Below are positions 1-64,000 of a DNA stretch of 64,000 nt, piece after piece; position 1 is the first letter of the stretch; every line of letters begins with the position of its first letter. The DNA comes from Paracyclopina nana (Eukaryota; Arthropoda; Copepoda; Cyclopoida; Cyclopettidae), in the NCBI GenBank assembly GCA_019096065.1, contig JAGUCH010000008.1:5027001-5091000 (forward strand). Reading direction: 5' to 3'. The notes under the pieces are model-generated. The model had not been told where the DNA came from. It worked only from the letters and a program-made list of their open reading frames with translations, and made no database searches. Made by a program: the position numbers and the translations under genes.

Positions 1-381
1 ACTTTTATACCTTTTGGGATGGCAAGTCAAATGGCATCCTGGCACGCCACTGCTGAAATGGCATGGGTCACCTCCGTCCGCGCTACTCTTCCACCTCCAA
101 CCTTTGGTGCGCGCGCGCGAGCGCCGGCCGGCCGCGCGCCCGCTCTCGCGGCTTGGCTCAGTGGCGCCGCGCGGCGCGCGCGAGTCAAGGCAGTTGAGTG
201 AGTGAGCCGGGCGGAGTAGCGAGGACGGTGCTCGGTTTCAGTTTCCAGCTTCTTTGCTACTGAGTTGAAGTCGCGCAACCGGACGAGTTCTGCAACACGG
301 GCTACACGTGAACGACATAAGGCAACGCTGGGCGTGGACGCAGTGCTCGATGGACATGACACAACGCTAACCAGCGGCGCA
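1..381 (+). promoter_or_regulatory. CpG-rich promoter/5' UTR region of the SOD gene
   Basis: Bases 105-240 are strongly GC- and CpG-rich (alternating GCGCGC and CGGCCGGCC), unlike the AT-rich surroundings, and lie directly upstream of the signal-peptide exon starting at 382. I infer a CpG-type promoter and 5' UTR. No TATA box is evident and the transcription start cannot be placed. Confidence 0.45.
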
Positions 382-3300
382 ATGTGGCTCCTTTTGGCCC
401 TCGCTTGGGCCCAATTCGGGATGCACCTGGGTAAGGAATTTCGGGCTCTTGCGCTTTTGGCAAAAGTCGAGGAAAGCCTCTCATCCTTTATGGAAAGCCA
501 TTTTTGCCGCGTCCACGTACCACCGACTTTTCCGTCATGCCATCTTCTCCTTTTTTTATATTCCCTCGAAGGCCTCCGAGGCCATAAAAAGCGCGGCCGG
601 TCGCGAGGACGCAAAGTTGCCAGATCTCTTTCCATTGCACTGAAGCTCCATGCTCGGCTAGCTGCGGGTTGCGGCCATTGATTATTGAAAAAACAGTCCG
701 GCCCCCTTTGATTTTTCAATTGAGGTCAACATGCTGTAACGACTGGTTATGGCTCACGCCTCTTTATTAAAGAGGTCATTAGGGAGATGACGGACCCTGA
801 GCGCAATTAGGTAGCATAAACGAAGGCTGTCGCGTTTGGCCTTCGTTCGAGCTCCTCGTCACTGATGCGATACGACTTGCCCTCGAATTGCAGCTTGCTA
901 AGTAAACACGTTCAAATCCTCTTTTCGAAGCGGAGAAACGGGTCCATTTTTTGAAACTCTAGCTGCTGCTTTTTTCGGCCGGAAAAGCTGCTGCGTCCAA
1001 TTTGCGAGCTGAAAGATGGAGCTCGGAGCTTGCGCGCACCACACAAATTAAGCAATTCTCTTTCCCCGTTTGACACTTGACGTGACAGAGAGATTTAGAT
1101 CAGCATCATTTCCTAAATTGAATCCTTAGCGTTGCGCGCCATTGTAGTACAATGTTAGGGGGCTCGTTTTGCCACACCTTGCCTTTTTTGCCACTCGGTG
1201 GAAATTCATTTCACCCCGGGCAGTAAAAACTATATGGCAGGACATATTTAGCTCTCGCGCTTCGGGCCAATCTGTGCTGTATATATGGCCGGAGTGTGCG
1301 CCATGTTTATTTTGCTAAAAGAAGAGCTATGGGAGGATGTTTATGTGGGGTGCATAGATGTAGTATCTTCACGTGAGTGCCTTGATGGACATGGACTTCA
1401 TTTTCAAAGGCTTTTTCGGCCTATGGAACCTTTTAAAAGCCCCAGTGTGAGTGTGTCATACAAATGACTCATTAATCTCGGCCAGGGAATCTTTTGAAAT
1501 TCCCCCACGTTTCCTTTGGAAAACAGACGGCGCTTCGTATTGATGATCATAGCGCCGCGCATGACCATAATAATGGTAGTAATAATGATGGTTAGAGGAA
1601 GTGTGTGCAAATCATTTTTGCCTACTTCAAGGCATTATTCATTGCAAGCATGATTCTCCCATTCGGCGTTTGTTTTTCATTACGTTGAGTGAGTACTACT
1701 ATACATGTCGTGAAAAGCAAAATGCAACAGCTTTTATTTACGATTCGTGGATATTGTTCATAGTCTATGCAGTGTAGTCATCATGCATTATGAAACCTGT
1801 TTCGAGTTGGATTCTATGGCGAGTGGCCTATATCAGTGTTTAGGAGCCTTTTGTAGCATGAAAAGGAATTTTTCTTCTGCTGCCAGAGCAGAAAAAGAAA
1901 AGTTTCTTCCGCTGGCTAACAATTTCCTCTCGTTTTTAACCTATACATAGCAAGCCAATTTGTAGTACTTTCTTCTGCTCTCAGGATATTCGTGCGGAGT
2001 GACCTCAGAACGATGTATTTTCCCATCTCCGGATGACTCGAGTGTGAACAGCTGCATAAACCGGCCAACGAGTCTTGAAAATGCCACAGACCTGCAAAGT
2101 GTCTATTACTGCCAAACTCGACCCAGTGAGTCCACCAGTGAGCACGCTTGGGCCAAATGTAACGGAGGATGCTTCGAAGACGAGTCTTTGGAAAGTAAGC
2201 ATAATGGTATAAGCGGTTTTAAAAATTCGGGTACACACCGTTTTTTCTCTCCACGTTTAGGTCCTTTGGAGTTTGGAGGAGACATGGCATCAGTAGCAAC
2301 CATGTGCAAAACCGAGCCGGCCAAGTGTGCGTTTCCGTTCACCTTCAAGGGCGTGACATATCGAAAATGCACACGAAGTTTGCTCGGCATTCCTTCAGAC
2401 GAATCTGCTGCACCTACTGAAGGAGAATCGGAAGAAAAGACAGAAGAATCGTTTCTGTGGTGCGCGACGGAGACAGACCAAGTTGGAAATATGCTCGAAG
2501 GAATGTGGGGCATGTGTGATCTTGCAACGTGTGTAGATGACGACAGTAAGCGAAACTCACTCTTGTTATTGGCCGGATCACTCGTGTTTTCAATTGGCAA
2601 CCTCTGCAGCATTCTCAAATGTTAGGGGAGAAGGCCAAGAAATGCTTTTAAAGGCACTTTCTCGCCATATTGTATGCCAATCCAGCTAAACCTTTTTTTC
2701 TGAGTTATTATCTAAATTACAAAAGGTGTAGAAGTGATGCTCCTTTCATCAATTGTAAATGTTTGACGTATCGCAAGTTTAGCAAAAATTGCAGTTGTAA
2801 AAAGTTTTGGATCCGAGGTGACTTTGACTTTTCTAAAGAACGTGCGTGTGTCCCATTTGCTTGAATTGCACATTTTTCTCTTTAGCAGGTGAAGAGACAG
2901 CTGGGGAAGCTTCTACAGATGCTGAAGCCATTTGTAAGTCTAAGCAGGACCACGCTGGATATATTTTACCTAATATAATGTTACTCGGTATTGCAGACGC
3001 AGAAGTGACCATATCGGCAGAAAGCAACGACGCCAATGTCAGTGCAACAATACAATTTCAGCAGCTGAGTGCGCAAGGACCTCTCCAGATTAGTGGCCAA
3101 GTGTTTGGGCTTCTTCCTGGTCAAAGGCATGGCTTCCATGTGCATGAGCATCCAGACACCTCAAATCAATGCATGGCTGCAGGTGGCCACTTTAACCCAC
3201 ACAACGTAAGATTGCCGAAAAATCAATCTTCAAAGATTTAAAAAAAAATTGTTAAACATACTGCAGCAATAATTGAAATATTTCATATTTGTTTTCTGAA

Positions 3301-5342
3301 ATTATTGTACCAATCAGCAAGCCACGAAAAGTCAAGATCGTAGTTCCTCATGCATGCAATAAACGCTATGGAGGATTTACGGCTAAAGAGGTTTTTTTTT
3401 CTTCTTCAGGTATTCCATGGAAGTTCCAACTCGGAAATCAGACATGCAGGGGATTTTGGCAACATCATCTCTGACTCAAGCGGGGTGGCATCGTTTGAAA
3501 TGTCAATAGCGTCTGGTTCGAGCAGCCTTTTTGGAGATCATAGCCTGATAGGTCGCACTCTGGTCATCCACGCAGGCGAGGACGATTTGGGAGAGAATCC
3601 AGACGAAGGCAGCAAAACTGTGGGCAATGCTGGAGCTCGTCTAGCCTGTGGCATCATCACTCAAAAAGAAGCGATATCTCAGTGGAATCTCACACTCATC
3701 ATCATTATTGTTTTGGCAGTGATAATTGCCCTGCTTTTACTGCTTATCTCAGCCCTCATATGCTACTGCTGTAAAAAGTGAGTTTTATCACCTTTTCTGC
3801 ACCTTTCACAGCACTCATTTTCCCCCTCCTCTAACAAAAAATAGGAAACGTCAAATAAGTACAGAGAAAGGTGAGGAAGGAATTCCATTCCAAAATGGTG
3901 ATATGAAGAAAAAGCCTCTCTATGACGAGCTGTCAATACCCTTTATTGATGCGTCTCCCACGCCAACTCCCAAAGTTGGGAGGAGCACCGAAAGGTATCG
4001 TAAAAATTCAACTGATTAAAGCTGAAAATACTTTTAGCAATTACTTTCTTCAAAACGTTTCGTAGGTTGTCGTTCTTCAACAGAACTCCTAGCATAGGCA
4101 GATCAAGGGGCTCTCTTTCCAGTAAGTGCACAATTTAAATGTCAACATCTATTCTCAATTTTTTTCTGTACATAGAAAGTCGGGTCGCGGTAAAAGGCAC
4201 ACTCAGCGCACTCAGCACACTAGGCACACTATGATATGGCAGGTAAATTTCTCTGTCAGTGTGCTTTTTACTGTGGAGTGTGCATTTTACCAAATTGTAA
4301 AAGGCACTCTGAAGAGATAAAGAGGCCATAAGGAAGTGCGAAAAATCAATCAAATCTGTTAAAGTTTCATATAATCCTCAACTTAATTGCTATGAAAAAT
4401 GAGAAAATCCAAAATAAATTATTAACAATCTGTTGGAGAAATGTTCCATAAAAGTTTAAGAGATTCAGTTCCTATACTTTTTGATTCTGCATACTTAGTA
4501 AATCCAAGCAAAGGTTTGATAAGTGGAGTGACAAAAATGGACAAACAAAAAAAATCTAAGAGAAAAATGGCCAAAAAAAGATAACATTTATTATTTAATA
4601 TTTTAGACTTTTTGTCTAACATAATTTGAGAAATAACTTTATAAAACATGAATGTTGTTGAGATTTATTTGACTCTTAATTATTTTCTGAATGACTCAGC
4701 ACACTGTTTTTTTAAAATTTGTATTAGTGGAGTTCAGCTGGAGAGGAGCTGTTGAGATTTACTTGACTCATAGTTTCTGAAAGACTAAACACACTGTTTT
4801 TGTTTTCAAATAGATATTAGTGAAGTTCAGTTGGAAAAGATAGCATTAAGTTGGAATATCATATTTTTTATGGTTGATTAATTTCTCGCACCTCCTTGTC
4901 ATAACTTTGTCACTGGAGTGTGCTTTTTACAAATTGGAAAAACGCACAATCAATGGTAAAAAGCACACTCACTGAGAAATTTACCTGCCATATCATAGTG
5001 TGCTCAGTGTGCCGGTGTGCCTAGTGCGCCTTTTACTGCTACCGTAGAAAGTCTTCAGTTTTTCTTTTTGTTCACAAATTGCTCTTTTTCAGATGAGGAT
5101 CCCATCAAAGCCTAGATGTTTAGTTTTTTAGTTGTGAGTTAATCCACGTTTTTTTTTCACGTTGTTCTGTTCCTATCTTCTTTTTCTGCTGGAATTTATT
5201 TGCAAATGAAAATGGCCAGATTAATGCAAATCAATTATGAATTTCAGTTCCTCCTCCATATGAGCCTCCACCTCCACCTGCCAGCCAAGAAATCAATTGG
5301 AAAGGCTTGAGGAAGACGAGTCGACAGAAAATCTTAGTGTGA
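382..5342 (+). CDS. Membrane-anchored Cu/Zn superoxide dismutase with FN2 ectodomain
   Basis: Exons 382-430, 1985-2194, 2261-2545, 2889-2933, 2997-3205, 3410-3777, 3845-3994, 4066-4121 and a last exon at 5248-5342 (or 5093-5115) join in phase into 488 (or 464) residues. Order: signal peptide (MWLLLALAWA..), a Cys-rich FN2-like segment, a clearer fibronectin type II module (CAFPF..YRKC..WCAT..WGMC), a complete Cu/Zn SOD domain (about 197-350), one hydrophobic TM helix (about 360-384) and a cytoplasmic tail of about 100 residues. All SOD ligands are visible: HVH, GGHFNP, FHG, RHAGD and VIHAG supply the Cu/Zn histidines and the zinc Asp; the disulfide cysteines and the active-site Arg of GARLACG are present. 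So it should dismutate superoxide outside the cell, tethered to the membrane (inference). Extracellular SODs are common; this FN2-SOD-TM order is unusual. A polyA signal lies at 5536. Gene symbol uncertain. Confidence 0.85.
4182..5044. mobile_element. Non-autonomous TIR element in the SOD last intron
   Basis: The ends are inverted repeats of about 135 bp, starting GGGTCGCGGTAAAAGGCAC on the left and CGGTAGCAGTAAAAGGCGCAC on the right (20 bases shown at most). Identical 9 bp flanks TAGAAAGTC lie at 4173-4181 and 5045-5053, a target-site duplication. The arms carry repeated GGCACAC/AGTGTGC blocks and a shared TATGATATGGCAGGTAAATT segment. The core is AT-rich with no transposase seen. The 8-9 bp duplication would suit Merlin, P, hAT or MULE families; I cannot choose between them. 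Confidence 0.8.
5093..5115 (+). other. Alternative last exon of the SOD gene (NEDPIKA tail)
   Basis: After a TTTTTCAG acceptor, 23 bases in the same phase as exon 8 give the short tail NEDPIKA followed by TAG. The other in-phase choice, 5248-5342, gives a proline-rich PPPYEPPPPP tail ending at TGA. No polyA signal is seen between 5115 and 5536, so the two could share one 3' UTR by alternative acceptor use. Confidence 0.4.
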
Positions 5343-5535
5343 ACAAAACAACCAGGAAAAAACGTATGAATCTCACATTCACTACATATTATAAAGAAGA
5401 AGAACAAAAATCTGTTGAATTGCCACCACCTACCACCAATGTGCCATAGACTACTTAACGACAACAGCAACAATAATAACAATAATATTTGAAGCAAGTA
5501 ATCTAACTTAGTCATAGAGGAGTGTCAAGAGAGTT

Positions 5536-5541
5536 AATAAA
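5536..5541 (+). terminator. PolyA signal of the SOD gene
   Basis: AATAAA about 200 bases after the stop at 5342, and the first such signal after either alternative stop. Confidence 0.55.
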
Positions 5542-5668
5542 TATACAAATATCCCTATGTTGATTATCATCATGAACGTTGTCAAATTCTGGCTTATCAA
5601 AAATGCAGCCCTCTATTTAAGCCGAGAATAGGATTCTGTAGCATCATTGTGATAGAGGAGCTGTCAAA

Positions 5669-7666
5669 ATGCCAAGGTGGGCAGATACTCTCCTTTTCTC
5701 CTCTCTTGTAATTATAACTTTGGTTCAAGGCCAACAAGAAAGGCCAAACTTTGTCTTCATCCTTGCTGACGACCTAGGTGAGTTGTCTGGTAATCCTCTG
5801 AATATCTTGTGTACATTAGACATTGTCTTACTATAAAAGGTTTCAATGACATTGGCTACACCAACCCTGAGGTAATAACTCCCAATTTGGATGCTTTGGC
5901 AGCAAGTGGAATCATCTTGGACAGGAATTACGTTCAGCCTGTTTGCACACCAACCAGATCTTCACTGATGACTGGAAGATATCCATACAAAATTGGCAGA
6001 CAGGTATGCGATAATAATTGATTTGACTTTTCGCAAATAATCCTAACTTACCTTTTTCTCAAAGGGAGTTCTGCCTATCTTACCCAATCAGCCAACTGGG
6101 TTAACCCTAGACCACAAGCTTCTGCCTCAGCACTTGCAGCAAAGTGGATATGCTACCCACATGATAGGAAAGTAAGAAACTTGCCTACTGTTGATGGCTA
6201 AAAGCACTTTTAAGTCCTCTTTGTAAAAGGTGGCATTTAGGGAGCTGCAAAACTGACTTTTTGCCGTTAAACCGAGGATTTGACTCATTTTTCGGCTTTT
6301 GGTCGGCTGCAATCGTAAGCAATAATTTTAAAAATATCACAAATTGATGACTGTGAATTTTTATTATGTAGGATTACTATGACAAAACTGTCCCTGGAGG
6401 GCTTGGTGGTAGTAGCTGTTATGACTTATTCTCAAATGAGACCATATATGAAGATAGGGAAACTTACTCAATCGTAAAATAAGGAAAATTAATCAGTGCC
6501 AGTAATTACAAGATTTTTTTTAGGAATTGCACGCTGAAAAAGCAATAGAAGTCATTTCAAGCCATGACCCAAGTAATCCACTATTTTTGTACTTAGCCCT
6601 GCAATCTCCACACACTCCACTGCAGGTTCCAGAGGTGAGAAGAGGAATAAATCTTAACTTAGAGGCTCTACAAATCCTTTTGCTTTCACAGAGATTTGAA
6701 GATATGTACCCTGGAGTGAGAGGCCCAAGAAAAACATATTTAGGCATGGTGACAGCAATGGACGAAGCGATTGGCTTAGTTATTGAGGCCCTCAAATCAA
6801 AAGGCCTCTATGAGAACTCAATCATAGTGTTTTCCAGTGATAATGGAGGCATGCCTTTGACAGGAGGAGCATCTAATGATCCTCTGAGAGGAATGAAGGG
6901 CAATTTGTATGAAGGAGGTGTAAGAGTGCCCGGATTGGTCCATGCTCCAAAATACATCCAAAATTCAGGGTACTTACCCCTCAAATATAAACTAAAATTA
7001 AAAATAGGACTGCCTTGTTTAGCAAAGTCAATTCCTAGGAATGAATTAGTATCACAATTAGCATTCAGTTTTTTCAATCCAAAAATAGATGCTTGATTAC
7101 TACAGGAAACATGTAGGCTTATAATTTAAGGTCTTTTTTATATAGTTCAATCTATGGGAATTTGCTCCATGTCACGGATTGGTTCCCCACCATTCTAAAA
7201 ATGGCCCAAGTTGATGACTACGACTCAATAGTGACTGGAATTGATGGTGTGGATCAATCTTCAGCCATTTTTGGACCCAGCCAAAAAGAGCAACCGAGGT
7301 AAATTCAATTTCAGCCAATAGTGGGGTGACTGTTCAGTTAACATTTATGCTTAAAGGAAAATTGTCGTCAACGAGTTGAGTACCATCAACTTGGGCCATT
7401 TTAGGGGAGCTTTTCAAATTGATGGAGGCTGGAAACTGGTGCTGAATCCGGCTGGAACAATTCTATTTAATCGATACGAATTGTACAATGTTCTGGACGA
7501 TCCGAGTGAATCCAACGACCTATCCGATGTTTACCCTGAACTCTTTGAAGAAATGAAACTCATGATGGATGAATTGTTTGAGGAAATGGTTCCAGAAGAC
7601 AATCCTGATTCATTAGATGTGGACGTTTGCGATGAAAACGGCAACATTAGAACTGGCTGGTGTTGA
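5669..7666 (+). CDS. Arylsulfatase B-type sulfatase, secreted/lysosomal
   Basis: Nine exons (5669-5777, 5840-6003, 6065-6171, 6230-6314, 6372-6473, 6524-6634, 6692-6969, 7146-7298, 7357-7666) with GT-AG introns join in phase into 472 residues. An N-terminal hydrophobic segment ([14 protein letters not shown]) is a signal peptide. The sulfatase active site is complete: metal-binding DD at 34-35, the formylglycine motif CTPTR with Cys72 as the residue to be oxidised, Lys-His in KWHLG, the [10 protein letters not shown] histidine, SDNGG, and the lysine of [10 protein letters not shown]. The order and spacing match the ARSB/ARSI/ARSJ group, which removes sulfate from N-acetylgalactosamine 4-sulfate in dermatan and chondroitin sulfate; the exact substrate cannot be read from sequence. 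Most introns are about 50-85 bases, the longest 176. AATAAA follows at 7706. Confidence 0.93.
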
Positions 7667-7705
7667 AAAAAAGTACTATAATTGCCTCATATAAGTCAGT
7701 TGCCA

Positions 7706-7711
7706 AATAAA
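7706..7711 (+). terminator. PolyA signal of the arylsulfatase gene
   Basis: AATAAA 40 bases after the stop codon, with a second one shortly after. Confidence 0.7.
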
Positions 7712-8031
7712 TAGAGCAAATTTATTAATAAATGCTTGGTTTTGAGCCATTGAAGCAAAACGAGTGTGAATGTAGTATGCAACAGTGATCTAGATAATAA
7801 CATCGAAAATCTTTTCAGAGCTTTAATAAGCGGATTAAAAAAAGAAAAAATTCGTGTCAATTAGCTCAATGACATTCAGGGAGCCTCTAAAGGCAAAGAG
7901 CTCTCGATATAACAGGAGAAATCCAGATGAAGCTTTCTATACATATGTTCTAACTTTGCTGACGTGACATACAAAAATGAAGAGCAAAACTACGCATACT
8001 TTATGTAAAGCGTGAAAGCATATGGAATATT

Positions 8032-8037
8032 TTTATT
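8032..8037 (-). terminator. PolyA signal of the small two-TM protein gene
   Basis: TTTATT on the plus strand is AATAAA on the minus strand, about 200 bases after the stop at 8234. The gene converges on the arylsulfatase; 7712-8030 between them holds nothing else I recognise. Confidence 0.5.
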
Positions 8038-8233
8038 TGTATAGTATAAAAAAGTGATTGAGTACAACATACAAAATGGAGGACTTTTTGCTACTTTTCT
8101 TTCAAGTCAAGTGCGATCACAGTACTATTTGTTTTGGACCAGTGCTTATACATTGATGAATACATTTTGTGTGTAGCTGTGTAGAAGTATAAAAATCTGC
8201 TGCTTAAAATTGTATAATGTAGAAAAGTGACAG

Positions 8234-8567
8234 TTAAATGTCTTTCATATGCTCATTTGTGAAGCTCCTTTGTTGGCTTAAAACGTCTTCTGCGTAGATT
8301 GGATACCCACCAGACATGGCTCCCTTGTAAGTTCTCCACAACCAAATGACTGAGCCGAAAGTAAACAAGATGGGCAGGGGCAAATACAGAACCAAAAACC
8401 ATGGCTCTTCGTGAATCTGCCCACGTAAAAATATCAATGAGTGCGGGAGAGATTGCCAAAAAGTATGATCTTACTTGAAATACAAATCCATTGATATGCA
8501 CAGTAAGGATGAAAAGCATGGAAACCACGAGGAAAATGCCAGCACAAATGTTCCCAGAGTTTGACAT
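8234..8567 (-). CDS. Small two-transmembrane protein, unrecognised
   Basis: Two exons, 8567-8475 and 8416-8234, are joined by a 58 base intron (donor GTAAGA, acceptor GGGCAG) in phase 0 and give 90-91 residues. Two hydrophobic helices are evident: AGIFLVVSMLFILTVHI near residues 9-25 and LVLYLPLPILFTFGSVIWLW near 38-57. A charged C-terminal tail (RTYKGAMSGGYPIYAEDVL..) follows. The N-terminus is uncharged and is not a typical signal peptide, so a hairpin membrane protein is likely. The clean splice sites, the open frame across both exons and a downstream polyA signal support a real gene. I do not recognise the family. Confidence 0.65.
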
Positions 8568-9639
8568 CTTGATGCAACCAAAGGTACTAGTAAAAAATGC
8601 TCACTTTTAGTATCTTTTTCCAGCTCACATTTTACAAGAGCAGCATGTCAGCTGAAGCCTGAAAGAAGTGTGTTGATCCTCTCTTACGTACCGTGTGCTG
8701 TCTTTGACAGAGTAGGGTATCATCTGTCTAAAATGGCTATAGATGGCGCAGCTATCGACTTACAACATCAGAGCCATCTATACTGGCAACAAAAAAGTAC
8801 CAACCATGCATTCCTTTGTTTGCTGGAAATTACTCACTTTTTCAGCCTTGCGTGGAGCTATAATTTTGCTAATGGCTCACAAAGTTAGCATACATAGTCT
8901 GATATTTAATTTTTGCATTATCTGCTTGAATGAAAAGGTTGTTCTCTCAAAATGTTTATTAACGAGCGAAATGCTGCGATTTACAACCTCTAATTGGCCA
9001 TTTGATGGAGTAAATCTTTCCCAATTGAGTGATTAATGCTGATGAGATATCAAACACTGCAGTAGTAATAGGTACAGTAAAAAATGCAGCAAAGCAGGTC
9101 TGCTTTCGGTTGAAGTCATTAGGAAATTAATGTGCACATAAAGTTACGGCAAATGTGGCGGAAAATTGTCCGGACTCAAAGAAGGGTTGTTGCTTGCTAC
9201 ACACACTTTTAAGTATGGAAAATGCGTGTTTACTACCTGAAATGGCCATTTTACATGCAACAACTCAGCAAGCATATATGAAAAAAGGACATATTATTGA
9301 AAAGAGATGAGAGTGGTAGCAAGCCTAGTTGTTGGGTGTATTTGTAGTAAAACACAAATTCTCCTTAATGGTTAATGGAAATAACAGCAATCTTAAGTAG
9401 TTTACATAATAATAATGATGATAATAAATTCTAATTGAAATTGAGTGACAACTTCTTCTTCAATTCATAGTGATGCTTTGGTGTGGATGTGTGGCTCAGA
9501 AAACAAACGATATATTGTAGTCATAGTAGAAGGGTATACAAGGATTCTTCTTCTTGTTCAAGTTGAGATCAAAATCACAGATATTTCACTAGTAGTTCAT
9601 TTTTGTGAGGTCAACCAGTAAAATGATGAGAGGTTACTT
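8568..9639. other. Intergenic region between the two-TM gene and the PKNOX 3' end
   Basis: No supported coding sequence. It holds the 5' side of the small two-TM gene, a CTCF-like AGATGGCGCAG at 8741-8751, and probably the PKNOX 3' UTR; a minus-strand AATAAA lies at 8954-8959. Confidence 0.4.
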
Positions 9640-12600
9640 TTAAATCACTTCAATTTGGCCAGATGAGCATGAGGTGTCACTTGTCTCCAGAATGCCTGTA
9701 AGAGAATAAGAATTAACTTTGGGTGTACACCACCAAAAAGCAAAAAAGCATCATAATTACTTGGAGTGGTGGTGAGCTTCTTTTGTCTCGTTTCAATGGG
9801 CAGCAGAATTCTTCTCCTCGCATTTATGAACCAATTGTTAACTTGGAGCAAAGACAAGTGGGTTTGCTGAGCAATTTGCCTCTTTTCGTCTTCTGTTGGA
9901 TATGGATGCTGAAATGGAGGAAGACAAAAGAAAGTAGTCATAGTAGTTGACGATGGGATTTTTGTCCCATTTTCAGCACGAGAGAAAGAAAAGGGCCATT
10001 ATTATTGCTCCCCCCTAAAAAGGAGAACAACAACAGCAGCAGCAGCACAAAGACAAATTTGCATCAAACTTCCACGATAGCCATAAAAAAATCCCCGCCT
10101 GAAACTTTGGACTTTCTTTTTTAATAAATCAACTTTTGTTTTTTATCAGGTTTTGTTGTCTGGTGGCACCACTGTCCAATTGGCCATTCCGGCCAAGCAG
10201 CCGTCCAGCCAACTGGCAAAAACACTGGCGCCACCTGGTGGTAATTTTTCAGGGAAACATAAACATGGACAGTTAATATTAGCTAATGGCATTTTTTGTT
10301 GCTTTTAATGGCTTTTTGTCAAACCAGTGCTATACCCTTTTCAGAATGGAATTAGCCTTGTGCACAGGGTTTTTTGGCGCAAAAAGTGGCTCGTATAGTT
10401 GTAGTAGCAATTCTCCCTCATTCGGAATTATCGCCATTAAGAGCTCTCATTATAGCCCTTGTAATTGTTTTTAAATGGGATTGCACTGGCGTAATCATGC
10501 AAGCCTATTCAAAATTGCTTTTCTCTAGGTACACATTGCTTCCTGCAAGCTCCTCCTCATCAAAAAGAAAAGATTAGACATGATAAATTACCACAATATG
10601 CTGGAACAACCAGGCGCGCATCACATTTGTGGCGAATCGAGGCAAAACCCCACGTTTTTGCTGAATTCTTGATGATTGCAGTAGTGGATTTTCCAAATTC
10701 TCGACGTCATCAACAAGCCCCGCTAATGTGGTACCTAGGCAAAAAAACCGTAATAACAAATTGACACCGAAACTACTATTTTAATGCAAAAACTTACGAC
10801 ATCTAATAATAATCAAGCTGTTTTCAGCTATTCTTCGCTCACATCGTTATTGTCATTTAAAAGGCCGATTTCATATAAGCAAGCTCAAATAAGCAAGGTA
10901 TTTTGGAGGCCTATAGCTCAGCAACTACTCAATCGATGAGGTACATCGAGGCCATCGAGGTACATAAATTTGGTAGGATTCATGAGAAGAGCATAATAAG
11001 CCACCATACCAAATTTCAATTAGATCTGATGATCCCAAAGCTAGTGTGACTGCCTGCCCAATAAGACAAGCTAGATATCTAGCTTTGCTAATAAAATGGA
11101 CTCCACTATACGGCCTCGGAACTTAATCAAATTTGAAACACAGCTGTAGGTTGACATTTAGATGAGCCATTTTGGTGCCAATACATTCAGTATTTGCTGA
11201 GATATCAGCCTCCAAAGATCCTAGCTAAGCTTGCCTTAGGTTTTCGAAAATATGAAATCGGCCCGAATGTGTCATTTTTCAAAGCATCAATATTACCAGT
11301 AACTTACTTGAAGCTATTGAGTCGTTTTCTATGGATGATGGGTCTGGAAATGGATTTGAAGCTATTTCTTTCAAGGGTGTGGATCCGTCAATATTGATGG
11401 TAGGTAGCTGCACTTTTTTGTGCCTCCTCTCAAGCTCCCTCTGGTGTTGCAATTTGGCGAAACTTTGCAAGTGATGACTTCCCATGCTATTTCTCATCAT
11501 CATTGTACTGGCTGATCTTTGCTCTAAGTCTAATACAGTCCCTGAAGTTGAAAGAGGAGCCTGGAATTAAATTGAGGGCCACAACTTTACTACCCCCAGG
11601 TTTGCCAAAAGGAAAATTGCAGTTTTCAAAAAAAAAGTAATTGTGGGGCCTCTGCTACGTTCCAATCAGCAAGTTTGTGGTGGTGATCAGTGCATTTTAG
11701 TAGTGCATCAAATTAGTGAACGACAAAAAAAAGTCTTTTTGGGTCACGCATTGAAAGATCCCTCTACTCTTTTATGTCTTCCAAAATATTTTGTTGGATA
11801 TAGCGAAAATTGTAGAGGGCGCTTTTGAGATGAGCCGCCCTAGGTGACCCAACCCGTACGTACGTGCGTTACAGTACACTTGAAGAGGACAATTCTTACA
11901 TTATGATGGGCCGCAACTGGATGATGATAGTACATGGCTGCAGCAGCCGCAGCCGCAGCTGCTGCCTGGTTTTGTGACATTGCATGTGGCGGAGGGCCCC
12001 CCATCATTCGAGGGGGCCCGGGGGGCATAGCACCCCCGCTGTTACTGTCATCACTGTCATACCCTCCGTAGTCACTCCGTAGTAAGTTTTCACTTTGCAT
12101 TTTCCCTTTGAGGCAAGTGATGTACCGGTTACAAAAGTCTTTGCACAGCTCCTGAACTTTTTCCAACTCCAGCAGGTGAATCCTCAACACCTGAATCGCT
12201 TTGATCATCTGAAAATTGCAATGATGGATTACCAAATTTTGCAATTCACTTGTTTTTTGCTCTTACCAGATCATTGACGTCTTGATTGTCAGTAAAAAAT
12301 GGCTTGCCTTCTCTGCCTTGGTGCTGAACGAAAGCCTGAATATCTAGGTTGAAGCTCTCTGTTGAAGGACAATCAGTTGACTGGGTGGCCAATTCGCACT
12401 TTTCGAAAAGAAGTGCCAAAAGTGGGAACAAGGGATGCCTAAAGAAATTTAATGAAGCAGGCCGTTCTCATATTCCCGCAAAAAGCAAAGCTCAAAAAAA
12501 GCTAAGCAAACATTTAAAGCTAAGAAGCTGCTTCGATTAAATGTTGAGCGAAATTAACCAAATCAAACCAGCTATATCACTCAACCTAATACAAAATGAA

Positions 12601-13099
12601 GCAGCTGCCTAAATGTCTAAATGTTGAGTGTTTGCTTAGCTTGGTTTTGCTTTTTGTGGCAATATGAGAACGACCAAGTATCTATAAAAAATCTTTGATA
12701 TTTAAAAATTAAATATGAAATGGCTCTTCCTTATAATAAAGAAGACCCGTACTTGTAAATTGCTCGTTTATCTGCCTCAAATTGAGCAGTTTCGTCTGTG
12801 ACTGAGGAGAGTGCGGACGCTGATGCAGCTGCGGCTGCGGCTGCGGCCGCGGCTGCGGCTGTGGTCATGTAAGAACATGATGGGGATTCCCGATTGACCT
12901 GGCCAGGAGCAGATGGGTCAAAATCTCGACTATGTTGTGATGAATTTGGAGCTGGAGAGGAAGCGTCACTCCCAGTCTCGTTGTCTTGATGGGGAGGGGC
13001 GTGGCCTCTCAACGGGGGCGGGGTCTGGGCGCTGTCATAGAGGCCTCTGCCATTTGATGACGAGGATGAGCTTGACGAAGGATTGACTAAAGCTGCCAT
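9640..13099 (-). CDS. PKNOX: PKNOX/PREP TALE homeodomain transcription factor
   Basis: Seven exons read in phase: 13099-12753, 12438-12267, 12208-11900, 11560-11308, 10734-10592, 9908-9761 and 9695-9640, giving 475 residues (human PKNOX2 is about 472). The N-terminus is low complexity with Ser and Ala runs. The MEINOX/PBX-interaction domain is split over exons 1-3 ([45 protein letters not shown]). The homeodomain is split over exons 5-6 ([20 protein letters not shown], then [16 protein letters not shown] and [12 protein letters not shown]), with the TALE PYP insertion and Ile50. HPYPTEDEK and RRRIL are PKNOX rather than Meis/homothorax. The family heterodimerises with PBX/Extradenticle and binds DNA in the nucleus. 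The last intron (9760-9696) may be retained, giving a hydrophobic tail to a stop at 9645; the spliced tail [17 protein letters not shown] looks more normal. Confidence 0.92.
10156..10241. promoter_or_regulatory. Paired inverted CTCF-like element (copy A) in the PKNOX gene
   Basis: A perfect reverse core (GCGCCACCTGGTGG) at 10228-10241 is preceded by a weak forward half (TGGTGGCAC) at 10161-10169, with the start-to-start offset of 72 seen in other copies. GCCGTCCAG lies 19 bases from the reverse core. It sits in the PKNOX intron between the two homeobox exons. Confidence 0.5.
10863..11264. mobile_element. MITE in PKNOX intron 4, TIR GGCCGATTTCATAT
   Basis: The left end GGCCGATTTCATAT is matched in reverse at 11250-11263. 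Inner parts of the arms also pair loosely (AGCAAG, TTTGGAGGC, AGCTCAGC). Length about 400 bp, noncoding. The end sequence resembles those of the elements at 12460 and 57233 (GGNCGTTCTCATATT). No clear target duplication. Confidence 0.65.
12460..12675. mobile_element. MITE in PKNOX intron 1, TIR GGCCGTTCTCATATT
   Basis: The left end GGCCGTTCTCATATT is matched by GGTCGTTCTCATATT on the opposite strand at the right end. Pairing extends through GCAAAAAGCAAA and GCTAAGCAAACA. About 216 bp, no coding capacity, sits only 21 bases from PKNOX exon 2. Confidence 0.75.
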
Positions 13100-13109
13100 G
13101 CTTTTTTCT

Positions 13110-15442
13110 TATGCGGATCAATGGAAGATTTTCTTTTTTGGTTTTTTTTCACGTTGGATTTACATCAACTGAGAAACAACATTGCTCCTGAAATTGGAAG
13201 AAGGGTCAAACAGGTTAATGAGGCTGTGGCTAATGTGCATAACGAGCATTGCAAAACGTCTGTTGAAGCATAGTAAGATAATTTGTTTTTTATAAGGTGT
13301 GTATTCAATCTTGGTCTTTTTAGGACAATTTTGATGTATTGGAATGTGCATTGAATTCTCTGGCTGGAATCAAGGTGGAAAATTGTAGCCATGGTGGAAG
13401 AAGGTAGTGAGACAAAAAAAAGAGTAAAACTTTTTTGTCCAACCTCAATGGTAGATGTTTCACAAAGAACAACAACAACAGAGTGAATTAAAAACGCATC
13501 AAGACTCACAAAAATACTAGCATAGCGCTACAGACCTACATGCACACTGTGGGCAAATTCACACAAAATAATATGAGAAACTATTCATAGTAGTGATATG
13601 GCTTAGGATGATTTTCCCATGGCCAAGTGTGTGTTGTGGCACTTTTTGGGCTTCACTACCTCTTTATTTCACTTTTTTCATGCCACATAATTGCCCAGTG
13701 ATTTGAAGAAAAATGCAGCCAAAAAAGAGAGCGAGCCATAACACAACTCGTGATTTGCTTCTAATTGAATCTGGACGAGGAATCCTTTTTCAATTAGAAA
13801 TCCACAGATCCGAATAGCCATACATACATTCTTCTTTTCTATATCTCCCCTTTTACGAGGCAATTTTCAGTACACTATGGTGACTTCATTTACGGGACGC
13901 GAGGGAGCATGTGAACTCTCAGTTTTACGGTCAGTAAAAAGGCCGTAAAACGCGTAGAATATGGCTGCTACTCAGCTGCTGAGCAGCCACTTATACGAAC
14001 CTATTAATGTAAGCAGAACAAACCGAGGTTTATGGCTCGTAAAAGTGATGCCAAGTGGCAGGAGCAACAATTTGTCACCAAATTATTTGGCTATCAATCG
14101 ATCACCTCAATCACGCTGTCGATCAATGCTTTGCCCTAACACTGACCATAGCTGGCATGAAATATGCATTTTGATTGACCCTTTCCTAATAATAACAACC
14201 AGAAACAGTTGTAAGTAGTGGTGCTGCTAGAGCTTTCTGCTTCTGCTGCCAGCTCGTTTATAAGCAGGCAATAAAAAAATGGCCAAGAACGAATTGCAAA
14301 ATCTATCTTTTAACTAGGCCACTTCTAATGTAACTGCAGTAAAACAGTTGCCAAGCAAAAAAGCTCATTTTCGGCCTTTGTGGCTAATCACGTTTTAATT
14401 GCCATAGCGAATGCTCAGAAAAGAGCCATTGACAGATTTTCAAGTTATTTATAAGCTTTAGGTTTTTTAAAGCCTGTTCTAAAAGGTTTTTATGCTGTAG
14501 CTGCACAAAATACACTTTCTTAAATTAGAGACCTGCTCAAGGGTTTTAAAGTTTAAGTGACTTGACTTGATGTTAAGATCAGCCTTTGATCTTTGATGCA
14601 TTTAGCTTTTGAAATTGCGAAACTAGAAAATAATCAAGGGAAAAAAAGGCTTAAAATATGAATGGTGTTCATCTATTCAGGAAAATCATTCGAATTTCAG
14701 TTAATTTCACTCTATAAGCACTAAACACTGCTCTTTCTAACAATTAAGGATAGATGAAATGTAGTTAAAAAGTGGCCAAGCTAAGAGAGCGCACTCTATT
14801 GGCCAAAATCAATGGCAGCAATGTACCTATTAAATATTAGGTGTAATTGCAAATGACTGGGTAATGTTGCGAAATTATCTGTTTGGATCGACATGACGAT
14901 TTGTCACGGCATTTGACCATTTCTACACATTTATTGCCGGTCACACACACAACTTCAGAGACAACAATTAGATGGGCCACATATTTCATTGACGAATGGC
15001 TTATAACGCGTATGATTTCATTGATTTAAAGCCTACTAAAGGACCATTTGTTTCACTAAACAACAATCTTATTGCGATAAATTACCCAGCAAAGCATGAA
15101 TTACTTCTTTTGCCTCGACATAATTTCCTCTGATAAAAAAATGGCCATAAAACACAGGATGGGCTAATCAGTTGGCAAAAAGTGAAAAAAACCCGGGCAA
15201 AATAAGCATAATTGAAAAGAGTTTACAAGATCAATGAAGACGATTTTGCTTAGTCAAGGTTGGTCAGCAGATTTTGACCCTTATTTTTTATTCCACGCAT
15301 ATTCGCTGGTTTACATAAAAAGCCATAAATTCCGCCAGCAATAATTTTTGTTAGTCAAAAAATTCCTCTACTTAGTTTTCCTTTAAATTCAAGCTGCGAA
15401 AAGTCAGCAAGCAGATTCGAGCTTAAAAAGAACAGTTCTTAC
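13110..15442 (-). other. Inferred first intron of PKNOX
   Basis: No conserved coding segment, RNA gene or strong repeat is apparent. It is assigned as intron only because a donor-bearing GC-rich exon lies at 15443-15640 and the coding start at 13099. Confidence 0.35.
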
Positions 15443-15640
15443 CTTCTCGAGGGAAAGTGTGCTTCTTTTCGTGGCTGATAAAGAGTGAATTTTCGGATCT
15501 GATCCGTCTTGAAGTTGGTTTCGTAGTTAACTGTTTGGCAGTGCCGGCGTCAAAAGTGTTGTGGAGCCGCTCTCAGTTTTCCCGGCCGCCATCTCCGCTC
15601 AATTCGCCCACCACGGCCATATCACTCGACTGAGACAAAA
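15443..15640 (-). promoter_or_regulatory. Probable noncoding first exon and promoter of PKNOX
   Basis: A minus-strand donor (GAAG then GTAAGAACTG) ends at 15443. The GC-rich stretch to about 15640 includes GGCCGCCATC (YY1-like). It would splice over about 2.3 kb to the coding exon, most likely at CATAAG just upstream of the ATG at 13099. The acceptor has a weak pyrimidine tract, so the junction is uncertain. Confidence 0.4.
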
Positions 15641-16443
15641 ATGCGCCTAACGAGCTTTTGCCGTCAACCCTAGCACTTTTTAGATAATTTCGCGACAACC
15701 CTAGCCGCCATGCAGACACCAACAATAACTACCATTTTGTGGCCGGTTACCACACATTTTTTTATCCTCCAAAAATCTCGGGCTGAGTAAAGTTCAACCT
15801 TTTTCAGGCCAATAAATCTTCGAGCAGCTAAGAGAAGAAATTCTAATCCTTTTCTGTGTGTGTGTGGGGAAACACACTTGACTGTTTGGATTTTTTTCTG
15901 GTCAAAAGAGAAACCTCTGGGCTTTTGTCAGTTGTCCTTGCTTCAAAATGGAATTGGTCACACTCCATAGTGCATCTGTAAAATCCACCAGAAGGAGAAT
16001 AAGGGGGGGAAATAAGCTTTCCAAGTTCAACAAACCGTTAAAGTTATAAAAAGTACAACAAGGGACGCGAATCGCCGTCAGGTGGCGCTTTTTGGCATTA
16101 TTAGCATTTAGATGAGAGCCTAGAAAATCAGACCGCTTTCGGAGAGGCAAAACTGAATGAATGGGGTGCCAATTGGCCTCTTTATGAAGAAGATGCAGCT
16201 TGGCGTCTCGAGGGAGCAATCCATTAGCGCACTTTGACAAATGATGCCATAAAATCGGAAGCCTCAAACGGCTTTTTGCGCCGGCAGAAGCCGATTGCGT
16301 TTGAAAACTCCCGCGCTCGCGTGGCTGCTCCGCCATCAATCACAATTCTTCCACATTTGACATACATAAATACGTTCGAGTCTGCTAAATGGTTACTTTT
16401 CCCTTTTGAGCTCTGGCCATTATAGTAGTATGATGGATAAAAT
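15641..16443. other. Intergenic spacer between the two PKNOX-family genes
   Basis: No supported gene. It contains one strong CTCF-like site at 16075-16088. An open frame at 15902-16339 on the minus strand lacks family similarity and splice or start context. Confidence 0.5.
16075..16088 (+). promoter_or_regulatory. CTCF-like site between the PKNOX paralogs
   Basis: CCGTCAGGTGGCGC matches the metazoan CTCF core (CCACCAGGTGGCGC) at 12 of 14 positions. It lies between the polyA signal of the upstream paralog and the PKNOX promoter. Binding is inferred. Confidence 0.5.
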
Positions 16444-16449
16444 GTTTAT
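16444..16449 (-). terminator. PolyA signal of the homeodomain-less PKNOX paralog
   Basis: TTTATT on the plus strand (AATAAA on minus) about 110 bases after the stop codon at 16556, supporting that the transcript ends here rather than running on into the homeobox exons. Confidence 0.65.
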
Positions 16450-16555
16450 TCGTGAACTTGAGCCTCTACGTGATAATGGCAAAAGTTGCAATTAGCTCTG
16501 TTTTTGTACGTGATGAGCTATTAAAATAGTAAATGTAGGATTTTTTGCGTGAAAT

Positions 16556-17767
16556 TCAGTAGATGATTCGGGCTTCTTGGCCGCCTCCAGGATCACTCCA
16601 CAGTTTTGAATGCCGTTCGTTTAGAGACCTGCAAAATAGGGGCATTTTTCAGGGTTTTCACAAATAATAGGAAATTTTACCTCGCTGCCAGAATTTGGTC
16701 GGGATCAGGTGAGTGTGACATAAGCAAACTTTTGCTGCTTCCACTGCCACTGTCGTCGCTGTCCTCGTTCTCGTACACCGGCGGCAATTGATCAGCTTGC
16801 AATTTGTGCTTCAAAGTTGTAATGTATTTATGGCAAAATGTGTCGCATAGCTCTTGGACTTTGCGCAACTCTATCAAATGAAACCGTAATATCTGAAGAG
16901 CCATCATCATCTGAAAAGAAATCTTTAGCCAGCTGAATTGGGAGATAAAAAGGCTGAACGTTTACAATTTCGTTAGTTTCTTCATTGTCTGAAAGCATAG
17001 GCGACCAATCTTCACTTTGTTGGCGAAAGAACATTCGAACTTCGGAGTCGATCGACTCCAAGCTTGGCACTTCAATGGACTGCGTTGATTCATCGCATTT
17101 TTTCAGCAGCATCACCAATACCGGGTATAATGGATGCCTAAAAAGAGGCCATTATTCAAAATCACGACCATTCAAAACAGCAAAACTCCATATGGATGGC
17201 AATTTCCCATTTGACAGGTAAAAACGCGGCTCTATCTATTATAAAACCTAATGACATAAGTTCTCAAGCAAAATGATTGAAACTCAAAAACTACAATTGG
17301 GCATAAGTAGGAAGTCACAACTTGGCAAAGCTTGCTGATATAGGCAAAACACAAATGCACAAGCTTTATAAGAAGGAATAGCAGCCAGCTTTGCACTGCT
17401 GGAAATTAAAAGAGCATCAAATACAAAGACATTTGCATGGAATGGGCCGAAAACTAAAGTTACGACCCCTTTTTCACAAGATTTTAATTTGCAGCCAGCT
17501 AGCTGCATTTGATGCAAAATCTTCTTCTGCCTGCGAGAGAGTTTAGAGTGCTCTAGAGGTCCATCAGTTTAAGCTGAGAGAGCAGAAATGTCACATAAAT
17601 AAAACTAACCTAAAAATGGCCTGTTTGTCAGATTCCTGGACTGCTGCTGCTGTTGCTGTAGAGGAGGAGCTCGATGTGAATTTGAAATGGACATCCTCTA
17701 GCTCTCCTCCCTTTGAGGAGGAAGAAGTTTCTTCGAATTGAGATCTGGAGTCCATTTCGATTATCAT
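16556..17767 (-). CDS. Homeodomain-less PKNOX paralog (MEINOX-only protein)
   Basis: Exons 17767-17610, 17137-16966, 16910-16681 and 16628-16556 join in phase into 210 residues. A TGA lies in frame upstream of the ATG, after a TTTCAG acceptor at 17802, so a noncoding 5' exon exists. The protein has a Ser/Ala-rich N-terminus, then both MEINOX halves: [29 protein letters not shown], and [20 protein letters not shown]. Exon 2 is 172 bases with the same phases as PKNOX exon 2, so the genes are tandem duplicates. After an acidic DSDDSGSG segment the last exon adds 23 unrelated residues ([15 protein letters not shown]..) and stops. No homeobox exon follows; exon 3 ends in phase 2, which fits no downstream PKNOX homeobox exon. 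I infer a PBX-binding protein that cannot bind DNA itself, like homeodomain-less Meis/hth isoforms or plant KNATM. Confidence 0.85.
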
Positions 17768-17801
17768 AGATTTGTCGTTGGTCCCGCTAAAGCTGGCTCA
17801 T

Positions 17802-18323
17802 CTGAAATTGAAACACAACTGTGTAATTTGACCTGGCCATAAATCAAACAGCTAAAAAATCAAGCAGCACAAAATATGAAATTATTTACGACCAAAAGTA
17901 AAGCAATCAGTCTAGTATTATTTTTTGGCTAATATCAAGGCAAAAAGAGGCAGTTTGATTGATTTTTGTCCAAATTGGGGGATATATAAAGTATGACCCG
18001 AAAAGGATGATTGATAGCAATCAATTTTCACAGAGAAACGGTGAAAATCACCACATTTGTAAAACAGCCTTTATCAGAAAATTAATTCAAAGCAGCTTGC
18101 GGCAAAAGATCAAAAACCCATTATAAATTTTTTTCTCCTGTTTGCAATCCCATTTTATACACGCGCATACGCACACAGACTTTTTTAGCAGTAGCTGATG
18201 AGGACTTCTTCAACGTGTTGCTCAACAATAAAGTTACGAGCAATAAACCACACTTGAAGACTATTTTATGGCCAAGAGGAACAAAAGATGACTTTTTGCA
18301 AGCAAAAAATCACGTAGTCACAC
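17802..18323. other. Upstream flank of the PKNOX paralog
   Basis: An acceptor TTTCAG at 17802-17807 shows that this is transcribed intron of the paralog on the minus strand. No first exon could be placed; it may lie beyond the foldback element at 18324-22831. Confidence 0.4.
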
Positions 18324-21300
18324 TTAACAGCTCCTGACTGTAAGCCACAAGCAATCCTGATACAAGGTTTCGGATTCGAAAATCAGTTTTTTGGCCCAAA
18401 CCCCTTGCAATAGTGTGAAAAGTTGGAAAATTAAGTTTCATGACCACTGGACCACTCTAGGGTGGTCAAGTGGTGCGGTAAGCAAAATGCTGTTTAGATT
18501 AAGGCAAAAATGAATGGGGGCCTAGCTGGAGGTGTGGGTATGGCCAGAAATCAACTATACCCTAATTATCTAGGCCCTGGGGGGGTCTCTAGGTGTCAGG
18601 GAAAAAAAGTTGAAAAACGTAAACAAACTAGTTGAAAAATGGCCAAAATTCACTTTTTCGGACCCTACTTTGAGGGCATTTTCCTCCCATGTCAGTGGAT
18701 GGATTTTTGATTTTTCAACTCTGGATGAAAGTCAAAGATTGGAACTGTCATTACAAAAAAGAAAATTCATTATATGTCTGCAGATGGAGCTCCTGGAGCG
18801 ATTCAAAAATACACATTTTTTACAAAAATGACTTTACAGTAAAACATATAAAACTGACAAGCGGAAGTGAAGTCAAATACAAACATTTTTTTATCATCAC
18901 AAACATGTCAGTGCACACCCAGAGGCTTCTCCCAAACAAAAAAATTCAGGATATATAGGCCCTGCCCCTGGCCTGGAGCCTGGGCGGTCCCATTTATTCT
19001 CTGCTGTAACAGCTACATAGGCCAACAGGGAGCCCTTGGCTCCCATGTCAGTGGATGAAAGTGTCCTTTTTTGGCCTCCTGAGGTCTGTGCTGACCTGGA
19101 GGCTTGGGCCAATCAAAAAAATTCAGGGTACATTGGCCCTGGCCAGGAGCCAGGGCGGTACCGGTTATAATCTACTGCAGCAGCTTCATAGGCCAACAGG
19201 TAGCCCCTGGCTCCCATGTCAGTGGATGAAAGTGTCCTTTTTCAGCCTCCTGAGGTCTGTGCTGGCCTGGAGGCTTGGTCCAAGCAAAAAAATTCAGGGT
19301 ACATTGGCCCTGGCCAGGAGCCAGGGCGGTACTGGTTATGCTCTGCTGCAGCAGCTACATAGGCCAACAGGGAGCCCCTGGCTCCCATGTCAGTGGATGA
19401 AAGTGCCCTTTTTCAGCCTCCTGAGGTCTGTGCTGACCTGGAGGCTTGGTCCAAGCAAAAAAATTCAGGGTACATTGGCCCTGGCCTGGAGCCAGGGCGG
19501 TACCGGTTATACTTGCTCTGCAGCAGCTTCATAGGGCCAACAGGTAGCCCCTGGCTCCCTATGTCCAGTGGATGAAAGTGTGTCCTTTTTGGCCTCCTTG
19601 AGGTCTGTGCTGACCTGGAGGCTTGGTCCAAGCAAAAAAAAGAATCTGTACATTGGCCCCGGGCCTGGAGCCAGGGCGGTACCGGTTATACTCTACTGCA
19701 GCAGTTTCATAGGCCAACAGGTAGCCCCTGGCTCCCATGTCAGTGGATGAAAGTGAACCTTTTTTGGCCTCCTGAGGTCTGTGCTGACCTGGAGGCTTGG
19801 TCCAAGTAAAAATTCAGGGTATACTAGCCCTGGCCAGGGAAAGCCAGGGGCGGGTATTCGGTTTAGAGTGCTCTTTCGCTGCAGCAGCTACATGAGCCAA
19901 CAGGGGAGCCCCCTGGCTCCTATGTCAGTGGATGAAAGTGTCTTTTCAGCCTCCTGAGGGTCTGTTGCTGACCTGGAGGCTTGAGTCCAAAGCAAAAAAT
20001 TCCAGGGTACATTGGCCCTGGCCAGGAGCCAGGCGGTACCTCGGTTATGCCTTCTACTGCAGCAGCTTCATAGGCCAACAGGTAGCCCCTGGCTCCCATG
20101 TCAGTGGATGAGAGGCCCGTCCTTTTTTGGCCTCCTGAGGTCTCCAGTGCTGACTCTGGAGGCTTGGTCCAAGCAAAAATTCAGGGCTGCATACTGGCCC
20201 TGGCCAGGAGCCAGGGGCGGTACTGGTTATGCCCTGCTGCAGCAGCTACATGAGGCCAACAGGGAGCCCCTGGCTCCCATGTCAGTGGATGAAAGTGCCC
20301 TTTTTCAGCCTCCTGAGGTTCCTGTGCTGACCTGAGGCTTGGTCCAAGCAAAAATTCAGGGTACATTGGCCCTGGCCAGGAGCCAGGTCGGTACCGGTTA
20401 TGCTCTACTGCAGCAGCTACATAGGCCAATATGGAGCCCCTGGCTCCCATGTCAGTGGATGAAAGTGTCCTTTTTCATCCTCCTGAGGTCTGTGCTGACC
20501 TGGAGGCTTGGTCCAAGCAAAAAAATTCAGGGTACATTGGCCCTGGCCTGGAGCCAGGGCGGTACCGGTTATACACTCTGCTGCAGCAGCTACATAGGCC
20601 AATATGGAGCCCCTGGCTCCCATGTCAGTGGATGAAAGTGTCCTTTTTCATCCTCCTGAGGTCTGTGCTGACCTGGAGGCTTGGTCCAAGCAAAAAAATT
20701 CAGGGTACATTGGCCCTGGCCTGGAGCCAGGGCGGTACTGGTTATGCTCTGCTGCAGCAGCTACATGAGCCAACAGTGAGTTTCCTGGCTCCCATGTCAG
20801 TGGATGAAAGAGTTCTTTTTCTAGCCTCCTGAGGTCCTGTGCTGACCTGGGAGGCTTGGTCCAAAGCAAAAAAATTCAGGGTACATTGGCCCTGGCCTGG
20901 AGCCAGGGCGGTACCGGTTATACTCTACTGCAGCAGCTTCATAGGCCAACAGGTAGCCCCTGGCTCCCATGTCAGTGGATGAAAGTGTCTTTTTTTGGCC
21001 TCCTGAGGTCTGTGCTGACCTGGAGGCTTGGTCCAAGCAAAAAAATTCAGGGTACATTGGCCCTGGCCAGAGCATCAGGGCGGTACTGGTTATGCTCTCG
21101 CTGCAGCAGCTACATGAGGGTCAACAAGGGAGCCCCTGGCTCCCATGTCAGTGGGATGAAAGTGCCCTTTTTCCAGCCTCCTGAGGTCTGTGCTGACCTG
21201 GAGGCTTGGTCCAAGCAAAAATTCAGGTGCAAACATTACCTGGCCCCAGGAGCCAGGGCGGTACCGGTTATGCTCTACTGCAGCAGCTTCATAGGCCAAC

Positions 21301-22831
21301 AGGTAGCCCCTGGCTCCCATGTCAGTGGATGAAAGTGTCCTTTTTTGGCCTCCTGAGGTACATTGGCGTTGGCCCGGAGCCAGGGCGGTACTGGTTATAC
21401 ACTCTGCTGCAGCAGCTACATAGGCCAATATGGAGCCCCTGGCTCCCATGTCAGTGGATGAAAGTGTCCTTTTTCATCCTCCTGAGGTCCAAAAGCAAAG
21501 AAGATCTGAACACCGATGAATTGTGGGTAGAAATGGAGTCCCATTTGTGATCAAAAGGTCTAATGAATCCTTGAAAATAAATTTGATAAACAGGCTATTG
21601 ATCTGAGAGTCTGAAAAAACTCATAAGAATGAAAAATTAACAAAATGTATAGCTGAAACTGCCCAGACTAATGTACCCTTGGAATTTTTTGAGTTGGACC
21701 AAGCCTCCAGGTCAGCATTATGACCTCAGGAGGCTGAAAAGGGTACTTTCATCCCGCATTGACATGTGGTCAGGGGCTCCTGTTGGCTTCATGTAGCTGC
21801 TGCAGCAGAGTGTATAACTGCACTGCCCAGGCTCCAGGCCAGGGCCAATGTACCCTGAATTTTTTTATTTGGACCAAGCCTCCAGGCCAGCACAGACCTC
21901 AGGAGGCTGAAAAAGGACACTTTCATCCACTGACATGGGAGCCTGTCTGGCCTCATGAAGCTGTTGCAGTAGATTATAACCGGTACCGCCCCTGGCTCCC
22001 TGGCCAGGGCCATATGTACCCTGAATTTTGATTGGCCCAAGCCTCCAGGTCAGCACAGACCTCAGGAGGCCAAAAAGGACACTTTCATCCACTGACATGG
22101 AGGCCAAGGGCCTCTGTTGGCCTATGTAGCTGTTACAGCAGAGAATAAATGGGACCGCCCAGGCTCCTGGCCAGGGGCAGGGCCTATATATCCTGAATTT
22201 TTTTGTTTGGGAGAAGCCTCTGGGTGTGCACTGACATGTTTGTGATGATAAAAAATGTTTGTATTTGACTTCACTCCGCTTTTAAGCATCAGTTTTATAT
22301 GTTTTACTGTAAAAGTCATTTTTGTAAAAATGTGTATTTTTGAATCTGCTCAGGAGCTCCATCTGCAGACATATAATGAATTTTCTTTTTGTAATGACAG
22401 TTCCAATCTTTCGACTTTCATCCAGAGTTGAAAAACTCAAAAATCCATCCACTGACATGGGAGGGAAAATGCCCTCAAAGTAGGGTCCGCCAAAAAGTGA
22501 ATTTCAGCCATTTTTCAACTTAGTTTGGATGATACGTTTTTTTCAACTTTTTTCCCTGACACCTAGAGACCCCCCCAGGGCCTAGATAATTAGGGTATAG
22601 TTGATTTCTGGCCATACCCACACCTCCAGCTAGGCCCCCATTCATTTTTGCCTTAATCTAAACAGCATTTTGCTTACCGCACCACTTGACCACCCTAGAG
22701 TGGTCCAGTGGTCATGAAACTTAATTTTCCAACTTTTCACACTATTGCAAGGGGTTTGGGCCAAAAAACTGATTTTCGAATCCGAAACCTTGTATCAGGA
22801 TTGCTTGTGGCTTACAGTCAGGAGCTGTTAA
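18324..22831. mobile_element. Foldback-type DNA element with 171 bp subrepeats in its arms
   Basis: The ends are TTAACAGCTCCTGACTGTAA and its reverse complement. The outer 600-700 bp arms pair almost perfectly (18328-19000 with 22160-22827). Inward, the left arm runs into about fifteen direct copies of a 171 bp unit and the right arm into about three inverted copies. The short centre (21490-21700) has no open frame that I recognise. TTAA at both ends could be a piggyBac-type target duplication or simply part of the TIR. The architecture (long TIRs with internal tandem units, little coding DNA) resembles Foldback/Galileo elements. Near-identical outer arms suggest recent origin or ongoing homogenisation. 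Confidence 0.85.
19040..21480 (+). repeat. 171 bp tandem repeat array
   Basis: The word CTCCCATGTCAGTGGATGAA recurs at 19040, 19211 and 19382 (exactly 171 apart), then at about 170-185 base spacing to about 21446, roughly 15 copies. Units share CCTGAGGTCTGTGCTGACC and the self-complementary CCTGGCCAGGAGCCAGGG. Middle copies (19550-20300) carry many single-base insertions, while the flanking copies are nearly identical; this could be true decay or sequencing noise. Open frames across the array are by-products of the period (171 = 3 x 57). Confidence 0.9.
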
Positions 22832-22994
22832 ATGGTGAGTGAGATATTACCTGCGAGCCAACCAATCTATTTTACATTTTGTGAGTTATATGCATTGTTC
22901 AACCAAGTCTTACCACTTCCATCTAAATTATGAGAATCTTTGCGGCCTGCTTGCTTAACAAGAGCACACTTGCAATGCATGGGGACATTTTTTG

Positions 22995-23078
22995 CCACCA
23001 GGTGGCGCTATTCAAATCTACGGCGGCCGGTGCGGCCCGTAGCCGTGCAGCCAGCTATGAAAGTGCGCCACCTGGTGG
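22995..23078. promoter_or_regulatory. Paired inverted CTCF-like element (copy B)
   Basis: CCACCAGGTGGCGC at 22995-23008 faces its exact reverse complement at 23065-23078. Between them lie a GC-rich stretch and TGCAGCCAG at 23046-23054, 10 bases from the second core. This is the cleanest copy of the composite element seen in this window. CTCF binding is inferred from the motif. Confidence 0.65.
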
Positions 23079-24046
23079 ACACATTTCTCCCTTTTAATGC
23101 CAATTGCTCAAAACAGGTCATAAATTAGTCTAAAAGCTAACGATGATTGCTTTTCCTCTTCTGGTTGAGGCCAAAATTGTGCTGAGCTAAGAGTTGAGCT
23201 AAGAGTTGAACGGCAGTAAAACATTCCGTACAAATGTGCGCACATTTGTGGCTGTCATAATTGCCATGTTCGCGACCATCGTTTGCAGTAAAACAAGCCA
23301 TTCTCATGCTTCTCATTCAATCAAGCTTCATTAAGAATGTGAAGCCCATTGCTTAAAGTCTGCTGACTTATGAAAAAGCTTTCCTTGACCAAGGCTATGA
23401 GTCTCTTATAAAGGATCTACTACAAGTACAACGTAAAGGCCTTTTTAAGAACAGAGTGTGGAAGATTTCCATTTCCGGACTATATTCATAAATATGCTCA
23501 GCTCTGGTAACTCTGTGAGTGTGCCGCTGCTGTAGTCGAGTGATAAGAGTAATTTTGTCCATCAGCTGCTCTTCTTTTGCAAGAGTCCACAAAGTTATTG
23601 CAGTTTGTTACCCATAAATTGTCATTATACGTGTCTTCGCACCCTCCTTCTACTCAGCTGAGTATAAACAATATTTCTCATCTCGCGATGTCAAAACTCC
23701 TCAACGAGAATCTGGCTTCAATGTTTACGCTACTCATGCAGCGAACCTCCACAGTAAAAGAAGACATTTTTCATCCATGCCATATGGACTTGGTGCAATT
23801 TGCCATTTTGCATTTTGTCTTTACGACGAGACGATATAATACCTTTTGGAGAAAAACAGCCATTTTTGTCAGCTTGGCGGTGGGTTCACTACATACGGCA
23901 GTGAAGCGAAAATCCCGGTATTTTGCTGAGATCTGGCGTGCGCTCGCATCTACCGTACAGTAATGACTTATTTTCATCACATGTGAAGAAATAATATCCA
24001 TTATTGTACGGTTGGCAACTTGAGAGTTCTTCTTCAATTAAAAAAA

Positions 24047-24116
24047 GACTCCACCGGGATTCGAACCTGGGTCTGTTGAGTGAAAAGTCTGCACTCTGCC
24101 AATGTACTATCAGAGC
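24047..24116 (-). tRNA. tRNA-like sequence, degenerate
   Basis: On the minus strand the T-arm (CCAGG TTCGAAT CCCGG) and B box GGTTCGAATCC are clear, a D-arm-like TGGCAGAGTGC precedes them, and a run of seven T follows the 3' end as a Pol III terminator would. A loop TTTTCAC would place TTC (Glu) as anticodon. However the acceptor pairs at about 4 of 7 positions and the anticodon stem does not pair, so I read this as a tRNA pseudogene or tRNA-derived SINE head. Confidence 0.4.
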
Positions 24117-24889
24117 ATACTTAATTTAGTGTACTTTATGGCATACTAAAAACCGTTTACATTGCGGTTTAAAAAAGTCTTTGAAACCATTCCTAATGAA
24201 GAACATCAAAACACATGAAGCATCCTCAATCAATAGCCCCTGCCGTCGATGGTAAATAGCGCCCCCTATTGTGAAAATAGAGCTAGTATCAACGCAGCGG
24301 CGTAGCAAAGGGAAATAAGGATTTTTGAGTTTTTCTTGAGACCTATGGAGTATTTTCGAAAATGATGAAAGTAAACTCATTAGTATTTTTATCAACAACA
24401 ATTTTGGTAAAAAATATCTGTTTGTGCATGGCATATTCACCCAAGAACTCAATATCAATTGGAACTATGCTTTTGGCAAAAAGAAAATTCTCTGAAAACA
24501 CTAACATTTTGCAAATGTCTTCAAATGACTGCTCATGTTTTGGTTTTATGCTACAATATCATCAGTTTTTATATGAAAGCAAATGGAAAAGGTGCTGCAT
24601 TCAGAGGCCTAAGATCAGCGGAGGAATTTTCAGAAACGCAGGAAATGAGCTCCCTCTATATTTTCTTACGCTCAAATGCAAGGCTTATCTGGCTAAAAAT
24701 CACTCAAAATATCTGGTTACCCTGCAAGTGCTGAGCTCTAGCTGGAGATGCGCGTGCGCGATTGACCGCAAAGTTTTACCTGCAACCGAGCAGTCTTTTT
24801 TAAGGCTAATTTCTTGATTAAATTGATAATTTTTTAGCATTCAAAAGTAGTATTGAGACTTTTAACCGTCACGAAGCTGACAAAAATGT

Positions 24890-25039
24890 CAATACTGTCC
24901 TGATGACTCGTCCATATAGGGTTTTTCGCTCATTCGTAGTAAAATTCCAGATCACTCGTGGCTTCGCCACTCGGTGATCTTTCATTTGACTACTCATGAG
25001 CGAAAAACCCTATATGGACTCGTCATCAGGACAGTATTG
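24890..25039. repeat. 150 bp palindromic MITE
   Basis: CAATACTGTCCTGATGAC at the left is mirrored by GTCATCAGGACAGTATTG at the right, and GGGTTTTTCGCTCAT pairs internally. The tip is GATCACTCGTGG-CTTCG-CCACTCGGTGATC. Almost the whole length folds into one hairpin. No coding capacity. Confidence 0.8.
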
Positions 25040-25750
25040 TTACATTTTCCATGGATCGTCATTTTTTTCTTCTAAAAAAAACCGACGACGACTGAAACTG
25101 TTGGTATAACTTTAGTAGCTTTTAAAATGAGGAAGCAAGGGCATAAATTATTTCTACTTTTTTGAGTAATTGCAATAATTTAGGAAGTCTCAAAAAGAGG
25201 CAAACGCCATATTTTGATGAAGACAATTTGCCTCGGGTCTTTTTTCGGGCCTCACTTCTTCTTCGACATCATTTTTAAGCCTGGCTCTTTTTATGGTAGC
25301 TCCTTTCATTCCCCAAATTGGAATTACAATTTCGAAGGTGCCAATTTCTAGGGAAACAATTATCCGGTTGCCTTCTGTCGTCTCTTGACATGTACCATGT
25401 GACCCAGTCATTATGAGGTGCATTGAAGCAGCAGTAGCATCAAAATATGCCCAATAAATTGCAATTGAACATACCCAATCGAATTATTATTATTGGATTT
25501 GCTTTGTTGCTAATAGGCAAATGGCGTGTCTCACATTTTTACCTCGAAATTGTGCCACAGCCAGGGTACTGAGAAAAAATCAGACAAAAACTTCTAATTG
25601 ATTCAGCCATGGCTTTTCCCTCTATGCATAATTGCAGGGTTTGAATTGAAAGTGTGGCTTTCAGAAATCATAAGTTTGAGAGAGGCCACAAAAACACTAC
25701 TCTTTTGTTTGCTTTGTTCCAACTACCTATTAAAAGCTAGAAGTTCGGTG

Positions 25751-25764
25751 CCGCCAGGTGGCGC
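25751..25764 (+). promoter_or_regulatory. Single CTCF-like site
   Basis: CCGCCAGGTGGCGC, a 13 of 14 match to the consensus core, without the CTGGCTGCA module. Confidence 0.45.
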
Positions 25765-27154
25765 TTCCTATAGTAAGCAAAATAGGTTATGTACTAAAAA
25801 AACCCTAATTTAAAATGTGAACATAACATATGAAGTCTCCAAGAAAGTGTGGCATTATTGGTAGGAAAATATCAGCAGCATAATTGTAAGAATCTTCAGC
25901 CATAAAATGGTCAATTTGTCGGGGATATCTTTACACAAAGAGACATGAGCGAGAAGATCAGCAGGGACTATGGAAGGTAAGATGGCACTTATGGTTACTG
26001 TTACATGAGAGAGGAGAGACTCAGTTTGATTAGGCCATTTCCATGCGACTGAGGTTGCCAATGCTACTCATACGTGTCTTCGACAGAGCCGAGCAGAACT
26101 CCACTTCTATCCAACATCCACGTTCGTTCATCCGCCAAAAGAAGGGGGATGGATATCAGATGTACCTTGATTACAAGTCAGACTATAATACGTACAACAA
26201 AAGATAGTAGTAGTAGCAGTATTTGACCTGGAAAAGGCTGATTCAAAATGTCGCCGTGATTGAGTCATGCCTAGTTGAGCAAAACTGCATGCTAGTGCTG
26301 CCAAAAGTTGCAAAAAAGTCCATTGTAATTACATACTAGGAGGTCCAATTTTTGCCATACATTTGCCATTCTGACAAGAACACTCATGTTTCAACGATTG
26401 CTTGCTTTTTGTGGCCAAAAACACTTTTTTGATCAAGGAAACGGCTAATGAGGCTTGATTGCTACCCTTCAATCTTGCTTTCATTTCTTAATGCCGGAAA
26501 AGCGTATTAAAGGAAAATGTACGATACAAACAGCAATTACATCATTTTAGTAATTTTACGGCTTTTTAAAGAGGTGATTTATCACTTTGAGGCACAGTCC
26601 CCACAATTGAAGCAGTGATTCTCAACCAGGAAAAAGAGTCTTTTTAGCCATCTCTTCAGTCCAGAAAAGGCTCCATGTCAATTATATTTGAATCAAAAAC
26701 AAAGAATGACTGCAAAAAAAGCTGATTGTGTGAACAACAACCATACTACATGCTACTCTAGCATTCCATAGCGTCACGGCTCTTTGCAAAGCCAAATCGA
26801 GGACTGGTGCAAAAAAGTGCTACCAGGTATCATTTCTCATACATGTTGCTTTTCAAGATGATGATTAGTGTCTGGCATGGAATTTTGGCAAAAAATATCA
26901 AATTGCTCCTGGCTCTCATCAACTTCAGACAGGTAGCATTGCTCTAACCAGCACTAGAAGAAGCAGCTACTAATGAAATTATAAATTATTTAGTCACTGC
27001 ATCCATCACCTTGTTTTGTGCTTGAAATTAATCAAACAAGCTCCAAGCAGCACAAAAAGTTGTGGTAGCAATTAATGGAGTCTCAGCTTGAGGCTGGCTT
27101 CCAGCCAGCTGAAAATTGCATTTGTGACATAAAACAGCAATTGTCAAATCTCAC

Positions 27155-27218
27155 CAGCAGTGGCACCTTTATGAATGGTGGCTCCTTGATTACAGGGGAG
27201 GAGGAGGCAAAATTATTG
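27155..27218 (-). CDS. Candidate exon of an unidentified minus-strand gene
   Basis: 64 bases between an acceptor (TTTTCTGTGACAG) and a donor (CTG then GTGAGA). The frame NNFASSSPVIKEPPFIKVPLL starts in the phase left by the exon at 33045-33109 (AG plus C gives Ser) and ends in phase 0. No homology recognised. Confidence 0.3.
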
Positions 27219-27319
27219 CTGTCACAGAAAACCATAGAACCACAACTCAAAAAAAATTTATTTGTCAAGAGGAATGACATTTGTTAAGATGGTTCTAAGC
27301 CAACATTGAAATTCTCTTA

Positions 27320-27464
27320 GGCTCATTATCTTCCGCGTCTTTGATCGTAGCATGGTTGCGGTTGTTATCGGTTCTTATTTACTGACGAGGTTGCGATGTC
27401 AGTAAATAAGAACCGATAACAACCGCAACCATGCTACGATCAAAGACGCGGAAGATAATGAGCC
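27320..27464. mobile_element. 145 bp near-perfect palindrome, PIF/Harbinger-like MITE
   Basis: Arms of 66 bases (starting GGCTCATTATCTTCCGCG) are perfect inverted copies around a loop of about 13 bases. TTA flanks both sides (27317-27319 and 27465-27467). A 3 bp TTA/TAA duplication with GG-starting TIRs is the PIF/Harbinger signature. Perfect arms imply a recent insertion. Confidence 0.8.
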
Positions 27465-30400
27465 TTAGTTTGGTTTTTAAGTTTTGCCAAAAATTGTGTG
27501 AGTAGAAGTATCATTATAAGGAAATATTTCTGAGTAAATCTTAGGTCCACGAGTGATATCGTGTTGCCTTTAATTATATCCTGCAGCCATTTGAGGAAAA
27601 AAATCCTGACCTTTATAATTTGGAGACATTTTTCACTCAACCGCACACAATAATCAAGGCCCTCGATTTTTCGTCGCAAAAAAGGTCGACACATTTCTGA
27701 TTGCAATCAGTCATGTCACATGAAAAGCTTGAAAATTACACGGCCACCCTCAACAATTATGCCATTTCTAAGCCAGAAAATAAGTGCAAAATGTGATTGA
27801 GAAAAGAAATCTATGCATTTGGAATCTCTTTTTTCCTTATCAATTCATAATTTCTCTTTTCCGCACAGAAAACACAATTTTGAGCAAACTTTCAGCTCAA
27901 GTTGCAATACTTTTGACGAGAGATGAGCAGTGCATAAATAAAGAGAGATTTCTTGAAAAAATAAAAGCAACCCCAACTAGTAGCTAGTATAGTAGCCTAA
28001 AGTTGTTCTTGCTTCGGCTCACATCTTGAAAAGCCATAGCCAACAAACTTTCCATTCCAAGCAATTAGATCCTCTTTTACAGCCAAGCTCGAAAGTTTCT
28101 TTCAGTAGAGTACAACATCTGAAATACTTGGAACTGAAGACTAAACTCGAAATGGCAGTATCAAGCATCGGGAGACAAGTGAAATGAATGGGTCAAACCT
28201 GGTATCAGCATTAGGCAGGGTATTGTCAGGGGCAAATCAGCTTTTTGCTTGAGAGGCCAGACTGCTTTCTCTTTTTTTATGGCATGTGTCTCAGATTTTT
28301 GAGGTTTAATTGAGGAAGGTGGTGAAAGCTGCAAAACAAAGGCAAACAATAACAATGTGGCTTGATGAAGAAGAAGACAGAAATGACCACACATTTCTAA
28401 TGAGAATCAACAATAAAGTGGAAGGAGAAGAAGAAGAAGTGTTGCTGCTGACTCAATGCTGCAATCAAGACCACACACACATCCACACACAGAGCAATAA
28501 GAAAGGGGAAGAGGAGAACTGCAAACATTTCGTGAAAGCTGTCTATAAATACTAGTACGGTTTGCTCATCTTCCAAATGGGTTTTCGGGCAAATTGAGAG
28601 ATGGAAACCATGCTTCTGCATCGTTCTGTATAATGTCTTTCTTTTTGTGCCAACAAAACGATGAAAAGTGGTTTACTCCACTGCTACGTTTGGATGGACC
28701 AGAAAATGTATGGTAAAAACGGGAAGATGGGAATAAACAAGCACAATTCTCACCTGCAATTTTCTGGCATCCAAATGGAATGTTGTATTAAAAACAGGAT
28801 ATTAATTCCGAGTTTTGGGGGATAGAAAAGAAGGAGGCCAAATAGTACATTCTACATAGTAGTGGGCCTTTCTGGGGCCTTCATCTCTGCTGCTCGTTTT
28901 CAGGCCTGCGATTGCAAAATGCTTTTTTGGCAGCTATAAAGAAGACCCAAGAAGCTGCTGCTGCTGGCCTAGAAAAGGCTTTCTTGGCCAAGGTTCCAAA
29001 AGCAATGGACAAGTTTTGTCCTCTACACTGGCTTTGCCAGCAGACATTTTGCAATGTACATTCGGGAATGACTCTGTCATCTCGTCAACCATTGCCATGC
29101 TCAATTTATCATTAAGTAGTTTTCTTGCCCAAGAAAAAGAGAGGGAAAAGTTTTGCACTGTCGTAATAAGGCCTAGACAATGGTCACGTCTTTGTCATCC
29201 ACAGCATAAAGAGACGAACAAAAGGCCTTGCTTCTTTCTTGTAATGCTAAGCCAGAGTTTCCACAATTTCGAAATGGGGTTTATGAGCCGTTACTGGATC
29301 CACGTAGCCTTCATATCGAATAATGAACAAGGCCGCTTCTTCTTCTTCTTCGTAGTGCAAAAGTTGGAGAAATATCACTTCGTTCATCCGAACAAAGAAA
29401 AAGGGGCCTTTCTAATTCTTTTCTTTTTTTACTTTTCGTTCCCACGCTGTAACTCTTATTTACACCCAGTGTAAAACAGGGCTATAAAGTCATTTTGACT
29501 TGAACCTTACATTTTAACTAAATGGGGATTTTTCATTTTAAAGTCCTAAATTTGCTATTTTACTAGCATGCACAAAAAAATCCCTTTTTCGAATCTCGAC
29601 TTTTGAAATCGCGAGATTTTCACACTTCTAAGATATCATAAGCATTAGGTGAAAACGGCCATTTTAACAGGCCATGAAGCATCCCTCATCAATTTATACA
29701 GCATCCCAATATAATGGTGTCCTTGACTTTTTAAAGCTTGCATTTATGAAGGGAGGAAGAAAGAGGGCCATGGCACACTCGGAAATGTAGCTAGTTATGT
29801 GACATCCATGTCAAATAATTTTGGCGCACAAAGATATGTCGTATTTGCTGGAAAGGCCAACGATGAGGGCTGCAGTGCAGTGGAGGAGGCCTTTTCATTG
29901 GGATATTGCGAACAGAGATTGCACACGCAGCCTCAATCGCGAGTTGGACGCCAAGTGAAATTAGCAGAAGTAAACCATTGCAGCTGAAAGGAAAGCTCGC
30001 GCTTTTGCTTTTCATAATGCCAAGCGCGCACATTCGGCCCATAAAATGAGGCCCAGCTCTTTTTTCGTGCTTAGTGGTCATTAGAGGCCTTGGTGAAGCA
30101 GTACGAAAACTTAAAGCCCTATAGGTTTCCTTTCACATTGCACCAAATTCCTTCTTGGTAGGCCTAATTCGCGCAAATTCAGCAGGCCGTGACACGCGCG
30201 CTGCTTATTCATGCTTTCCTTCCTGTTTTATTCATCCCTTCGGAAATCTATGATCAGTGAAATGCGGTATTCATTTCTGGCATTGCTTTAAGTGAATTTC
30301 CATTATTAAAATTGTTAAGCAATTTGTAGTACATTGAATACACTTACAAAAATGGTGAAGTAAACAGCTTTACTTAAAACTGAAAAGCGATTACGTTAAA

Positions 30401-30497
30401 TCAGGATTTTTTTGTTTTATGAATCTAATATGAAATTTGAAGGCATTATCAGGATTTTTTTTGTTTTATGAATCTAATATGAAATTTGAAGGCATTA
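30401..30497 (+). repeat. 48 bp tandem duplication
   Basis: A unit running from TCAGGATTTTTTT to GAAGGCATTA is present twice in direct succession (30401-30448 and 30449-30497). The copies differ only by one T in the poly-T run, so the duplication is recent. Confidence 0.85.
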
Positions 30498-31386
30498 TGA
30501 AGCAGATGAGAAGGCCCCATTACTTGCTATATACTACATATACGTATGCTAGCTTTCAAATTACATTTTCCTAGCTTCCATGTGCTGATGACTCATGTTT
30601 TTCATCCTGAGTAACATAACACAGACTTGCTCGTTGGTGTGAAACCATTTCCAACATATGGCCAATTTGTTTGATAAAGGAAAATAGTAGCCATGGCATG
30701 CCAAGTGGGATCTGGTTTCTGTCTCTCAATAATGCTATAATTGAAGAAAGAACTGAGTGGGCTTCTTTCAAGCTTGCTTAATTTTTTTCCAAAGAAAAGT
30801 TTGCTACCCTACGTAGTACGCTTCTCCTTTTTCTTCATCCCGTCTCTCTTTTGTTATTTTGAGGCCATCTCCACGCAACTCACGTGCCAAGGAATGAGGA
30901 CGTCCCTCTATAGTTACATGTAAAAGCAGGGAAGAAGAATCCCTGGTTACATTTTGAAAAATCTGGGGAAACTCCTCTATATCAATGATTAGAGTGTGGA
31001 AGAGAAGCACTTGGAAGACCTAGAGGCTCAAGGAGACTTTGATCTTTGTGGCATGTTTATTATGCCAGCAGCTTTCGTCGTGACAGACAAAGATGCAAAA
31101 TCCCTCCAAAGCCACCAGAAAAAAACCCACTTTGAATACGCATTCAGCTATTTTCGGCTAATGGTCCGTGACGCAGTTGATGGACGGACCATTAACGTTG
31201 TTCTCTAAAGCTCCAAATAGCTCTTCTTTTTCGGGCAATTCAACTTTTGTCTCTGGCTTGAAATATTTAAATTTGAGGAGCACTAGAAGCAGCAGCTTTT
31301 TCTTCATGGTTTATGACTCCGCTGACGCAGAGTCCTAAAAGTTATCATCAAGAGAAGTGGGGCTTATTGCTCAAGAACAAATCTGG

Positions 31387-31423
31387 CCGCCAGGTGGCGC
31401 GCGGTGCACCTGCAGTGGCTGCA
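31387..31423 (+). promoter_or_regulatory. Single CTCF-like site with TGGCTGCA module
   Basis: CCGCCAGGTGGCGC at 31387-31400 is followed by TGGCTGCA at 31416-31423. No second inverted core within 100 bases. Confidence 0.5.
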
Positions 31424-33044
31424 GGGCTGCAAGGCAGAAGCGGCAGCTTGCGAAATGTTTCTGTTGTTCCCCTCTTCAGTGCAGTGCATGCTTTCTTGTT
31501 TTAGCACATTTGGTCAGTCACTTTTTATGGCTAAGGAGGAGAAGGTAAAAGCCATGTGTGCACACGGCAAAAAGATCTTGAAAGCAGGAGAAGAGATGAG
31601 ATTAAATTCCTGTGACACATGTGAAAGTTATGGGCCAGCCAGTCTCAACATTTTCCCCTCGACTCTCCATGTCAGCTTTTGTTATGTGATGGGTGGTTAT
31701 AAGTGGGAAAAAGGGGACCCCCTCTCACACCTCACCTTCAAGCAGCAAAAATTCTTCATAACACCACGCGCGCAATATCCTCAACTTGACTATATCTCAC
31801 CGCGCTTCAGCAGTATTGTTCATTTCCAAAGAAAGCATTCCTCTAGCTCCATTTGGTTTAGGGAAAAAAAGACAGCAATAAAATCAGGTCATTTTTTCAG
31901 CAATTGAGGCTAAGAACTGGTCATTATTTGAGCGTTATTAATGCATTTACCGCTTGATATGCCAATGAAGTTAATGAAACTATGCATTCTGATTTATTAT
32001 GAGAAGCGTAGCGTGCTCGCGCAGTGCAACATTTATTGCAACTGCTACTTCTTCACCAAATGGCCAATTCGTGCTGGTGAATAATGTGCTCTTGATCTAT
32101 GAATTCAAGGAGAATCTCATCCATATGAGACTTTTTATTCACATTTCAGCAATGAGCTCCGCAAACAAACCTAATAAAAATCCATGAACTCTCATTAATG
32201 CACCTTTGCTGCCTTCACCAAAAAATTAACTAACCTAATCTGCTTACCCAAGAAGTTTGCTGAATAAACTCCCAAAAAGCAGTTTGATTACAAACAGAAA
32301 TGGGTTCCTTCATGAAAACTGGCTGACTATGAAAAATCCCTAATTTTTAAGCAGGATTCCAGCCAGGAGAATCTTGCGCATGGCAAGCTTTCGAAAAGAT
32401 GCTTTGAACGGCATGGACGAATAGGAAAAGAGTTAGGCATTAAGGTGGATCTCATCAGATCCACGTGTGAGAAATGGGGAGGGAGGAGCAGCAGCTCTCA
32501 GGCCAGGCTTTCTTTATGAGAGAACCTGCGCATTTGACGAAAGCAAGGTGAGCTGACAAACATCATTGGTCACCTTCTGCATCTGCCACCAGCCCTGATT
32601 TATGAGGAGGACCAGACCAGTGTGCTTCTCCATAAATCAGAATCCTCCAAAAAGAGAGGACTGGCATGCACTGGCACGCACAATTCCTAACTATTGCAGT
32701 TGCAAACCGCAAAAAAACTATTTTTGCAGCAACTGGAAAACCGCATAAAACCATCATCATGCTATCAATGCAAGCCTTAAAAATCAGCATTAGTTAATTA
32801 GGCTTTGGCCGTTTTCGTCGTCGTGGTGGATTTAATTGACTGAATTGGACATAAGGCTAGAATTACAAAGCCACAGCAAAAACAATGTCTGCCACGGTGT
32901 GTGCTGCAAGGCTTGGGTAGAGTGCAGCAACATTTTATTATTTTCTCATTAAGCTCCCTCCTTCTTCTATGTATATATGTGTATATGCTACTTGTAGCAT
33001 TATCATGCAGCTATTTTTGTGGTGGCAAAAAATCTCTAACTTAC

Positions 33045-33109
33045 CTTTTCGCTTCAAGTAGGCGTCCAAAGGCACGTTGCTGTTCATTTGATGCCATTAA
33101 TTGCTCCAC
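33045..33109 (-). CDS. Probable exon of an unidentified minus-strand gene
   Basis: 65 bases with excellent splice sites (TTTTTTTCAG acceptor, AG then GTAAGT donor) encode VEQLMASNEQQRAFGRLLEA and then K. It is strongly helical, a likely coiled-coil or helical-bundle piece. It begins in phase 0, matching the end of the exon at 37503-37567. Family not recognised. Confidence 0.5.
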
Positions 33110-36100
33110 CTGAAAAAAACCGGGAAAGAAGTGATAAATGAATGAATTAATTGATAGGAATCTGAGCATGAACATGAATGTTGCTGCGAGGCTCGGGCAA
33201 ATTACTGTCGAGTCTGCAAAAATGCTTCTTGCAGCAGCAGTAAATCAGATACACTAAAGTAGTAGCACATTATTATCAAGCCTAAATCAGCACTTTTGTT
33301 TTACGGCATTTTGACGACCTCTTGTACGAGCCATAAAATTTCGGTTACACATGTTTTATGCTCGCATTAAAAGCCGCTTACGACCACTGTGCCACTCTGC
33401 CTTTAATGAATGGAAAGTCTTGATGAACCGGTTAAAAGCCGTGCTCATCTAAGAAGGATAACCACATTTTCTTTGCTTGAGAAAATAATGAAATATGAAA
33501 GTAATCAAGCCAAGTGAGAAATGATTTTCTTGATTTTTCCTATGAAACAAATGATGAGAAAGCTAATGTTTGCTTTCATAATTTTGGGATATTTGCCGCG
33601 TAGGTGAACGCCTCATTTTAACCGGCTGTTTAAAAGTGTCGAACTTTTACTATGAAGAGAGAGAAGAGGCTACATGATCATAGGAGCTTAATATAGTTGT
33701 TCTCAACACTTTCTGCTTGACAAATGGCTGGAACGTTGAACTAAACGACCGCCTCATTTGTCAAACTGTTGCTACTACAGCTCCAGCTCGTACAGAGCAG
33801 ACCCCAATTGAATTACTTTCATTCAGATTTTTCTTCCTCTGTATTATTTCCAGCCCTAAAGGTGATTTATGGGACACAATACAGCGGGCCACCGTCGAGT
33901 GTGAAACAATAAGTCTTCCTACGTACTGTAATAATAGAACATGGCGGAAACATCCTGGCAAGTCTGCAATTAATTAGTATGATTTACCAGCCTTTTTTCT
34001 ATATCCAACAATAGACAGTTCCTATATGTAATCGGCCATTTGTCATTGACAGCTAGCATTTCAAAGAAAAGCATACTTTTTTAGAGACTCTACAATGCAG
34101 AGAGCAGCCAAAAAAAAGTAAATTAAATTGGACAGCAGAATCAGACAAACTTTCTTTCATAATAGACAGTGCAGTGGAAAAATAACAATTGCTGAGCCTT
34201 GTGAATCTGGCTACTAAACTTTTCTGCGTTTAGCTTTCAGGAGTGTAGATAAAACAGTTCAAGAAATGCTCTTTAATGCATGAGAAGGTGGCAAAACAGC
34301 AAAATTCAATTTGGAATCGCGGGGAAATGGCCCCTTTTTGCTTAGTGGACCGAAAGAACTATAGCTTTGGTGGGAATTTCACGATTAGCTTTCAACTCAA
34401 AGACATTCCTTGCTTGCCTTAAGGGTTGTTCAATCAACTGTTCATTTGTTTTGGTTTTCTCCTTTGATGCGATGTAGCAGTTTCTCGTTTTGGTAGCCCG
34501 CCATGTCATCAAAAGGTGGAAGAGTCTATAGTACCAAAAATGTCTCCCCTCAATGTCATAATTCAAGAGTCAAAGTGTCATCTGTTTGCCACATATGGAC
34601 TCTTATTTATGCAGGTATGCCTGTCAAGTTACTTATTTTTAATGGAATGGAAGAGTACTTCCAAAAATGCTTATGTTCCTACACACATGCATGCTAATTG
34701 CCACATTTGAAATTGAACCCAGCCAGATAAAAAAGGAGAGTCAACCACTTTAAAAGATAGCCTTTTTTGCACTCTGTCTGCTGGCGTCTTTATACTTTAC
34801 TCTATTCTGTATGCTATTTAGTAAGGAATTTTGAAGGCTTCCGCTCCCGAATTTATTGGACATATTCCATTTTGACAATGAGAGGGGATATTTTTTTTCC
34901 AATTGGACTTTCTTTAAATTCCCCCATGACTTGATGGTGCATTATAAATAAAGATGCTCAAAATAAAAGCTGTAATATTGAGCCATATGGAATAAATGTC
35001 AAGTTTTTTTAGGCAATTATTTGATTATTTAAAATAAATTAGCCAGAATGCCACATTTTCTGTACGTCTCTCCTTATAAAGTGTACTAGAGCTAAGAATT
35101 TCTGCATTAATTAGAGGCCATTCAAAACAAATCCATAGGGACTTTGAACGGGATCTAGAAGTTGGCACCCCCCTTTCAATCCTTAAAAGGATTGGTCCAT
35201 ACCCATAATTTGAGTATGAGACAACAACACAAGTGCTTGAGCTGGAAGAAGAAAACGAACGGGGTTGACTTCATAGGTACGTCCATAAATCTCTAGCCAA
35301 AGTCCTAAGGGTTTCTTCGTTTTTCTAGCAGTAATCCCAATCTAAATCTCATCTAAAGATGCTAGCCAACTGAGACTATTCTTTGTATATTTTTTGCCTC
35401 CCAAAAATACTGAGTAGTATTGCACGGTATTTTTGGGAAGCAGGAGGATTTTGCAAGAATTTCAAGGCTTCCGCCGCCGGAGTTTTCGTGGTTATCTCTA
35501 AAAGTTGGATTTCAGTGCTGCTGTCAGAAAGTTGAAGGGGTGGAAAGCATGATCTGGTAAGGCGATAGCATGTCGTTTACCGGGCTAATGATGATTATAT
35601 TCAAATTGCACGGAAATGATGCCTGAAAGGAGCTTCACAATTCCTCTCTTGAGCTTTCCTCAAATATATGTATGCAATCTCCACCGCTTTTGCAACAGTT
35701 GAGAATAAAGCAAAAGAGTAGGGCCTGAGTCGGTCACCAGGTGGCGCTCATTTCTGTGCTGGCAGCCGGGCCGGCGGGCCGGCCGGGCAGTGAACAATAA
35801 CAGGAGCGCCACCTGGCGGCAGAATGATGACATGATCAAAAGTAGGTTTCCATGCAGGCTTCCGCCATTTTCATAATCAGAGCTTAATTTGCAAGGGATT
35901 TTAAAAGGGAGTAGTAGGGCACAAATTGGACTGGAATTAGCTGGCTGGTGCTGCTGGCAGAATGACGTGAACACACACTAGTAGTCGCACTATGTAGGAA
36001 GCTAATTCTGAAATCTGTGCGCTAGCTGCTGCTATAGCTCCATCACTTGAGTTGCGGACGACTTTGAATCTGACCCAGGGGAGACATCTGCCTCTGCCTT

Positions 36101-37502
36101 CAAAGATAGGATGGAGATATTGCCCCTTTTCCTTCTTGCGCAGAACAAAAGATTGGCAGTCGAGACAGAAAAAGGAAAATTCATGACGAGTATAATGCAA
36201 CAAATTATCAACTTATCCTGCCTCAGCAATAACGCAAAATTGGCCAAGCAAGAGGGATAAAGCTGACTTCAGAAAAAAGGAGGGAGAAGATCCAGGATCT
36301 TCCAGAGTCAAAAGAGTGGAACTTGGATCATAATTTATATGGTCATTTTATGGGCTGATGGTGGCGTTTCTTTCTACTGCTACAGTCTATGTGGCTACAA
36401 TCGATGAAACAAAAAAACCCTAGTGGTACATATTTAATTTTTCCCATTTCGCGGCTTTGTCATGGGTAAGTGAGTCACTCTGTTGTTGTCGTGAAGCTAA
36501 CTCAGTGGTGTGTGATCTTTTAGCTTTTTTCAGCTGGCTCAATATTATCAATGCTCTCTGAAGCTGCTGCAGCTTCCATGGATGGCCATCTTCCCTGTCA
36601 ACTTGGTGTAATTTGAGAGATTTATATCGCTTCATAGTCGGCACGACTGGTATGTGTGTTAGAGCTGCTGCTAGAGGAGGATCGAGGAGCAAAAGCAGCA
36701 GCAGGAACAGAGATGGAAAAAGGACCAAGAAAATGTCAAAATATTGGCTGGCATTTCAAATATTTCCACTTTGCCTGCTGCTCTCTTTTTTATCCTTATT
36801 AAAGTTGGATGGCAGCACAATGAAAAAAGGATCAACATGACACCATGCGATTTCGAATCCTACAGAGGTTGTAATAAATATTTCCTTATAAATGAAAACT
36901 TTGCATCCAATATCTAGACTCCAATAGCAGGGATAGCTCAAACCTACAAAACTACTATATAAGTTCTTAGAAAAGGTAGAAATTATGGCTGAATTCAAAG
37001 AGAAATGGGATCTGTTTTAAAAAAGCAAAAAATATTTCCCATTTTGCTTTGGTGGCATTTGGAATTTTAGCTTCTGTGGTGGTAATGGCTATAAATATGC
37101 CAGTCACACAACAAGCCTTTTGGCATCTCACACATGAAATGGGCTCCTATTTACGTAGTTTTATTACTGCCTTCCCTTATTTCTGGCGAAGAAGAAGCAG
37201 CCAGGAAAAAGCAGAAGAAAATCATTAAAGCGTGTTAGGATCTCTTTTCTACCCTCAATTATGTTGTGGCCATTGATGGGCTGATCCATGAGCCCTGACA
37301 TCCTCCTTTATTGGGAGAAGAACGGATTTCAACTCAAGACGGGATGAGAAAATGGTCGTTTGTGGTAGGGGCCAGCAGCAATCTCATGTGGGGAAGGCTC
37401 ACTGCTGCTGAATAGGGTCTTCTTCCAAATGGTCATAGACACAGCAGCCAAAAATGGGGGCAGCAGGATTTAAAATGCAGCCCCCAATTCATCGGAACTT
37501 AC
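33110..37502. other. Gene-poor region, inferred intron
   Basis: No supported coding sequence besides the flanking exons. It holds CTCF pair C (35734-35819) and a small hairpin (35398-35445, CTCCCAAAAATAC and its inverse). Confidence 0.4.
35734..35819. promoter_or_regulatory. Paired inverted CTCF-like element (copy C)
   Basis: TCACCAGGTGGCGC at 35734-35747 and GCGCCACCTGGCGG at 35806-35819, offset 72. CTGGCAGCC follows the first core after 11 bases, then a GC-rich palindromic centre of GGCCGGCGGGCC type. It lies in an otherwise gene-poor, AT-rich stretch. Confidence 0.6.
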
Positions 37503-37567
37503 TTGACATATGCGGGCTTTTTCTCGAGCATTTAAAAAGAAGCGCATTACAAGCTTGGGCTCTGCAG
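37503..37567 (-). CDS. Probable exon of an unidentified minus-strand gene
   Basis: 65 bases after TTCTTCAG and before GTAAGT encode AEPKLVMRFF and LNAREKARICQ. It begins in phase 1, matching the donor of the GC-rich exon at 42290-42435, and contains the first ATG of the chain (MRFFLNARE..). Identical exon length (65) and compatible phases with 33045-33109 support one gene. Function unknown. Confidence 0.45.
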
Positions 37568-38863
37568 CTGAAGAAGACAATTTAAGCAAATATCCATGAG
37601 GAAAGCTAGTCAAAATTGCTATATAGGATTATGCTGTGTAGTGATGCCAGTTTCGGACCAAAAATGTGAATATCCTATACAAACTTGCTTGAATAATTTC
37701 CCCGAATTATTATCGACCAGGTGAACGGGGCCTTAGCTTTGAGCAGAAATGTTTAAGTTTAAAATCAAGAAATGTTTGCTTACGTTTAGACAATTGCGAT
37801 ATCGAAGACTAGAAGCAAAAAATATCTTCAGTACTAGTCATTAAACATATCGTACATTCTGGAAAGTTTGTTGGCTAAAAAAGTCATTTCAACGTACCAT
37901 GATAGAAAAGTAGATGAACACCGACAAAGTCTGCAGATCAGAAAAAAATGGCCGAAGGCTCTCGAATAGTAAGAAGTAATGAGTGGTTTGAGATGGGATG
38001 CAATCACCAAATTGGGAGTAGGAATGCGAGCAGAGCATCAGCTATAATTGGACGACAGCAGAAACAACCCTTCACTTTAGAAAATATAGGGTGCAGAAAA
38101 AAATGCCACCACAAATGAAGCATTTAGAGGAGATGGAAAAGAGGCTTTTTTCCAAAGAGCTGCTGCTGCTGCTGCTGTAAAGTTATCCATCACTGTCAAT
38201 CTCCACGTGGTTTTCTCTTCAAATAGCGAAAAAATTGAGCGTCCAGCCCTAAATAGCTGATAGGCTGATTTATGGCCCATTATTTTCTTTAACTGCTTGC
38301 CCTGAAATTTGTCAGAGCTAGACGCCATATCCATGCTAGCTCAGATTCAGGCAAAGATTAGAGCTGAAAACCCTTTGATGATAATGCAGGACTTGCACTG
38401 ACAAAATTATGACCTTCTGCTTTGCTATGAAAAGTAGAATTTGGATTTTCCTCAACCACCTCTCCATTCTAATGACAATAATAAAAGAGTTGTAAGATTA
38501 TTAATGGCTTCCATCCACGTTAATGCTAGTATCTGCGATTCCTCTGTAGGAAAGAAGAAGAAGGACTCGATTGACAAATAACTCAATTCTCTGTCAAAGC
38601 ACCAAATTAACTGGCTTGAAGGGTACAAATGAAAAAACATTTCAAAAACTACTGCTGCTGCTGCTGCTTCTGCAAACCATACATACCAAGGAAAAAAGTA
38701 GGGGAGGACATGACAAATGCCCATGAGAGCTGAGTATATGACCACAGCCATTTGTGGATCTTTTCCAAGTCATTTTCAATAAAAATCAAACTCTCATTTC
38801 AGCGGTGAATTTCCACTCGGTGGTTTCAGCTGAGAGAGTGCAAAAAAGGGCTATAATCAAAAT
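37568..38863. other. Gene-poor region, inferred intron
   Basis: AT-rich with short GCTGCTGCT runs near 38160 and 38655. No supported gene. Confidence 0.4.
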
Positions 38864-40283
38864 GGGTATACTGCCTAAAGGCACCAAGGGCAAAGGCATT
38901 ATGATTAAAGGCTCCCTGATAAAAAGCGCGCTGATGAAAGGCATGATGGGCAAAGGCAACATTGGCTAAAGGCACAAATTGTCAAAGGCACTTTTAAGCA
39001 ATAAAAAGTAATGCCACTAAACCACAATTGTTCCCTGTGCCACAAAACTCTGGATCATTTGACAGTTATGTTGGACTAAGTTTGCTCTTTAACAATTAAC
39101 CAAGATTCCTTAATCCCCATTTTCAAATCATTCGTCAAATTGCATCAAATTCCCTATTAAGAAACTCGATTGATTCTATTTAAAGTTTGCCAGAGTCTTC
39201 GGGTCTGTATAAATATAGATGACTTAGATGATCATCTTTGTCATCTATATTTGTACTGTTTTCTGTCCAAACATAGAGGATTTTAGCCAAAAGTCATCTA
39301 TATTTGTACCGCCAATCTCCTGCACTACACAGAAGGTTAAAAGCGGGCCAAAAACTCGCGTAGAAATTCGTTAAATTTTAAGCACTCGATAGAAATGGCT
39401 GGTAAATGCCTGGATATTAAAAAGTTCAAAACTCTCTCTTAATTACTTCATTTAAGTCATTTTTTTGCCGTATTCACATTGCTTAAATTGAATGGAGACC
39501 GTTTGATGATGAAAACAACAAAACTCGTCATTTGTTGTCATACTAAAGAGGGCTTAAGAAGTGGGTACTTTTTTAATCCCTTAGATCTCGAGAAGAAATC
39601 CACAGAAATAAAAAATATTTTTGTTTCAAGAATATTCATAATTAAAAATTAAATTAACAAGCTGAGCAGAGTGCAACAAGCTGCGACAAAGGATGCAAAT
39701 TCAAATCTTAAATTACTTCCTTCGAAGAGCATTCATGAGCCCATCAGCTGCTTGACGGAAAAAATAAGTGACAAGTTATCGTGCGAGTTTTTCGCTACTT
39801 TTAACCTTCTGTGCACTAACAAGATGTGTATGTAAATATAGATGATATTTTGTTGTCATACATGTATGGACTAATTTAGATGGTTACAATCAGCTATGAT
39901 GAGCTACTTTTAAACTAATGTTAAGCTAGTTTTAGAATTCATGTGAATTCCTCTCCCCAATGCGCATAAGACAATTTTCCACCTAATTACACTTCCATGT
40001 TTCTCCGTTTTCAGTAAACCAAATAAACTGAATTTTTGCACGTGATTTTCATTTTGCTAGGGCTACAACTTTTCTTAATAACATTTTTCTAAAATGCTAT
40101 TTCTGCTGCCAGATTTTTAACAAACCGACAAATTTTGTGATACCATTTCTTTTAGTGCCATTTTAGATAAGTTGCCTTTTATCAGTGTTGCTTTTGCCCG
40201 CTATGCCTTTAAGCAGTGTGCTTTTTAACAGGGAGCCTTTAATCATAATGCCTTTGCCCCAGGTGCCTTTACCCAGTAGAGCC
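38864..40283. mobile_element. 1.4 kb non-autonomous TIR element
   Basis: Ends GGGTATACTGCCTAAAGGCA (left) and GGCTCTACTGGGTAAAGGCA (right, opposite strand) start inverted repeats of about 110 bases built from AAAGGCAC-like blocks. Identical 8 bp flanks ATCAAAAT lie at 38856-38863 and 40284-40291. The interior holds a second inverted pair (ACAGAAGGTTAAAAGCG near 39330 and its inverse near 39800) and repeated ATATAGATGA words, suggesting a nested element. No transposase seen. End design resembles the element at 4182-5044. Confidence 0.8.
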
Positions 40284-40291
40284 ATCAAAAT

Positions 40292-42289
40292 TAATAACTG
40301 GTTGCTAGCCAATAGTAATTGATCACATCTGAAATTCCACGTGGTTACCTCCATTATGCATTATAAGCAACGCATGTGTGGAATTATGGCAGTAGCCAAA
40401 AATTGTCGTTCCAAATCCGCGACTATTCAAACTGAGCAACAATAGTCATATTTACAATAGATGTTTTGAGCCACATGCTTATATTCAGTGTGGCCATGGT
40501 CTTATTTATGTGCCTATTCTCGAACCCTCGCAGCACTGGGTATAATTACGTGAAATTTATAGCCCTTTCGGGGCGCTCACTCGGTCGGGCTATGTTGTTG
40601 CTGCTGCTGTTGTTGTTGTTGGGGATGGACCCGCCGCCGCCAGTGGATTACATGGCAGACGCTTATCACAAAATATGATATTACAGTCTGATACGGATAG
40701 ATGCATTATTCTGAGACATCAAGACTGATTTCAAATCAGTCCACTATGCTATAGAATTGTTTAAAACCAAATTAAGCTGGTTTTTTCACGTTCAGTTAGC
40801 TAATGAACATGCTTTAAAGTAAAATTGAAAATATTGTTGATAAGTTTACAGTGATGAAAATTTTTTAAGATTGCATGAGGAATTTTCTTTGTGGAGATGA
40901 TGTTTTTTAGGGTTCATATGTGTTTGAAATGCATTGGAAAAAGAAACCTGCTCTGGCTGCTGTATATGGACAGTTACGGACTTGTGAGAGTCGAATTTAT
41001 GAGACAGAAATGCAATGCAACACCACCTCTGCATCAGCACGTAGTTAAGGCAAATTCTAAATTGGGTATGATGATTTCTGTAACTTATTCTTCCACTGGC
41101 TCTGCTTCTGCTATTGCTGGCTCAGGCGGCATCCGGTCCAAATTGTTATGTACTTTTTATGTGCACTTAGCTACTTGTAAAATGGGACGTAAAACTCGGC
41201 GAAACGACTCCTACATTCACTCAAGCAAAAAAGAACCTTTTACCGCACACGACCGTCTGACAAATGAAGCTATTTGAATTATCACTTGCTTGGGCTTCCC
41301 AACGACCACTAACTATAAAACTTCATTGATGAAGTTTGCCAAGCAGTCAATGAAAATGAGCATTACATCCACGTTTCATGGCTTTTCATCACTAAAGTTT
41401 TCAGGTTGCCTGTGAACCTTTTCCTTTTGGCGAATTTCAGGCGAATATTTACTTCATCTATCAAATGTAGCATGTTTTTAACATAATGTAGTTAAGCAAT
41501 AGTTTTTGTAAGAGAGCCACAGCCATTCTTGCAGCTTTCAAAATACTTAGGTTCACCTGTGATATCATGACCAAAACGGATATTAGCAAACATTTTGTGT
41601 TTCCAAAATGATTTTGTACCTCTCAAAAACCTTTTTGTAGCAAATTCAAAATTCTCAGTTTCTCAGCATTTCTTTCAGATATGCGATTAAAATTTCAAGC
41701 AAAATGTCGAACCCTGCCTCAGACACTTGGCTATAAAAATGCCAGTTTGACTCCAAGGTAAATTTTGGTAAGTGCCTTTGTCAGGGCCTTTTTGAAGCAA
41801 AGGCTCGCGTGACCCTATGTGAGTTGTGACAATTAACCACAGTCCATTAGAGCGAAGACACATCGCCAGACGGTATAACTTGAAAGAAACGCTAGGCATT
41901 AATGGCACCAAGAATTATGTGACTTTCTCTGACAAATGGCATCATCGTCGGTGGAAATTACCGCGCTGCCCACAATTGTCACTTTTGCATTAGCAAAATT
42001 AAAAACGAGCGAAGCGATACGAGTGAAGGGCAACCTCCTTAAAATAATACCGATTTATGACTTCTACGAAAATTCCCAAAAAACTGACTTTGCATCAATT
42101 TCAATTGAATTGGCAATGGCTCGAATTGCGTGAAAGCCGCGGATAAAATGGAATCACTCCCGCCCTTCAGAAATAAATATTGGGCATGGAAACCAATCGG
42201 AAAACCGAGGATTGAGCCACGTCTTGCCATATTGGCTAACACCCCATCAAGTTTGCCGTTTATGAAGGACATAAAAGAGGTTGAATTAC
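40292..42289. other. Gene-poor region, inferred intron
   Basis: No supported exon. A CTG/TTG repeat at 40590-40620 and several unsupported short frames. Confidence 0.4.
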
Positions 42290-42465
42290 CTTGTAGCCAG
42301 TGAGATTTCGAGCTGGTGGTGATGCAGTTGAAGAACACTTTTTGGTGAGTCTGCTGTCGTTGTTTTGGTGGCCGCAGCCGCTCCAGTCGATGATCGCGTT
42401 TTGTCACTCCTCCCGCGCTTTTGAAGCGAAACAGCACCTCTCCCTCCCCCCAGCTTGGTTTTATA
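42290..42465 (-). promoter_or_regulatory. TATA promoter and first exon of the unidentified minus-strand gene
   Basis: TATAAAA on the minus strand at 42465-42459 lies about 30 bases before a GC-rich exon with no ATG that ends in CTACAAG followed by the donor GTAATT near 42290. This is the likely start of the gene whose candidate exons lie at 37503, 33045 and 27155, giving introns of 4-6 kb, far longer than those of the compact genes elsewhere in this window. Confidence 0.4.
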
Positions 42466-42650
42466 GTTTGTTTTTATTCGCGCTTACTTCGCTCACGTGG
42501 GCGCGTTACTCAGTCTTGACTGAGACCTGCTTCACTTCGCAGCTGAGCTGGGCTAACGCGCTATGCTTTGTGGGACTCAGCTGCAGCGCCCATTTGGTCA
42601 CTATGCTACTCTTTATGTGTATGGTAGGAGCTTTGAAGCTTCTTCCGTGC

Positions 42651-42704
42651 TATGTAGGTGGCGCTGCGAATGGTGTCAGTTTGATTCGGAGCGCCACCTA
42701 ACGG
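42651..42704. promoter_or_regulatory. Short paired CTCF-like element (copy D)
   Basis: TAGGTGGCGC ends at 42664 and the reverse core GCGCCACCTAACGG starts at 42691, an offset of 40 rather than about 72. No CTGGCTGCA module. It lies about 200 bases upstream of the minus-strand TATA promoter at 42459. Confidence 0.5.
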
Positions 42705-43823
42705 CCAAATCTTGCGTTTTATCCCAATTATTTCATCATGAAGACCCGTTTTTTATGCAGTTTCAACTCTAAAAGAGAAACTCTGTCTACTTTCATTTTT
42801 TTAAATAATACGATACGAAAACTTGAATTTTTAATGGGTGTTTTCTATTAAGCAAATTGGAGAAAAGGGTTGGTAGCATTTATGGTTTTAAACCTGGAAA
42901 TTCTGCGAGGGGATGGGAAATACCTCGCATTTAGCCAGGCAGGATCATTTTCATGAATGAAGAAAATGGTTGGTTGTGCAGCATCAGGCTTTTTTACCTT
43001 GCTTTCTTTCTCATGATGATTGGTGAATTGCTGCTTTGGCCTAGAAACTTGAAACCCGGAGGAACTGACTTATATTATCAATTATTCTTATCGGAATTTA
43101 CCTTGAAAATCTATTTTTATGAATCGATTTTCGCTTGATTAAATCTCCATATCTCCATTCAATGAGATCAGAATTGGAAAGCTGTAATAAACGATCTTCC
43201 ATTTATAAACATAATTTGCCTTTCTTGCATTTTCAATGAAATTCTCATTTACGTAGGAGAAAGGTTGCGTGTAATGCTTTCTGAAGGTTCCGATTCTCTC
43301 ATGAACTGTCATGCACTATGTACTGCAAATAATTAAACTCTTGCAATTTTCTTGCAAACCGCAAATAAAAGTAACCATCAAGAGCAAAATTTCCCACCGA
43401 AATTTGCGATGCAGGCAAGAATAAGCCATATGGGTAGCAAAAGAAAGCTTCAATCATGTTTACAAGTTGCAAGATAAACTATGAAAATATACTTAGGGTA
43501 ATGGAAACTTTTACGCTTGCTAGTACAATTTTCATTCAACTGCCAACTGACCCAAAATATTTTCGAAAGGCTTGATTAAGATCTCGAAAAATAATCAATA
43601 ACCAATTTAGAATGGAGTAATTACTTGGGGAAAGAGGAAAAACATCTACGATAGATAATGGTTATTGTCAGCCCTAGAATTCTAGTACTGCGGGTCCTCG
43701 TACATTTTGACGTACTTTAGAACTTGCAACCAAAGTCGTGTGTTTTTGTTCGGCCCCTTGAGATTATATTACCTGTGGACTTTAGTGTACAACGCCTGCG
43801 CGGTACATATTCCCAGTTGTGAC
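42705..43823. other. Intergenic region upstream of ETHE1
   Basis: No supported gene. The last 150 bases should contain the ETHE1 promoter and 5' UTR. No TATA box is clear. Confidence 0.4.
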
Positions 43824-46800
43824 ATGCCTTCACTTATCGCCAGAACTCTCTCCAGAAAAATTATCAACCTTGCTCGGCCTTTGACTGCAATCAATCTCAG
43901 TTGCAACCTTCATTCCGTCCAAGCCCAAACCGGTTTATTTCACCCCACGAATCAGCTGTTGAAGCAAAGGAACCTTGGACTAACTAGAAAAATGTCATCC
44001 GCTCAACCAACTTTTACTCCCGATTTTCTGTTCAGACAGGTAAGCAAATTGCTCGATGGACTTACTGAGTTAAATAATTTTTTGTTATTGTTTACAGTTG
44101 TTTGATAGGGACTCTTGCACCTACACCTACTTGTTGGCTGACACCGAGTCCAAAGAGGCCATTTTGATTGACCCCGTCATTGATTTGGCTGAAAGGGATG
44201 CCCAAATTATTGGCGATCTGGGCCTTAAATTGCTCTACGCTCGTAAGCTTAATCTACTTTCTATTCCGTTTTCTGGGAATCCCCACTTCTACAAGTTTAC
44301 GAAAACTTTCTCTCCAAAATTCAATTTCCCTTTTTTATGTAATATTGAAGTATTGTCCTCCTTTGCAGTCAATACCCATTGCCATGCCGATCATATCACT
44401 GGTACAGGCTTGTTGAAGAAATTGGTTCCAGGATGCCAGTCAATGATTGCCAAGACTGCAGGTGCAACTGCTGACTTGTACTTGGAGCCTGGTGACAAGG
44501 TGAAATTTGGCAAGCATACCCTGGAAGTGAGGAATACACCTGGACATACTGCAGGTGCATTATCTTTACTACATGGATCTTGAGCCTATCTCGTAAAGTA
44601 CGATAAGACATACGAGTTTTTCCTCATTGCAGGATGCGTGACATATGTGTGTCATGAGCAAGGCTGTGCCTTCACTGGAGATGCTCTCTTGATCCGAGGA
44701 TGCGGAAGAACTGACTTCCAAGAGGGAGATCCCAGCCAGCTCTTTGACTCGGTGTGGAACCAAATTTTCAGCTTGCCTGAAAACTTCAAGCTTTTCCCTG
44801 CTCATGACTACAAAGGTGAGAACATTTCAATTTAATTTTATTGCTCCCCTAAAATCTAAGCTCACATATGCAAGGTCTGATTTATTTTTCCGCTTCCATA
44901 TCTCCTGCTTATGTGCACTTATCAGTTATGCACCAATCAAATTCTTAGATCTCAAGGTTTGCCCAATTAAGATCTTTGGCTGCTGAGAACTTTGAAATTT
45001 TTACATCATGGAGACAAAAACTGACTAATTCACAAAGCTGTATTTTTGAGAAAAACTTTGCAAACCTTTTTATAGTTGCTTATGCTTAAGGATAACAATA
45101 ATAATGGACACTTAAATATCCAAAGAAAATCTTGATGTTGTATCTGGGCTTAATTTATGAATCAGACCTCAACTATTATGAATATTTTTGGTGATCCCAA
45201 GGAGTAATTGTCCTATTGAATGTTTTCAGGGCAAACTGTGACTTCTGTCATTGAGGAGAAAACTTTGAATCCAAGATTGACCAAGCCTCGTGAGGAGTTT
45301 GTCAAGATCATGAACGAGTTGGGACTTCCCTACCCCAAGAAGATCGGTAAGTGCTTTTTTCGCTTTTTATTTTGGGTTGAATCCGGACATGCATTTTGAT
45401 GGGGAACATTTGAGATCAAGTACGAGGTGTTGGACTCGCGGTGCATACGACTTGACAGGCTCTAAATGGAGTATTTCAGTGGTCCACTGTGGGCAAAGGA
45501 TTGCTTGAATTTCCCCCTGGGTGTCAATTGACCATTTGTCCCAGTCACTCTTATCCCCGAGCACATTGCCATGGATATGCAATATTCCGCCAATGTCTTG
45601 CTTCAAAGCTGCGCATGCAACTTGATACGCCATTGAGCTGCAACGATTTGGAAACACTCTATTTGCCAACTATGATTCTAAGGCCGAGATTTTTACCTTG
45701 ATGGAATGAGGCCAAGATTGACATGGTCAGCCACATTTTGAGGGCAGACCTCCCGATTATCTCCCTGTAGGACAGTGCATTTATGCTGCACTCTATTTTT
45801 GGCTAGATTTCGCTTTAAAGCTTCAACAGCTTGCGGGTTCCATTCACACGCGAATACGTGATTAGCTTTGGCATGAACGAGGTAGGTTAGAGTGAAGTAT
45901 CCGATGCCTGCAAACAGATCGACAACCGTTTGGCCTTGGCAGTCAAATCGTCCAATTCTCTGTTTCTCGGTGATATTGCCAACGCTGAACATGCTCTTGG
46001 TGATGTCCCATGTGTACAAAATGCCGTTTTCACGCCTAGTCGCCCACACGTCGTTTTCGTCCTTGCACAGTAAAAGCTCGACATTCGGCGACCTGAAGTC
46101 GTCGTTGGAAATGCATGCTTTCTTGGCCAGCCTTTGGACCTTTAGAATTTGCGCAAGACCAGGCCAAATTCGGCTGGCCTTTGCATGCCAAATTTGGCTT
46201 GTGAAAGAGTTGATGGGGAAAATTGCGAGGTCGTCGTGCTTTTCCCAGTGAGAGGGAATTTGGCGGATTAGCCCCTCTTGCCACAAATTGTCTTCCTTGA
46301 GGATCTATCACGTGAGAATTAGCCAAGGTGAAAAAAGCCGATTCTTGAGTACTTTACTTTTTGCACAAAGGCCATGATTTGCTCTGCTTGACTCGCAGGC
46401 TTGCTAAGCTCGATATCACGCTCGACCCACTCCCAGCTGACTCCCTTGAGGACCTCCTTAATAATTAGCTCATGATCCTTGCTTTTAACCGGAACCTCCA
46501 CCTTTCCCCCGTCCAGTTTACTCATTTTTCGGGCCTGATCAAAGGCCCCGAGCGCCTCAAGTTTGCTCCGCACCTCTTGGCCTTTGTCCTTAGTGACGAG
46601 GATGCAGCAGTGCACTTGCGCCATATCTGTAAAGTATATAACAATATCCACTTTTATATTATTCACTCATACTATCGTATAACATATTTTACTGAGGAGT
46701 ATTTTTGTCGTCGCGTCGCAGTTGTAAGATATATATAGTGTGTAGTTATATTAGGCTAATGATACGTCTTGATAGATCTAAATGCTCATGATCGCTTCTG

Positions 46801-49800
46801 CTCTTCTAAATCACGTGCACTCGCACACAAGTCCGACAGTGATGAGCACATGGAGGCCATGGAGGCCACTGCTTGGCTGGAGCGGTTGTGCCGCAAGTGG
46901 CTGCGCACGAGGTGGCCGGCGGCCAGGGCGGACATGAGCGACAGCTCGCCCGCGAGGACGGTGGCCGCGATGACCCTGGCGAGTTGTCGCGCATTCTCCC
47001 CCGGCCAGGTGGGGTGGGGTCCGCGGACGCCCAGCATGTCCAGGCATGTCTTCTGGGCGGCGAGGACCGTGCCTCCGCCCACTGTGCCGACCTCGATGCT
47101 CGGCATGGTCACAGTCATGTGGAGGTCGCGTCCGTCGAGGCCGGTGGCCTCCATGGTGGTGATGCAGTTGGAGCTCTCGACGGTCTGCGCGGTGTCCTGA
47201 CCCGTAGCGATGAAGATGGCCGTCACGATGTTGGCTGCGTGCGCGTTGAAGCCGCCAATGGATCCTGCCATGGCGGAGCCGATGTAGTTCTTGGAGATGT
47301 TCAACTCCACCAGGTCCTTGGTGGTGGTCTTGAGGGTCTTCTCCACGATGTCGGCCGGCACGATGGCCTCGCAGACGACGGACTTGCCGCGGCCGTCCAC
47401 CCAATTGACGGCCGACGGCTTCTTGTCCGTGCACATGTTGCCGGACAGGCTCTCCACGCTCATGTCGGGGAACACGGACTGGAGCATGGACAGGGCGTGC
47501 TCGGTGGCCTTGGAGAGCATGTTCATGCCCATGGCGTCACCCGTGACGGCCACGAAGCGCACGTACAGCCGCACCCCCGACATGGTCACTTTGATGTTGG
47601 AGAGCCGCGCGAACCGCGACGTCGAGTCGAAGTGAGACTTGAGCACCTGGAAGTTCTCCTCCGTCTCCATCCACTCCTTGCAGCCCACGGCCGCGTTGAT
47701 GGAGCGGAACTTGAGCACGGGCGCACGGGTCATCCCGTCCTTGTAGAGGTAGGACGTCACGCCGCCGGCCGCCGCCAGCGCGGAGCAGCCGCGGTTCGTC
47801 GAGGCCACCAGGCAGCCCTCCGTCGTCGCCATGGGCACGTGGTACATCTTGCCGTCCAGCTTGAGCGGACCCACGCACCCGACGGGCAGGGTCATCACCC
47901 CGATCACGCTCTCGGCGCAGGCGCCCATCACCAGCTCGTAGTCGTAATCCTTGTAGGGCAGATTGGCCAGGGACCGGCCGCGCATGTGCTCCTGGGTGAG
48001 CAGGTACTTGCGCCGGATCTCCACGCCGCGCGAGTAGTCGTTCAGCACCTTTTCCAGCGCGTGGCTGCGGATGTACTTGGCCTCCACCAGGCTGATGACC
48101 TCCTCGTCGGTGAGCGTGGCCGGACCGCTGTCCGGATTCGACTTGAGGATCTTCACGCACTCCGCCAGCGGCCGCTTCTCGCTCGCCGCACTCGGAGTGA
48201 TGGCGGCCTCGGGCGTGGCCGCGGCGGACATGGTGGTCGATGTGGATAGCGAGGCCGCTGCTGCCGCCGCTGTCCTCTGGTTGTACTTGTTGTTCTTGGT
48301 CGAGAGGGAGATTTCGGACCAGTCCGAGCTGAAGCTGTCCTCGGTGGTTCGCAGTTGGACGGAGGTGGGCGGGCCGGCGTTGGAGTTGGGCACGGCCGAG
48401 GCCGTGGCCATGGTGGAGGACGAGGTGGCGATGCCCTCGTCCGTGGAGGAGGAGATGAGCTCCTCGGAGCGGCAGCTGGAGCTGCAGTCGATCTCGCTGT
48501 CGTCCATGTCCCCGCAGTAGTCGAGCTGCTTGTGCAGGAAGTTGACCAGGTTGTTGAGCACCTCCCTGCTCTCCGTCTGGGCGTCATCTGCGAAGAGGCT
48601 CCAGTAGGAGTGGGCGAGGATGGCCGCCAGGATGCCCAGCTTGACCAGATTCTTGAGGAGGAACTGGTGGAGGCAGGCGGCCAGCGTCAGCTCGGTGGGC
48701 ATGGTGATGGGCCAGAACCAGACCACGTGGATGACGGAGAGGAGCGCGATGCCCACCATCTTGACCCTGTGGACGACGGAGTTGTTGTCGTCGCAGTCCG
48801 CCGCGTCCGCGGACTTGCGCAGCTTGGCCACCATGGCCCTCGGGTCCCAGCGGGTGGGGCTGCGGCCGTCGGAGTGCATGAGCTCGATGGAGAGCGCCAG
48901 CGTGGCCGGATAGAGGCTGATGAAGACGAGCAGGTTGAGCAGGTTGAAGACGCAGGCGTACCACGCCGTCATGACCAGCTGGTGGACGTTGGTGAGGGCG
49001 CAGAGCCCGAAGAGGAGGATCTTGCCGAGCGTGTCGATGAGGAAGGAGGGCGCGAGGACGTACATGCCCCGGGCCACGATCCGGCTGACGAGGCTGGTCT
49101 GGCTGGAGGCGAGGACGAACTGCGCCAGCTTGGTCACCTTGGGGATGTCGATGAGGAGGAACACGATGTACCACGAGTCCTGGATGACCCTGAAGTCCGC
49201 GCCGTGGAGGCTGGTGGTGATGAATCCGAAGAGCATGAAGGTGAAAACCAGGTAGGAGAGCCCGATCTGGAGGACGAGCGCGGATCCCGTGTGGTAGGCG
49301 TTGCGGACGCGGTAGACGATGTGGAGGATGGCGAGGATCTGTCCGGCGTAGAGGATGAGATACTCGGTGAGCTTGGACACGGCCCACCTGCTGGTGCTGA
49401 CGAGGTGCGAGGAGGCGTGGCACTCCACGGCCGCGCACGAGCCGTCCATGTTGGAGTAGGTGGCGGCCGCGGGCGGCCGCAGGTCCACCCCTGTCACCAG
49501 GACGAGGAGGATGCCGACGGCCACGATGGCCTCCCACTGCTGGCACGCGCAGAACTCGCCGATCATCTTGAAGAAGTGGCGCACGTAGTGCACGTGTGAG
49601 AAGTGGACGCTCCGCTTCAGCCCCGCCTTGTTCGAGGCCGCGTTGAGCACGGAGGCCGCAGAGGTGGCCTCCATGGCGCGGCTGGCACGCCGCTTGCCGC
49701 CCGCCGAGGTCGCGCTCAGGGCCTCTCCATCTGCTGCGAAGAAAAGAGGATTAGTGCACACAGGGGACAGGGCAGCACTGTGGCCAGTGTGGTCGCCACC

Positions 49801-52800
49801 TAGCCCACCGTGGTGCTGCTGGTGCGAGGCCACCGAGGCCGGCCGACGCCCACCTGCGGCAGCCCTCGTCGGCCTCCGCTGCATCAACTGCGAGTAGGAT
49901 GTGGAGTGTCTCATGGCTGGGGGACCACTGTGCCCACCAGTTGTGGTTGGGCCTAAGTGGGCCGAATCATGCGTGCGCACGCGGCGGCGGCGGCTGCGTC
50001 GTTAGTGTAGTGTGCTAACCACGTGATTTGATTCTTACCCTTTCTGTCCACTTTTCGACTACTCGATTTCATCTCGCTGAGGTCACTGACACCGCGCTGC
50101 CCACGCCAGGTAAAACAGCGTGCCGGCCACTAGCGGGGGCCTAACGGGACCCACTGGCAGCAGGTGGAGCTCTTCACCTTTGAGGCCACCATGGCAGGAA
50201 GAACTGAAGAAAAATGCTGCTGCTGCTACTGCGGCTACAGCTGCTGTAAAATGCTGCGACGACTGCTGGCGAAAGCTATGCAAGATACTACTATTCTATA
50301 GAGTGTAGCGCCAAATTTCGAATTTTTACAGTGCACAGTGCTGCTTTCAAAGCGAGTCTGCCTGACCGACTAACTAAGCGGCGAATTGAAGCGGATCCAA
50401 GCGCACTTTCAGCCCACTGTGCAAAGCTAAGCACGGAGCACCGCATATACACACAATATCACAAGCAGGCCTCAGCAAATTTCACTTTCAGCCTTGGCGT
50501 TGGATCACGTGATCATCTCGCGCGAGCACTTTTCAAACCTGGCCTGCCTCGTATATGCTACATATAGTACATGTATACATGTGTGTGCTTGTATGTGATA
50601 TGTTATAGCAGGCAGCAGCGCCTTTTTTACCACATGCAATTCCCATACATCGAGCTACTGCATCGCCCTCATATCATATCAACAGACCCCGACCGTATGA
50701 GGACGACAAATATTTTTTTTTTTGTCCCAAAACTTGGAACACTTTCAAGTGGAATTTTTTAAAGCTTACTTTGTACTCATGATTCGTTAGCCTTGCTCTA
50801 GATGTCGTAATTAAAAAAAATGGAACATGTGCTCCTAATTGAGATATTTCTCAAGAGGAGGAAAACTCCTGTAGTACAACGCACATGGTGAACAGAGTAT
50901 GGTTGGTCCTGAGATTTTTCCTCCACTGATTGATGTAAAACTGGTGATTTATTCAAGCAATGCGTTTTCCACATTGCCAAAATGCCAAGTCTTATGAAAG
51001 CTTCCTTTTTACATTAGTTCTTATTCATGCTACCTTTTTCTCAAAAAGCTCGTTTTTCTAAACATATTGTTTATAGTATGAACTATTGTTCTCCTACTAT
51101 CAGCATTGACTCTGCTTTGATACTTTCAAATGCTCTGAGAATCACATGTGTGTTTGGCTATGGATGCGTATATATCCAGGCTCCATAAAAACTAGCGTAC
51201 AAGCCAATGCAAGTTTGCCAAGAAATCTGGTCGGTATTTCCTCATATTTGCTTAAAGCCTTAAACCACAAATGAAGTAAGCACACACGTAGAAGCTGGGG
51301 ATGCGGTAATTTGACGCATTTTTCACCATGGCTGTCAGATGGACTCTTGCAAGAATATCAGCCATAAGCAGTGTAGAACATCAAGCCTTCAGAATAAGGT
51401 GTCATGAAACATGGTCATTGGCAAAAGAGCACCATGACACCAAGGCTGATTTTTCTGCTGTTATTGTTACTGCGCCAGCATCACAAGTGTGTTAGTACCC
51501 CAAATAATGGCTTTCTCACTGACTTCTTTCAAAGATTTCCCCATTTGCCCTTTGCTCAAGTTCAGCCCCAGGGGGCGAATCGTGCCTACTACAAAACCTT
51601 AGATTACATGCTCCAAAAGCGTGAGCTTCCCTTGACAACAACGACTTCGACTACAACGACAACAAAGTCCACCACCGTCTCATATAGTGCCAAAGATGAA
51701 ATCTGGTTTGGCTCCACTCCCACTCCATTATATAGAGGCTACGTGACTGAAGCCCTTAAAACGAGACCACCCAGTCTCACTTTTGATCATACGAACAAAA
51801 AGTACAACCACGTGGTTACCAAGCCACATTCGTTTCATCAGTACCCTAAGAAGCTTCGCCACCAAAAAAGTGACCAATATCCTTTTAACCAGTTTGAGCA
51901 AAAACTGCAAGAGCCGTCTTACATGACAGATCCGAATAATTTTGCTCTTCCACATGTCATGATTAGTGCAGCAAAAAATCCCTACGCTGTCAATGAGGAA
52001 AAAACCACGGTGAAGCCTCACGAGTTGAAGTCAATTTATTATGCGCCAAACTTTGATTTCCATGCAAATCTCCCTCAGCCTTTTGAGGTGAAAGCGTTGC
52101 CACTCGACTACGTAACTTCCACTGCCACCCCTACTGCTCCTCCCACTTACAAAACATCCGTCTTGCCGCTTGTTAATTATGGCCCCCTTCCGGTTAAAAA
52201 TGAGTATTTTCACCATAAACACGGAGACGTTGAGCCTTTTATAAGCTATGACAATTTTGAGCTGCATAAAGTGGCTTCACCTCAGCAACTCGACGAGTTT
52301 GAAGAGCTCGCGCATCAAGCTCGCAAAAATCCCTCTGATTTGGCATTTGGCTTTTTTGAGCTGGATCCTATCATAAAAAATCACGGAGAAGCTACAGAAG
52401 AAGAAGAAGAAGAGTATGATGGTGCCGAACATCACCATTTCAACCACGAGCCCAAATATGTGACACACATTCCCATGAAATATCCCAATATTGTCCACTC
52501 CTTTCATGATGAAGATTTGGACGTGTTTGGCCTGCATCAGCTTAGTGATGAGGATATTGATGATCCTTGGTTACCACAGGGTGGTGAAATCCTTGATGCC
52601 ACTCCAAGTCCTCCTAGGCACGAAGAATATCGAGAATATGACACCTCCAGCCTGCCGCAATACAAGAAGCCTGCAGTTGAGAAGAAAACAAGCTACCAAA
52701 GTGTTGACTCAGGAGGAGTGCAAAATCAAGACTACGAGTTTTTCGTGGACACTGAAAACTCCCATGAGGAATATTATTACGATTATGCAGCAGAAAACTA

Positions 52801-55800
52801 CGACTCAGTTGTGGAAAATTTCAAGGCCGGTGAGGAAGAATCTTCCTCACATTCCACAACAACTTCCATCGTTCCTCCTCATTCATTCGAGTTTGTGCCA
52901 AGCATCCAAGAATCGACCACCACTGGCCCAGAAATGAGCGTAGCAATTCCTAAGAGGAAGCGAATCAGGCCATTTTTTAAAGTGGCCACCACGACTCAAG
53001 TGCCAAAAATCAGCGTAATCCCCAAGGGCAAACCAGCCCCCTTTTCACTCATTGCCAACATGGTGACCACAACGTTCAAGCCCTTTTTGAAGCCCCAAAG
53101 GCCGAAAAAGTCCATTGCCATTCAGCCCACAATTCCCATACTGAATCAGATGGCCCAAGGCTACAAATCCTTCATGGGAGAAAAAGTATCGGATTTCTTC
53201 AAAGGCCTTTTCCCTGCGGATGCCAACCAAAATGCTGCTGCCTTACAGAAGCGTCAGGGTGAACGATCTGATCATTTGACCTTAGGTCGACCACTGAAGG
53301 TCACTTCCACGTCATTTGTCAAAAAAATCAATCGCAGTATGAGCCAAGGTGGTCGAAATGAGCTGAGTCCCCTCGAGCAAGTTCAAGTTTTGCTCAAAGA
53401 AGCACGAGACAAGCCACTCTTGAAATAATGATTAATAATAGCTTTTTTTGCTTACTATACTGCTACTATATGATAAAAATTGTCTAGCCAGTATTTTGTC
53501 TGGACGCTGGTTTTGCACAAGTGTGTGGCCCTGAAAGATTTGCCTGGCAAGTCAGAAACTATGTATAGAGAGAAAAGAGCGAAAAGTCGGTCATTCACTC
53601 ACTTCACTCGTTTTTATGACCCTAAGCAGGTTTGCCATCCTGTAAAATATGTGTGTGGCGGTGGTGCGATCACGTGATCACTATGTAGCCTAGCTTTGTA
53701 CAAAGGTATTGCGTTTTACCTTAAAAACGAGTCTTCCACTGAGGATTTTCCCAAACTGGTTTTCCTGCCTATAATCATCACCACACCACGACATTCCTCA
53801 TCACGAATACGAGTCTTCTAATATACCAAGAAAAAAATCCACTTTTTATGTGCACCAAGCATAGCATGGAATTCCCCTGGATTTTTTGGTACGCCTGTGC
53901 TCATAAAAATCCAGTTGGAGGAAGTGCCGCGTGCATTCATTCTTCCAAGTTTTGCTAGGTGGATTCATTGACAGTGCTTCGGCCTTGGGAGATGAAATGG
54001 TACGAATTAGGCAATCTTTGCGGCCTACAGGCATTTAGCTCTCCTCTACGATATGTACATCCGGCTTCAGTTCTAGGTCAAACCTGAGATGTGTGGCAGC
54101 CTGCTTTTGAGCGGCAAAAATCCTTGCGTTGCGTCGCAATAGGATGAGACCATCTTACCTTGGATTATCCTAAGGTCACTTCTAAACCTTGCACATATTT
54201 TTTCACATTTCTAGCGGCCTATGCTAGCGTCAAGGTGATTTATAATAGCTCATAAGCGGAACGTTCTATTTATAGCATCTCTCAACCTATTGCCATTAAT
54301 AGTTACTAGTTTTGCCGCTATTGCCGATAGGTGGCGCGCTTTGAAACAGCCCGGTCAGCCATGCTGCCGTGCAGCCAGGAACGAAACGCTACATCGTGGT
54401 GCCACCTGGTGGCACATTTCGGCCCTGACTAATAAAAAATTTCGCAATCTCATCAATCATTCAAATTGCTTTCAATTGCCTTTACGTGAAGTCCATCAAT
54501 AGAATATGCAAGAAGCTAATATTCAATCTGACATAATGACAGATGGCATGTTGAGCATAAAAAAGAGTGGCAATTTGACAGTCGTAAAAAATCTTTTTTT
54601 ATATTCTTTATCCACTTGATCCAGCAAAATACATTGTACAAGTATGACCTTTATTATTGTGGTGGCAAAAGGTAGGTTGGCACTAGTGCTACTCCAAAGT
54701 TCTTCCTTCCATTACTCAGAGTTTCGTGGAGTTGTATCCACTGTGAGCCATTAAAAGACTCCAAACTCATCAAGGACTGGTCATCGTCATTGACCCCGCC
54801 CACCACAGTGGGGGAGTCCCTATAAAGGGTAATAATGTGGCCTGACCTCGGTTGGAGGCTGTTTGGCAATTTGCTCCAAATTTGCGCGGAAATGTTATAA
54901 GAATAGAAGTCGCTGATGGTCACCACGGGGTCGAAACTCAATTTGCCTCCCGAAACATAAATTGCTGTTTTATCAGAGTTCATCGAGCAGGCAAAGTCTC
55001 TTCTGGCTGTGGGAACAGCTTCGGAGTTGTTGAAAGTGGTCCACTCCGAAGTGGAGATATTGAAGGCAAATACTTCCAAGAACTCGGAGGCGCTTCCGAT
55101 GACATAAATCATATCCCAATTGCGAATAGCACAATGCCCAGCCAACGTTTTGGGCATCTCTGGCCCTTGCCTCCACGTTTTCTGGTCAGCATTCAAGATC
55201 TGGACCTGAAGATAAACATACCCAATGCCTAAACTATGGTTGGCTTTTTTTTCAAAATTGATGCTTACAGCATTGGTGGCCTCTTTAGAGGTCGTCTCAC
55301 CACCAATCACATAAAAGTCCCAATATGCAGCCACCCCTACTGATCGACTCAACGGCCCACTGGGCAATCCTTGATTCATTCCCATCCAATTTTGTGTCAC
55401 GAAAGAATAGTAGAAGCACGTCTCTGTGGCCTCGAGGCCAGTTTGGTCCACGCCACCACATAAGAATACTTTATCCCCGATGGAGGCGACAGCTGGAAAT
55501 TGCCTTTTCTCAGGCAAATCCGGAACCACCCCAGAGCTGGGGCCTTGCTCCAGGAGAACTTCCACACATTCCACTCCACCTACCAAAGTTGGAGTGGTGA
55601 CGTCAACATTGTCATCATCTTGGCATTTTTGAGATGAGTAGCAGTAGCAAAACGTTCCATTCATGCTCAGATTGTTGCAGGTCTCGTAGAGAAGGCATCT
55701 TCGCTCGTCCTCGAACCAAGTCCAGCTGCAAGGATATTGGAAAAAACGTCAACCTCTCCTCATTAAGATTGATCTAATTGTTCTGTAACTCGGCTCTGAT

Positions 55801-58131
55801 TTATCTTTTTCTCACACTGCTCGCATTCCTAGTTAAAAGGAGCTTTCTCCGGTTTCTTGGATACGCTCACATTTGACATTTTTTTCAAAAAATGTCTTTA
55901 TTCAACCACAGTGTGCTGCATATTCTCTATGGTGCTATACGCAGCTGCTCTTTCTACGAGCATCCAAGAAGTTTGCCACCGTATATGCATGATACAGGTC
56001 AAGAAAGTTAGCTCTGGCAGAGATCGAGGCCTCGAAAGATGTTGCACTTTACTCCGTATAGACCTCGCATGAGTTGTTGATGTAAGTGTGAAAAAATACC
56101 GAGGCACACTCACTAAGCTGAATGTCTCTTTCAGTTCACTCCAATTGGCAGAGAGTGTCCTCAAATTACGATATCACGAATTCGCAGATTGGGAGCGGAA
56201 ATCGATCTGCATGGAGTCATATCAATTTTTCTGCATTTGTCTTACCCAAAAGAAGTTGGCCAGCATGAAAGGCTACTTCACGCAGGTCAAGAAAACTAGC
56301 ATAATTGGCTAGGGGCCAAGCTTGAGGGCTCTTAGCCCTTATTACATTACGTATTTGTCAGCGAATGTGCTAAATAATTACCAGCCACATTCAGCATTAT
56401 GAAAGCACCCTCCTTCAAATATCGAATTTTACCAAAAAAAGTTAATTGGTTGGTTGTCTTAGAAGTGCAAAATAATTACAAGCCACACTCCGGATACTGA
56501 GTGCACCGTTCAGCACAGCCCAATTGGCTGTGAATGTCCTCAAATTCCCTGATCACGGCCTCGCTGTCTTCGCATGGGAACGGATCTGACATGCACAGAT
56601 TGACATCTCGTTTGTGTGTTGGCTCAGGCCTGGCTAAGACAAAGCCGGGCAGAAGTAGAATTTGTATTTGCACTTTGATTTGCATTGTGACCACTAATAG
56701 TGTTCCTAATTTTAAGCCGCGAGATATCACAAGAGGATAGGGGTCGGTCATGGGAATTTTTTCAGTGATAACATATAGCTGACAAATCCACTACAAATAG
56801 GCATTTTATTGTTTATTAGACTATTTATAGTTGTAGTATAACTGAACTGCTGCTACAGACGTTGAAAAATGAAACAAAAATGAAACTTTTGTAGATATGG
56901 AAAAATCTCATTTTCTGATGGATGACGACAACTTTCGTTTCTTTCCTGCTAATTCTATTATTGTTACTAGAAAAGGCCAAATTACATCTTTTCATCTCTT
57001 AATTTCACATCTTTTGTTCATTTCAAGCCTACTCGGATTTTCTAAATTAGAACACTCTCTTGCATGCCAGCAACTTAAAAAACCACTACAAACGCATACC
57101 ATGCCAAAAGTGCCTCTCAAATGGTTAAAAAGTCACGAATATAGGTTTATCATTGCATTTTCCAAGAATATTGCAAAAACATAATATTTATGAGATTTCT
57201 GAAAATGCAACTTCCTAGGTTGCTGAAATAACAGGGCGTTCTCATATTGGACTTTAGCTTACCAAAACCTGATTTTGGTTAACCAAAAACCAGTTTTCGG
57301 TAGGTAGCCACTACATAGAGCTTTACTAAAACCAGTTTTTGGTTAACCAAAATCAGGTTTTGGTAAGCTAAAGTCCAATATGAGAACGCCCTAACGATAC
57401 AATCTTGCTAATGACATCTATTTTCTAGTGAAGCGTGCTTTCAAAGAGCCCCTTATGGCAAAGTTAGCCCATTATTGCAGTAAAGTTTCCTACATGCATA
57501 CATTGTTTAATGATCCTCCTAATTTGCCAAAAAAGTTGATGCCAGAATTGCCCACCAGATGGCAATTTGTACAAGCTGGCTGCATGGCCATTAGGCCTGA
57601 CGGGCAGTAATTTTACGCGGGAAAATTTGAATTTCAAATCTGTGCCTTTCCTCTCACTTATGAAAATTGATTTCAATTTACAAGACAGATGGTTTTCTCC
57701 TTCAGCTTTCATCACTCAAAGCCTCGGTCGACTGAAAGTTGTGAAAGGCCTCCATTTAAGAGCTTATAATACTTTATGAAGCTGGCTCAAAGAGATATTA
57801 CTATTTTCATGCACCGTGAGCCTCTTCCACGTGATAGCAAAATGCAAGCGCTGCTTCATTTTGTGGCTGCTGTGGTCTGGGCCTTTTTTGTGTGCCACAA
57901 AATGAGGAAATACTTTGCGTTTTTGTCACGAATTGGCGTGTTTTTAGTAGCAGCAGCATAACTGAGATTCTGTTACATCGTAAATAATCATGTCGACTGC
58001 AGCGGCTCGCCCAAATTGAAACGTGACCTCTAACTTGCTCTCTTTTTCTTTTTACAGACGAATCCTTGCCAGCCAACAAGGTTTGTGGGCTGTACGAACT
58101 CCCCGAGAGATTCCAGGGCAAGTTTGCCTGA
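43824..58131 (+). CDS. ETHE1: ETHE1 mitochondrial persulfide dioxygenase
   Basis: Exons 43824-44039, 44098-44242, 44369-44554, 44633-44815, 45230-45346 and 58058-58131 join in phase into 306 residues. The first about 70 are Arg-rich and acid-poor ([20 protein letters not shown]), a mitochondrial presequence. The metallo-beta-lactamase fold is complete: [32 protein letters not shown] and the PAHDY histidine, as in ETHE1, which oxidises glutathione persulfide in sulfide detoxification. Exon 5 ends KKI plus G at a GTAAGT donor. The protein still lacks the ETHE1 tail (human ID-AVPANMRCG); the exon at 58058 supplies it: after TTTTTACAG, G plus AC completes Asp and reads [17 protein letters not shown].. 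to TGA. The last intron is therefore 12.7 kb and contains four other genes. Reading through the donor instead gives 18 unrelated residues. Confidence 0.85.
45367..46624 (-). CDS. TRMT12: TYW2/TRMT12 tRNA wybutosine-synthesis enzyme
   Basis: Three exons, 46624-46358, 46304-45697 and 45637-45367, join in phase into 381 residues. It matches TYW2, which transfers the alpha-amino-alpha-carboxypropyl group of S-adenosylmethionine to the modified G37 of tRNA-Phe during wybutosine synthesis in the cytosol. Visible family motifs: [20 protein letters not shown], the SAM-binding [39 protein letters not shown], and [10 protein letters not shown] near the end. Introns are 53 and 59 bases. The stop lies only 20 bases from the ETHE1 exon 5 donor on the opposite strand, so the whole gene is antisense inside the ETHE1 last intron. 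It is in tandem with HMGCR upstream. Confidence 0.93.
46786..50072 (-). CDS. HMGCR: HMG-CoA reductase, class I, ER membrane
   Basis: The rate-limiting mevalonate enzyme. One 2.9 kb exon (49733-46786) carries the TM N-terminus ([20 protein letters not shown]), the sterol-sensing-like block ([38 protein letters not shown]), a Ser-rich linker and the catalytic domain. Key residues are present: Glu in [12 protein letters not shown], Lys in DKKPSAVNW, Asp in [19 protein letters not shown], and His in [10 protein letters not shown] followed by HNRSS, which keeps the AMPK-type Ser. A first exon 50072-50039 ([11 protein letters not shown]) joins in phase through GTAAGAATC/TTCTTCGCAG, giving 993 residues. 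Without this splice the frame stays open to an ATG at 49914 (1042 residues). The exon is strikingly GC-rich against AT-rich flanks and lacks the many introns usual in animal HMGCR. Confidence 0.95.
50503..50514. promoter_or_regulatory. Palindromic E-box GATCACGTGATC upstream of HMGCR
   Basis: A 12 bp perfect palindrome centred on CACGTG, about 430 bases upstream of the HMGCR ATG. ATCACGTGAT is a known high-affinity E-box form for SREBP as well as USF and MITF/TFE factors, and HMGCR is a classic SREBP target. The same 12-mer occurs at 53668-53679. Confidence 0.5.
50515..51403. other. Intergenic region between HMGCR and the secreted-protein gene
   Basis: AT-rich, no supported gene. It should hold the promoter of the plus-strand gene at 51404. 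Confidence 0.45.
51404..53428 (+). CDS. Secreted low-complexity protein, unrecognised
   Basis: A single uninterrupted frame of 674 residues. The second Met (residue 11, [17 protein letters not shown]) starts a strong signal peptide, so translation may begin at 51434. The mature part is rich in Pro, Tyr, His, Thr and acidic residues, with a Thr run near 78-90, an EEEEEE stretch near 330, Tyr-rich [22 protein letters not shown] near 445-470 (shown in parts) and Lys/Pro-rich repeats of the type ..[19 protein letters not shown]. Dibasic KR sites near the end could be processed. It has no cysteine-rich domain and no Rebers-Riddiford motif I can see. Composition suggests a disordered cuticle, matrix or secretory protein. 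It lies in sense orientation inside the ETHE1 last intron. Family not recognised. Confidence 0.85.
   Translation: MKHGHWQKSTMTPRLIFLLLLLLRQHHKCVSTPNNGFLTDFFQRFPHLPFAQVQPQGANRAYYKTLDYMLQKRELPLTTTTSTTTTTKSTTVSYSAKDEIWFGSTPTPLYRGYVTEALKTRPPSLTFDHTNKKYNHVVTKPHSFHQYPKKLRHQKSDQYPFNQFEQKLQEPSYMTDPNNFALPHVMISAAKNPYAVNEEKTTVKPHELKSIYYAPNFDFHANLPQPFEVKALPLDYVTSTATPTAPPTYKTSVLPLVNYGPLPVKNEYFHHKHGDVEPFISYDNFELHKVASPQQLDEFEELAHQARKNPSDLAFGFFELDPIIKNHGEATEEEEEEYDGAEHHHFNHEPKYVTHIPMKYPNIVHSFHDEDLDVFGLHQLSDEDIDDPWLPQGGEILDATPSPPRHEEYREYDTSSLPQYKKPAVEKKTSYQSVDSGGVQNQDYEFFVDTENSHEEYYYDYAAENYDSVVENFKAGEEESSSHSTTTSIVPPHSFEFVPSIQESTTTGPEMSVAIPKRKRIRPFFKVATTTQVPKISVIPKGKPAPFSLIANMVTTTFKPFLKPQRPKKSIAIQPTIPILNQMAQGYKSFMGEKVSDFFKGLFPADANQNAAALQKRQGERSDHLTLGRPLKVTSTSFVKKINRSMSQGGRNELSPLEQVQVLLKEARDKPLLK
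53429..54648. other. Intergenic region within the ETHE1 last intron
   Basis: No supported gene. It contains a second GATCACGTGATC palindrome (53668-53679) and CTCF pair E (54325-54412). Confidence 0.45.
54325..54412. promoter_or_regulatory. Paired inverted CTCF-like element (copy E)
   Basis: Forward core with GATAGGTGGCGC at 54327-54338 and reverse core GTGCCACCTGGTGG at 54399-54412, offset 74. GCCGTGCAGCCAG (54366-54378) is identical to the corresponding segment of copy B and sits 20 bases from the second core. It lies inside the ETHE1 last intron, between the secreted-protein gene and the Kelch gene. Confidence 0.6.
54649..54654 (-). terminator. PolyA signal overlapping the Kelch gene stop codon
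   Basis: On the minus strand the gene ends CAA TAA TAAAGG, so AATAAA begins within the TAA stop itself, implying an extremely short 3' UTR if used. Confidence 0.5.
54654..56751 (-). CDS. Secreted PAN/apple-Kelch repeat protein
   Basis: Two exons, 56751-56480 and 55725-54654, join in phase (TT plus C gives Phe) into 447 residues. The N-terminus has a hydrophobic leader; the internal Met of [18 protein letters not shown] (56685) is the better signal-peptide start. A Cys-rich PAN/apple-type module follows, split by the intron: [13 protein letters not shown] then [19 protein letters not shown] and FCYCYS. The rest is a Kelch propeller, with repeats marked by VFLCGG, FYVIGGE, IYVIGS, IYVSGGK and VVGGV and their downstream Trp/Tyr. 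N-glycosylation sites (NGT, NHS, NIS, NGS) fit secretion. PAN-Kelch proteins are, from memory, frequent in copepods; their ligands are unknown. The gene is antisense inside the ETHE1 last intron. Confidence 0.88.
56090..56420 (-). pseudogene. Degenerate copies of the Kelch gene PAN exon
   Basis: Within the 754 bp Kelch intron, two minus-strand stretches resemble the real exon 1. One at about 56130-56165 matches its ..ATTTGAGGACATTC..CCAATTGG.. segment but carries in-frame stops. One at about 56379-56420 matches the exon end ([10 protein letters not shown] against [10 protein letters not shown]) and even keeps the GTAATTATT donor. They look like decayed tandem duplicates; the second could still be spliced. 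Confidence 0.5.
57233..57392. mobile_element. 160 bp palindromic MITE, TIR AGGGCGTTCTCATATT
   Basis: The ends AGGGCGTTCTCATATTGGAC are perfect inverted copies, and pairing continues through TTTAGCTTACCAAAACC and GGTTAACCAAAA to a 30-35 base loop. AAC flanks both sides. Same end family as the PKNOX intron MITE at 12460. It lies in the ETHE1 last intron, outside the nested genes. Confidence 0.8.
57552..57584 (+). promoter_or_regulatory. Single CTCF-like site with CTGGCTGCA module
   Basis: CCACCAGATGGCAA followed after exactly 10 bases by CTGGCTGCA (57576-57584), the same spacing as copy B. It lies 470 bases before the last ETHE1 exon. Confidence 0.45.
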
Positions 58132-61100
58132 AGGCACAATAATCATCGTAGTTGTATACACCAATGTGCTGAAGTACAAGTGTAATCTTTCCTATATCCC
58201 AGTAGTCATGCACTGTTTTTTTTCCCTTTCAAAGGCCTTGAATCGAAGGCTCTGGATTACTACGAAAAAAACATAATTGTGTTTGGAGAGTGACCTCTTT
58301 AGATTCGGCTTCTTTTCTAATTATTAATTTTGATTGCCGATAATGATTAGAAAAGATACTTTTTTTAAATTCCATTTTTGAGGTCAGCCCACTAAAATTA
58401 AGCTGATGCATCGTAATTTGCAATTATCAAAATTCAGCATAACCAAAAATGCCATTTATTAAGAAATGAAGAATTTAAAAGCTATAATTTTCATTTTTAT
58501 TCATTCTTTTCCCATATTTTATATAGCAGCAATTAGGCTCTTTTTCCTCCTCTCCTATTGGCAAAGTGAGCACAGAGTGAATAATTAAATGCGAGGACAA
58601 CTTTCGTATTCCGTCCTATAAATGATAATCCTGAATAAACATGCATTGGCTGATTTACCTTTCTTGTTTGTTATTTGCTGGCATAATTCAGCAGTGTGAG
58701 CATGATGCTTCCGTTTTCTACAAAAACTTCACATCTGCTACTTTAAGTAAATATGCTTTTACTTCGTGCTGGTCTGGCTCTTCTTTGGTCGCGCAAAATG
58801 CAAGAGCTTAAAGCATGCATATTCTCAATCTTTGTTTGGCTTCGCTGAAATTACTTTTTATGCATCCACATAGTGCTAGGACATGATTACAACTAAGCCA
58901 CTTAAATAAGTTAAGGCCCTCAAATGTCACCAATTCAATTAAGTCGTGTTTTTTCGACTGTCATATTCTTCAGCTGGTTTTAAAGGCCACTAGCTGTTAT
59001 TGGTAAAAAGACAAATAAGAGTGGTTTTTAGTGTTCAAAGGAAGAGTCTTTTTAGGATATTAAAAAAGGCCACCTGAGAAGCTTATATGAAAGCACTTAA
59101 GGAGCCCGTACCTATATTTCCTATGTACTGAGCTGCACTACTTGTGTCCAGCTGTTCCCTTTGGTCGAATAATCCAGAGTGACCGTTACAGTAGTAAACC
59201 TACTCATCCTGGAATTACTTTGGGGAAAATGTCTACTCTTACTTGTGCCATGGCAGGAGCAGAAGTGGCTTAGATGCTTCCTGCAAACCGGATTTTGATA
59301 ACGAATCGAGGAAAATGCTACTTCTTCTCCCATCCTACAAAATACAGCGCAATACATCACATTTATGGCTGAATGTAGCAGAAGTATCTCACAATGTATG
59401 CAATTCGTTTTATGGCTTTCATTGGCTTTACTGCTAAGGGGAAAAGTTTTCACTCTGAAAAAAGCTCTTAATGGGAGAGATGCGACGAGATGGTTGTACT
59501 GTGTTCTATTTTTGACTCGAAATTAGCCAAGATAAAAGTTCACCATGCTTCCAAAACTTGGATGTATCCAAAAGGCATGATGTAAAGTATCGTTTGCCTC
59601 CATTTCAAAATATAGATGGAAATTGCTTTTATTTTTGGTCTCTTTCACCAGAATTTCGTTTTAACGAGCCTTTTCATTAGATCAACTGAATATCAGAGAG
59701 AGCGGCAATCTTGACTAACTCGACTAACTGAGATCAACGCGAACCCTCCAAAAGCAAAGGTCGAACTTATCAACTTGGCGAGTTGGAGTGACAGATTTCC
59801 TAAAAATTGCGCTACCTACATATGACTTCGACCAGAGTTTCGACTTTGCAATTTGCTCAGCAATGTGCGTTGGATCTTATAATCAAGTTGAACTACTTTT
59901 CATGCTGCTGCCTATTGTATTTTTCATTTTTACCATAGGGGGCGTGATTAAAAATAGATAGTTGGCTTTAATTAGGTCTAGCCTATTCTTGTTTGCGCCC
60001 GCGAGCTTTCTCAGTAGTAAACAAAACTCAAAGGACAACATCTAGTAGTCTAGTAAAAAGCTGATAAGTCTCAAGTTGTCTCAGTTGTACCAACTCTCAA
60101 CTCAAGTATTTTGAATGGAAGTATTCATGGAAGAATTTTAATTTATGGGCCCTTTTTTGACTGGTAAAATATGCTGCAGATGTCTGTTAAATGCAAATGG
60201 TGGGAACCATCTCTTATAAGCCAGAAAAATAAGGGTAATGCGCAATTTTGCTATAAATCTGATTGGGAAACAAAAACCACCCACCAATTACCGAGTAATT
60301 GGTTAAGGCAAACATATGTAACTTCCAATTAGGCAACACAATGAATAATCATAATTTTGGTTATCTGGTGAATGTACATATAAAAAACCTGATGATTTCA
60401 AAAAAAAATCTATAATAATGAGGGAAGGGCCGAAATTCTCTGCTCTCCAATGCCATTATGCAATTAATTGCATTTATTTTTCTTATGATGCTGCAGCTGT
60501 AGCGGTCTAACTTTGATCTTTCCGTGGAATTGCTCCAGTTATAATGATATTTTTTTCCCATGGCAAGCAACAATGATAGCAGTATCTGAAAGTACTATGA
60601 AGGGCCTTTTGCCATAGCATGTCTCATTTGGTCTAGAGAAGGCCCTTGGGAAGCTATAAAAGTAGGAGCAAGGCTTTGTTTTGAAAGTAAGTAAGTAAGT
60701 AGCAGGTGTTTTTCTGCTAGCTGTAAGACCAGGATACAACATAATACAGATAGTCTGTTGTCGTCGCATAGGCCAAAATGCCACTTTATCTGGATGGCAA
60801 TGACCATGACCATGCTCAAGCAAGCTCTTCACGGAGTCTTCGGCGTCCACGAGCTAAAACACGGCGGCCTTCGAGAGAGCTAGCGAAGGCCTTTCATGGT
60901 CTGAAGCGCATTCGCTGCTCTTCCACCATATCTGCAAGAAGATACCCTCGTATCTTCAGTGGACCAGGAATATTCACAGGTACTTATTTCATCATAAAAA
61001 TGCTGGCCATGCCCAAAGTGACTCAATTCAATTTTCAGCAAAGTTGACGGCAGCCTGAGACAGAGAGAGGCTCAGTTTCGTCCTTGCTTACAACGAGAAA

Positions 61101-61910
61101 CGAAGTACATTCTATGGATACATAAAAGGAAACGATGTGTAGAAGCGAAGGTTTCGAACTGGTGAATGTGTGGAAGTAAAAGTAGCTTACTTCTTTTTTT
61201 CGGACCATTACATACTGGTAAGTGATCATCATCGGCTATACTATATACTACTCTTGTAATGAAGACAGTCCCAAGGTTTCTTTTTTTCTCTCGGACCCAT
61301 TTTGACTTTTTTCTCTGCTTGGGTCACTTTGGTCAGCAAACTCATTTAACTTTTTCTTGGTTTCTTTTTCAAAAGTTTTGGCCATGAATGAATGCTGCGG
61401 ATGGCGCGCGCGTGTTTGTTGTGCCTGAGTTTTTAGACTTTTTGTGTCAGATGCTGCAATATCAATATTTTATCACTTTTCTTGTGCGAGTAATTATGAA
61501 TTCTTTTAGAAGATGAATAAAGGCATAAAATGATTTTTATAACAGTCATTTTGAAATGCCGACTCAAATTCGCTCTTTTTGAAAGCGCCCTCTGCTACAT
61601 TTTTATGGCTTATTGCCTAATGAATATTGGAAATGGAGTTTGCTCTTGAAATGTGTGACCTTGGTGAATTCGACCCTTAGAAATGGACTTTGGACCACGT
61701 TAGACCACTTGTTTTTTAAGCACCCTTCACATTTTTGGCCTCCTTTTGAAACTCGATTCAAATAGCGAGAATTGCCGCTAAATCTCTTTTTTATGCGTGA
61801 TCTGGCTCGTAATTTCAAAACAACCTTGAGTGTAGTAGAAAATTTCCAAATAACTTATCTTGTACGAAATTGAAGAAGCATTTTTGGAAACTTGTTTCTC
61901 GCTTTTTCAG
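58132..61910. other. Intergenic region, few features
   Basis: After the ETHE1 stop an AATAAA at 58634 may end its transcript. No supported gene follows. A frame from an ATG at 60778 (68 residues, Arg-rich) ends at a possible donor but in a phase that does not fit the next exon at 61911. CTCF-like words lie at 59935 and 61585. Confidence 0.4.
58634..58639 (+). terminator. Possible ETHE1 polyA signal
   Basis: AATAAA about 500 bases after the ETHE1 stop in the last exon. Confidence 0.35.
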
Positions 61911-62207
61911 ATCTCATTCGATAATGTTCCATCACATGATTCTGGCCTTTGCTGTGCTCGGCGTGGTCATCAACGTCGTGGCCTTCATCATCATCACGAA
62001 GAAAAAGGACAAGTCCATGTTCCACGACCTCCTGAAAATTCTCACAGCCTACGATGTTGGCGTGGTGATTTGTTGCGCTTTTCAATTTGCATTTCCAAAC
62101 TTGTGGCCAGCCTACGTGACCAACATTTACCCTCACATTATGCCCTACTTATTGCCAGTCATGCATATCACAGTTCTCACTTCAGTCTACTCGACCATAC
62201 TCATCAG
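61911..62207 (+). CDS. FMRFamide-receptor-like class A GPCR, one exon (partial)
   Basis: An exon of 297 bases between CTTTTTCAG and an AG/GTAAGC donor starts and ends in phase 2. It encodes three hydrophobic helices: TM1 HHMILAFAVLGVVINVVAFI followed by the basic loop TKKKDKS; TM2 FHDLLKILTAYDVGVVICCA, where LxxxxxxD fits the conserved TM2 Asp; and TM3 IMPYLLPVMHITVLTSVYST, which ends just where the LER/DRY motif would begin in the next exon. The N..YPHIMPYLLP wording resembles arthropod FMRFamide/myosuppressin-type receptors. The 5' exons are not found upstream and the remaining exons are not within 62208-64000, so the gene is partial or has long introns. Confidence 0.7.
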
Positions 62208-64000
62208 GTAAGCAGCAATTTCGCTATATTAGGACTATTGCGGCCTCGTTATGGGGACGTTTCGAATATTTACTCTCCTTTGCGTCGGGGACGTCCGTTT
62301 GCGCAACTTTAAAGCCAACTTTTTTATCGGTGTACCACTCCCTAGCTGTTATTATTATTATGGTATCAACAACAGCAGGGGAAGAAACCCCACTTTTATC
62401 CAGGATTGCTGTTGTCAAGCTCAGGTTTTGCAGTCGCAGCAACCGCGTTGAAAAATAGCAGTCATTGAAGGCCTCTCATCTGGCCTTGGAAAATTGCAGC
62501 AGCAATTTCTGCTAGTATAGCACTACTATAACATGACCACTTTTTCTCCACTTTTTGGCCACCCTCTTTATTGGTGCACATAATGGAGAATCCCTTTTGT
62601 TTCATCTACGAACAAAGCTGGCTAATAAGCAATAGACATAACTGCTATATATATAAGTTCTTTAGTAAGTTTTAATATAGAGTGTTATGATGGTCTTTTA
62701 GTGTGTAACAATGGCCTTCATTCTCCGGATTTGGCCTTCTCATGTTGGCAGCAGGCTGATGGAGATTTTTTTTCATGACTCAAGGCACTGCTAATGCATG
62801 TAAAAGTGTAGTATACATGTTACACGAGTACACGTAATGCCCATCAGATCAGAAATGTTATATGTTGTTGTTATATAAATGCAGGCTCCTTGAGGAAAAT
62901 TGTCCACGTAAATTAGATCTGAGAGATAACTCTGATGATTATGATAGTAATATATAGCTTTCTACTTGTATTATATTATTTACGAGGAGCTTTTTTATTG
63001 GTCTTGAGAAGTCTCTCAATAAATACTGGACTGCTATCCCTTACTCTAATGTTATGTATAGGGTTTTGTCAAAGGAATGCTCACCACTTTTTTAATATAC
63101 TTCCAGCTGTATGTAGTGCTTCTTTGATCACGAACATGATGACCTAGCATCCATCTCTAAAGACCACAAAGACTACGTTGCATTGCTTTTTTTTCACTAT
63201 GTAATATATTGCATTTACAGCAGTACAAATGTATAACACTTTTAGAGCTATACTACAAACTAGGAAAAGAGGCAATTCTTGCCAAACACTTTGAAACTTG
63301 GCTTGGATACAAGCTTGTAATTATTAGCTGATCTGAATCTTAAGCACTGTTGAGCTGCCAAGGTCAGAAAAGATAGTGGTATTGGCTTGTTTTGCATTTC
63401 AAATGAGCCAGCTGTAGTAGTTTGGCTCCCCAAAGCGAGGCCGAAAATCTCGATACTGAACTAGGCCTCGTAAGTTGCACTGGACAGCAGATCAGAGTGA
63501 ATGATTCCAAATATAGACCACTTTGAGGTGCTTTTAGAATTTCTCTTTTTACATCTTAACAGATCAAAGTGAGAAGTTGTGGAGTTTTAAAAAATAACGC
63601 TTACTACGCTTGTAGCACAAAGAAGCGTCAACAGGCCTTGATGTGACCTTTATTTTGTGCGCTGCCGTAAATAGGAATACAGTTCCTTGTGAAGCCCTAC
63701 GCTTATTGTTTTCTGCATGCACAATTGGATGTTTAGATGTCGCTGTTATTAAAGTTGATATGTGTACGTGATAATTATATGCTGAAAACAAGCAATAACA
63801 GTTGACACGAGCTCCATAGCATTGCTTTGCCGACGATGCTTTGTAGCAGGATTATGAATGGCAGTACAAAAGCGCGTCGTCCATTTTTATGAATTAAAGA
63901 CTTATATATGTGTTGGGTCATTTTTCAAACAACTACGTACTACTACTATAAGTTTGGTGAAAAGAAGCTAGCTGCTCACACAATTCACAAGAAGGCAAAC
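62208..64000. other. Intron of the GPCR gene or intergenic; nothing recognised
   Basis: AT-rich sequence without supported exon, RNA gene or strong repeat. The next GPCR exon should begin with a residue completing AG and a Leu-Glu-Arg-like motif; none is seen. Confidence 0.4.

Follow-up and report, generated by a model that had tools for sequence, protein, structure and literature searches.

A putative homeodomain-less tandem duplicate of PKNOX in the copepod Paracyclopina nana

Upstream of an intact PKNOX gene, and on the same strand, the genome of Paracyclopina nana contains a second gene that encodes the MEINOX domain without a homeodomain. We consider the MEINOX-only gene to be a tandem duplicate of PKNOX whose product would partner Exd/PBX without contacting DNA, and from the sequence we give this reading a probability of about 0.6. 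Both genes lie in the window, that is, the whole 64-kb stretch of DNA that was analyzed, and their coordinates are collected in Table 1.

The MEINOX-only gene has a coding sequence of 633 nt for a 210-residue product, with compatible exon phases and three introns of 472, 55, and 52 nt that all begin with GT and end with AG. A first-pass annotation had described four in-phase exons covering both MEINOX halves, an exon 2 equal in length and phases to exon 2 of PKNOX, and a polyadenylation signal about 110 bases past the stop codon; all of this agrees with our analysis, including the full match to the MEINOX profile described below. The weakest part of the gene model is exon 4. However, the donor site of exon 3 overlaps an in-frame TAA, and without the last splice exon 3 runs immediately into this stop codon to give a protein of 186 residues that ends in LAAR; thus, the absence of a homeodomain does not depend on exon 4. 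The same annotation had called the last exon short, unrelated, and stop-containing. It is short and carries a stop codon, but "unrelated" is open to doubt because its alignment with part of PKNOX exon 4 pairs 5 of 10 residues; 1.1% of 5000 shuffles scored as high (fraction 0.0108), so the likeness is no more than suggestive. On account of this weak likeness, exon 4 may be a remnant. Rfam and tRNA scans of the 64-kb window (ARAGORN with the bacterial setting) were empty.

Table 1. Positions of the MEINOX-only and PKNOX gene features in the window
Feature	Start	End	Strand	Details
MEINOX-only gene	16556	17767	-	4 coding exons, ATG to stop
MEINOX-only exon 1	17610	17767	-	158 nt, from ATG; phase 2 out at donor
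MEINOX-only exon 2	16966	17137	-	172 nt; MEINOX-A/HR1 half; phase 2 in, 0 out
MEINOX-only exon 3	16681	16910	-	230 nt; MEINOX-B/HR2 half and acidic/Ser tail; phase 0 in, 2 out
MEINOX-only exon 4	16556	16628	-	73 nt including stop; short terminal exon
MEINOX-only polyadenylation signal	16445	16450	-	AATAAA, ~106 bases past stop
Candidate PKNOX 5' UTR exon/promoter area	15443	15600	-	Putative; donor GAAG/GTAAGAAC; upstream end arbitrary
PKNOX gene	9640	13099	-	7 exons, 475 residues
PKNOX coding exon 1	12753	13099	-	
PKNOX exon 2	12267	12438	-	172 nt; phase 2 in, 0 out
PKNOX exon 3	11900	12208	-	Phase 0 out
PKNOX exon 4	11308	11560	-	
PKNOX exon 5	10592	10734	-	Initial homeodomain part
PKNOX exon 6	9761	9908	-	Second homeodomain part including helix 3
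PKNOX exon 7	9640	9695	-	Carries stop

The MEINOX-only protein matches the Pfam family PF16493 (Meis_PKNOX_N) over profile positions 3–116 of 116 with 109.6 bits (E 1.6e-31), above the curated cut-off of 27 bits, and it therefore belongs to the MEINOX proteins. In the same type of search, the PKNOX protein (in a 476-residue version with one residue extra) scored 151.8 bits for MEINOX and 74.3 bits for Homeobox_KN. The MEINOX-only protein had no further Pfam match at E values up to 1, and hence no homeodomain, and no match in NCBIfam. A phmmer search for a solved MEINOX structure, with a 206-residue query missing the first four residues, returned one match, to an unrelated protein (E 0.7). Permissive tblastn searches with PKNOX exons 4, 5, and 6 for homeobox remnants between the two genes gave a best E value of 1.1, for a 19-residue stretch (14509–14453) that we take as a chance match; elsewhere in the 64-kb window, PKNOX itself excepted, the best E value was 0.12. 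Further, when the whole assembly was searched with Homeobox_KN (PF05920), nothing in the window matched except the helix-3 exon of PKNOX. These results bear out the earlier claim that no homeobox exon lies between the MEINOX-only exons and the full PKNOX gene. Because the protein has no homeodomain and no homeobox match occurs up to PKNOX, the gene lacks the TALE homeodomain of the PKNOX/PREP family and can be classed only as a derived, truncated relative, not as a full PKNOX.

The structure and alignments of the gene indicate that it is derived from PKNOX and not from hth. Both the E1/E2 and the E2/E3 boundaries are shared with PKNOX, the DK-AI motif before HPL is common to both genes (exon 1 ends with ESDKQAIF+R in the MEINOX-only gene and with EADKRAIY+K in PKNOX), and HR2 lies within one exon in both genes but is split in hth. 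The aligned residues are identical at 21 of 58 positions between exon 2 and PKNOX exon 2 and at 33 of 59 positions between exon 3 and PKNOX exon 3. The local alignment scores of exon 3 were 163 against PKNOX and 145 against hth, and those of exon 2 were 139 and 70, respectively, the latter being a rough comparison because the hth exon-2 piece used was short. Boundaries, phases, and scores thus all place the gene with PKNOX when it is compared with the genes of its own assembly. At the nucleotide level, blastn between both loci found one clear match, in exon 3 (73 bases, 72.6%, E 2.7e-6), and nothing better than E 0.059 in introns and flanks. Together with the Pfam result and the intact reading frame, these findings support the first-pass description of a PKNOX-derived tandem paralog without a homeodomain.

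The duplication dates far back, and the copy evolved under constraint. Across 105 aligned MEINOX codons, which contain no stops, 49 residues are identical to PKNOX, the differences at codon positions 1, 2, and 3 number 43, 25, and 65, and the nucleotide p-distance is 0.42. Synonymous sites are saturated (pS 0.77), and pN is 0.33. Had the copy evolved neutrally since the duplication, non-synonymous divergence on its branch would be at about the synonymous level; pN far below pS therefore argues for long past constraint. Similarly, among 2000 unconstrained simulations run to an equal nucleotide distance, 1.1% were stop-free and the best kept 41 identical residues, compared with the 49 observed. 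The evidence speaks for long constraint on the MEINOX-only gene, not for constraint today, and, as seen from one sequence, constraint may have relaxed recently.

The whole assembly (91.95 Mb, 10 contigs) contains three MEINOX loci, namely hth (contig C8, ~3.83 Mb, the contig of the window), PKNOX, and the MEINOX-only gene, as found by protein and Pfam searches in which only top candidates are scored, in this case every one of 5, 7, and 8. These searches yielded no second copy of the MEINOX-only gene elsewhere in the assembly. Of the 23 PF05920 matches in the assembly, 20 were translated and read; one of the other three lies inside a Hox locus that was read, and two weak matches (C1:14476422 and C2:16894310) were left out. 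By their motifs, we take the 20 to be PKNOX, hth, three PBC genes, Iroquois-, Mohawk-, and TGIF-like genes, Six, and other homeodomains, and there was no orphan MEIS/PKNOX homeobox among these 20 of 23. A PBC domain search of the assembly located the three exd/PBC loci at C2:6532366–6533060, C2:16044108–16044924, and C4:7714580–7715629. A TALE homeobox match lies beside each PBC domain; in two of the loci this match falls short of the full domain, presumably where an exon finishes.

In human PREP1, residues L63, L66, L67, and L70 of HR1 and I122, L125, L129, and L132 of HR2 are described as required both to bind PBX1 and to enter the nucleus, and a PREP1 lacking the homeodomain is reported still to pull down PBX1 and to form nuclear foci with it (PMC7545097). 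These contact positions, and the further lettered positions 64, 69, 71, 73, 124, 130, and 134, match the copepod PKNOX letter by letter. In the MEINOX-only protein, six of the eight PBX1-contact positions are identical and all eight are hydrophobic, the two substitutions (L66V and I122L) being conservative; conservation at the contact positions does not significantly exceed that of the remaining domain (6/8 versus 43/97 identical, Fisher p 0.096).

We propose that PKNOX was duplicated in tandem long ago and that the upstream copy then lost its homeodomain exons, so that the remaining gene would encode a MEINOX-only protein of ~210 residues. If expressed, this protein would bind the PBC domain of Exd/PBX via the same two hydrophobic helices as PREP1, and Exd bound in this way would be stabilized and retained in the nucleus. 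With no homeodomain to place on DNA, it would take the place of Hth or PKNOX in a fraction of Exd complexes, and targets that need the DNA contact of Hth or PKNOX could thereby be weakened or redirected. The three loci that combine a PBC domain with a TALE homeobox match offer possible partners and favor this proposal. Conversely, the marked divergence of HR1 counts against it, and so does a report that mouse MEIS1-HdL acts in the cytoplasm, as reported without detectable interaction with PBX3 (PMC13379096), which speaks against a simple competitor model.

That last observation leads to a different reading, in which the MEINOX-only protein has a cytoplasmic role that bypasses Exd/PBX, for example in the control of protein degradation: MEIS1-HdL is described as mainly cytoplasmic and as stabilizing ATOH1 with the COP9 signalosome (PMC13379096). 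However, the PBX-contact positions of the MEINOX-only protein remain hydrophobic and the association of homeodomain-less PREP1 with PBX1 is reported to be nuclear (PMC7545097), and we regard a cytoplasmic role as improbable. The divergence of HR1, a Pfam score below that of the parent (109.6 versus 151.8 bits), and the loss of the C-terminal part would also suit a decaying partial duplicate that is perhaps transcribed and is losing its function. Yet frame, six splice sites, start, stop, and polyadenylation signal are intact although synonymous sites are saturated, and so old a decay would have broken the gene; as pN is also far below pS, decay seems quite unlikely. An assembly artefact, whether through the splitting of a third TALE gene or through false duplication, would have nothing in its favor beyond our reliance on one assembly and can hardly be credited, given that the p-distance over the MEINOX codons is far too high for a false duplicate and that no orphan MEIS/PKNOX homeobox is present among the 20 of 23 homeobox matches read.

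The MEINOX-only exons might instead be an alternative 5' module of PKNOX, such that exon 1 or exons 1–2, skipping the others, are spliced into PKNOX to yield full-length proteins whose N-terminal part differs, and the exon 3–4 end gives the homeodomain-less form of one complex locus. The first-pass annotation had named joins of these exons to a homeobox exon as a refutation, and we examined such joins in silico. For exon 3 with the donor used, they are excluded in frame: joined to PKNOX E3, E4, E5, E6, or E7, it meets a stop within 29 codons, and its sole open join, exons 1–3 to E2, would produce a doubled MEINOX domain with the whole homeodomain kept. Shorter chimeras are open, since exon 1 joined to E2 and exons 1–2 joined to E3 or E4 are in frame and keep the whole homeodomain, and exons 1–2 joined to E6 are in frame and keep only its second part. 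Because of these in-frame joins, the independence of the MEINOX-only gene from PKNOX is a prediction. The close tandem arrangement of the two genes fits a single complex locus as well, as does a homeodomain-less PKNOX isoform reported in Diaphorina citri (PMC9933525). On the other hand, besides the blocked joins of exon 3, the MEINOX-only gene has its own last exon and polyadenylation signal, and a candidate PKNOX first exon, itself putative, sits between the two genes. Overall, we consider a shared locus unlikely. The CpG observed/expected ratio is 1.05 at 15201–15600, around the candidate exon, yet 1.14 at 16001–16400, so the PKNOX promoter cannot be placed by CpG alone.

If a tandem duplicate of PKNOX is accepted, its kind is already known. 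The first-pass annotation took it for an animal case fixed by gene duplication and a possible competitor for PBX/Extradenticle; it is not the sole MEINOX-only gene in animals, as psa-3 of Caenorhabditis elegans is described as a Prep-family TALE gene whose homeodomain was secondarily lost (PMC4448998). A tripartite complex of PSA-3 with CEH-20/Pbx and NOB-1/Hox is suggested for T-cell fate (PMC3711040, citing Arata 2006). Both psa-3 and, at the level of gene prediction, the copepod gene are Prep-lineage genes that keep the MEIS domain and have lost the homeodomain. PMC3711040 names only psa-3 and unc-62 as the Meis-class genes of C. elegans, and the C. elegans Prep gene is thus seemingly without a full-length copy, whereas here a full-length PKNOX adjoins. 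It is likely that the two genes, one nematode and one arthropod, arose independently. Similarly, KNATM of eudicots is described as a stand-alone gene with KNOX1 and KNOX2 and no homeodomain, probably from the KNOX lineage minus ELK and homeodomain (PMC4617109). The copepod gene is likewise predicted to be a separate gene with a MEINOX/KNOX domain and no homeodomain, but KNATM belongs to the plant KNOX lineage, which the copepod gene does not; the latter comes from the PKNOX lineage of animals, and its expected partners are PBC proteins. The same architecture is also known from isoforms of Hth, MEIS1 (Meis1d/HdL), and insect PKNOX that lack the homeodomain (PMC9933525, PMC13379096, PMC3157405), which are splice forms of genes for full proteins, whereas here a separate gene is predicted.

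Among the matches listed in our search of the literature, in open-licence papers, we found no arthropod MEINOX-only gene at all, and so none in tandem with a kept full-length parent. What is new here is a full-length parent kept beside its homeodomain-less duplicate, in a genome with three exd/PBC loci. As the homeodomain-less MEIS/PKNOX products in these papers are mostly splice forms, it is difficult to tell what they do apart from the full protein; with a separate gene and a retained full-length parent, the homeodomain-less product could be removed alone. With psa-3 and KNATM, the gene would be a third gene-level loss of the homeodomain in MEINOX/KNOX proteins among those we found, apparently an independent one, and its predicted product would seem to act as a separate modulator of Hox-cofactor (Exd/PBX) activity.

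Most insects are reported to have one PBX-family member, and D. citri an additional exd retrogene (PMC9933525). We tentatively raise the possibility, doubtful as it is, that the Hox-cofactor system of the copepod expanded as a set, with three exd/PBC loci and a dedicated, gene-encoded MEINOX-only PKNOX paralog that would set the share of each Exd available to Hth and PKNOX. If true, this expanded cofactor set would be a titration circuit that evolved via duplication rather than splicing.

Several further observations were made in the window and in the assembly. Upstream of the MEINOX-only gene, ~14 tandem copies of a 171-base unit occupy positions 18966–21359 of the window in very low CpG (observed/expected 0.10–0.25), with seemingly inverted copies of the unit near 21779–22176. 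Downstream of PKNOX and on the opposite (plus) strand lies a sulfatase gene (6524–7096 and 7355–7666) that matches Pfam Sulfatase with 72.1 bits, its second piece matching Sulfatase_C with 18.1 bits, below the cut-off. Contig C5 carries Hox genes that, by their motifs, we take to be Antp, Ubx with a QAQA stretch, and abd-A of arthropod type, the Antp homeodomain being 100% identical to that of Drosophila. A phosphagen kinase at C8:2693723–2694419 scored best with PDB entries 4rf6 (arginine kinase, 718 residues) and 4wo8 (taurocyamine kinase, 716 residues), each score summing two stretches so that the lead over single-domain kinases is inflated. These best-scoring chains are cnidarian and schistosome proteins, and the kinase is possibly not of the usual arthropod type; taken alone it would hint at a non-arthropod genome, a reading that the Hox genes override. 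Finally, ~110 residues around one homeobox are identical in loci on C6 and C10, and C10, a small contig of 268 kb, may duplicate part of C6.
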